Notes under the pieces: generated by a model
The model's input: the letters and a program-made list of their open reading frames with translations, nothing else
Databases searched by the model: none
Told to the model about the DNA's origin: nothing
Origin: Methanobrevibacter sp.
GTDB taxonomy: Archaea; Methanobacteriota; Methanobacteria; Methanobacteriales; Methanobacteriaceae
Assembly: GCA_022775905.1 (NCBI GenBank)
Contig: JALFJX010000022.1
Location: forward strand, 1 to 41,584
DNA length: 41,584 nt
Direction of reading: 5' to 3'
In this document: piece by piece, positions 1 to 41,584 of the stretch
Layout of the letters: every line of letters starts with the position of its first letter
How positions within the stretch are numbered: position 1 is the stretch's first letter
Translations under genes and position numbers: made by a program

Positions 1-1400
1 GTATCAAATATATTCTTTCACATGTAAATTCCAAATATAGGGATAATGGTGTCAAATTATTTATAAAAAACCAAAAGAAAATTGATGAATTAGAAAAGAG
101 ATACTCCGAAGAAAATAGTATAAAAAATATTTTTAAAGGAATCTTTAGCAGTTCTGATTCCAGTGAAATTAAATCACTTGAGATTGAAATTGATGCCAGA
201 GATAAAATGCAAAAGGCAAAAGATATCTCTTCAACCAAGGGCAATGCAGATTTACAGGAAGCGCGGAATTTACTTGCTGAAGCAAAAAATGATATCTCCA
301 ATTTTCTAAAAAATAAAAATCCAAAACAATATCATAATTTAATAAGTTTAAAAATTGAGATTAATCAGTTAGAAGAAAAGATTACTGAAAGAATGATTGA
401 TGCAGATAAAAATAGATTATTTTTGATTGATAGAAACAAATATTTAAATAATCAATTTGATGGAAAACCAGGAACTGATTTAAAATTACAAAAAGAAGAT
501 TCTGGAGATACCATTACAATATATTATGAAGATACGCCTATTGGTATAGTCTCTAATAACCTTAGCAGTGATTTTGAAAAGCTATTTTCCAATATTTCTG
601 AACTCCAATATCTCCCAAAAGTTTCAGCTGCCAAATATTATCTTAAATACGGAAGATTTGAGATAATTGAGGTTGATGAAAATGCAATAAAAAAAGAAAG
701 GGTAAGATTAAGGATAGAACAAGAAAAAATCTTAAATAACTATCCTAAAGAAGAACTAATCACAATCATTGACACAAGACAATATGAAAAATTTAAAAAA
801 GGAATGAAGTTTACACTAAAAAAAGATTCCGATAATAAAAAGGCCGTTGATGCGATTGGAGTATATTTGGACAACAATAAAATAGGTTTTGTTGCTAATC
901 GCGTAGCATCCAATTGCAGATTAACTACACTGGCCTGCCTCCTTAAAAATATTCCTGATGTTTGTCATGCAGAATATCTGATGAAATATGATGACAACTA
1001 TCACATTGCTTGGATAATAAATAAATTAAAACCTGTTAACGATTACATATCCGAAAAGGAATATAATAAAGCTATTATTTATATTGATCATCTTTTAATC
1101 ACTGAACATGATAATATAGATTACTGGACAATAAAATGTTCATGTTATGAAAAGCTAAACCAATATGAGGATGTTGATAATTGTTATGATAAACTCATTG
1201 AATTAGATTCAAATAATATTGGATATTGGAAGAGCAAGGCCTCTAATTTAACTGAAATGAAAAGATTTGACGAAGCAACGGAATGTTTGAAAAATGCATC
1301 AGCAATATTTCCAAATAACTCATCTCTTAAAACATTAATAAGAGAAACATTAAAATTAAAAGGAAAACATGAATTAAAATTAAAACAAGAAAAATCTTAA
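1..1400 (+). CDS. HIRAN-like/TPR repeat protein, 5' partial
   Basis: The reading frame is open to the left edge of the window (codons run from position 3), so the ATG at 207 is internal and the true start lies outside. The visible protein begins with a charged, coiled-coil-like stretch. It then has two related modules of about 75 residues (roughly 690-890 and 1005-1020 bp centres of the first and second copies are approximate; second module clearest at 800-1020) with the pattern G-x-x-F-x-L-K, an (A)I-x-V-Y strand and a K/T-I-G-(F/I)-V strand, which resembles a HIRAN fold. At least two tetratricopeptide repeats follow (1060-1370). HIRAN domains bind DNA ends or act as adaptors, and TPRs bind proteins; the function here is unknown. 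The frame ends at TAA 1398-1400 because one A is missing from a run at 1390-1394; with six A's it would read straight into the next fragment. Confidence 0.6.
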   Translation, partial: IKYILSHVNSKYRDNGVKLFIKNQKKIDELEKRYSEENSIKNIFKGIFSSSDSSEIKSLEIEIDARDKMQKAKDISSTKGNADLQEARNLLAEAKNDISNFLKNKNPKQYHNLISLKIEINQLEEKITERMIDADKNRLFLIDRNKYLNNQFDGKPGTDLKLQKEDSGDTITIYYEDTPIGIVSNNLSSDFEKLFSNISELQYLPKVSAAKYYLKYGRFEIIEVDENAIKKERVRLRIEQEKILNNYPKEELITIIDTRQYEKFKKGMKFTLKKDSDNKKAVDAIGVYLDNNKIGFVANRVASNCRLTTLACLLKNIPDVCHAEYLMKYDDNYHIAWIINKLKPVNDYISEKEYNKAIIYIDHLLITEHDNIDYWTIKCSCYEKLNQYEDVDNCYDKLIELDSNNIGYWKSKASNLTEMKRFDEATECLKNASAIFPNNSSLKTLIRETLKLKGKHELKLKQEKS

Positions 1401-1438
1401 ATAGTTATTCTAAAGATGATTTAATTACTATCGTTGAA
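717..1438 (+). repeat. Internal direct repeat of a linker plus HIRAN-like module (717-773 and 1382-1438)
   Basis: Positions 717-773 and 1382-1438 are clearly related at DNA level, both containing a block beginning AACAAGAAAAA and continuing TCTTAAATA. The first copy has six A's after AACAAG and the second has five. Both copies lead into a HIRAN-like module, so the gene grew by internal duplication. The missing A in the second copy causes the frameshift between the two reading frames. Confidence 0.7.
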
Positions 1439-2218
1439 TTGGATGATAGTGATGTTGATTTTAAAGAAAAAATGGAATTTAAGCTAATAAAGGAATCAGA
1501 TAACATATATGGTATAAATGTCATTGCAGTGTATTTAGACGCTAATAAAATTGGATATGTTGCAAATGGAGATAATGCAACCTGTGAGTTCACAACTGAT
1601 GCAAATGACATTGAAGACCTTCCTGAAATTACTTATTCAAAATATATAATGAATTACTGTGATAGCTATCATGTTGCCAAGATAATAAAAGATAGATATA
1701 TTAATCTAAGGCTGGCTAACAGGCATAAAAGGAAAGGAGAATATTCTAAAGCTTTGGACTGTTATAATGATGTACTTGAATTAAATCCTGATGATGAATA
1801 TTCTTTGGAACGTAAAGCAGAACTTTTATGTTCATTAAAAAGATGGGATGAAGCACTTAAATGTTATGACATGATGGGCGACTGGAGTGGAAAAGCATCT
1901 GTTTTTATTGAAATGGGAAACTATGAAGATGCTTTTAACTGTTATGATGCAATAGATGACTTGTACGGTAAAGCAATTGTTTTAGTACATATGGGAAGAT
2001 ATGAAGAAGCACTGGAGTGTTGTGGTAAATTAGTTGGATCTCTAGGTTATGTTAGGAATCTAAGGGAAATAGGAAGATTATTGATTGATTTGGAAAGATA
2101 TGATGAAGCTATTGAATGTCTTGATATGGCATTATCTGAATATCCTAATGAACATTCAGTTTTATCATTAAAAGAATATGCGCTGTCCTGTTTAGAAGAA
2201 GAAATTTTTGGCGGATAA
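1439..2218 (+). CDS. HIRAN-like/TPR protein fragment (continuation of the preceding gene)
   Basis: This frame starts with an unconvincing TTG and no ribosome binding site, and its frame is open further upstream to about 1382. It holds a third HIRAN-like module (about 1455-1690, with I-A-V-Y and K-I-G-Y-V strands) and then about five TPR-like helices (1700-2200) with the repeated pattern YD/YEEA(L/I)-x-C. It is homologous to the second half of the upstream frame. I read both as one ancestral gene split by a single-base deletion at 1390-1394. Whether a separate protein is made from here is doubtful. Confidence 0.55.
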   Translation: MDDSDVDFKEKMEFKLIKESDNIYGINVIAVYLDANKIGYVANGDNATCEFTTDANDIEDLPEITYSKYIMNYCDSYHVAKIIKDRYINLRLANRHKRKGEYSKALDCYNDVLELNPDDEYSLERKAELLCSLKRWDEALKCYDMMGDWSGKASVFIEMGNYEDAFNCYDAIDDLYGKAIVLVHMGRYEEALECCGKLVGSLGYVRNLREIGRLLIDLERYDEAIECLDMALSEYPNEHSVLSLKEYALSCLEEEIFGG

Positions 2219-2283
2219 AAGATTATTGAAAAAATTAAAAAAGGAGAATCTGCAGCCATAATAGATAGTAATTAGGTGGTAAT

Positions 2284-2529
2284 GTGGAAGACATTGATTG
2301 TGTTAACAGATCCCAATATAGGCTAAAAGTAATGAAATCTTTAGATGGCGAAGTAAAGATTCCATCTGAAATAGCTAATGATACAGAAATATTTCAGAAC
2401 CATATATCCAATACCCTTAGACAATTAAAGGAACATAAACTTATTGAATGTATTAATCCTGAAGTAAAAAGAGGCAGGTTGTACTGACTTACTGATAAAG
2501 GCGAGAGGATAATTAAAAAAATTAATTGA
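2284..2529 (+). pseudogene. Winged-helix transcriptional regulator with internal TGA stop
   Basis: A GTG start at 2284 follows an AGGTGG ribosome binding site. The protein has an N-terminal segment, a recognition-helix region ending SNTLRQLKEHKLIE and a wing ending GRLY, the usual layout of small archaeal ArsR/MarR-like winged-helix proteins. TGA at 2485-2487 interrupts the frame, and the same frame continues L-T-D-K-G-E-R-I-I-K-K-I-N to TGA 2527-2529. LTDKGE is the standard end of such proteins, so the gene has a nonsense codon (for example from CGA or TGG). The shortened 67-residue protein would lack only about 14 residues and might keep some DNA binding. Confidence 0.6.
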
Positions 2530-2548
2530 TTAAATCTCTTAATATTAA

Positions 2549-2955
2549 TCAATAGATGATTATTTAGAGGATAATGCAAATGAAAATAAAACTCAGATTT
2601 CAGGTATTGGTTTAATAAAGCTTCTGCTTTAGTTCGCCTAAAAAAATATGATGAGGCTATTGAATGTTTTGATAAAGCAATAGAACTTAATCCAAATCTG
2701 CATCTTCTTTGGTACTTTAAAGGTAAAGTATTAGTGGAATTAAATAGGTATGATGAATCAATTGAATATTTGGATAAAGCTTGTTCCATTGAACCTAATA
2801 ATTTTCGGATATTGTTCACTATCGCTGAAGTATATTATAAATTAAAAGAATATGACAAAGCCATGGAATATGTTACAAAAGCAAAGCAACTAAATTCAAC
2901 AGATTCTAGGGTGTTATTGTTAATTGAAAAAATTGAAGAAACACGAAAGAATTAA
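2549..2955 (+). pseudogene. TPR protein remnant, start lost and frameshifted
   Basis: Three to four TPR units can be read at 2605-2952, with motifs such as KKYDEAIECFDKAIELNP and NRYDESIEYLDKA. The frame has no start: it is closed by TGA at 2581 upstream of the first repeat, while a neighbouring frame (2549-2605) encodes an acidic linker and joins it if one base is added near 2603 (SG then YWFNKAS). The nearest in-frame start, GTG at 2734, lies inside a repeat. It is related to the TPR gene at 1-2218 and is probably a decayed paralogue or a detached 3' end. Confidence 0.6.
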
Positions 2956-2987
2956 TTTTAATGGGAGGATAATAAGATAATGAATTA

Positions 2988-4149
2988 ATGCCAATAATAT
3001 CCGGTGTAGTTGGACATTTATCTATTGTAACAACTGTATGTTCATTGATTTTTATATTGATTTTAATGATATATTATTCAAGAAAATGGGTTAAAAAAGA
3101 TCTGGACAGTCAAATATTAAAACAAGAAGCAGTTAACTTACAGAATACAATTGAAAATGTACAATCAATATCAAAAATAGCTATTTTGAATGGTAGTCCT
3201 GGTAAATTCAACTGGACTACTGAAATATTTGAAATTTTAGAAATTGAATCAACTGATGGTCTGATTGATTATAATTTACTTTTAAAATATGCTACACAAG
3301 ATTCAGTGGATTTAGTGTATGAAAAATGGGAATCTGCAAAGGATGCTGGACCTGGGGATGTAATAAATTTTGAAATAACATTAACAATTACTACTGGAAA
3401 AGGAACTAGAAAATATCTCAAATATTTCTCAAGTAATTATATTGAAACAGATTTTGAATCAAGAGTAATTAACGCATTTGTTGAAGATATTACTGATGAA
3501 ATAGTAGCTTAAAAGAATTTGGAAAAATCTTTGGAAAATCAAAAGATATTAATTAAAGAGGTTCATCATCGTGTTAAGAACAACCTTCAGCTTATCAGAA
3601 GTTTCATCAGTCTAGAAAAAAGATTCCATCCGGGGGATTATGAGACAATTCTCAATGTTACTGAAAAGCGTATTAATTCATTGTCTTCAATCCATACCAG
3701 AATTTACAATCAGGATGATATGAATTATATTTTGATGCATCCATTTTTAAATGAATTGGATGATGCTTTGATGGAATTTTCACCATATACTGATATTAAT
3801 TTCAATAGTGATGTTCCGGAGTATTTAGCATTCGCAATTGATACAGTTACTCCATTAACATTTAATTATTAATGAATTAACCACAAATTCTTTTAAATAT
3901 GTATTTGATGATGCATCTGAAAATAAAACAATTTTTAAATCCTTGAAATTATTTGAAAAAGATGGTGAAGATTTCGTCAGGTTTGAATATAAAGATAATG
4001 GTAGAGGATTAAAAGATGAAAATGAATTTATTACATCAAAAAGTTTAGGTTGGCAAATCATCGGTTCATTATCTGGTCAAATGGATGGTGAATATGAAAT
4101 AATCAATGAAAATGGATTTGGATTTATTTTGACATTTCCAATAAGATAA
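2988..4149 (+). pseudogene. Membrane PAS-HisKA_2 sensor histidine kinase, broken
   Basis: Three collinear pieces make one kinase. 2988-3512 gives a membrane helix (about residues 7-28) and a PAS-like sensor domain. 3519-3872 gives the HisKA_2 dimerisation region with the phospho-acceptor motif KEVHHRVKNNLQ. 3865-4149 gives the HATPase domain with an N box (INELTTNS), a DNGRGL ATP-lid motif and a SLGWQII box. TAA at 3510-3512 separates the first two pieces in the same frame. An extra A at 3864-3865 shifts the frame just before the N box. A GGGAGG lies about 20 bases before the start. With two independent lesions the gene is very likely inactive. The second frame alone could make a small HisKA fragment. 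Confidence 0.75.
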
Positions 4150-4159
4150 TTTTAAAAAA

Positions 4160-4343
4160 ATAAAAAAGTGAGAGATGGTGTTTTTAATAATTTATGTATA
4201 GGAAAATTTTTTTGAGGTTGATTTTGGTTTTATCAAAAATCCCATGATCAATTTTTCTCTATTGTGTGTTATAATGGAGGAAAGCATGTTTCATGTTTTT
4301 TGATTAATTTGCCATCTCTGAAAGATACAAATTTTGTACTTTC
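4160..4343 (-). ncRNA. Candidate small non-coding RNA, copy A
   Basis: On the minus strand a TATA box (TTTAAATA, 4372-4365) lies about 25 bases before a predicted 5' end at 4343. The predicted transcript opens with a hairpin (4343-4320). An 8-base arm AGAGATGG follows directly and is complementary to CCATCTCT about 130-140 bases later (4170-4177 on the plus strand). A U-rich tail TTTTTTATTTTTTT (4167-4154) then ends it. No reading frame is conserved between the two copies: short frames begin at ATG but diverge in sequence and length. Expected length is about 185 nt. I know no family that it matches. The alternative is a dead promoter-gene remnant. Confidence 0.5.
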
Positions 4344-4364
4344 AATTAAAACATAGGTAATTAA

Positions 4365-4372
4365 TATTTAAA
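4365..4372 (-). promoter_or_regulatory. TATA box for ncRNA copy A
   Basis: TTTAAATA on the minus strand, preceded by a purine-rich AAAAGC (BRE-like). Its centre is about 25 bases from the predicted RNA start at 4343. Confidence 0.5.
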
Positions 4373-4469
4373 TGCTTTTGGTAACCATTCACTCACCATA
4401 AGTTGTTGATGATAAAAATTGGGGACAATGCATATTATTGAAAATTGTTAGTAATGATCTTTGTAAAAA

Positions 4470-4695
4470 AAATAAAAAAGTGAGAGATGGTGTTTTTAAT
4501 AATTTATGTATAGGAAAATTTTTTTGAGGTTGATTTTAACTTAACGCTATATCAAAAAATTATTCTAAAAAATCCCATGATTAATTTTTATTATTATAGT
4601 GTGTTATAATGGAGAATAATAATGTTTCATGTTCATTTTTCTTAATTTCTTGATTTAATTTGCCATCTCTGGAAAGATACAAATTTTGCATCTTC
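4470..4695 (-). ncRNA. Candidate small non-coding RNA, copy B
   Basis: Same architecture as copy A: TATA box at 4723-4716, predicted 5' end at about 4695, a 5' hairpin (4695-4672) of up to 11 pairs, the closing arm AGAGATGG, the matching arm CCATCTCT (4482-4489 on the plus strand) and a U-rich tail (4479-4465). The 5' hairpin differs from copy A by changes that keep or improve pairing. The interior keeps blocks such as CTCCATTATAACACAC and AACCTCAAAAAAATTTTCC. It is divergent from the HxlR gene at 4819, so the two may be co-controlled. Confidence 0.5.
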
Positions 4696-4715
4696 AATTT
4701 AACATGGGCAGTTAG

Positions 4716-4723
4716 TATTTAAA
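4716..4723 (-). promoter_or_regulatory. TATA box for ncRNA copy B
   Basis: TTTAAATA on the minus strand, preceded by AAAAGAA. It is placed exactly as in copy A. Confidence 0.5.
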
Positions 4724-4730
4724 TTCTTTT

Positions 4731-4770
4731 GGTAACCTTTTGCTCACCATAAATCGGTAACTATATATGT
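4731..4770 (+). promoter_or_regulatory. Divergent control region of the HxlR gene
   Basis: GGTAAC occurs twice (4731-4736 and 4756-4761), the second directly abutting a TATATATG TATA box for the rightward gene. The spacing of about 25 bases resembles paired half-sites of an autoregulated dimeric repressor. This is an inference from position and repetition only. Confidence 0.35.
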
Positions 4771-4818
4771 ATAAAAAATAATCCATTAATTAATAATAAC
4801 TTTATTGGAGGTTTTATT

Positions 4819-5190
4819 ATGAATGCAAATGCTCAACTAATGAATTTTCCAATTGATAATGTTATACAATTAATTAGGAAAAAATGGGTTGTTCAAATCA
4901 TAAACGATTTGTTCTTTGGTAAAACTCGTTTCCATGAATTTAAAGAAAATAAACCTAAATTATCCAACAGAGTCTTAAGCAGTTGTCTTAAAGACATGGA
5001 AGATAATGGTTTAATTAAACGTATTGCAGACAAATACGACAAAAAGAATGTCAGGTATTATCTAACAGAAAAAGGTCAATCATTAAATAAGATTATTTAT
5101 GAAATGGCAATTTTCAGTGTAGATACAGAAAATTACACGGACAAAACAAAAACTGAACTCAAATCGGTTTTCAAGGAAAAATTATTATAA
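4819..5190 (+). CDS. HxlR-family winged-helix transcriptional regulator
   Basis: At 123 residues it has the usual length for the family. The order is typical: helix with KKWVVQIINDLFFG (W is the hallmark of the HxlR domain), FHEFKENKP, recognition region LSNRVLSSCLKDMEDNGLI, then a wing with VRYYLTEKGQSL. HxlR proteins are DNA-binding regulators, often controlling neighbouring redox or detoxification genes. GGAGG lies 7 bases before the ATG, and a TATA box is at 4762-4769. It stands alone, divergent to the repeated RNA element, and is closed by a strong terminator. Its targets may be the flavoprotein and nitroreductase genes downstream, but no shared operator proves this. Confidence 0.85.
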   Translation: MNANAQLMNFPIDNVIQLIRKKWVVQIINDLFFGKTRFHEFKENKPKLSNRVLSSCLKDMEDNGLIKRIADKYDKKNVRYYLTEKGQSLNKIIYEMAIFSVDTENYTDKTKTELKSVFKEKLL

Positions 5191-5207
5191 ATTTTTCTTA
5201 ATTTTTT

Positions 5208-5230
5208 GAGGATTTATCATCCTCTTTTTT
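5208..5230 (+). terminator. Hairpin terminator after the HxlR gene
   Basis: GAGGAT (5208-5213) pairs with ATCCTC (5219-5224) around a 5-base loop and is followed by six T's. Confidence 0.75.
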
Positions 5231-5344
5231 ACTTATTTTTTTAAAAACTACTACTTTTTAATAGAAATTTTCCCTATTTAAGCATTACATTTAAAAAACA
5301 AGAAAATCATATTATATAATGATTAAAAAATTAGGGGACACAAA

Positions 5345-6622
5345 GTGTTAGATATAAAATTATTCAGAGAAAATCCAGAAATAATTATAGACTCTGAAAA
5401 GAAGAGATTTAGAGACACAGTAAATGTCGAAAAAGTAATTGAATACGATAATTTATGGAGAGAAGGAGAAAGAAAACTCAATGCTCTTAGAGCTGAAAAA
5501 AATAAATTATCCAAATCATTTAAAAAAGCAAAAGAAGAAGGTAACTTTGAAGAGGTAATTGCTAAATCCAAACAGGTAGCTAATGATATCAAAGAGTTAA
5601 CTGCAAAAAATGCAGAATACCTTAAACTCAGAGATGACTATAGATACAAAGTAGGAAACCTCATTGATGATGATGTACCAATTTCTGATACTGAGGATGA
5701 CAATGTGGTAGTGAGAACCTACGGTGAAATCCCAGAACATGATTTCGAACTCTTAAATCACGTGGATTTAATTAAGAAAATTGATGGTGCAGATCTTGAA
5801 ACTGCAGCAGCTATTTCAGGAGCACGTTTCTACTACTTGAAAAGAGATATCTTGCACTTAAACTTGGCATTAATTCAATTTGCATTAGCAGAACTAGAAG
5901 CTGAAGGTTATATACCAATGCAAACTCCATTCTTTGTAAAAGGGGAAGTTGCAGCAGAAACCTCAGAACTTGGTGAATTTGAAGAAACTTTATACAAAGT
6001 TGAAAACGAAGACATGTACTTAATTGCAACTGCTGAACAAACATTAGCAGCACTTCACAGAAATGAAATCATTGCACCTGAAGACTTGCCATTAAGATAC
6101 TGTGCACTTTCAACATGTTTTAGAAAAGAAGCAGGATCTCACGGAAAAGATACTTTAGGAATATTTAGAGTTCACCAATTTGAAAAAATCGAACAGTTCA
6201 TTTATTCCACACCTGAAGATTCAAGAAACCAACATGATCACTTAATGGAAGTAACCGAAAGAATCTATCAAAAATTAGGTATTCCATACCAAGTAATAGC
6301 TATTGTATCTTCTGCATTGAACGATAATGCTGCTATCAAATACGATTTGGAAGCATGGTTCCCAGGTTCCAAAGCATTCAGGGAATTAGTATCCTGTACT
6401 AACTGTAAAGACTACCAAGCACGTAAAACAAAAACACGTTATGGAAGAGCAGGTTCTGGAGATGCTCAAGTTTTACACACTTTAAACAGTACAGCTATTG
6501 CAACAGAAAGAACAATGTGTTGTATTTTAGAAAACTACCAACAAGCTGACGGTAGTGTTAAAGTTCCTGAAGTGTTAGTCCCTTACATGAATGGAAAAAC
6601 TGTTATTGAAGCTAAAAACTAG
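5345..6622 (+). CDS. serS: Seryl-tRNA synthetase, canonical type
   Basis: A class II synthetase that charges tRNA-Ser in the cytoplasm. At 425 residues it is the normal length. The N-terminal 100 residues form the antiparallel coiled-coil tRNA arm (MLDIKLFRENPE, then a charged heptad region). Motif 1 lies around residues 170-195, motif 2 at about 259-285 (CFRKEAGSHGKDT then FRVHQFEK) and motif 3 near 379-399 (LNSTAIATERT). This is the canonical bacterial/archaeal SerRS and not the zinc-containing methanogen type known from Methanothermobacter and Methanococcus. The start is GTG with AGGGGA 6-8 bases upstream. A TATA-like region lies around 5309-5319. It is a single gene. Confidence 0.95.
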   Translation: MLDIKLFRENPEIIIDSEKKRFRDTVNVEKVIEYDNLWREGERKLNALRAEKNKLSKSFKKAKEEGNFEEVIAKSKQVANDIKELTAKNAEYLKLRDDYRYKVGNLIDDDVPISDTEDDNVVVRTYGEIPEHDFELLNHVDLIKKIDGADLETAAAISGARFYYLKRDILHLNLALIQFALAELEAEGYIPMQTPFFVKGEVAAETSELGEFEETLYKVENEDMYLIATAEQTLAALHRNEIIAPEDLPLRYCALSTCFRKEAGSHGKDTLGIFRVHQFEKIEQFIYSTPEDSRNQHDHLMEVTERIYQKLGIPYQVIAIVSSALNDNAAIKYDLEAWFPGSKAFRELVSCTNCKDYQARKTKTRYGRAGSGDAQVLHTLNSTAIATERTMCCILENYQQADGSVKVPEVLVPYMNGKTVIEAKN

Positions 6623-6676
6623 CTTCTCTTATTTTCTTTTTTTATTTTTTTTATAAATTTAATTACAGTGGTAATT

Positions 6677-7483
6677 ATGATATTTTATTTTTCTGCAACC
6701 GGAAACTCACTTTATGCTGCAAAGACTATTGCTCAAAACCTTGGTGAGGACATTATTAACATTGCAACAATAATGAATGATTCTGATGCTGATTGTACAT
6801 TCAGCTTAAAAAATGATGAGGTAATTGGTTTTATTTTCCCATTATTTGCATGGTCTGCACCTCAAATGGTGTTTGAGTTCATTGAACAGGTTAAATTTAC
6901 TAACTATAATAACAATTATACATTCACAATAGCTACCTTTGGACAAAACATTGGTCGTTTTGATAATTTCATTAAAGAAGCATTAAATGATAAAAATATG
7001 AATCTAAACAGTGCTTTTTCACTTAACATGCCAAATAATTATATTATGGTTTGGGATGAAGCAAAACAGATTGATTGTCTAAAAAAAGCTGAAGAAAGAA
7101 TTGGTAATATTTGTGAAATTCTAAACGAAAGAAAAGATATATTTGATATTGAAACTATAATCAACGGTTCCAAAGCATCTAAAGGAACTGGTGCTGAAGC
7201 TGCAGCGAACATGAACGAATGGTTCAACAATAGACTTCACGATCCATCTCAATTCTATGTTACTGATGATTGTGTTGGATGTAAATTATGTATTGAAGTC
7301 TGCAATGGTCAGACATTGACTTATCCTGATAAGAAGCCTGTTTGGGGAGATAACTGTTATAAATGTTTAGCATGTCTTCATGCATGTCCGAACAGAGCTA
7401 TTCAGTTTGGTAAATTTACGGAATCCAATGGAAGATATAAAAATCCAAATATTGATATTGATGAATTGAAGATATTTAAATAA
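6677..7483 (+). CDS. EFR1-type ferredoxin-flavodoxin fusion protein
   Basis: The N-terminal flavodoxin-like domain starts IFYFSATGNSLYAAKTIA, where SATGNS is the FMN phosphate loop. The C-terminus has two 4Fe-4S clusters: Cys 199/202/205/209 and Cys 227/230/233/237. The last Cys of the second cluster is followed by Pro as usual; in the first cluster it is followed by Asn. I chose ATG 6677 over GTG 6668 because GTGGT then lies at ribosome-binding distance and the strand begins properly. EFR1 proteins are putative electron carriers of anaerobes without a firmly known partner. The next gene follows after 17 bases, so this is probably the first gene of a three-gene flavoprotein operon. Confidence 0.88.
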   Translation: MIFYFSATGNSLYAAKTIAQNLGEDIINIATIMNDSDADCTFSLKNDEVIGFIFPLFAWSAPQMVFEFIEQVKFTNYNNNYTFTIATFGQNIGRFDNFIKEALNDKNMNLNSAFSLNMPNNYIMVWDEAKQIDCLKKAEERIGNICEILNERKDIFDIETIINGSKASKGTGAEAAANMNEWFNNRLHDPSQFYVTDDCVGCKLCIEVCNGQTLTYPDKKPVWGDNCYKCLACLHACPNRAIQFGKFTESNGRYKNPNIDIDELKIFK

Positions 7484-7500
7484 ATTAAAAAGGTGTAATT

Positions 7501-8136
7501 ATGAAAACAATTGTAATTAATGCAAGTCCAAGAAAAAAATGGAACACAGCAGAGATTATGCAATCTGCTCAAAAGGGAGCAGAATCTGTTGGAGCTGAAA
7601 CTGAATATTTCAATTTATATGATTTGGTTTTCACAGGTTGCAGAAGCTGTCTTGCCTGTAAACTCAAAGAAAAAACAAAAGGTAAATGCTATTGGAGAGA
7701 TGACTTAACTGATGTTATTGAAAAGATTTTGGATGCAGATGCACTTCTTATAGGTTCACCAATTTACTTTGGACAGCCTACAAGTGAATTCAGAGCATTG
7801 GTTGAAAGATTAATCTTCTGCATAATGTCTTATGATGATGGATCAAGCTATTACACCAGCAAAGTAAATGTTGGAATTTTCTATACTATGAATGCACCTT
7901 TGGACTTTTATGAGCAAGCTATGAAAGAAAGTTTATCCAGTACTGAATTTTTATTCTCATTTTTAAATGGTGAAATTGTTACTTATCCTGTCTGTGATAC
8001 AATTCAGGTAAGTGATTACTCTAAATTTAATATGGCTGGTTTTTCACAGGAAGCAAAAGAAAAGCAGTGGATTTTACAATTCCCAAAAGATTTGGAAAAA
8101 GCTTTTGAGATTGGTGCTAATTTAAGTAAAAAGTGA
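7501..8136 (+). CDS. NADPH-dependent FMN reductase-like flavoprotein, copy 1
   Basis: Flavodoxin-fold protein of 211 residues. It begins KTIVINASPRKKWNTAEI (the FMN phosphate-binding loop is S-P-R-x-x-x-N-T). A Cys-rich loop (GCRSCLACK, then KGKCYWRDD) resembles the cluster or disulfide loop of iron-sulfur flavoproteins and MdaB-like reductases. GSPIYFGQPTSEFRALVER is the second flavin-binding loop. GGTG lies upstream of the ATG. It likely reduces flavin, quinone or oxygen-derived substrates in the cytoplasm; the exact substrate is unknown. It is a tandem paralogue of the next gene. Its TGA stop is used as a true stop. Confidence 0.85.
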   Translation: MKTIVINASPRKKWNTAEIMQSAQKGAESVGAETEYFNLYDLVFTGCRSCLACKLKEKTKGKCYWRDDLTDVIEKILDADALLIGSPIYFGQPTSEFRALVERLIFCIMSYDDGSSYYTSKVNVGIFYTMNAPLDFYEQAMKESLSSTEFLFSFLNGEIVTYPVCDTIQVSDYSKFNMAGFSQEAKEKQWILQFPKDLEKAFEIGANLSKK

Positions 8137-8140
8137 TTTT

Positions 8141-8743
8141 TTGAAAACTATTGTAATTAATGCTGGTCCTAAAAGAAAAGGATTGAATGCCCAAATTGCT
8201 AAATCTGTAGTTGATGGTGCTGAATCTGCAGGTAGTGAAGTCGAATATGTTGATTTATATAAATTTGATTTACATGGGTGCATGAGCTGTTTAATCTGTA
8301 AAAAGAAGGACCCTTGTAAATGTTACTGGAGGGATGAGGTTTCACCATTAATTGATAGAATTTTGGATGCTGATTCTTTAATCATTGTTGCACCTATCTT
8401 TTTTACAGAACCGACAAGTCATTACAGGGCTTTGATTGAAAGATTAATATTTTGTATTGTTTCATATGATGTTGGAAATGCATTTAAAGGTAAAATTAAT
8501 GTTGGACTTATTTATACAGTTAATTACTCTAAAGATTACTTTGAAGAGTCAGTTAGACCACACCTGAAACAGTCTGAAGAATTATTTAAAATGCTAAATG
8601 GTAAATTTGAAATTCATACTTTTGAGAATATTTCACAGAATGCTTATTCTAAAGATGATGATATTTCATTAAAATCAAAAGAAGAGCAATTTTTGCATGA
8701 TTTGGATGAATCTTTTGTAATTGGTGCTAGATTAAGTAATTAA
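8141..8743 (+). CDS. NADPH-dependent FMN reductase-like flavoprotein, copy 2
   Basis: Paralogue of the gene just upstream, with the same opening KTIVINAGPKRKGLNAQIA, the Cys loop GCMSCLICKKKDPCKCYW and APIFFTEPTSHYRALIER. It starts with TTG only four bases after the preceding stop, so translation is probably coupled. At 200 residues it is slightly shorter. The two genes form a duplicated pair next to the EFR1-type protein, which suggests a shared electron path. A T-rich run at 8746-8758 probably ends the transcript. Confidence 0.83.
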   Translation: MKTIVINAGPKRKGLNAQIAKSVVDGAESAGSEVEYVDLYKFDLHGCMSCLICKKKDPCKCYWRDEVSPLIDRILDADSLIIVAPIFFTEPTSHYRALIERLIFCIVSYDVGNAFKGKINVGLIYTVNYSKDYFEESVRPHLKQSEELFKMLNGKFEIHTFENISQNAYSKDDDISLKSKEEQFLHDLDESFVIGARLSN

Positions 8744-8769
8744 TCTATTATTTTTTTTAAAATTTTTGA

Positions 8770-8835
8770 TGTATACATTTTTTAAAAATGAATACATTTA
8801 TATACTACCTCATCACAATATTTAATTGTATACAA
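8770..8835 (+). promoter_or_regulatory. Promoter with TGTATACA palindromes upstream of the RHH-like gene
   Basis: TGTATACA (8770-8777) and TTGTATACAA (8826-8835) are perfect palindromes. Related half-sites, AATACATT (8790-8797) and ATGTATT (8838-8844), lie between and after them. A TATA box (TTTATATA, 8797-8804) sits between the palindromes. Repeated palindromes flanking a TATA box are what an autoregulated dimeric repressor would use. Confidence 0.5.
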
Positions 8836-8868
8836 AAATGTATTTTGTAATACGACGGATGTGATAAT

Positions 8869-9633
8869 ATGACAAACCAAAAAAGAACTAGAAAATTTGC
8901 ATTTGGAAACGAAAGATTTGGAGGATCATATACTCCAGGTGAATTCGAATTTAATTTTGCAGAAGACATGACTCGTGAAGAGTTTGAAAAAATGTTTACA
9001 TCTAGAATGCAAGCTCTTCATAAAAGAGGAAATGATTTTGCAGAAGAAATGTTCGATTACAAGTCAAGAAAAGAAAATCTAAAACCTTTAAGTATTCGTG
9101 TTAAACAACATACTAAAGAGTTTTTCAAACAACAATCATTGTTGTCACCAAGAGAGGTGCTTGAAATGTATGAAGAATTTAATAATGGGAGTGAAGCATT
9201 CATTAACTCTCTACTTGAGGATGAAAAACAATTAGAGAAAGAGTTAGCTGAAATCCAGGAAAAATTACACAATGCAAAGTTATTCAAAGACAAATTATCT
9301 GAGATAAAACCTCAAAATGATGTTATGACAGATGAAGATAATTTGGTAAAACTACAAAACAGTTATCCGAATAGTGAAATAAAAACTATTGGAAATGAGA
9401 CACCTGCTGTAAAAGCTAAAAGTGATATTATAAAAGATATTCAAATCTATAATACTCTTAAGGTTCAGTTATATGATAATCAGTATTTAGTTATAACTGT
9501 TTATACCAATGCTCAGCCAATTGCATATTATTTCAAAAATGAGTATTCAAATGAGGATATTAATGAGATTATTTCTAACATTGATAAATTCTGTGAAGAA
9601 AATAATATTGCATTTGTCAAAAGTGAAAATTAA
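8869..9633 (+). CDS. Unknown protein with RHH-like segment and coiled coil
   Basis: I do not recognise the family. The 254 residues fall into three parts. Residues 1-70 are rich in aromatic and charged residues. Residues 73-104 fit a ribbon-helix-helix: strand PLSIRV, helix KQHTKEFFKQQ, helix SPREVLEMYEEF. A coiled coil follows at about 108-146. The C-terminal 70 residues (after about 185) look like a small alpha/beta domain (VQLYDNQYLVITVYTN, AYYFKNEY). RHH repressors bind short palindromes, and the TGTATACA palindromes upstream would suit autoregulation; this link is an inference. It is a single gene, with a terminator after it. The start ATG has weak ribosome binding (GATGTGAT). Confidence 0.6.
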   Translation: MTNQKRTRKFAFGNERFGGSYTPGEFEFNFAEDMTREEFEKMFTSRMQALHKRGNDFAEEMFDYKSRKENLKPLSIRVKQHTKEFFKQQSLLSPREVLEMYEEFNNGSEAFINSLLEDEKQLEKELAEIQEKLHNAKLFKDKLSEIKPQNDVMTDEDNLVKLQNSYPNSEIKTIGNETPAVKAKSDIIKDIQIYNTLKVQLYDNQYLVITVYTNAQPIAYYFKNEYSNEDINEIISNIDKFCEENNIAFVKSEN

Positions 9634-9650
9634 GAGATTTAAACATTTCG

Positions 9651-9700
9651 GAAGTGTGTAAATGTGCTTTTTCACACTTCAATAATTTTTATTTATTTTT
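9651..9700 (+). terminator. Hairpin terminator after the RHH-like gene
   Basis: GAAGTGTG (9651-9658) pairs with CACACTTC (9673-9680), and a T-rich stretch follows (9686-9700). Confidence 0.65.
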
Positions 9701-9702
9701 AT

Positions 9703-9806
9703 ACCAAATTATTAATTGGGCTTTGCCCTAAAGGCTTGGTTAATAATATGGTTATGGTGATGGTTAATTTTCGATGATTTAAATGCTATTTTTTACATTA
9801 ACCAAG
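9703..9806. repeat. Nested inverted repeats between convergent genes
   Basis: ACCAAATTATTAA (9703-9715) is complementary to TTAATAATATGGT (9740-9752) with one mismatch and encloses a GGGC/GCCC hairpin (9718-9728). CTTGGTTAAT (9735-9744) is also perfectly complementary to ATTAACCAAG (9797-9806), so the two foldings compete. It lies just past the 3' ends of both convergent genes, as a bidirectional terminator or an alternative-structure element would. Confidence 0.5.
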
Positions 9807-9808
9807 TC

Positions 9809-10294
9809 TTAATCACTTAAAAGGAAAGATGCTCCTTCAATAATTAAAACAATACCAATGATGATTGCTATGTATATTGGTTGGTTAAGTGCAAATACAG
9901 CAAGTGCGATTGAAACAATACCCATTAATAAAACAAGTATTGATGTAAAAGAAGATATTCTGTTTACTTTTGATATCAATCCAGTTATTCCAAATACAAT
10001 CATGATGAATCCGACAATATAGAATTGGAATCCGACTAAGAATGAAATTGCATCAAGATAGAATATGAATGCAAATCCAAGTATTATTGTTATAATTCCT
10101 ATGATTATTGTAATCAATGGTAATTTGCTTATGGAATTTCTCATGTTAAATCCGAAGAATGTCATGGTAATTCCAAAGAATAGTAAGCTTAACCCAACAA
10201 TCACTGAAACTAAAGTTGATGAAAACATTGGGAATAAAATGAATATCAAACCAAGAACGATACTGAAAATACCTGCTAACTTTTCACTTTCCAT
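9809..10294 (-). CDS. DUF308 (HdeD-like) membrane protein
   Basis: 161 residues forming six hydrophobic helices in three pairs, with G-rich starts such as GIFSIVLGLIFILFP and a repeated V-x-x-G-x-x-L-x-x-x-G rhythm, typical of DUF308/HdeD proteins. HdeD is an acid-stress membrane protein in Escherichia coli; in archaea the role is unknown. GGAGGTG lies 6 bases before the ATG. It is divergent from the nitroreductase at 10350 with only 55 bases between. Confidence 0.8.
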   Translation of the reverse strand: MESEKLAGIFSIVLGLIFILFPMFSSTLVSVIVGLSLLFFGITMTFFGFNMRNSISKLPLITIIIGIITIILGFAFIFYLDAISFLVGFQFYIVGFIMIVFGITGLISKVNRISSFTSILVLLMGIVSIALAVFALNQPIYIAIIIGIVLIIEGASFLLSD

Positions 10295-10319
10295 TATTTC
10301 ACCTCCGTAAAACTAATTA

Positions 10320-10327
10320 TTTATATA
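10320..10327 (+). promoter_or_regulatory. TATA box, leaderless promoter for the nitroreductase
   Basis: TTTATATA is centred about 26 bases before the ATG at 10350, and no Shine-Dalgarno sequence is visible between. Transcription would start at or within a base or two of the start codon. Confidence 0.5.
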
Positions 10328-10349
10328 CCTAAAATGCTATTTATAATAT

Positions 10350-10868
10350 ATGTCTGATTTTGAAGAAATAATAAACACAAGAAGAAGTATTCGTCAATAT
10401 CAAGATAAAGATGTTGATGATGATTTAATTTTAAAAATTCTCAAAGCAGGAATGCAGGCTCCTGGATCAAGATTGGGTGCTGAACCATGGGAATTTGTTG
10501 TAGTAAAAAACAAACAAACATTAGCAAAGCTTGGTGAAATAAAACCACGTGTAACTGGTGCGCCAGTTGCGATTGTTCTTGTTGCAAACATAGAAAGAGC
10601 TTTTTACAAGACTGTATGGCAACAGGATATGGGTGCTGCTGCTGAAAATATGTTGCTTGAAGCAGTCAATCTTGGATTGGGTGGTCTTTGGAATGGTGTT
10701 GCACCTGACGAAGAGAGAATGGGTCAAATTGGTAGGATAATTGGAATTGATGAGATTAGTAATCTAAAACCGTATTGTATAATTACAGTGGGTTATCCTG
10801 CAGATGGTTTGGAAAATAAGTTTATGGATAAATTTGATGAAAGTAGGATTCACTATGAAAAATATTAA
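10350..10868 (+). CDS. Nitroreductase-family FMN oxidoreductase
   Basis: 172 residues. The N-terminus has RRSIRQYQDKDV (FMN phosphate-binding Arg residues), then AGMQAPGSRLGAEPWEFVVV, and near the C-terminus GLGGLWNGVAP and IITVGYPAD, the usual nitroreductase landmarks. It is an NAD(P)H-dependent, FMN-binding homodimer of the cytoplasm; the physiological substrate is unknown. The following aminotransferase gene begins inside its last codons, so the two are co-transcribed. A broken paralogue lies at 28986-29485. Confidence 0.9.
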   Translation: MSDFEEIINTRRSIRQYQDKDVDDDLILKILKAGMQAPGSRLGAEPWEFVVVKNKQTLAKLGEIKPRVTGAPVAIVLVANIERAFYKTVWQQDMGAAAENMLLEAVNLGLGGLWNGVAPDEERMGQIGRIIGIDEISNLKPYCIITVGYPADGLENKFMDKFDESRIHYEKY

Positions 10869-12021
10869 ATACGATTTTAAAAGTGTCATTGACAGACACA
10901 ATACAAATTCCCTGAAATGGGATTATTTTGATGATGATATTCCAATGTGGGTAGCAGACATGGACTTTAAGGTAGCTCCTGCAATCACGGAATCTATTTT
11001 AAAAAGAGCTAATCATCCTGTTTATGGTTATACAGTTGTATCTGATGAATTATATGACTCATATATCAACTGGTGGAATAGAAGATATGACTTTAAAATG
11101 TCTCGTGAAGACATGTTATACTCAATAGGGGTAATGCCTTCAATTTCTTCCATGATTAGATGCTTGACAGATATTGGTGATGAAATATTGATTCAATCTC
11201 CAGTTTATCACGTGTTTTACTATGTGGTTGAGGATAATAACCGTAAAGTTGTAGAAAATGAATTGATTTATGAAAATGGTGAGTATAACATTGATTTTGA
11301 TGATCTGGATGAAAAATTGTCAAAAGTAAAAATGATGATTCTCTGCAATCCTCACAATCCAATAGGTAAAATTTGGTCAAAAGAAGAATTGTCTAAAATC
11401 GGTGAACTATGCTGTAAACATGATGTTATTCTAATATCTGATGAAATTCACTGTGATTTAACTGATCCTGATGTTTATTACAATCCTTTTGAGGTTTCAT
11501 CTGACTATGAAAAAGCAATAACCTGTTTATCTCCTTCAAAATCATTTAATATTGCTGGTTTTCAAAGTTCCATTGTTCATACAAAAAATAGTGAACTGTT
11601 AGAAATAATTAAAACACAATTGCATGTTGATAACTCAGATTCTACTAATGTATTTGCAACAACTGCAGTAATTGCAGCATATAATGAGTCTGAAGAATGG
11701 TTAAATCAGCTTAAAGATGAAATATTTGAAAATAAACAGATTGTTAAAAAATATTTAAAAGAAGAACTGCCAATTATAAAATTGGTTGAATGTAACTCAA
11801 CATATTTATTATGGCTTGACTGCTCTGCGTTGAATGTTCCATCAAAAGTATTGTCTGGATTTTTAAGAGAAAATCAGGGACTGTTTTTATCAGCAGGAAT
11901 TGATTTTGGAAAATCTGGTGATAACTTCTTGAGAATGAATATTGCATGCCCTCAAAAGTTATTAAAAGAAGGTTTGGGTAGGTTAAAAGCAGGAATAACT
12001 GCTTTAACTATTATAAAGTAA
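10855..12021 (+). CDS. MalY/PatB-family PLP-dependent aminotransferase/C-S lyase
   Basis: 388 residues, the normal length for fold-type I MalY/PatB enzymes. It has the typical start YDFKSVIDRHNTNSLKWD and PMWVADMDF, CNPHNPIGKIW in the middle, SDEIHCDL, and the PLP-binding Lys229 in SPSKSFNIAGFQSS. Near the end it has an RMNIACP segment carrying the carboxylate-binding Arg. These enzymes cleave cystathionine or cysteine C-S bonds or transaminate; which applies here cannot be told. I chose ATG 10855, which overlaps the nitroreductase stop by 14 bases, because the family begins there; the upstream ATG 10804 lies deep inside that gene. Confidence 0.88.
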   Translation: MKNIKYDFKSVIDRHNTNSLKWDYFDDDIPMWVADMDFKVAPAITESILKRANHPVYGYTVVSDELYDSYINWWNRRYDFKMSREDMLYSIGVMPSISSMIRCLTDIGDEILIQSPVYHVFYYVVEDNNRKVVENELIYENGEYNIDFDDLDEKLSKVKMMILCNPHNPIGKIWSKEELSKIGELCCKHDVILISDEIHCDLTDPDVYYNPFEVSSDYEKAITCLSPSKSFNIAGFQSSIVHTKNSELLEIIKTQLHVDNSDSTNVFATTAVIAAYNESEEWLNQLKDEIFENKQIVKKYLKEELPIIKLVECNSTYLLWLDCSALNVPSKVLSGFLRENQGLFLSAGIDFGKSGDNFLRMNIACPQKLLKEGLGRLKAGITALTIIK

Positions 12022-12022
12022 T

Positions 12023-12817
12023 TTAGTAGTTATTGATAAAATCCTGTATTAACCAATCAGATATGCTTATATCTGATCCATATCTTATAATTTCTTCTTT
12101 TTTAAACCATTTTGCTTTTAGAATTTCATCACCATCAACTTTAATGTCTCCGGAATCATATTCTGCAGCAAATCCGAGCATTAATGAATTTGGAAATGGC
12201 CAAGATTGGCTTTTTTTGTATTCTAGATTTTTAATATTGATTCCAACTTCTTCTGAAACTTCTCTGTGAACTGCTTCTTCAATTGTTTCGCCAGGTTCAA
12301 CAAATCCTGCGATTAGTGCATATCTTATTGTCTCATGGTAACTATGTTTTGCCATGAGTAATTCTTCACCATTTCGAATTGCCACAATAATTGCAGGAGC
12401 GATACGAGGATAATGCACTTGACCACATTCAGGACATTTTAACATCATGTCTTTTTCATCAAATTGAGTCTTTGTACCACATTTTCCACAAAATTGGTGG
12501 GAGATATACCAGTCATTAACTAAAACAGCCTTTCCTGCAATGTGGTAAAGATCATGATTAAGTTCATAAACATCTCTTAATTCATAAAATGATTCATTAC
12601 TATTCACATTGACAACAAATGCCTTTTTGGTTTTATATATTCCTATATAGAAACAGAAATTCACATCAAAATTGTCTAAAGATTTAGGTAATTTTTTATC
12701 ATTATCTAAAAATAATTCTCTTTTTTCATTAAAAATAAATAAATAATCATCATTTGAGGGTGTAATTGTTTCATCAAAATCAATTTGGTAATTTTCATAG
12801 AGGGACTTTTCAATCAT
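12023..12817 (-). CDS. nudC: NudC-type NAD+ diphosphatase (Nudix hydrolase)
   Basis: Hydrolyses NADH or NAD+ to NMN(H) and AMP. Three parts are visible in the 264 residues: an N-terminal domain, a zinc ribbon with Cys 110/113/128/131 (CGKCG and CPECG), and the Nudix box at residues 171-193 (GFVEPGETIEEAVHRE then VSEEVG) with all metal-binding Glu residues. I prefer ATG 12817 to TTG 12838, because a TATAAATT at 12848-12855 would place the transcript start about 9 bases before that ATG. It is divergent from ferritin. It could serve NAD turnover together with the nicotinamide salvage enzyme at 35202. Confidence 0.88.
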   Translation of the reverse strand: MIEKSLYENYQIDFDETITPSNDDYLFIFNEKRELFLDNDKKLPKSLDNFDVNFCFYIGIYKTKKAFVVNVNSNESFYELRDVYELNHDLYHIAGKAVLVNDWYISHQFCGKCGTKTQFDEKDMMLKCPECGQVHYPRIAPAIIVAIRNGEELLMAKHSYHETIRYALIAGFVEPGETIEEAVHREVSEEVGINIKNLEYKKSQSWPFPNSLMLGFAAEYDSGDIKVDGDEILKAKWFKKEEIIRYGSDISISDWLIQDFINNY

Positions 12818-12900
12818 GTAGATTAATATGTTTTTCAATTACTTAAAATTTATATTAGATTACAGACAATATTTATAATGTAAATTTAATAGGTGATATT

Positions 12901-13407
12901 ATGGTATCTGAAAATATGGAAAAAGCATTAAACGCACAATTAAACGCTGAAGTTTACTCAGGATATTTATACTTATCTATGGCAGCTTACTTTGAAGATG
13001 AAGACTTAGCTGGATTTGCTAACTGGATGAGAGTACAAGCAAATGAAGAATTAGAACATGGAATGAAATTCTATGATTACATCATCAGAAGAGGAGCATC
13101 CGTTACTTTAACTGCAATTGAAGCACCACAAACTGAATGGGACAGCCCACTTGCAGCATTTGAACATGTTTTAGAACATGAAAAAATGGTAACTGGCCTT
13201 ATTAATGATTTAGTAAACATTGCAATTGAAGAAAAAGATCACGCAACCAACAACTTCTTACAATGGTTTGTTGAAGAACAAGTCGAAGAAGAAGAAAACG
13301 CAATGGAATTACTCGCAAAAGCTAAATTAGCTGACGGCGATAACAGATTAATATACGAGTTAAACAAAGAATTAGCAACTCGTGTACCTTCCCAATCTCA
13401 AGACTAG
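12901..13407 (+). CDS. ftn: Ferritin
   Basis: A four-helix iron storage protein of 168 residues. The ferroxidase residues are all present: Glu17, Glu50, His53, Glu94, Gln127 and Glu130. It stores iron in the cytoplasm and removes reactive Fe(II). GGTGAT lies just before the ATG, and a TATA box (TTTATAAT) is near 12869. It is transcribed alone, its terminator hairpin beginning inside the last codons. It fits the oxygen-defence theme with the two rubrerythrins. Confidence 0.95.
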
Positions 13408-13437
13408 ATTTAATCTAGTCGATTTTTATTTTTTTAG
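13402..13437 (+). terminator. Hairpin terminator of ferritin, overlapping its stop codon
   Basis: GACTAGAT (13402-13409) pairs with ATCTAGTC (13413-13420) and is followed by TTTTTATTTTTTT. The stem contains the TAG stop. Confidence 0.75.
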
Positions 13438-13445
13438 GTATTTTT

Positions 13446-14093
13446 ATGAATTATCCTGATGGTCCAACTAGCGAAGCTCAAATTGATTCAACTGATTATG
13501 ACTCTGTACTGCTCGGTGAAAATGAATTAGGTAGTGTGTATGTTCATGGTCCTTTTGGAAACGTTGAATCAGATGTTAAAATAGCATATTTGATAGGAAT
13601 GCATCCACTTGAAAGCAAGTCTCACAGAGCCTTGTTTGAAAAATTAATTGCTAGAAATGATTTAAATTATTGCTATTATTTGTATAATATAAATGTTTTA
13701 GATAAGACCAGTGATTCTGAAGGAAGGGATGAAGGCCAATTTTTGGCTCAGGAATTTGTTCAAAAAGACATCATTTCTAAAAATTATGATTTATTTTTAG
13801 ATATTCACTCAAACAGAGGTCCTGATGGTCCTGGAGATTATATAATAACTAATTTTCTATTTGCTCCGGGATTTGATGATGAATCTATTGAGTTTATGGA
13901 AAAAATTCTTGCAGAAATTGAGGAAATTGTATATTATGCACCTGAATTCAGGTCAAGTCCTGCTTTTATTACAGAACCAACTGCAAAAGCCGGAATTCCA
14001 ACACTGGTTTATGAATGTTATTCATCTGAACCATTTGATTTCACATTAAAATTAGCAGAAAAATTAATTTCTGTTGTTGATAATTTATTTTAA
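13446..14093 (+). CDS. Putative zinc-dependent M14-like amidohydrolase
   Basis: 215 residues. GMHPLESKSH (His53, Glu56) resembles the H-x-x-E zinc motif of M14 carboxypeptidases and succinylglutamate desuccinylases. FLDIHSNRG (His121) would give the third ligand and YECYSSEP (Glu190) a catalytic Glu near the end. The protein is shorter than typical carboxypeptidases and has no signal peptide, so it acts inside the cell. The assignment rests on these motifs only. It starts 38 bases after ferritin, beyond that gene's terminator, with TTTAGG as a weak ribosome binding site. Confidence 0.55.
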   Translation: MNYPDGPTSEAQIDSTDYDSVLLGENELGSVYVHGPFGNVESDVKIAYLIGMHPLESKSHRALFEKLIARNDLNYCYYLYNINVLDKTSDSEGRDEGQFLAQEFVQKDIISKNYDLFLDIHSNRGPDGPGDYIITNFLFAPGFDDESIEFMEKILAEIEEIVYYAPEFRSSPAFITEPTAKAGIPTLVYECYSSEPFDFTLKLAEKLISVVDNLF

Positions 14094-14171
14094 TTCTAAA
14101 TTAATATAATAAAACTTATTATATTTTATCTACATAATTAATATAAGATAATTAATTATGGAAGTGAGAAA

Positions 14172-15155
14172 ATGATAATTAGAGCACCTTCAAGAATACA
14201 TATGTCTCTCATTGATTTAAATGGGTCATATAGAAGAGTCGATGGTGGAATTGGTGTTGCATTGGCAGATCCACAATTTGTTTTAGAAATTGAAAAAATT
14301 GAAAGTGGAATAGAACTTATTTTTGCTGATACTGTAACAGATGAGGAAGCTATTGAAGAATGTAAGGAAAAAATCCCTGATGCAGCTAAAAAAACTATTG
14401 AACACTTTGATATAGCTTCTGGTTTTAAATTCATTGTTCATGAAACATATCCTCCACATTCAGGATTTGGAAGTGGAACTCAAATCGCTATTTCAACTGC
14501 TCATTTAATAACTGAAACTATGGGCATTGAAGTGGAAAGCAGAATAATTAGTAGTATTGTTGGAAGAGGTGGAACCTCTGGAATCGGTACATACACTCAC
14601 GATTTAGGTGGTTTTATCCTTGATGGTGGACACAGTAAAGAAGAAAAACCATTATTCTTACCTTCAGGAGCATCACAAGCAAAACCTGCAACATTAATTG
14701 CAAGATATGATTTCCCTGAAGAATGGAAAATTCTAATTGCTATTCCAGAAATCGAAAAGCATATGGAAGGTGACGATGAGGTAGATGTTTTCCAAACATA
14801 CTGTCCGATTCCAAAAGAAGAAGTAGAGCAAGTATCTCACTTGATTTTAATGAATCTTGTTCCATTCATGCTTGAAAAAGACATCAAAAACTTTGGCTGG
14901 GCTGTAAGTGAACTTCAAAAAGTTGGGTTCAATAAATTAGAACACTCTCTTGATGATAAATATTTACCAATTATGCAAGCTATTGAGAAGGCTGGAGCTT
15001 ATGGTGTAGGTATTTCTTCATTTGGACCAGTTTTATATACTTTCTTTGATGAATCAAATGAAGATATTGTAGAAAAAACTAAAGAAATCATTGGTGAAAA
15101 TGGTACTGTGTTTGTAACAAAAGCACAAAACCATGGTTTTGTCATTGAAAAATAA
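14172..15155 (+). CDS. mptG: Beta-ribofuranosylaminobenzene 5'-phosphate synthase (methanopterin biosynthesis)
   Basis: Condenses 4-aminobenzoate-type acid with PRPP, an early committed step of tetrahydromethanopterin synthesis. The 327 residues have the GHMP-kinase-like fold: MIIRAPSRIHMSLIDLNG at the start, HSGFGSGTQIAISTAH (the glycine-rich loop) around residue 97, GRGGTSGIGTYTHDLGGFIL, and GVGISSFGPVLYTF near the end, all typical of the family. GAAGTGAGAAA precedes the ATG. The gene stands alone and supports assignment to a methanogen. Its 3' end meets the convergent acyltransferase. Confidence 0.93.
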   Translation: MIIRAPSRIHMSLIDLNGSYRRVDGGIGVALADPQFVLEIEKIESGIELIFADTVTDEEAIEECKEKIPDAAKKTIEHFDIASGFKFIVHETYPPHSGFGSGTQIAISTAHLITETMGIEVESRIISSIVGRGGTSGIGTYTHDLGGFILDGGHSKEEKPLFLPSGASQAKPATLIARYDFPEEWKILIAIPEIEKHMEGDDEVDVFQTYCPIPKEEVEQVSHLILMNLVPFMLEKDIKNFGWAVSELQKVGFNKLEHSLDDKYLPIMQAIEKAGAYGVGISSFGPVLYTFFDESNEDIVEKTKEIIGENGTVFVTKAQNHGFVIEK

Positions 15156-15172
15156 TATTTCTTTTTTTTAAT

Positions 15173-15195
15173 AAAAAAGAGGAATTTATCCTCTT
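15173..15195 (-). terminator. Terminator of the acyltransferase gene
   Basis: AAGAGGA (15177-15183) pairs with TCCTCTT (15189-15195). Read on the minus strand it is followed by TTTTTT. It overlaps the stop codon of the minus-strand gene, and the T-run at 15162-15169 could serve the plus-strand gene. Confidence 0.65.
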
Positions 15196-16187
15196 AAAAC
15201 TTTTATTTTTATATTCTTCTTCTCGAGTAAATCAAGAACCTTATTTTGAATATATGTTAATCCTACTGCACATATTAAAACAATTGTGTATTTTAAAATC
15301 CAGTCTAATTCTCCAAATAATATCGGAACGATGGTTAGGAATAATATATGCCATAAGTAAATCCATAAAGATGATTTAGAACAAAATTCAATGAATCTAT
15401 TCTCTTTTAAGTTGATTCTTTTAAATATGCTCAATAATAGGAATGAAACGAATAATGCATAGCTTATATAATATATTGTTGGAGGATATTTCATAATTTG
15501 TGTTGGCTGGAAAATCCCCGTACTTAAATAAATTAAATATCCTGATATTATGAATGCAATTAGATATATTGCTGAAATGATGGAATCCGCTTTAGGACTT
15601 GTTTTAGTTGAAATCATTCCAAGTAAGTAAATTATTCCATATGGGATGATATAAGCTAATATGAACTCAAAAATGATATTCATTTCATTTATTTTAAGGG
15701 CTATTGCTATTTCATATAAAATGTATATTAAAACTAAAACTAAAAACTGGATGTAGTCATTTTCAATCTTGTCAAAATAATAGATTACTGGAGTTATTAA
15801 TGCACAAATAAGGAATATTCTTATAATCCAGACGTATGAAATTCCATCAAGCAATAGAAAACTATTGATTATAAAGTTGATGTCGTAAGGATACATTCCA
15901 TTTACTGGGAAAAATGTCATTATTATGAAAAATATAATTAAAAATATCCATGTTGGGAATAATAAACGCTTAATTCTTTTCCAGTAATATCTTAAAAAGG
16001 GTCGTTTTTGCTTTAGATTTCTTTTCAATGAATCTACTGCAAGAAATCCGGATATTATTACCATTAAAGGAACATCAAAATTTCTAATTTGCAATATATT
16101 GGCATCTGTTGTGATATGGGCTAAAATAATGCATAAAAGTCCAATCACTTTTAAATAATCAATGTATATTGTTCTATTGTTTTCCAT
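15186..16187 (-). CDS. Acyltransferase family 3 (OafA/WecH-like) membrane protein
   Basis: 333 residues with about ten membrane helices. The start NRTIYIDYLKVIGLLCIILAH and the following VPLMVIISGFLA are landmarks of the acyltransferase-3 family (the histidine in LAH is catalytic in relatives). Such proteins transfer acetyl or other acyl groups to surface glycans. The target here is unknown, possibly wall or pseudomurein-linked sugars. It is a single gene on the minus strand without a clear Shine-Dalgarno sequence. It lies downstream of the ACT gene after that gene's terminator. Confidence 0.8.
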   Translation of the reverse strand: MENNRTIYIDYLKVIGLLCIILAHITTDANILQIRNFDVPLMVIISGFLAVDSLKRNLKQKRPFLRYYWKRIKRLLFPTWIFLIIFFIIMTFFPVNGMYPYDINFIINSFLLLDGISYVWIIRIFLICALITPVIYYFDKIENDYIQFLVLVLIYILYEIAIALKINEMNIIFEFILAYIIPYGIIYLLGMISTKTSPKADSIISAIYLIAFIISGYLIYLSTGIFQPTQIMKYPPTIYYISYALFVSFLLLSIFKRINLKENRFIEFCSKSSLWIYLWHILFLTIVPILFGELDWILKYTIVLICAVGLTYIQNKVLDLLEKKNIKIKVLRG

Positions 16188-16198
16188 TTAGGTCACGT

Positions 16199-16234
16199 AA
16201 AAAAAATAAGGATAGATAATTTGAAATTATCTAT
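16199..16234 (-). terminator. Terminator of the paaK-ACT operon
   Basis: ATAGATAATTT (16212-16222) pairs perfectly with AAATTATCTAT (16224-16234). On the minus strand it is followed by a T-rich run (16206-16199). It includes the end of the ACT gene. Confidence 0.6.
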
Positions 16235-16662
16235 AAATTGTATGCTTCTTCAGATGGTACAATAACTATGTTATTATCTTGTAAAACTGAAATTAACTCA
16301 TCAATATTGTCAGCATGGAGTAATAAGATTGCTTTGCCAACTTTGTCATGAGTAAATGCATAGAGGTATTCTAAATCAATACCATTGTCTTTAATAACTT
16401 TTAAAACAGTTGTAAGTCCACCTGGTGTATCATTCATTTCAACACCGATGATTTCTGTAATTTTAACGAGGAAGTTGTTTTCAGATAATATTTCCTGTCC
16501 TTTTTCAGGGTTGTCTACAACAAGTCTTAAAATACCGAATTCAGAAGTATCTGCCATACACATGGCTTTAATGTTGATTTCATTTTCTGTAAGTACTTCT
16601 AAAGGTTTTGATAAACTTCCCATTCTGTTTTGTAAAAATATTGATAATTGTTTAATTTTCAT
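16231..16662 (-). CDS. Tandem ACT-domain protein
   Basis: 143 residues made of two ACT modules: the first starts IKQLSIFLQNRMGSLSKPLEVL, the second begins near IIGVEMNDTPGGLTTVLKVI. ACT domains bind amino acids as sensors. GGTGAT lies before the ATG, 8 bases after the PaaK stop, so the two form an operon. This pairing of PaaK-type ligase and ACT protein is common in archaea that use aryl acids through indolepyruvate ferredoxin oxidoreductase to make aromatic amino acids, so the ACT protein may sense an aromatic amino acid. No oxidoreductase gene is in this window. Confidence 0.85.
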   Translation of the reverse strand: MKIKQLSIFLQNRMGSLSKPLEVLTENEINIKAMCMADTSEFGILRLVVDNPEKGQEILSENNFLVKITEIIGVEMNDTPGGLTTVLKVIKDNGIDLEYLYAFTHDKVGKAILLLHADNIDELISVLQDNNIVIVPSEEAYNL

Positions 16663-16670
16663 TATATCAC

Positions 16671-17972
16671 CTAATGTAAGTTCCTTTCATCAATAACTCT
16701 TTTAGCTTTTCCTTCAAATCTTGGTAATGTTTTTGGTTCTACTAATGTAACTTTTACGCGAATACCAGTTTCATTTTCAATGGATTTGCCAATTTCTTTT
16801 TGGATTGCCATCATTTCTTTTACACCGTCGAAGAAAATATCTTGTGATGCTTCTACTTTGACTTCGATTTCATCTAAAGTTCCTGGTCTTGTAACTATAA
16901 TCATGTAATGAGGCTCTACATCACCAACTTTAAGTAATGCTTTTTCAATTTGTGATGGGAAAATAGCTACTCCTTTTACTTTAATCATATCGTCAGATCT
17001 ACCTGTGATTCTACTCATTCTTGCATGTGTTCTGCCACATTCACATTTTTCATAGGTAAGTGTGGTTAAGTCTTTTGTTCTGAATCTGATGATTGGCATT
17101 CCTTCTCTTTCAAGGTTGGTTAAAACTAATTCTCCAGATTTTTCAGCACCAATAACTTTTCCGGTATTTGGATCGATAATTTCTGGGTAATAAATATCTT
17201 CTGGAATGTGAAGACCTTGTTGTGCACTACATTCTATACCGACACCAGGTCCCATAAGTTCAGTTAATCCATAGATGTTATATGCTTTTGCATCGAAGAG
17301 TTCTTCCACTCTTTGTCTGATTTCTTCAGTCCACATTTCAGCTCCAAATCCAATAGCTTTGATTCCTAATTCTTTTGGGTCAATTCCATCGTCAAGAGCA
17401 ACTTCTCCAATGTGGATTCCATAGGATGGGGTAAATATTAATCCGGTAGTTCCAAAGTCTTTCATGATTTCAATCTGTCTTCTGGTTTGACCTGTTGAAA
17501 TCGGAATGATTGTTGAGCCGATTTTGTGTGATCCGTAGTGAACTCCAAAACCACCTGTAAACATTCCATATCCATGAGTATTTTGAATGATGTCATTTTC
17601 ACCAAGTCCCATCATTTTAAGTCCACGTGCTATTGTTTCAGCCCATGTGTCTAAGTCTTTTTCAGTATATCCTGATACTACTGGTTTTCCGGTGGTTCCA
17701 GATGATGAATGTAATTCTTTGATATCTTTAATGTCAACTGCGAAAAGTCCAAATGGGTAACTTTCTCTTAAGTCATCTTTTGTAATAAATGGAAGTTTCT
17801 CAATATCTTTTAAAGTTTCTATATCTTCTGGATAAACTTCAACTTCTGAATATCGTTTATTATAATAAGGTATTTTTTCAAATGCTCTTTTTACAGTCGC
17901 TTGAAGTTTCTTTAATTGCAATTCTTCAAGGTCTTGCCTTGACATAGTTTCAATTTCTTCATTCCAAAACAT
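16671..17972 (-). CDS. paaK: Phenylacetate-CoA ligase family enzyme
   Basis: Activates aryl-acetic acids to CoA thioesters with ATP. 433 residues from the chosen start. The adenylate motif SSSGTTGKPVVSGYT (about residue 85), GLTELMGPG, and the late region with RFRTKDLT, CECGRTHARM and GRSDDMIKVKG are diagnostic. I chose ATG 17972 (MFWNEEIETMSR) because GAGG lies 6 bases upstream; the longer frame from 17999 has no ribosome binding site. It is co-transcribed with the ACT gene. It likely salvages aryl acids for aromatic amino acid synthesis. Confidence 0.88.
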   Translation of the reverse strand: MFWNEEIETMSRQDLEELQLKKLQATVKRAFEKIPYYNKRYSEVEVYPEDIETLKDIEKLPFITKDDLRESYPFGLFAVDIKDIKELHSSSGTTGKPVVSGYTEKDLDTWAETIARGLKMMGLGENDIIQNTHGYGMFTGGFGVHYGSHKIGSTIIPISTGQTRRQIEIMKDFGTTGLIFTPSYGIHIGEVALDDGIDPKELGIKAIGFGAEMWTEEIRQRVEELFDAKAYNIYGLTELMGPGVGIECSAQQGLHIPEDIYYPEIIDPNTGKVIGAEKSGELVLTNLEREGMPIIRFRTKDLTTLTYEKCECGRTHARMSRITGRSDDMIKVKGVAIFPSQIEKALLKVGDVEPHYMIIVTRPGTLDEIEVKVEASQDIFFDGVKEMMAIQKEIGKSIENETGIRVKVTLVEPKTLPRFEGKAKRVIDERNLH

Positions 17973-18187
17973 ATTATGCCTCATTTTCTTTATTAACATA
18001 TTAATTATATCATTCCAATACCTTAAAAGTTACTAATTTTAAATGTGTTCATTATTTAAATAATAAAATTAAATATAGTATTGATGTTCATTTATTTGCA
18101 CATCTATTTTTAAAAAATTTATATAGTTAGTTAATGTAATAATAAATTGTAATTAATTAAATTATAATTGATTATGGGGAAATTAAT

Positions 18188-18898
18188 ATGGATATGATGA
18201 GTGTTTTATGGCAAGTGGGTATTTTTGCTTCAGTTCTTGTTTTTGGAATAAAGATAGGACTTGCGTCAGGACTAGCTAATTTGCCAAGAAAACTATTTGC
18301 GGTAATCTGTATCTCTTATGGGGGTGGAGTAATCCTTATCTCATACATTGCTTCATTCTTTGCAGAACAATTGGTTCAAGCGATCTATAGTTATAATACA
18401 ATTTTTTATATTATAATGGCTTCAATCATGATTATTGCAGGTTTATTTACAATAAGAGAATGGAAAATACATGATAAAAATACATCAACTGCTACTTCTC
18501 TAGCAATTATTGCTCCTTGTCCATGTTGTTTTGGTTCAATTATTGCAAGTGTTTTGATTGTTGCACCAACAATTGGAATTAGTTCACTTAATTTAAGTTG
18601 GTATGCTGCAGCAGCATTGGTTGCTGTTATGATTGTAACTTATTTTGCATCAAATACAATTATTAAATTTATTAATAAGCCGTATCCTATTGTTCTGGGC
18701 AATTTCATGCTTTTGCTTGGTGCATATTTCTTACTTTCAGCAATTGTAATTCCGAACATTGCAAGTGCCTTAACAAAGACAACAAGCCCTATTACTATTG
18801 GTTCTCCACAAGATATACTAATGGTGATTTTATCATTTGCTATTTTGATTATTGGTGGTATGATTTTAACTAAAAAAGGGAGAAACATTTTAGATTAA
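18188..18898 (+). CDS. DUF2162-type membrane transporter protein
   Basis: 236 residues with about six or seven membrane helices. A CPCC motif (APCPCCFGSI, about residue 116) sits at a helix boundary and could bind a metal or be redox-active. It matches my memory of the methanogen protein annotated as a predicted transporter, DUF2162. GGGGA precedes the ATG, with a TATA box (TTTATATA) around 18118. It is the first gene of a three-gene operon with a MotA/TolQ/ExbB-type channel and a DUF2149 protein. The substrate is unknown. Confidence 0.75.
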   Translation: MDMMSVLWQVGIFASVLVFGIKIGLASGLANLPRKLFAVICISYGGGVILISYIASFFAEQLVQAIYSYNTIFYIIMASIMIIAGLFTIREWKIHDKNTSTATSLAIIAPCPCCFGSIIASVLIVAPTIGISSLNLSWYAAAALVAVMIVTYFASNTIIKFINKPYPIVLGNFMLLLGAYFLLSAIVIPNIASALTKTTSPITIGSPQDILMVILSFAILIIGGMILTKKGRNILD

Positions 18899-18914
18899 AT
18901 TTTAGGTGAAATAT

Positions 18915-19559
18915 ATGGTTTTAAATATTCCTGGAGGAGAATTCTTAACTGGTTCTCTTGATGTAATCTCACAAAGTTTAACAATTCCAGTAATGGTTAT
19001 TTTACTTGTAATTGTTATAATTTCAATCATTACATTGGGTGGAGCTATAGCAGAATACACTTCAAGAAAAAAAGTTCCAGTTGGAACAATTAGAGATTTG
19101 ATTTATGATATCAATGCAGCTGAATCTGCAGATGCATTAAAAAATGTAATTTCAAAAGCTAAAATTCCTAAAGCTCAAAAGAAAGTTCTAACAGAAATTG
19201 CATCTTCTGAACAATTGGGTGAACCTTCAAGAGAAGCTTTAGCTCGTAAATTATTTGAATTTGAAGAAGAAAAAACAATGGATTCATTAAAGAAAACAGA
19301 TATTATTACTCGTATTGGACCAACTCTTGGTTTAATGGGTACTTTAATTCCGATGGGTCCTGGTCTTGCAGCATTAGGTGCAGGGGACATAAATACTCTT
19401 GCAAGTTCCTTGACTGTTGCATTCAATACTACTATTGTAGGTATTGGTTCAGGTGCTTTATGTTATTTCATTGGTAAAATCAGATCTTCATGGTATGATA
19501 GATATTTATCAGATTTGGATGCTTTAATAGATGCTGTTCTTGATTATATGAATAGATAG
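18915..19559 (+). CDS. MotA/TolQ/ExbB proton channel family protein
   Basis: 214 residues with three membrane helices: the first near residues 22-45, the others after the cytoplasmic segment. LKKTDIITRIGPTLGLMGTLIPMGPGLAALG is split here as GPTLGLMGTLIPMGPG, the family core, followed by LASSLTVAFNTTIVGIGSG. Such proteins let protons flow to power a partner. I chose ATG 18915 because TAGGTGA lies just upstream; the GTG 18906 is part of that site. It starts 17 bases after the DUF2162 stop and 8 bases before the DUF2149 gene, so the three are translated together. Confidence 0.9.
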   Translation: MVLNIPGGEFLTGSLDVISQSLTIPVMVILLVIVIISIITLGGAIAEYTSRKKVPVGTIRDLIYDINAAESADALKNVISKAKIPKAQKKVLTEIASSEQLGEPSREALARKLFEFEEEKTMDSLKKTDIITRIGPTLGLMGTLIPMGPGLAALGAGDINTLASSLTVAFNTTIVGIGSGALCYFIGKIRSSWYDRYLSDLDALIDAVLDYMNR

Positions 19560-19566
19560 TGATTTT

Positions 19567-19893
19567 ATGGTAAGAAAAAGAGGCGGTAGACGTAGGTCAA
19601 AAAGAGTAGAAGAAGACCCTATGGCAGGTACATCTAACCTTGTAGATGCAATGCTTGTTATTGCTGTCGGTTTTCTTGTTTTTGTTATCATAAGCTGGAA
19701 CATGCAGGCAATGATTGATCCGGACCAAAGCATACAGGAACAGATGGAGCAACAACAGACTACTGTAGTAGACCAAGGTCAACAGTTAAACGAAACACCA
19801 GACACTTCAAACAGTTCTGGTCAAGGATATACTGAAATGGGTAAAGTATACAAAGACCCATCTACGGGTAAGCTGATTATGGTGGAAGGTTAA
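19567..19893 (+). CDS. DUF2149 protein (ExbD-like partner)
   Basis: 108 residues. A basic N-terminus (RKRGGRRRSKR) is followed by NLVDAMLVIAVGFLVFVIIS, one membrane helix with an Asp (VDAML) as in ExbD/TolR, and a Gln-rich outer tail. The family is found next to MotA/TolQ-type genes in methanogens. By position it would be the ExbD-like subunit of the proton-powered complex. GTGAT is the ribosome binding site. The operon ends in the T-rich run after 19900. Confidence 0.8.
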   Translation: MVRKRGGRRRSKRVEEDPMAGTSNLVDAMLVIAVGFLVFVIISWNMQAMIDPDQSIQEQMEQQQTTVVDQGQQLNETPDTSNSSGQGYTEMGKVYKDPSTGKLIMVEG

Positions 19894-19997
19894 TCCTTTC
19901 ACAAAAACTTTTTTTTAACTATTTTTTTAAAACACGAATATTTATAAACTACTTTTACTAAACTAATACTTACGAATTTTTAACGGTGTTTAATAAT

Positions 19998-20315
19998 ATG
20001 GAATTCTGTCCTGATTGTGGTGCAATGTTGATGCCGAATAACGGCAAGATTAAATGTACATGTGGTTATGAAAAATCTCTTACAAATGATGATTTGGAGG
20101 AGCAATATCACATGAAAGGTGAAACTAATCCTGAAACAAAAGTTGTTGTGACTGACAGTAACAATGTTGCATTGCCAACAACAAAAATAACATGTTATAA
20201 ATGTGGTGGAACAAAAGGATATTGGTGGACAGTACAGACAAGGTCTGCTGATGAGGCACCGACTAATTTTATAAGATGTGCTAAATGTGGAAACACATGG
20301 CGTAGTTCTAACTAG
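19998..20315 (+). CDS. tfs: Transcription elongation factor TFS (RPB9/TFIIS type)
   Basis: 105 residues with two zinc ribbons: MEFCPDCGAML with CTCGYEK, and CYKCGG with RCAKCGNTWR. The hairpin motif QTRSADEAPT carries the acidic pair needed to stimulate RNA cleavage by RNA polymerase. It rescues arrested polymerase in the cytoplasm. I chose ATG 19998 because GGTG lies at 19983-19988 and the first ribbon begins there. A TATA box (TTTATAAA) is near 19940. Confidence 0.95.
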   Translation: MEFCPDCGAMLMPNNGKIKCTCGYEKSLTNDDLEEQYHMKGETNPETKVVVTDSNNVALPTTKITCYKCGGTKGYWWTVQTRSADEAPTNFIRCAKCGNTWRSSN

Positions 20316-20336
20316 AAAAATTATAATCTTGATATC

Positions 20337-20822
20337 ATGATAAATAACACAGTAGAAATAATTATTATAATAGCTGGTCTTGTGATTGATACATTTATTA
20401 TGACCAGTGTTAATGGATTTACTCTTAAAGAAAATATCAGATCCTATTTAGGAATTGAAACTCTTTTCAGTATTGTTGGAGTATTAATCGGAAGTTTAGT
20501 TCTTCTTTATTTATCTAAAGATATATTTAAATTAATTTGTGGTATTCTTATTATTATAATTCAAATAATTGGCATAATTGGAATTGAATTTCCTGAAAAA
20601 ATTAATGCAATATTGCTCGGTTCAGACAGTCTTGTAATATTTGCTACTTTAAGTTGGATTTATGTTCCTATATTAACAGTTTTTGAGGCACTGGCTATTA
20701 CATTAGGTTCTACAGTGGGATGTAAAGTCATGGGATATGTTCCTGAATTCTTAAAAGAGTATTTGCCGAACATGGTGATGATTTTAATCGGTTTAATGTT
20801 GATAATTCCTATGTTTTATTAA
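20337..20822 (+). CDS. Unknown membrane protein, 161 residues
   Basis: It has six predicted membrane helices, beginning VEIIIIIAGLVIDTFIMTSVNG, with an Asp in the first helix. The arrangement of paired helices and the VIDTF stretch recall small cation exporters such as MntP, but no diagnostic motif is present, so I leave it unnamed. It lies 21 bases after tfs without a terminator between and may be its operon partner. The ribosome binding site is weak (TTGAT). Confidence 0.6.
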   Translation: MINNTVEIIIIIAGLVIDTFIMTSVNGFTLKENIRSYLGIETLFSIVGVLIGSLVLLYLSKDIFKLICGILIIIIQIIGIIGIEFPEKINAILLGSDSLVIFATLSWIYVPILTVFEALAITLGSTVGCKVMGYVPEFLKEYLPNMVMILIGLMLIIPMFY

Positions 20823-20838
20823 ACATTCTTTGTATTAA

Positions 20839-20946
20839 ATGAAATATTTAACAAACTGTTGGTTCATAACTAATTTTATTGATGATTACTGTGATGAATG
20901 TGTCTGGCCGAACAATGAAGGTTGGATTGGAGAAAATTATGGATAA
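20839..20946 (+). CDS. Possible 35-residue Cys-containing peptide
   Basis: A short frame ATG 20839 to TAA 20944-20946 includes DDYCDECVWPNNEGWIG, with a C-x-x-C pair, an additional Cys at residue 7 and several aromatic residues. The composition is unlike random AT-rich sequence. No clear ribosome binding site precedes it. It may be a small real protein or the tail of a lost gene. Confidence 0.25.
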   Translation: MKYLTNCWFITNFIDDYCDECVWPNNEGWIGENYG

Positions 20947-20980
20947 TCTATTTTTAATGTAAGTATTTTGGAGTATTTTG

Positions 20981-22201
20981 ATGTTAAAAAAAGAAAATCA
21001 GACTGTAAAAAAATTGGATTGGTGTAATCCTTTTTGGTCTTGTAGCATGTGCTCTTTATGGTGCTGGTGCAGGACTTCGTGGAGATGTTGGGATTTTGCT
21101 AAATCCTTTAGCTATTCACTGTGGTTTGAAGTATGCGGATGTTAGTGTGTGCATTGCAGTGATGCAACTCTTGTTTGGAGCAACACAACCATTTTTCGGA
21201 ATTTTAGCATCAAAGCGTTCAAATCGTTTTGTAATTCTTTTAGGTATTCTTTTTTGGTATTGAGTTTACTTGGAATGATTCTAGCAAACTCTTATGTTAC
21301 ATTAATGATATCTTTAGGTATATTGTTCGGTTTGGGTACAGGTGCACTTTCATTCGGTTTGATTTTAACCTCAGCAATACATTTTGTTGGACCCAAAAAT
21401 GCAATGATTATATCTGGAATGCTCAATGCATCAGCGGGAATGGTTGGTTTTATATTATCTCCAGTGCTCCAGTCATTTTTATCTTATAATGGACTTTATT
21501 TTGCATTAAATGTATTAATCTTAATGATGGTTCTTTTAGTTCCAATAGTTATTGTTGTAACTTCAAAGGACAATAATTCAATAGATGATATTGAAAACGA
21601 AAATATTGAAATTAACAGGTCATTATTCAGGGAAGCATTTTCAAATCGTACATTCTGTTTGTTATTTGCAGGTTTTGCTACCTGTGGATTTCACATGGTT
21701 ATAATAGAGTCTCATTTATTCTCTCAGTTTGTTCTATTTGGCTTAAATGAATTGGATGTGAGTTGGGCATTTTCTGTTTATGGAATTGCAACAATATTCG
21801 GTGCACTTTTATCAGGATTTTTAAGTGTTCGTATAAATAAAGGAAAATTACTTGGTTTTTATTATGGTTTTCGAGCTATTTGGGTTATTTTATACTTATG
21901 GCTATTTCCAAAAACTATGCTCACTGCAGTTTTATTTTCAATAGGTCTTGGAATGACTGGTGATGCAACAGTATCACCAACAGCAGGTCTTGTAAATGAG
22001 AATTTTTTAATCAGTAAAGTTGCTTTTGTAATTGGAATACTGTTTTTTGCCCATCAGGTATGTGCTTTTTTAAGTGCAATGTTCGGTGGAGTAATAAGGG
22101 ATGCATTTGGAGGTTATACTTTGTTATGGATATTTGACATTCTCCTTTGTGTATTCGCATGCGTGATGAGTTTAAAAATCAAAGTAGATGATAATTTTTA
22201 A
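20981..22201 (+). pseudogene. MFS transporter (OFA-like), two frameshifts
   Basis: Read over two one-base gaps, 20981-22201 gives about 407 residues of a 12-helix major facilitator. The start MLKKENQTVKK is followed by one missing A in the run 21007-21013 (NWIGVILFGLVACALYGAG resumes in the next frame). One missing T in the run 21250-21255 then returns to the frame that runs to 22201. Helices 2-12 and motifs such as LFGATQPFFGILASKRSNRF are well preserved. The frame starting at 21149 is not a real start. The substrate is unknown, and whether the gene is truly dead depends on the two homopolymer calls. Confidence 0.75.
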
Positions 22202-22276
22202 ATAGGATGGCTGGTTGTTATTTTATAAATGATCTTACGTTGATGTACTTATTGTTGTTGGTTAAAAAGAAGGTGA

Positions 22277-23437
22277 TTAACTGTATTTCAAGTTAATCTT
22301 TCCACCATAAACAACATAATATAAAATTATTGTTGCTAAAAATAATGGAATTATCGCCCCAATAAAAATGGACATTATTCCAAACCCATTAACCAAAAAT
22401 CCTCCTGTTGCAGATCCGATAGCTATTCCACCATTCAGTATACTAACAAAAATACCATTTGCAAGTTCTGGTGTGTCTGGAAGGGCACAAGCTTCAATAT
22501 ATTGTATTAAATTATAACCCATTCCATCCAAAAATCCTAAAATGAGAATTAAGATTATAGCTGAAATTGTTAGTGCACCAAAGAAGTATAATAGGGAAAT
22601 CATCGCAATGCAAACTAATTGAAACATTACAAGGGTTATTTTGTCTTTTTTCATAAGAATTTTTCCGCCCATCCATGTACCTACTATTGAAACAAGCCCA
22701 TATACAAATAATACGGCGCTTAATTGGTATGTGTAGATATGTGTGATAGTCTGCAAGTAATAGCTCATATAACTATAAACAATACAGAATCCTATTGGCA
22801 TTAAAATGATCCCAAGACTTGCAAGCAAGAAGTTTCCTGATTTTAAAGATGATAATGGGGCTTCATAACTTTTTTCTTTTCCTTTTTGTTTAGGAAATAG
22901 CAATGCAATCAATATGGATGAAATGAAGTTAATTGCAAAAATCCAAGTTATTGTTGCCTGATATCCGATTGTAGTTCCTATAAATGTGGTAATTGGAAGC
23001 CCAATAATACTTCCTATTGAAATACCAAGCAAAATCAAGGTAATATATGATTGTTTTTCACCTTCAGGAGCAATTTCTTCTGTAAATGTAAGTGCAATAG
23101 CTACAAAAGCAGGATATGCGATTGCAGGTATTATTCTTAATATTAATGCAATATAAAAATTGTGAACGAATATGCTTATGAAATTGCATATTGAAAATAT
23201 TCCTAAAATAAACATGAATGTATGTTTCCTTTCATATTTTGAGAATACAAGTGGTATGAACAGTCCACAGATTGCAATTGTGAATGTAAATGAACTAATG
23301 AAAAGTCCGACAATCGCTATTGAAATGTTGAAGTATTGTGATATCTCACCTACAATACCTACAAGGCTTAATGGTGTATTAATTGCAAGAGTTGATATCA
23401 TTAAAATGTATACGAGTATTTTAGGATTGATTTTCAT
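22277..23437 (-). CDS. MFS transporter, drug-efflux type (AraJ-like)
   Basis: 386 residues with 12 membrane helices. The order fits DHA1-type exporters: helix 1 with LMISTLAINTPLSLVG, a loop with SKYERKHTF, LRIIPAIAYPAFVAIALTF in helix 4 and GISIGSIIGLPITTFIG in helix 5 (motif C-like), then a central loop with KQKGKEKS. AGGAG lies before the ATG. The start overlaps the end of the MATE gene by 17 bases, so both belong to one operon. Substrates probably are small toxic compounds or sugars; not determinable here. Confidence 0.85.
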   Translation of the reverse strand: MKINPKILVYILMISTLAINTPLSLVGIVGEISQYFNISIAIVGLFISSFTFTIAICGLFIPLVFSKYERKHTFMFILGIFSICNFISIFVHNFYIALILRIIPAIAYPAFVAIALTFTEEIAPEGEKQSYITLILLGISIGSIIGLPITTFIGTTIGYQATITWIFAINFISSILIALLFPKQKGKEKSYEAPLSSLKSGNFLLASLGIILMPIGFCIVYSYMSYYLQTITHIYTYQLSAVLFVYGLVSIVGTWMGGKILMKKDKITLVMFQLVCIAMISLLYFFGALTISAIILILILGFLDGMGYNLIQYIEACALPDTPELANGIFVSILNGGIAIGSATGGFLVNGFGIMSIFIGAIIPLFLATIILYYVVYGGKINLKYS

Positions 23438-24789
23438 TGAGTGTTCTCCTAATTTTTGATAAATAATATTTTGAATAGATTAAAGCTATTAATGAAGCAG
23501 CAAGGCATCCTACAATTATACCTAAATACACTCCAAATTCGCCCATATTCAATGTGTATGTGAATAAATAAATGAATATTATTTCTACAAATAATGTTCT
23601 GCCGAAGGTTATCATTAATGATGTTAATCCTTTTCCTATTCCCTGAAACATTGATGTTGCATTGTTTCCCCACACATATACTACTGCAAATAAGTTAAAT
23701 ATTTGGATAACGCTGGCTATTTTAGGTTCAAGTGAAGCGCTTTGTGCAGTATATGAGAATAATCTTGCGATTTCAGGAGCAAGCGCAATTGTTATTGCAA
23801 CTAAAATAATTGAAATGATGAGGCCCATATTATTTGAATAGTTGAATGCTGTTTTTAGTTTGTCGTAGTCACATGCACCAAAACTGGCACCAGCAACTGT
23901 CAGTAGTGCTGTTGAAATACCTTGAAGTGGAATTAATGTCATGTGATTCACTTTAAGTGCAGATGCATAGCATGCAACAGCCACTGTTCCGCCGACAGTA
24001 GTGAGTGTCATGTTTATATATAATATAAAAAGTGACATTAATATGTTTCTGAGGTTGCTGGAAGAGATATGCTCAATATATCTTTTAAAATACCTGAATT
24101 GTATTTAAAATGATTAATTCTTAGGAATGTGTCTTTTTTAATCCAAATCCAGTAACTCATGATGATTGTGGAAATTCCACTTGATAAAATAGATGCCCAT
24201 GCAGCACCTGCAACACCCCAACCGAATATGTAAATGAATATTGGATCTAAAACTATGTTTAATAATGCTGTTGCTATCATTGAATACATTGGACGTTTCA
24301 CATCACCTTCTGCTCTTAAAATTGAAGACAAAACCATTGGAACTATCATAAAGAACATTCCTGCAAATATGATTGTTCCATATATTAAACTGTCATCAAG
24401 TGCTGCTCCACTTCCTCTCATGAATATTAGGATATCATCTAAAAATATATAATAATTATTGGAATTATGATTGAAGATATTACAGTAAGTATTAAGCTAT
24501 GTGTTGCATTGTTTTCTGCTAATTTCTTATCTTTAGCACCAATTGCTCTTGCAATTGTGGAAGATGCGGCCGCACCAATACCATTACCGAATCCTACAAG
24601 AATGAAAAACAATGGAGCAACAAAACCAAGAGCAGCTAATAGGTTTGGACCAAGTCCAGATACCCAAATTGTATCTGCAAGGTTGTAAGCTATTATTAAA
24701 AGCATGGATAACATTGTTGGAACAGCTAGTTTTTTAATAGCTGTTTTTGGATTTCCTGTTAAAATATCAATGTTTTCAGTTTTAGTCAT
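23421..24789 (-). pseudogene. MATE efflux protein, two frameshifts
   Basis: Three collinear frames (24789-24439, 24421-24038, 24038-23421) join to one MATE transporter of about 455 residues. One missing T (A's at 24441-24445 on the plus strand) breaks it near [10 protein letters not shown], and another missing T at 24038-24041 breaks it near SLPATSETY. Landmarks are [20 protein letters not shown] at the start, [20 protein letters not shown], and the mirrored GISTALLTVAGASFGAC in the second half. MATE proteins export drugs or flavins by Na+/H+ antiport. It is followed within the same operon by an intact MFS exporter. Confidence 0.85.
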
Positions 24790-24825
24790 GTATTTTTTAT
24801 ATATGTTTAATAGTTTTTATGTTTT

Positions 24826-24866
24826 AAGAAAAAAAAGAAGAAAAAGGCTTAATGATTAATTAAGCC
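24826..24866 (-). terminator. Terminator of the secreted-protein gene
   Basis: GGCTTAAT (24846-24853) pairs with ATTAAGCC (24859-24866), followed on the minus strand by a T-rich run (24845-24826). It overlaps the stop codon at 24860-24862. Confidence 0.75.
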
Positions 24867-25318
24867 CAGGTATCAAAGATGGTTGCTGCAGGGTTGCTTC
24901 CGCTTTCAAGGTCACCATCAAAGTTAGGGTCATTGGATACTACTCCAACAACATAATTGCCATCGTCTGAAAGAACAATATAGTTGTAGCTTGTTATATC
25001 ATCTTTGGTAAAACCTTGAACATTGATATCTTTGTCAGCATATTGAACGGTAGATTCATTTACAAGTTCATATCCTTGGTCAAGTATTGTTTGTTTTGAT
25101 GATTCAATATCATCAGGAATGTCAATTGTTACTGTAACTGCATTGTTTTCATCAATTTGCATCATAATCATGTTGTCTTCTGTTTGAACTATTGTATAAC
25201 CATCAGGAACATCAAATGTATTTTGTCCAATTTGTGCTTGTTCTGCTGCAACAGCACTTACGCTAATTGCAATTACTGACATTAAAAGTAATGCCATCAA
25301 TAATTTTTTCATTTTCAT
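24860..25318 (-). CDS. Secreted protein of unknown function, 152 residues
   Basis: A signal peptide occupies about residues 1-25 (KKLLMALLLMSVIAISVSAVAA), with likely cleavage before EQAQIG. The mature 125 residues are acidic and beta-strand rich (FDVPDGYTIVQTED, VTVTIDIPDD, GNYVVGVVSNDP). No membrane anchor follows, so it is probably released or wall-bound. GGAGG lies 6 bases before the ATG. I do not recognise the family; its short size and DVPDGY-type start recall small surface proteins of gut Methanobrevibacter. Confidence 0.65.
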   Translation of the reverse strand: MKMKKLLMALLLMSVIAISVSAVAAEQAQIGQNTFDVPDGYTIVQTEDNMIMMQIDENNAVTVTIDIPDDIESSKQTILDQGYELVNESTVQYADKDINVQGFTKDDITSYNYIVLSDDGNYVVGVVSNDPNFDGDLESGSNPAATIFDTWA

Positions 25319-25886
25319 TTAAAATCCTCCAAGAATATTTTATATTCTCTGATTAAATTTCGGTAATTTCAATTTAAATATGTTTTGTAATTTTTACATT
25401 ATTGATTTTAATACTATTTTTTTATATTATGTTCATTTTTATTTTTGTTTATTAAAAATTAATTTTTTACTTTTTATATGGTAAATTATTATTTTTATTT
25501 TCTATTTATGTTCATATTTTAAGGTTTTATTATGAATTATTAATTTAAATTTTTTTAAATATTTAGATATTTTCTATTTTTAATAATCAGTTTCTCAAAA
25601 TATTTTTTTCATATTACAGGACTGTGCATATTTAAAATAATGTTATGAACTTTTTTATAAAATTTTTAGTTATTCTATTAAATTTTTATAATAAATATTA
25701 TATTTTATATAAAAAAATTGTAAATTATACAAATATTTGATTTTTTAAAATTTAATATACAATTAAATAAATATTTTATTAAAATTAGTTTATTTGTATA
25801 CTATTTTTAAGAAAACTTTATATATTGGTTGAATAAAATAGTTTAAACAGTAATATAAATATTACAGTTTATGGAGGAAATCAATA
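25319..25886. other. AT-rich spacer of about 570 bp
   Basis: Mostly A/T homopolymers without a credible reading frame. I see only the promoters at its ends: on the minus strand a TTTAAATTG-type TATA element near 25372-25380 for the secreted protein, and on the plus strand TTTATATA near 25816 for the adhesin-like gene. I see no repeat, RNA hairpin or coding sequence in the middle. Confidence 0.6.
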
Positions 25887-27215
25887 ATGGGAAATAAAAA
25901 AATTGCATGCATGTTCATATTCGTGTGCTTGATTGTTTCTTGAGGTATTGTGTCAGCAACAGTTGATGTGGATGTTGATGCAGATGTGTTTGATAATGAT
26001 TTAGCTACGCGAATAGATTCAGCTGATGAGTTGTCTGATACTAATGTGGTTGAAGATCCATTGGTTGAATCCAGTGTAAGTGGAAATTTAGAAAGCAATA
26101 ATGCTAATGCTAATCGTTTGGGTGTTAGTAGTTCAGTCTCTACAGTAAATGCTGCTGATAGTGATGGAAGTTCTTCTGAAGATGATATTGAGTACATTAT
26201 TGTTGGAAGTTACTGTGGTGGAACAACTTCTAATGGTTATACAATATTCTGTGCGAATGTTCGAAATTCCGCTCCTTCACATAGTACTCCTTTGTCCATT
26301 AGAAATACTTCTGTTTTAAACAATACTGTTTATGGGAATAATGTTGGTGAATTGTTAAAAATATTAATCTATAATTATAATGATGAATTCAGTGGAGATT
26401 ATTCACGTCAATCCGCAATTTGGCGTTTAACTAATTATGAGTATAGGAATTATACTTCAAGTGACACAATTACGGATGTTGTAAATAAAGTAATTGAAGA
26501 TTATGACAATGGTGTTCGTATTCCTGAAAAGGCATATAAGCATTTGGATAATGGTACTGTAAGGACTTATGATTTTACAGCATTTTTGACTCCGGAAAGA
26601 TATCAGGATTTATTTTGATATAAAATAACTGATGTTGAAATCTTAAAATCAGAGGCTAACTTTAACATGACTGTGTCAAAAGAGGCATTGAACAAAACCG
26701 CTGAAGTTGGAAACTTGACAGAATTTTTAATTACAGTTAAAAATATTGGTGATATCCACTTGAAGGATGTCTTTGTAAAAGAAGGTAAACATGATGGTTT
26801 GGAATATGTTTCTTATAATGATCCGTCAGGAAAATGGACTTTTGATGGTGTAAATAAATGGTCATATGATGGATACTTGGAAATTGGCGAATCTGCAAAT
26901 TTTACAGTTATATTTAAAGTAATTAAATCAGGAAATCTTACAAACTTTGTAACTGCTGGTTCTAATAACACTGATAATGTAACTGATAATGATACAGTGG
27001 AAGTCGAAAACAAAACAAACATAACTGAGAAAGTTGATGGTGGTATTGAATATTTCAATGAAACAGACATTGACACTCCAGTTAGTGAAAATAAAACAAC
27101 TACTAAAACCGAAACATTCAATGTTGGTAAAACTGCAACAGGAAATCCATTAATGTTGTTGCTTGTTGTTATCTCATTAATTGGATGCACTAGATTTAGA
27201 AAAAATAAAAAATAA
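25887..27215 (+). pseudogene. Surface adhesin with thioester-domain-like region, two internal TGA codons
   Basis: The frame starts at ATG 25887 after GGAGG. It encodes a signal peptide interrupted at codon 19 by TGA (25941-25943). After a low-complexity Ser/Asn/Asp-rich linker comes a region with TIFCANV (Cys122) and SRQSAIW (Gln175), the Cys and Gln expected of Gram-positive thioester (TQXA-type) domains. TGA at codon 244 (26616-26618) then interrupts it before a DUF11/CARDB-like beta-sandwich (NKTAEVGNLTEFLITVKN). An Asn/Thr-rich spacer and a C-terminal TATGNPLMLLLVVISLIG helix with a basic tail follow. The spacing Cys-Gln (53 residues) is shorter than in well-studied domains. With two stops the protein is probably not made. 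Confidence 0.6.
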
Positions 27216-27221
27216 TAAGTT

Positions 27222-27254
27222 AAGGAGTTTATCTCCTTTTTATCTCTTTTTTTG
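27222..27254 (+). terminator. Hairpin terminator after the adhesin-like gene
   Basis: AAGGAG (27222-27227) pairs with CTCCTT (27233-27238), followed by TTTATCTCTTTTTTT. Confidence 0.7.
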
Positions 27255-27399
27255 ATTTAAGTATAATTTCAGTATTTTTTATGATATTATAAAATGTAAA
27301 TAAAATTAATTTTAAATAGGAATTGCGTTAATAACTGTAATAATAATGCATTAAAATTATAAAATCATATTTATTTTCAAATTACAATTATGAAAATAA

Positions 27400-27407
27400 T
27401 TTATATT
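27400..27407 (+). promoter_or_regulatory. TATA box, leaderless promoter of the ClC gene
   Basis: TTTATATT is centred 25-26 bases before the ATG at 27429 with no Shine-Dalgarno sequence between. Confidence 0.45.
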
Positions 27408-27428
27408 ATTAAATTAAATTTATAATTG

Positions 27429-28985
27429 ATGAAAAATCTTGAAAAAACCTTAAAATCAGTGTCTGAAAATCCAAAATATATCTTCCGTCTAACAATTCAA
27501 GGTATTATGGTAGGTGTATTTGCAGGATTGATGGTATGTTTATATCGTTATTTGCTTTATGGTTCTGAATATGTTTTGAGAGATTACTTAAGTATAATAC
27601 ATGGAAATGTATTTTACATCATTCTATTTTTCATTGCTTTAGCCATTATGGGACTTTTGGTCGATTTTTTAACTAAATGGGAAGTCGATTCGGATGGAAG
27701 TGGAATACCTCAAATATATGCAGAGGTAAAAGGCCATATGGAAGCTAATTGGGTAAAAGTATTGTTTTCTAAAATTGTATCTGGAGTATTGACTGCTCTT
27801 GGTGGTTTGTCACTTGGTCCTGAAGGTCCGTCAGTTCAGATTGGTGGTATGGCAGGTAAAGGTGTAGCACGTTTATTTAATGGATCTAAGACTGATGAGC
27901 TCAGATTGATTTTAGTTGGTTCTGCTGTAGGTATTACAGCAGCATTCAATGCACCTCTTGCGGGAGTATTGTTTGTTTTGGAAGAAATCAATCATGGTTT
28001 TGATAAAACATTAGTATTCATTGCATTAGTATCAGCTATTGTGTCTGATTTTATATCTAAAGTTATATTCGGCCAGTCTACTGCTTTAACATTTCCAATT
28101 CATAATATTCCGTTGAATGACTATTGGATATTGATTATTCTTGGTGTAATAATTGGTCTTTTAGGATATGTTTACAATATTGGAATGATTAAATCAAGTG
28201 ATTTGGTAAATAGTCTTAAAATTCCGTCTTGGCTCAAATTTGTATTGGTATTTATGATGTCTGGTGTTGTTGCATTGACAATTCCTGAAATAAGTGATGG
28301 TGGACATTTCATGCTTGATATGCTTGATGTTGCTATGCCTTCTCTTGGTGTTTTAATATTACTTTTAGTATTGAAATACCTCTTTTCAATGTTTTCATTT
28401 TCATCTGGAGCACCTGGTGGTATATTTTTACCAATATTGGTACTGGGAGCATATATTGGAGCAGTATTTGGTTCTGTTGTTGTTCCAGTATTTGGACTTG
28501 AACAAACATTGGTCTACAAGTTTGTTGTCATTTCAATGGCAGGATTCTTTGCTGCAACAGTAAGATCTCCAATAACTGGTGTTGTTTTAATTGCTGAGAT
28601 GTGTGGATCAACAGAATCATTAATTGCAATGGTTATTGTTTCTTTAATAGCTTATGTTGTACCGACACTTTTAGGAAATGAACCGATTTATGAGTCATTA
28701 TACGACAGGTTGCTCCTTAATAAAAACAGAGAATTTGTTAAAAAACCTTCAAATCATGTATTGTCTGAATACTTGGTACCTCTTGACTGTAATTATATTA
28801 ATTTCAAAATTAAAGATATTCCATTCCCAAAAAATGCTATTGTGGTGTCTGTAATCAGAAATGGAAAATATGTAATTCCAACTGAAGATTTTAACATCAA
28901 ATATGGTGATCAAATTCATATCTTAACTGATGTCAATGATTATCCTTATGTTCGTGAAGAAATTGAAGATTTATTCGGTGGTTAG
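27429..28985 (+). CDS. ClC-family chloride/proton antiporter with TrkA-C domain
   Basis: 518 residues. The selectivity motifs are GSGIPQ (about 90), GPEGPS (about 130, with the gating Glu at 132) and GAPGGIFLP (about 327). The proton-pathway Glu is present in FVLEEI (about 185), so it should be a Cl-/H+ antiporter and not a channel. The C-terminal 75 residues after KNREFVKKP form a cytoplasmic TrkA-C-like regulatory domain (GKYVIPTEDFNIKYGDQIHIL), unlike the usual CBS pair. I chose ATG 27429, since a TATA box lies about 25 bases before it. It is probably co-transcribed with the nitroreductase remnant that begins at the next base. Confidence 0.92.
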   Translation: MKNLEKTLKSVSENPKYIFRLTIQGIMVGVFAGLMVCLYRYLLYGSEYVLRDYLSIIHGNVFYIILFFIALAIMGLLVDFLTKWEVDSDGSGIPQIYAEVKGHMEANWVKVLFSKIVSGVLTALGGLSLGPEGPSVQIGGMAGKGVARLFNGSKTDELRLILVGSAVGITAAFNAPLAGVLFVLEEINHGFDKTLVFIALVSAIVSDFISKVIFGQSTALTFPIHNIPLNDYWILIILGVIIGLLGYVYNIGMIKSSDLVNSLKIPSWLKFVLVFMMSGVVALTIPEISDGGHFMLDMLDVAMPSLGVLILLLVLKYLFSMFSFSSGAPGGIFLPILVLGAYIGAVFGSVVVPVFGLEQTLVYKFVVISMAGFFAATVRSPITGVVLIAEMCGSTESLIAMVIVSLIAYVVPTLLGNEPIYESLYDRLLLNKNREFVKKPSNHVLSEYLVPLDCNYINFKIKDIPFPKNAIVVSVIRNGKYVIPTEDFNIKYGDQIHILTDVNDYPYVREEIEDLFGG

Positions 28986-29485
28986 ATGAGTTTAATTTTT
29001 AAAAGAAAAAGTGTTCGTAAGTTTACAGAAGAAAAAGTAAGTGATGATAAAATTAATAATTTGTTAAAGGCAGGTATGCAGGCTCCATCATCATGTAATT
29101 CACAGCCTTGGGAGTTCATTGTTGTATCAAAAGAAGATGATAAACAGGCAATTTCTCAAATGCATCAATTTGCAAAGCCAGCTGCCAATGCATCCCATTT
29201 GATAATTACTGTGGGAAATCTCAATGAAGCAAAAGTCATTAGGATGATTGAACAGGAGTTGGGGGCATGTAATGAGAATATTTTGATTCAGGCAACTCAT
29301 GAAGGACTTGGTGTAGTATAGTTGGGATTCCATCTGATTGAAGATAGAACATTAAAATTAAAGGAATATTTGAATATTCCTGACAATTGCATTCCATTTT
29401 CAGTAATCTGTGTCGGATATCCTGCTTTTGAGAGTGAAGTAAAACTTAGATATGTGAATCTAAAGTTCATTTTGATAGATATTAA
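28986..29485 (+). pseudogene. Nitroreductase, nonsense codon and frameshift
   Basis: ATG directly follows the ClC stop. The first 111 residues are a normal nitroreductase start (KRKSVRKFTEEKV, AGMQAPSSCNSQPWEFIVV). TAG at 29319-29321 replaces the usual Trp after GLGVV. The same frame resumes LGFHLIEDR and VICVGYPAFESEV. Near 29454 one A is missing (GT in place of GAT), so the C-terminus reads ESKVHFDRY followed by TAA 29483-29485 in the neighbouring frame, matching DESRIHYEKY of the intact paralogue at 10350. Two lesions indicate a dead gene. Confidence 0.8.
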
Positions 29486-29553
29486 TAAATTGGTTTGAAT
29501 TAATAGTTATTTTATATATTATTAAAGTTATATTCATTTTTAGAGGTGAACTC

Positions 29554-30306
29554 ATGTATAAAAAGATATTTGCGATATTGACTATTCTTGTCTTTTTAAT
29601 GATTTCTATTAGTGTTATTTCAGCCGAATCTGATGCTGTTTTGGATGGTAGTGGAGATAATATTCAAAAGACAATAAATGTAAAAGTTATCTGGGAGGAT
29701 GATGGTCAAACAACAGATAGGCCGGATTCAATAACTGTAAAACTTTTATGTGATGGTAATGTTGTTGATTCAGTTAATTTAAATGAAAGCAATTCATGGA
29801 AGGCTTCATTTAAAATCACTGATGATGGGAATTATGAAATAGAAGAAATCAATGACATTTCTTCTTATGATGTGTCAATGGATGGAGATGCAGATAGTGG
29901 CTTTGTAATTACAAACACTATTAAAGAAGCTCCACTTAAAGCCAGTGCAGATGATGATCTTTCTGATGAAGATTCTCCAGATGAATCTGATGATGCTCCT
30001 GAAGAGGAGGTGTCTGATAATTCTTCAGATGAAGATAGTACTATTGATAATGAAACTGATGATTCTAATCAGACTGAAGATCAAAACAATACAATGGATG
30101 AAAATCAGACTGTTGATGTTTCAAAAGCTCCAACCACAACATCCAATAAGGAACATAAAATAGTCAAAAAAGAAGACAAACCAGTTAAAAAGAATAATAC
30201 TAACACAACTGAAAATAAACTAAAAAACACAGGACTTCCTATTGTTGCTTTGGTTATAGTATTAATTATTGTAGCTTTCATTCCACTTTCACGTAAGAAA
30301 AAATAA
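29554..30306 (+). CDS. Secreted Cna_B-domain surface protein
   Basis: 250 residues. A signal peptide (about 1-24) is followed by one Cna_B domain (residues 40-122) with Lys44 (NVKVIWEDD), a Glu at 97-98 (YEIEE) and Asn121 (ITNT), the residues that form an intramolecular isopeptide bond in Gram-positive pilins. Then comes a long acidic Ser/Asp/Asn spacer and a Lys-rich segment. LKNTGLPIVAL precedes the C-terminal membrane helix and the tail SRKKK, arranged like a sortase signal. GAGGTG lies 6 bases before the ATG, and TTTTATATATT at about 29511 is a TATA box. It is probably a short adhesin or stalk. Confidence 0.75.
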   Translation: MYKKIFAILTILVFLMISISVISAESDAVLDGSGDNIQKTINVKVIWEDDGQTTDRPDSITVKLLCDGNVVDSVNLNESNSWKASFKITDDGNYEIEEINDISSYDVSMDGDADSGFVITNTIKEAPLKASADDDLSDEDSPDESDDAPEEEVSDNSSDEDSTIDNETDDSNQTEDQNNTMDENQTVDVSKAPTTTSNKEHKIVKKEDKPVKKNNTNTTENKLKNTGLPIVALVIVLIIVAFIPLSRKKK

Positions 30307-30315
30307 AACTAAAAA

Positions 30316-30351
30316 GTAGATGACTTTTCATCTACATCTTTTCTTTTTTTA
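30316..30351 (+). terminator. Hairpin terminator after the Cna_B gene
   Basis: GTAGATGA (30316-30323) pairs with TCATCTAC (30328-30335), followed by ATCTTTTCTTTTTTT. Confidence 0.75.
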
Positions 30352-30468
30352 AAAAATTCTTTTAATTTATCCCTAAAATCATTTAGGCAAATATAAATAA
30401 GAATAGAAATAAATTTTTATTCAATAACTTAAAAGTTATAAGTTGATATTTTTTATAGAGGTTAAACT

Positions 30469-31440
30469 ATGGTAAGTGTAAACATAGAAGCAAAAAAAAC
30501 CGTAGATGTAATGATTGAAAAAGCAGATGCATTAAACATCGCTGTAGAAACCTTAGAAAATGGTGCTACCGTTTTAGATTGTGGTGTAAATGTAGATGGA
30601 AGTTTTAAAGCAGGTGAACTTTATACTAAAGTTTGTCTCGGTGGACTTGCAGATGTTGGAATTTCAATTCCTGGAGATTTATCTGAAAAATTCGCTCTTC
30701 CTTCAGTAAAAATTAAAACTGACTCACCTTCTATCTCAACCTTAGGTTCTCAAAAAGCAGGTTGGTCTGTATCTGTTGGAGATTTCTTTGCACTCGGTTC
30801 CGGTCCTGCAAGAGCAATTGCATTAAAACCAGCTGAAACTTATGAAGAAATTGATTACGCAGACACTGAAGCTGATTTAGCTATTTTAACTTTAGAAGCT
30901 GACGTATTACCTGGTGAAGAAGTTGCTCAATACATTGCTGATGAATGTAAAGTTGATGTTAAAAACGTATACTTACTCGTAGCTCCTACTTCATCTCTTG
31001 TTGGATCTATTCAAATTTCCGGAAGAGTAGTTGAAAACGGAACCTACAAAATGTTAGAAGCTATCAAATTCGATGTGACTAAAGTAAAACACGCAGCAGG
31101 TATTGCACCTATTGCACCAATTGATCCTAATGGACTCAAAGCAATGGGTAAAACCAATGATGCAGTATTATTCGGTGGAAGAACTTACTACTACGTAGAA
31201 TCCGATGAAAACGATGACATTGCTGATGTTGCAGCTAAATTACCATCTTCCGCAGCTGATGGATATGGTAAACCATTCTTCGATGTATTCAAAGAAGCTG
31301 AATTCGACTTCTACAAAATCGACAAAGGAATGTTCGCTCCTGCTGAAGTTGTAATTAACGACTTAACTACTGGTAAAATTTACAAAGAAGGATATGTAAA
31401 CGTAGATTTACTCAAAAAATCCTTCGGTTTAGATGAATAA
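30469..31440 (+). CDS. mch: Methenyltetrahydromethanopterin cyclohydrolase
   Basis: Catalyses the reversible conversion of 5-formyl- to methenyl-tetrahydromethanopterin in CO2 reduction to methane. 323 residues, the family length, with landmarks GVNVDGSFKAG, SQKAGWSVSVGDFFALGSGPARA and GGRTYYYVES. Codon use is of the highly expressed kind. GAGG lies before the ATG. A TATA box (AAATATAAATA) lies around 30388, followed by AACTTAAAAGTT (a perfect palindrome, 30426-30437). It is a single gene, and this assignment firmly marks the genome as a methanogen. Confidence 0.97.
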   Translation: MVSVNIEAKKTVDVMIEKADALNIAVETLENGATVLDCGVNVDGSFKAGELYTKVCLGGLADVGISIPGDLSEKFALPSVKIKTDSPSISTLGSQKAGWSVSVGDFFALGSGPARAIALKPAETYEEIDYADTEADLAILTLEADVLPGEEVAQYIADECKVDVKNVYLLVAPTSSLVGSIQISGRVVENGTYKMLEAIKFDVTKVKHAAGIAPIAPIDPNGLKAMGKTNDAVLFGGRTYYYVESDENDDIADVAAKLPSSAADGYGKPFFDVFKEAEFDFYKIDKGMFAPAEVVINDLTTGKIYKEGYVNVDLLKKSFGLDE

Positions 31441-31578
31441 ATTTATTCATCTTTTTTCTTTTCTTTTTTTATATTCTTAGTATTTATATTCTAATTTTCA
31501 ATTAATTTTAAATAATATCATTTTTAAAATAATACTAACTACTCTTTGAGTGTTGATTAATTAAAAAAGGTGTTAATA

Positions 31579-32409
31579 ATGGAAATTATGGATATTATTA
31601 AAGAGGCATTTATTTTTCCATCACAAAATATAGAAAAACTTGCAATTTACATAGCTTTAACATTTGTAATTGCAATTTTAATGGTTGGTGGAGTATTTGC
31701 TTGTGCATTTAGTAATGAAAATACTGCTCTTGTAATTCTTGGTATAATCTTATTCATTGCTTCATTCATTGTATCATTGGTAATGATGGGTTATCAACTA
31801 GGAATCATGAAGTCAGGTATTGATTTTGATGAAAACGCTCCTGCATTTGATTGGATAAATGATGGAATAAATGGTATTAAACTATTAATTGTTAATATTG
31901 TATACTTTATTATTCCTGCTATTATTACTGGAATTGTTGCAATTATTGCAAATGTTCCGGGTAGTTTTATGCAAATAATTGAAGAATACACTGCAAATAT
32001 AAATGCAACTGCTGTTGCTAACTCAACTGCAACTGCTATGCCTGTTGTATCTGATGCTGCTTGGGCTTCCTTATTTACTTCTATTGCTATTACTGCAATT
32101 GTTGCAATTATTTTGTTTATAATCTTTGGATTTATTGAAACAATGGGTCAAGCAAGATTAGCAAACACAGGCAGTCTTGGCAATGCTCTTAATGTTATTG
32201 AAGCAGCAAAAGACATTCCAAGAATTGGAGTGGCTAAAGTACTTGCTCTTATTATTTTAGTTGTTGTAATTGTTGTAGTTATTCAAGGAATTGTAGGATA
32301 TCTTACCAATCAAATCCCACAAATCTCAATTATTTCAGTTGTAATAACTCCATACTTGATTTTCTTTACCCAAAGAGCATATGGATTATTATATTCTGAT
32401 ATAGCTTAG
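31579..32409 (+). CDS. DUF4013 membrane protein
   Basis: 276 residues with about six to seven membrane helices. The segment MGYQLGIMKSGIDF, then APAFDWINDGINGIKLLIVN, is characteristic of DUF4013, a family common in methanogens. An Ala/Thr-rich extracellular or loop segment (AVANSTATAMP) lies in the middle. AAGGTG precedes the ATG 31579, which I preferred to GTG 31570. The function is unknown. A terminator follows directly. Confidence 0.8.
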   Translation: MEIMDIIKEAFIFPSQNIEKLAIYIALTFVIAILMVGGVFACAFSNENTALVILGIILFIASFIVSLVMMGYQLGIMKSGIDFDENAPAFDWINDGINGIKLLIVNIVYFIIPAIITGIVAIIANVPGSFMQIIEEYTANINATAVANSTATAMPVVSDAAWASLFTSIAITAIVAIILFIIFGFIETMGQARLANTGSLGNALNVIEAAKDIPRIGVAKVLALIILVVVIVVVIQGIVGYLTNQIPQISIISVVITPYLIFFTQRAYGLLYSDIA

Positions 32410-32436
32410 GAAAATAACTTTTATTTTCCTATTTTT
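32409..32436 (+). terminator. Terminator overlapping the DUF4013 stop codon
   Basis: GGAAAATAA (32409-32417) pairs with TTATTTTCC (32421-32429), followed by a T-rich run. The first G belongs to the TAG stop. Confidence 0.6.
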
Positions 32437-32682
32437 TACTTTTTTTATCCAAAAGTTATATTCTAAGAACTTGATTCCAGTTCTATTTTTCAGATTAAAT
32501 TTTAATAAACTTTAAATTATTTAAATAATAGATTATTTTATTGTGGAATTGATAATTATTGTAAACTTAATTTGAATTAAAAAATTATTTTTTTGATGGT
32601 GTGTGAATTTTTAATCCATTAGTGAAGAATTTTTTTGAACTTTATCAAATTTCATATAATGTAATTATGTTGAAGAACAATT

Positions 32683-33671
<989 letters not shown>

Positions 33672-33935
33672 TAAGTATGTTTTTTATATGTCTGTATAAA
33701 ATATATTTAACATAACTTAATTTTATTATATTTTTTATTAATGGTATTTTGTAAAATGAGTTTATTTTAAAAAATATTCATTAATATTTATTTTTATTTA
33801 ATTTTATTCAAATTATTTATTTTTCATTTAACATTATTGCTTTTTTTATTAATATATAGAAAAATTATTGTATTGTGGTTATGAAAAACTTTTTATTTAA
33901 TGAGAATATATTTTATATTATTGGAGATGTATATT

Positions 33936-34481
33936 ATGTCTGATTTAAAAGGTACTAAAACTGAAGAAAATTTAAAAGCAGCATTTGCTGGTGAATCTCA
34001 AGCACACACTAAATACCAATACTTCGCAGCTAAAGCTAAAGAAGAAGGCTATGTTCAAATCCATGATATTTTCATGGAAACTTCCAAAAACGAAAGAGAA
34101 CACGCTAAAATTTGGTATAAACTCTTAAATGATGAAGTTATTCCTGACACTATTGCAAACCTCAACAGTGCAGCTGATGGTGAAAACGAAGAATGGACTT
34201 CAATGTACAAAGAATTCGCTGAAACCGCTAAAGAAGAAGGTTTCCCAATGATTGCATTCTTATTTGAAAAAGTAGGTGCAATTGAAAAAGAACACGAAGA
34301 AAGATACAGAACTTTACTCGCTAATGTTGAAAACGAAACTGTATTTAACAAAGCAGAAGATATTGAATGGAAATGTGAAAACTGTGGATTTATTTTCTCA
34401 GGTCCTAATGCACCTGAAAAATGTCCTGTTTGCGGACTTCCAAAAGCACACTTTGAAGAAAGAGCTACTAACTTTAAATAG
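33936..34481 (+). CDS. rbr: Rubrerythrin 1
   Basis: 181 residues. A ferritin-like di-iron domain ([20 protein letters not shown], with the Glu/His ligands in [13 protein letters not shown] and [11 protein letters not shown]) is followed by a C-terminal rubredoxin domain ([10 protein letters not shown], then [13 protein letters not shown]). It reduces hydrogen peroxide. I chose ATG 33936, which has GGAG 9 bases upstream; the longer frame from 33900 adds an unconserved stretch. It belongs with ferritin and rubrerythrin 2 as oxygen defence. The 264 bases between hisG and it are AT-rich, with nothing else I can support. Confidence 0.95.
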
Positions 34482-34514
34482 TCTTTCTACTTTTTTATTT
34501 TTTTTTAATTTTAA

Positions 34515-34534
34515 GTTAGTAACTTGATTACTAA
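34515..34534 (+). promoter_or_regulatory. Inverted repeat upstream of the rubrerythrin 2 TATA box
   Basis: TTAGTAA (34516-34522) and TTACTAA (34528-34534) form an inverted repeat with a 5-base spacer. A TTTTTATAT box lies about 12 bases further on. A related sequence, TTAGTAACTGGTTAGTTA, occurs upstream of the nicotinamide phosphoribosyltransferase gene (from about 35171). It is a possible shared operator. Confidence 0.35.
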
Positions 34535-34578
34535 AATTCATTTTCTATTTTTATATCTTATTTTAAGGAGGAAAAATT

Positions 34579-35124
34579 ATGGTAGATTTAAAAGGAACCA
34601 AAACTGAAGAAAACTTAAAAGCAGCACTCGCTGGTGAATCTCAAGCACGTGTAAAATACGAATTTTACGCATCCCAAGCTAAAAAAGATGGTTATGTTGA
34701 AATTAAAGATATTTTCCAAGAATCATCTGACAACGAAAAAGAACATGCAAAAATCTGGTTTAAACTTTTAAACGGTGGTAAAGTACCTGATACTGAAACC
34801 AATCTCGCAGATGCAGCAGCTGGAGAACATGAAGAATGGACTTCAATGTACAAAGAATTCGCTGCAACCGCACGTGAAGAAGGTTTAGATGATATTGCAG
34901 AATTATTTGATGCAGCAGCTGCTACTGAAAAAGCTCATGAAGATAGATACAATGCTGTAGCTGACAAAATCAAAGCAGGTAAAGTATTTAAAAAAGATGA
35001 AGAAATCGCATGGAAATGTAACAACTGTGGTTACATCCATTATGGAACCGATGCTCCTGAAGTATGTCCATTATGTGATCACCCACAAGCACATTTCAGA
35101 AAACAAGATACTAGTTATATCTAA
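34579..35124 (+). CDS. rbr: Rubrerythrin 2
   Basis: 181 residues, same architecture as rubrerythrin 1 and closely related to it ([14 protein letters not shown]-type start, MYKEFAATAREEGLDD, rubredoxin end CNNCGYIHYGTDAPEVCPLC). Peroxide reduction is expected. AAGGAGG lies 7 bases before the ATG. It has its own promoter and terminator, so the two copies can be regulated separately, perhaps in response to different stress levels. Confidence 0.95.
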   Translation: MVDLKGTKTEENLKAALAGESQARVKYEFYASQAKKDGYVEIKDIFQESSDNEKEHAKIWFKLLNGGKVPDTETNLADAAAGEHEEWTSMYKEFAATAREEGLDDIAELFDAAAATEKAHEDRYNAVADKIKAGKVFKKDEEIAWKCNNCGYIHYGTDAPEVCPLCDHPQAHFRKQDTSYI

Positions 35125-35133
35125 TTAAAAACC

Positions 35134-35159
35134 GGAGTTTTTACAACTCCAACCTTTTT
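35134..35159 (+). terminator. Hairpin terminator after rubrerythrin 2
   Basis: GGAGTT (35134-35139) pairs with AACTCC (35145-35150), followed by CTTTTTA. Confidence 0.65.
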
Positions 35160-35201
35160 ATAATAACAATTTAGTAACTGGTTAGTTATTGACTTGATAT
35201 T

Positions 35202-36611
35202 ATGATTGAAAACAACATATGTTTATTAACAGACAGTTATAAAGTAACTCATCATTATTTTTACCCAAAAGGGACAGAAAAAATCTATTCATACCTTGAA
35301 AGCAGATTAGGTGCTGAATTTAATAAAACTATTTTTTACGGCCTGCAATATATCATAAAAAAATATTTGGAAGGTCAAGTCGTAAATCAGCAAAAAATTG
35401 AAGAAGCCGATAAACTTATTTCTAATCATATTGGTGAAGATATATTCAACAAAAAGGGTTGGTATTATATTTTAGATGAATATGATGGATATCTTCCAAT
35501 AGAAATAAAATCAGTACCGGAAGGAACACCTGTAAATGTTAACAATGTCTTAATGACTGTTGAAAACACTGATAAAAAATCTTTCTGGTTGGTAAATTAT
35601 CTTGAATCTCTACTTTTACAAGTTTGGTACCCTTCAACTGTTGCAACATTATCTGCTGAGGTAAGGAAATTATCAAAATTTTACCTTGAAGTCACTGGTT
35701 CTTCAAAGGATAATTTGGATTTCATGTTACATGACTTTGGATATCGTGGAGCTAGTTCAACTGAATCTTCAATGCTATCTGGATCAGCGCATTTGCTTAG
35801 CTTTTCTGGAACAGACACTATTCCTTCATTGACCATTCCTGAAAATTATTACAACGATTCAAATCTATATGGTTTTTCAGTTCAGGCAACTGAACACAGT
35901 GTGATGACATCATTAGGTCCTGAAGGTGAATTTGACCAAATTTTGAATGTTATTGATAATGCTAAAAATGGAATATTGTCTATGGTTATAGACTCATATA
36001 ACTATAAAAACTTTTTAACCGAAGCTGGAAAATCAAATTCTAGATTAAATAACGCAATTACAGATTTTTTAGCTATTGAAGGAAATAAAGTTGTATTTAG
36101 ACCTGATAGTGGTGAACCCGTAGCAACAACAATTGATTGTTTGAATATCCTTGAGAAAGGTTTTGGATCTTATCTGACAGATAAGGGATATAAGGTATTT
36201 GACTCAAATATTGGCCTTTTATGGGGTGACGGTTTAAACTATCATAAAATCAGAGATATCTTATTTGCAATGAAATCTAATGGATGGGCAGCTGAAAATA
36301 TTATCTTTGGTATGGGTGGAGGCCTTCACACCTCTGTAAATCGTGATACACAGAGAAATGCATTTAAATGTTCTGCACAATTACGTAATGGTAAGTGGAT
36401 TGATATCTATAAAAATCCATTGGATTCCAGTAAAAAATCCAAAACAGGTAGATTTAAATTAATTAATGAAAATAATTTTTTTAAAACAATACCAATCGAT
36501 GCATGTGGTGAAGATTGTCTTCAAACTGTATTTAAAAATGGTGAATTGTTAATCGAAGACACTTTCGGTGATATCAAATCAAGAGCGTTAAAATATTCAA
36601 ATTTTATATAA
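35202..36611 (+). CDS. nadV: Nicotinamide phosphoribosyltransferase (NAMPT)
   Basis: Makes NMN from nicotinamide and PRPP. 469 residues, the normal family length. Landmarks are TDSYKVTHHYFYPKGTE at the start, MLHDFGYRGASS, the catalytic His232 in VQATEHSV, RPDSGEP (PRPP binding), WGDGLNYHK and GMGGGL...FKCSA. Archaea usually lack this enzyme, so a transfer from bacteria is possible. A TATA box (TTTTTATAA) lies near 35155, and the ATG follows a weak ribosome binding site. The next gene starts 10 bases after the stop, so they form one operon. It would recycle nicotinamide from the gut or from NAD breakdown. Confidence 0.93.
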   Translation: MIENNICLLTDSYKVTHHYFYPKGTEKIYSYLESRLGAEFNKTIFYGLQYIIKKYLEGQVVNQQKIEEADKLISNHIGEDIFNKKGWYYILDEYDGYLPIEIKSVPEGTPVNVNNVLMTVENTDKKSFWLVNYLESLLLQVWYPSTVATLSAEVRKLSKFYLEVTGSSKDNLDFMLHDFGYRGASSTESSMLSGSAHLLSFSGTDTIPSLTIPENYYNDSNLYGFSVQATEHSVMTSLGPEGEFDQILNVIDNAKNGILSMVIDSYNYKNFLTEAGKSNSRLNNAITDFLAIEGNKVVFRPDSGEPVATTIDCLNILEKGFGSYLTDKGYKVFDSNIGLLWGDGLNYHKIRDILFAMKSNGWAAENIIFGMGGGLHTSVNRDTQRNAFKCSAQLRNGKWIDIYKNPLDSSKKSKTGRFKLINENNFFKTIPIDACGEDCLQTVFKNGELLIEDTFGDIKSRALKYSNFI

Positions 36612-36620
36612 GGTGGTATT

Positions 36621-37601
36621 ATGTGTACTGCAAGTAATTATATTACAGATAAGAATTATTTTGGTCGTAACTTTGATTATGAAATTTCATATAATGAAAG
36701 AGTAACAATTACTCCAAGAAACTATGAATTTAAATTTAGAAAAATTGATGATATTAAATCACATTATGCAATAATTGGAATTGCAGCAGGTATTGATGGA
36801 TATCCATTATATTATGATGCATGCAATGAAAAAGGATTGTCAATAGCTGGACTAAACTTTCCAGGAAATGCAGTATATAAAGAAATAAATGATGACATGT
36901 TAAATGTTGCACCATTTGAATTGATTCCATATATACTTGGCTGTGCAAGCAACCTTGATGAAGCAATTGGACTATTTAAGAAAATTAATCTTGTGAATAT
37001 TAATTTTGCAGAAGAATTGCCTTTAGCTACTCTTCATTGGATGTTGTCTGATCCAAGTGGGAAATGCATTGTAGTTGAACCATTGGAAGAAGGATTAAAA
37101 ATTTATGACAATCCTGTCGGTGTTTTGACAAATAATCCTCCTTTTGATAAACAGTTATTTTCATTAAATAATTTTAGAAGTTTATCTATTAAAAATCCTG
37201 AAAACACATTTTCCAAAGATTTTGATTTAGATGAATATTCAAGAGGTATGGGTGCAATAGGACTTCCTGGGGACTTATCTTCTTCTTCAAGATTTGCAAA
37301 AGCAGCATTTACACGTGCTAATTCCTATACTGATAGTGATGAAGCAAGCAGTGTTGGTCAATTTTTCCATATTTTGGGCTCTGTTGAACAGCAAAACGGA
37401 TGTACATTTATAGATGATCCTGATTTATATGAATATACAGTTTATTCATCATGTTACAATACGGATGAAGCGAGATTGTATTACAGAACATATAAAAATG
37501 CTCAAATAACTGCTGTAAGTCTAAATAATGAAGATTTAGACTCAGATAATTTGATAAATTATCCTTTAATTAATGAAGAACAAATCAATTTCATTAATTA
37601 A
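36621..37601 (+). CDS. Choloylglycine hydrolase family enzyme (bile-salt hydrolase-like)
   Basis: 326 residues. The Ntn-hydrolase features are present: nucleophile Cys2 exposed after Met removal, Arg16 and Asp19 (GRNFDY), Asn79 (AGLNFPG), Asn172 (VLTNNPP) and Arg224 (SSSSRFAKAAF). It hydrolyses linear amides, either conjugated bile salts as in gut methanogens, penicillin V or acyl-homoserine-type amides; substrate cannot be read from sequence. The absence of a signal peptide places it in the cytoplasm. GGTGG lies before the ATG. The gene follows nadV closely and is likely co-expressed with it. Confidence 0.9.
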   Translation: MCTASNYITDKNYFGRNFDYEISYNERVTITPRNYEFKFRKIDDIKSHYAIIGIAAGIDGYPLYYDACNEKGLSIAGLNFPGNAVYKEINDDMLNVAPFELIPYILGCASNLDEAIGLFKKINLVNINFAEELPLATLHWMLSDPSGKCIVVEPLEEGLKIYDNPVGVLTNNPPFDKQLFSLNNFRSLSIKNPENTFSKDFDLDEYSRGMGAIGLPGDLSSSSRFAKAAFTRANSYTDSDEASSVGQFFHILGSVEQQNGCTFIDDPDLYEYTVYSSCYNTDEARLYYRTYKNAQITAVSLNNEDLDSDNLINYPLINEEQINFIN

Positions 37602-37737
37602 TTTTTTCTTTTTTTTAATTTTTATCTTATTTTTTTTAAAATTAAATAGGTTATTTATACTATAATTTCCTTAAATATTATTATACTAGATAATTTTCAT
37701 TAGTTTTGTGATTATCTTGTTTAAAAAGGAGGAAATT

Positions 37738-40700
37738 TTGTTGTATAATATTAAAAAGGTTATCATCATATGTTTGATTGCATTGCTCGTTGTTATTCCA
37801 ACAGCATATGCAAGCAATAATCAAACAGATTTTGAATTAAATGATAATATTTTATCTGATTCTTATTATTTCGATGCTAATGTTGATGTTTCAGGTAATG
37901 GATCATTAAATTCTCCTTATAAAACTTTAAGAAATAATGTTCATGATGATTCTGTAATTTATTTAAATGAAGGTATTTATTCAGGATATTCTATTGAGGT
38001 TAATAATATAACTATAATTGGTAAAAGCAGTGAAAACACTATAATTAAAAATATGAATATTGATGTTGATGGTTCACTTGTTATTTGTAATGTTACTTTC
38101 ATGAATTCAAGAATAACAAATGGTGGTAGCATCACTTTAATAAATTCAATCTTTAAGGACTCATATGCTTCAATTGGTGGATTTTTATCTTCTTCAAATT
38201 CTTTTGTAAATATAACTAACTGTACATTTACAAATATTCATGCAACAAATTATGCAGGTGTTATTTATGCAACAAATTCTAATTTGAATATTGCAGATTC
38301 TGTTTTCAGTGGAAATTATGCTAATTATTATGCTGGTGTTATTTATTGTGATAAAAATTCAAAAGTAACTATTTCAAACACTAATTTCACCAATAATCAA
38401 GCAAAAAACGATGCTGGTGGAGTAATATATGGTAGAGATTCTGAAATTATTGCCAATTATGTAAGTTTCTCAAATTCTTCAGCTACTTTCGGCGGTGCAA
38501 TAACTGCACTTAATACAAATTTGAATTTAACTAATATTGATGCTCGTGACAATAAAGCAAAATATCGTGGTGGATCAATATACTCTGTTTACGGAGATTA
38601 TACGCTTGTAAATTCCACATTTGAAAATAATGTTGCTTCAGATGGTGGAGCAATATTTGTTGATTCTCCTGATTTACTTACAGTATCCTCAAATAAATTC
38701 ATCAATAATAGTGCTTTAAATGTTGGTGGAGGAGTTTATATAATATCAAATGAAACTTATGTAATTTTAAATATTTCATTTTTAAATAATTCTGCTAGCT
38801 TTAATAATGATATTTATGAAACTATATTACCTAATTTAACAATTGGTAATGGAGATTATATTTTAATTTATTATAATCAATCATATGATGGTGATCTTCC
38901 AAGTAGTTATGATTTAAGAACTCTAAACCAAGTAACTTCAGTAAAAAATCAGGGAAACGGTGGAAACTGCTGGTCATTTGCAGCATTGGCTAGTTTGGAA
39001 TCCTGTATATTAAAGGCAACAGGCAATGCATATGATCTTTCTGAAGAAAACATGAAAAATTTAATGTCATTATACTCAGAGTATGGATGGGACATTACTC
39101 CGAATGATGGAGGATACATTGCAATGGGTATAGGATATCTTACTTCTTGGTTAGGTCCGGTAAATGAAAGTGATGACAGTTACTATGGTTCATCAGCATT
39201 ATCTCCAGTACTTAATAGTTTTATACATGTTCAAAATATATTATTCTTGAAAAGAACTAGTTACACGGATAATAATGAAATAAAAAGAGCTATTATTGAA
39301 CAGGGGGCTGTTTCAACCAGTATTTATTGGGATAAAAATAGTTATGCAAATGGAAAAAATTATTATAATTATGACCATACTTCTAGTGCTAACCATGCAG
39401 TAGTTATTGTTGGATGGGATAATAATTATTCTAAAACTAATTTTAAGAAAATCGCTCCGGGTGATGGTGCTTGGATAATCAAAAATAGTTGGGGGACTTC
39501 TGGTGGTGAAAATGGATATTATTATGTTTCATATTATGATGTACGTTTAGCACCCCTTAACAATCCATCTTCTACTTATACATTCGTCTTAGCAGATTCA
39601 ATTAAATATGATAAAAATTATCAATATGATATTCCGGGTCAAACTGATTACTTATTGAATTCATCTAGTTCTGTCTGGTATAAAAATAAATTCACAGCAA
39701 CCGATGATGAATATTTAACTGCAGTTTCAACATATTTCCAAAAAGATACAACTTGGGATTTATATATTTATGTAAATGATGAACTTAAATTAATTCAGTC
39801 TGGTAATGCAGTTGCAAGTTACTCAACAATTGAATTAAATCAATTTATACCTCTTAAAATTGGAGATGATTTTGAAGTTGTATTTAAAATAACTGTTGAA
39901 GGCAATGCAGGTGTTCCGATATCTGAAATAATTTCACTTAATAATCTGTTTTATGGGGAAAATATTTCATATATTAGCTATGATGGTGAAAACTGGAATG
40001 ATTTATTTAATTTAACTTGGACATATCCTAATCATTCTTATAAATCACAGGTTGCATGTATTAAAGCGTTTACAGTTTTAAATAAAATTAATTCTACTGT
40101 CACTTTAACCATTAATGATGAGTGTAATCCAGTTGAAATAATTGCGACAGTTTTAAATCAGTATGGAAATCCAGTTAATTCAGGCCAAGTCATTTTTAAC
40201 ATTGAAGGAAATGAATACACTGTTGATATTATAAATGGAATTTCAAAATTGAATTATATCTTTAAAAATAGTGGTGTCAAATTAATTAAAGTTTCATTTA
40301 ACAGTGATAAATATACTGGTTCTTCTTCAAACATAACTATTCATTCAAAACAGGTTTCAATAGTTGCAAATGATATGGTTTCATGTCATAATGGGACTTT
40401 TTATTATTCAATTCGTTTGATTGATGATGATTCAAACCCTGTGGCAAATAAGGAAATCAAATTTAAGATTAATGATAAAGTTTATGTCGTTAGCACAGAT
40501 AGTAATGGAATTGCAAAAGTATCTCTTAAATTAGCATTTGGTAGTTATAATATTGAGATTGGATTTAATGATGTTATAAATAATGAAGGATACAATTTAA
40601 CTAAAAAAATTACACTCAAATCTTCTATTACAACACTTGCAAATGAAGTATATGTTTATAATTCCAATTATAAGGTAATTCTTTTGGATAATTATGGTAA

Positions 40701-41388
40701 ACGGTTATCAAATTGCAATGTAGAAATCATTGTTAATGGTATAACTGAATATTTGGGCACTGATGATGAAGGTGTTCTTAACTATAATATTGAGTTGAGC
40801 CCAGGATCTTATTCAATAACAGTTATTAATCCTGAAACTGGAGGTAAATCAATCCAAAACATTAAGGTTGTCTCAAGAATGACTGGAAATAAAGACATAA
40901 CCAAATATTTCAGTGTAGTAAGCTATTATAAGGTTAAAGTAGTAGATGATAATGGAAAAATTAAGAAAAACCTTAAAGTTACTATTAAATTGAATGGTAA
41001 GACCTATTATAAATACACTGATTCACATGGATATGTTTCATTAAAAATTTCATCCTTAAAAGCTGGAAAATATACAATAACTGCCACTTATAATGGATTT
41101 AAAGTATCTAATAAAATAACTGTAAAACATAATGTTATAACTAAAGATATGGCCATTAAAAAAGGAAAAACAGGTAAATTCACAGCAAAAATAGTGGATA
41201 GTAAAGGTAATATTTTAAAATATAAAATAGTCACATTTAAATTTAGAGGTAAAACCTACAAGGTTAAAACCAACAAATATGGTGTTGCTACTTTAAAGAT
41301 AGCTAAAAAGACTAAAATTACTAAATATTCCATAACTACTACTTATGGTAGAGAAACAGTTAAAAATACAATAAGTATTGTAAAATAA
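37738..41388 (+). CDS. Secreted beta-helix/papain-like protease adhesin, 1216 residues
   Basis: A signal peptide (KKVIIICLIALLVVIPTAYA) precedes a parallel beta-helix of about residues 45-375, with Pmp-like repeats such as NCTFTNIHATN and GGAI. A C1A papain-like protease (residues about 388-640) follows, with Gln405, Cys411 (GNCWSFAAL), His553 and Asn583 (IKNSWGT), the full catalytic set. Then come Ig-like domains and Lys-rich C-terminal repeats (residues about 1010-1216, KVTIKLNGKTYYKYTDSHG and similar). There is no C-terminal membrane helix, so it is secreted or bound to the wall by the basic repeats. I chose TTG 37738 (AGGAGG 5 bases upstream) over the upstream TTG 37708. It is a candidate protease or adhesin at the cell surface. 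Confidence 0.85.
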   Translation: MLYNIKKVIIICLIALLVVIPTAYASNNQTDFELNDNILSDSYYFDANVDVSGNGSLNSPYKTLRNNVHDDSVIYLNEGIYSGYSIEVNNITIIGKSSENTIIKNMNIDVDGSLVICNVTFMNSRITNGGSITLINSIFKDSYASIGGFLSSSNSFVNITNCTFTNIHATNYAGVIYATNSNLNIADSVFSGNYANYYAGVIYCDKNSKVTISNTNFTNNQAKNDAGGVIYGRDSEIIANYVSFSNSSATFGGAITALNTNLNLTNIDARDNKAKYRGGSIYSVYGDYTLVNSTFENNVASDGGAIFVDSPDLLTVSSNKFINNSALNVGGGVYIISNETYVILNISFLNNSASFNNDIYETILPNLTIGNGDYILIYYNQSYDGDLPSSYDLRTLNQVTSVKNQGNGGNCWSFAALASLESCILKATGNAYDLSEENMKNLMSLYSEYGWDITPNDGGYIAMGIGYLTSWLGPVNESDDSYYGSSALSPVLNSFIHVQNILFLKRTSYTDNNEIKRAIIEQGAVSTSIYWDKNSYANGKNYYNYDHTSSANHAVVIVGWDNNYSKTNFKKIAPGDGAWIIKNSWGTSGGENGYYYVSYYDVRLAPLNNPSSTYTFVLADSIKYDKNYQYDIPGQTDYLLNSSSSVWYKNKFTATDDEYLTAVSTYFQKDTTWDLYIYVNDELKLIQSGNAVASYSTIELNQFIPLKIGDDFEVVFKITVEGNAGVPISEIISLNNLFYGENISYISYDGENWNDLFNLTWTYPNHSYKSQVACIKAFTVLNKINSTVTLTINDECNPVEIIATVLNQYGNPVNSGQVIFNIEGNEYTVDIINGISKLNYIFKNSGVKLIKVSFNSDKYTGSSSNITIHSKQVSIVANDMVSCHNGTFYYSIRLIDDDSNPVANKEIKFKINDKVYVVSTDSNGIAKVSLKLAFGSYNIEIGFNDVINNEGYNLTKKITLKSSITTLANEVYVYNSNYKVILLDNYGKRLSNCNVEIIVNGITEYLGTDDEGVLNYNIELSPGSYSITVINPETGGKSIQNIKVVSRMTGNKDITKYFSVVSYYKVKVVDDNGKIKKNLKVTIKLNGKTYYKYTDSHGYVSLKISSLKAGKYTITATYNGFKVSNKITVKHNVITKDMAIKKGKTGKFTAKIVDSKGNILKYKIVTFKFRGKTYKVKTNKYGVATLKIAKKTKITKYSITTTYGRETVKNTISIVK

Positions 41389-41406
41389 GGTTAAATAACC
41401 TTATTT
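41383..41406. terminator. Bidirectional terminator between convergent genes
   Basis: AAATAAGGTTA (41383-41393) pairs with TAACCTTATTT (41396-41406). It overlaps the stop codons of both genes, with T-rich sequence on each side for its direction. Confidence 0.7.
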
Positions 41407-41583
41407 ATTTGTTTTTATTAATTTACGTGCTGCTTTTAAGTCAGTATTGTAAATGTGGCCAGAAGTTGAGTGGTAGTGAACTCCACCAAAGTTTAATTTT
41501 TCACCAACAATTTCTTTGTTGACTTCTTCTTTCATTTTAAGACCTAAATATGCTATGAAAAACATATTTGAGTAAAATGCACC
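41401..41583 (-). CDS. Thymidylate-synthase-like protein, 3' end only
   Basis: The minus strand carries about 60 residues ending at TAA (41403-41401) and running off the right edge. The sequence includes FYSNMFFIAYLGLKMKEEV, then YHSTSGHIYNTDLKAARKLI. HIY followed by a helix near the C-terminus, with a preceding NM-x-x-x-x-x-x-L helix, fits thymidylate synthases. The call is tentative because only the tail is visible and the catalytic Cys lies outside. The gene converges on the adhesin. Confidence 0.45.
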   Translation of the reverse strand, partial: GAFYSNMFFIAYLGLKMKEEVNKEIVGEKLNFGGVHYHSTSGHIYNTDLKAARKLIKTNK

Positions 41584-41584
41584 A

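Follow-up and report, generated by a model that had tools for sequence, protein, structure and literature searches.

Two genes for a structured RNA beside an HxlR-type regulator gene in Methanobrevibacter, very probably descended from a RiPP-precursor transcript

Results

The window, a stretch of 41,584 nt from Methanobrevibacter sp. (genome G000), carries on its plus strand a gene for an HxlR-type winged-helix regulator (4819-5190; PF01638, E = 1.2e-19), which is the proposed controller of the RNA promoter described below. Divergent from this gene lie two minus-strand copies of one element, copy A and copy B, neither of which overlaps a coding gene. A first-pass annotation made from the sequence alone had described both copies as having a TATA box, a 5' hairpin, a pair of closing arms and a U-tract, and all of these were found where it had placed them; the arms, said to close 130-200 bases, enclose 133 nt in copy A and 172 nt in copy B. 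To this description we add inverted repeats 5' of both TATA boxes, three more helices, and open reading frames (ORFs) in the homologues of other species. Read along the minus strand, each copy consists of GGTGAG-N6-GGTTACC, AAAAG, TTTAAATA, 20-odd bases, the hairpin GAAAG..CUUUC, AGAGAUGG, an interior, CCAUCUCU and the U-tract.

In copy A (all coordinates in this paragraph are on the minus strand), the operator-like inverted repeat GGTGAG-N6-GGTTACC, which is kept in 38 loci, occupies 4380-4397, immediately 5' of the TATA box TTTAAATA at 4365-4372 (sequence and promoter alignment). The 5' hairpin P0, GAAAG..CUUUC, is at 4320-4343 and is found when the copy is folded alone as well as in the consensus. 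Covariation and the consensus fold identify the 5' strand of the closing stem P1, AGAGAUGG (4312-4319), which in homologues with an ORF is where the Shine-Dalgarno GGAG stands, and both strands of P2, CAUGA (4291-4295) and UCAUG (4243-4247), while the 3' strand of P1, CCAUCUCU (4171-4178), is supported by covariation. Between the P2 strands there is an unpaired CCUCC that is anti-Shine-Dalgarno-like (4276-4280; motif count in homologues). P3 pairs UUUUUGAUA (4231-4239) with UAUUAAAAA (4181-4189), as read from the sequence and by homology to P3 of A4/A6, and the copy ends in a U-rich terminator recognised from its sequence (4154-4168). The corresponding parts of copy B are the operator-like inverted repeat that separates the promoters of the RNA and of the HxlR gene (4731-4748; promoter alignment), the TATA box TTTAAATA (4716-4723; sequence and promoter alignment), P0 (4673-4695; fold), P1 with AGAGAUGG (4663-4670; fold and covariation) and CCAUCUCU (4483-4490; covariation), P2 with CAUGA (4627-4631) and UCAUG (4576-4580; both by fold and covariation), the P4 hairpin UAGC-GUUAA-GUUA (4537-4550; covariation across the family), and a U-rich terminator (4466-4480; sequence).

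The two copies are ~78% identical over the aligned body. Their last 72 nt are identical (4154-4225 and 4466-4537) while the rest is clearly different, which suggests gene conversion or strong constraint. P4 is deleted in copy A, in which P1, P2 and a nine-pair P3 are kept, as read from the sequence; folded singly, copy A is modestly stable (z = -2.1) and copy B clearly so (z = -4.0). The copies share no common ORF, in line with the earlier statement that no reading frame is conserved within the window. A search of their own genome returned no third copy, and a mobile or dispersed repeat can be set aside, there being two copies here and one syntenic locus per relative. Copy A is adjoined by a sensor histidine kinase gene represented by three ORFs (2988-3512; 3519-3872, HisKA_2; 3943-4149); it is interrupted between 2988 and 4149 by one stop and one frameshift, and is either a pseudogene or an assembly error.

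No family of Rfam release 15 reaches its gathering score anywhere in the window, and no named RNA family matches, in keeping with the annotation, which knew of none. The covariance-model search of other Methanobrevibacter genomes that it had proposed did produce homologues with compensatory changes in their stems: a model of the 3' domain built on 12 sequences (R1) matches one locus each, the serS-HxlR locus, in 34 of 67 genomes. The HxlR orthologue is divergent and within ~0.6 kb of the RNA in 31 of these 34, the exceptions being two genomes in which the contig is broken (G078 and G081) and one with a weak R1 match (G007). A DNA search of relatives likewise detected, in several genomes, the RNA with its promoter in divergent orientation to the same HxlR gene. 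Across the order, of which 150 genomes were searched, the element is confined to one genus of 19, and at least one of the Methanobrevibacter relatives that carry it comes from a ruminant. In three genomes (G023, G077 and G084, loci L078, L089 and L090), the RNAs closely resemble those of the window clade and the HxlR proteins group elsewhere, a mismatch for which RNA transfer or a tree artefact is possible.

The promoter is intact in 38 of 38 loci. Its regions align without gaps, with GT.A, GTTAC, AAAA and TTTA invariant, and the 5' hairpin follows GTTAC at 39-41 nt in every locus except that of G004 (35 nt). The operator-like repeat, GTRAC-N6-GTTAC in general form, is fixed upstream of the RNA, between its TATA box and the HxlR gene promoter, and is common to both genes. 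Such a position between divergent promoters is the usual place of an autoregulated divergent operator, and from position and conservation we infer that HxlR binds this repeat and controls the RNA promoter.

The family fold comprises the 5' hairpin P0, the closing stem P1, P2, P3 and P4, a hairpin with a variable stem and a conserved AUURA loop. P1 is AGAGAUGG/CCAUCUCU in the window clade and GGAGAUGG/CUAUCUUC, among others, elsewhere; P2 is CAUGA/UCAUG in the window, CAUGGCC/GGCCAUG in G023, CAUGGUC/GACCAUG in G077 and AUGAAA/UUUCAU elsewhere; P3 is GGAAUUUUUUGA/UCAAAAAAUUCC. Helix counts were taken from a hand-anchored segment table because MAFFT, applied to the six full-length copies that are closest, misaligned their 3' ends. 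In counts that ignore ancestry, P1 is paired to 95.6% and shows 25 double-changed cells, spread over 4 pairs, and P4 has 54 such cells in 6 pairs across the family, P2 has 12 and P3 has 8; these values were reached in 0 of 1000 shuffles for P1, P4 and P2 and in 1 of 1000 for P3. The strongest single structural result is the consensus fold obtained by unguided RNAalifold from 13 ORF-less sequences alone, which recovers P0, P1 (spanning ~350 alignment columns), P3 and P4, with 36 pairs of which 11 are double-changed. Applied to the window clade, RNAalifold returns P0 and P2 only, because MAFFT misaligns the 3' end. Some relatives have an extra small stem closing a C-rich loop (ACCAU/AUGGU, ACCCU/AGGGU or ACCCAUU/AAUGGGU), which the window clade does not have. 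The copies are thus real beyond chance, their promoter and helices being kept in dozens of genomes with compensatory changes, and those in the window combine compensatory structure, their own promoter and U-tract, and no conserved ORF.

In seven genomes (G086, G025, G070, G072, G018, G085 and G071), a Cys-rich "TSCCIDTT" peptide is encoded by an ORF within the same transcript, as in G070 (MAKMYRINDWNENEKFSLRKIAQDV...TSCCIDTT...). The Shine-Dalgarno sequence of this ORF, GGAGAUGG, is at the same time the 5' strand of P1, which allows it to pair with the 3' end of the RNA that carries it, and the WNENE codons of the ORF form the 5' strand of P2. Nearby in several genomes are a second HxlR gene, a second precursor with ACGSD repeats, and genes for a PNPOx/ferredoxin protein, a Zn-dehydrogenase-like protein and a radical SAM/SPASM enzyme with a match to NCBIfam TIGR04340, "ACGX system" (E = 7e-174). 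Each of the seven genomes that carry the SCCIDTT ORF at this locus has TIGR04340. Pfam and NCBIfam searches with the peptides gave no family above cut-off, and it is by their context that they would be RiPP precursors. The ACGX-system RiPP clusters L143 (G018), L141, L144 and L145 have two precursor types, with ACGSD and SCCIDTT repeats, two HxlR genes adjoining the precursors, and PNPOx/ferredoxin and Zn-dehydrogenase genes.

The precursor ORF, a leader followed by Cys-X2-Asp repeats, is absent from the window and from the whole of genome G000. The TIGR04340 radical-SAM gene has no match in G000 and is absent from most ORF-less genomes; the RNA therefore persists without the pathway. Its homologues represent different stages of ORF loss: G078 has a full-length pseudogene; G001, G016, G067 and G002 have lost the start codon and retain WNENE codons or remnants (GGAAUGAAAAUGAA in ORF-less copies); and no trace of the peptide core is left in the window clade, where the ORF-less form is common to six species, or in G023, G077 and G084. 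A sister subfamily has the ORF in G014, G035 and G009 and none in G032 and G061; its members (L012 of G032, L132 of G061, L014, L016 and L017) have their own 3' domain with a CAAAACAAC..GUUGUUUUG stem and a C-rich loop, and most end in a GGGGAU..AUCCCC terminator. Mapped on the HxlR tree, presence and absence of the ORF require 8 changes, at least 4 of them forced by well-supported branches. A serS tree made to polarise the losses did not resolve the species tree, and the number of losses is approximate. The changes are best read as losses and not gains because coding remnants remain in ORF-less copies. Where the ORF has been lost, the stretch that once coded can no longer be aligned while P0, P1, P3 and P4 are still paired, and P1 has been re-paired in several ways: AGAGAUAG/CUAUCUCU in G024, AAAGAUAG/CUAUCUUU in G015, GAAGACAG/CUGUCUUC in G028 and AGAGAUGG/CCAUCUCU in the window clade.

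The loops of the RNA are C-rich and G-poor. CCUCC, which is the complement of the full archaeal Shine-Dalgarno sequence, occurs in 20 of the 27 RNAs that lack the ORF, whereas shuffled sequences gave a mean of 1.5, in a comparison that ignores ancestry; copy B carries CUCC in its place. When the copies were paired with 40 leaders in the window, the best was not significant after correction. The leader at 31570 is the best partner of both copies (P ~0.003 each; 1 of 40 leaders), a match that is not kept in relatives and was put down to chance. The HxlR mRNA was rejected as a direct target, its leader ranking 9 and 24 of 40 (P = 0.20 and 0.76). Together with the absence of overlap with any coding gene, this leaves the antisense role that had been suggested for the element without support.

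Discussion

The first important finding of this study is that two genes in the window very probably encode a structured RNA whose ancestor was a RiPP-precursor transcript. The proposal of a non-coding RNA gene beside HxlR is borne out by covariation, fixed promoter spacing and synteny in ~34 species, but the idea of a purely non-coding family fails, since some homologues have a peptide ORF. As for what had been named as evidence against such a gene, a reading frame does occur in part of the homologues (seven species and three members of the sister subfamily), and the stems have not lost their complementarity. It follows that the RNAs in the window come from a RiPP-precursor mRNA and have lost its ORF. 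The resemblance is detailed: the ACGX precursor mRNAs (TIGR04340), as represented by the SCCIDTT transcripts of G018, G086, G071, G070, G072, G085 and G025, have the same locus, operator, TATA box, 5' hairpin, P1, P2, P3, P4 and U-tract. They differ from the window copies in that the latter have no precursor ORF, and G000 lacks both the peptide and the radical-SAM enzyme.

We propose that each copy encodes a structured RNA, ~185 or ~225 nt long, whose transcription runs leftward from the TATA promoter, and that the inverted repeat 5' of this promoter would also serve the divergent HxlR-type gene. In the mRNA form, P0 would be followed by a Shine-Dalgarno sequence paired with the 3' end of the transcript (P1), by an ORF running through the 5' strand of P2, and by a P3/P4 3' domain with C-rich single strands. 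In the window and many other species, the ORF would have been lost with retention of the operator, P0, P1, P2, P3, mostly P4, and the U-tract. The RNA may then be made when HxlR permits and act alone in trans, its C-rich, anti-Shine-Dalgarno-like loops possibly pairing with ribosome binding sites and masking them. The scaffold is kept after loss of the ORF, where a mere messenger should decay, and the RNA therefore most likely works on its own; we consider it probable that it is functional without the peptide. That the ORF-less RNA, derived from an ACGX RiPP-precursor mRNA, most likely acts as a trans-acting regulator under HxlR is our preferred reading, to which we assign a probability of roughly 0.55. 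More tentatively, and at rather less than even odds, the family as a whole might be a genus-wide archaeal dual-function RNA, a RiPP mRNA with a regulatory UTR scaffold from which the peptide was repeatedly discarded and in which P1 was re-paired after loss of the Shine-Dalgarno sequence.

The most serious challenge to this reading is that the ORF-less copies might be decaying UTRs of a lost peptide gene, without function, for whose disappearance too little time has passed. Recent pseudogenes do exist (G078), P4 is already gone from copy A, and the RiPP genes are absent from most ORF-less genomes. We nevertheless regard mere decay as unlikely, because the former ORF has become unalignable in the very molecules in which P0, P1, P3 and P4 stay paired, P1 takes on different but still matched pairs when the constraint of the Shine-Dalgarno sequence is lifted, the six species of the window clade share the ORF-less form, and not one of the 38 promoters is damaged. 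The fold might instead be a platform for a protein such as HxlR, a ribosomal protein or an RNA-binding protein, with the RNA titrating it or feeding back on the regulator, and the permanent pairing with the HxlR gene, the conserved apical loop AUURA of P4 and the conserved unpaired blocks speak for it; however, the fold has no known protein partner and HxlR family proteins are DNA-binding, which makes this less likely again.

Two further explanations dispense with a regulatory RNA, and both seem very improbable. A very small peptide of the type MNMxxHFPxN could still be encoded (AUGAACAUG..CAUUUUCC), its start region being conserved in G010, G029, G004, G074, G023, G077, G084 and copy B, but the length of the frame varies from ~10 to 36 codons with no conserved stop, no Shine-Dalgarno sequence precedes the start, the first AUG is missing in copy A, and the same bases form P2 and descend from WNENE codons in another context. 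Least probable of all is a purely cis-acting element, in which the HxlR promoter is tuned by the DNA itself or by divergent transcription and the RNA product is irrelevant: sharing of the operator between the divergent promoters would fit, yet this would explain neither the compensatory changes, which lie 150-250 nt downstream of the promoter, nor why there is a second copy that has a complete promoter and terminator of its own.

The preferred reading, a trans-acting regulator derived from a peptide mRNA, has parallels in known systems. RNAIII of Staphylococcus aureus, a dual-function RNA with the delta-hemolysin ORF, has been reported to mask the Shine-Dalgarno sequences of its targets with C-rich loops (PMC2837412). 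Like the Methanobrevibacter RNA, it is long and structured, includes the ORF of a small peptide, and has long-range stems as well as C-rich, unpaired stretches that can pair with Shine-Dalgarno sequences; the comparison is of how the two may work and does not imply homology. Unlike RNAIII, the Methanobrevibacter RNA is archaeal, has a single HxlR gene beside it instead of the agr quorum system, and has as its peptide a presumed radical-SAM RiPP precursor that was repeatedly lost. In Methanosarcina mazei, sRNA162 uses an unstructured linker to mask the ribosome binding site on the mRNA of a transcription factor, and its 5' end targets a cis-encoded neighbour mRNA (PMC3510493). sRNA162 is likewise a methanogen small RNA, with a masking logic comparable to the one proposed here, but of the two it is the only one whose function is known, and the window RNAs have neither gene overlap nor significant pairing with the leader of the neighbouring regulator.

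Few archaeal small RNAs have a known structure, regulator or evolutionary history. The present family, absent from Rfam, has a fixed regulator partner in a genus that is important in gut and rumen, and its members form a natural coding-to-non-coding series, with the ORF intact, a fresh pseudogene, reduced to a remnant or absent, in which the transition from peptide mRNA to regulatory RNA becomes testable. It also provides a candidate link between the ACGX RiPP system and HxlR control; our search of the open literature found no paper on this RNA or on the ACGX system. The exact repeat-plus-TATA pattern occurs at three places in the window's own genome, two of which are copies A and B. The third (L134, G000:C9:293088-293115) lies near a gene resembling a cobalamin-pathway methylase, and is possibly another member of the HxlR regulon or a chance match.
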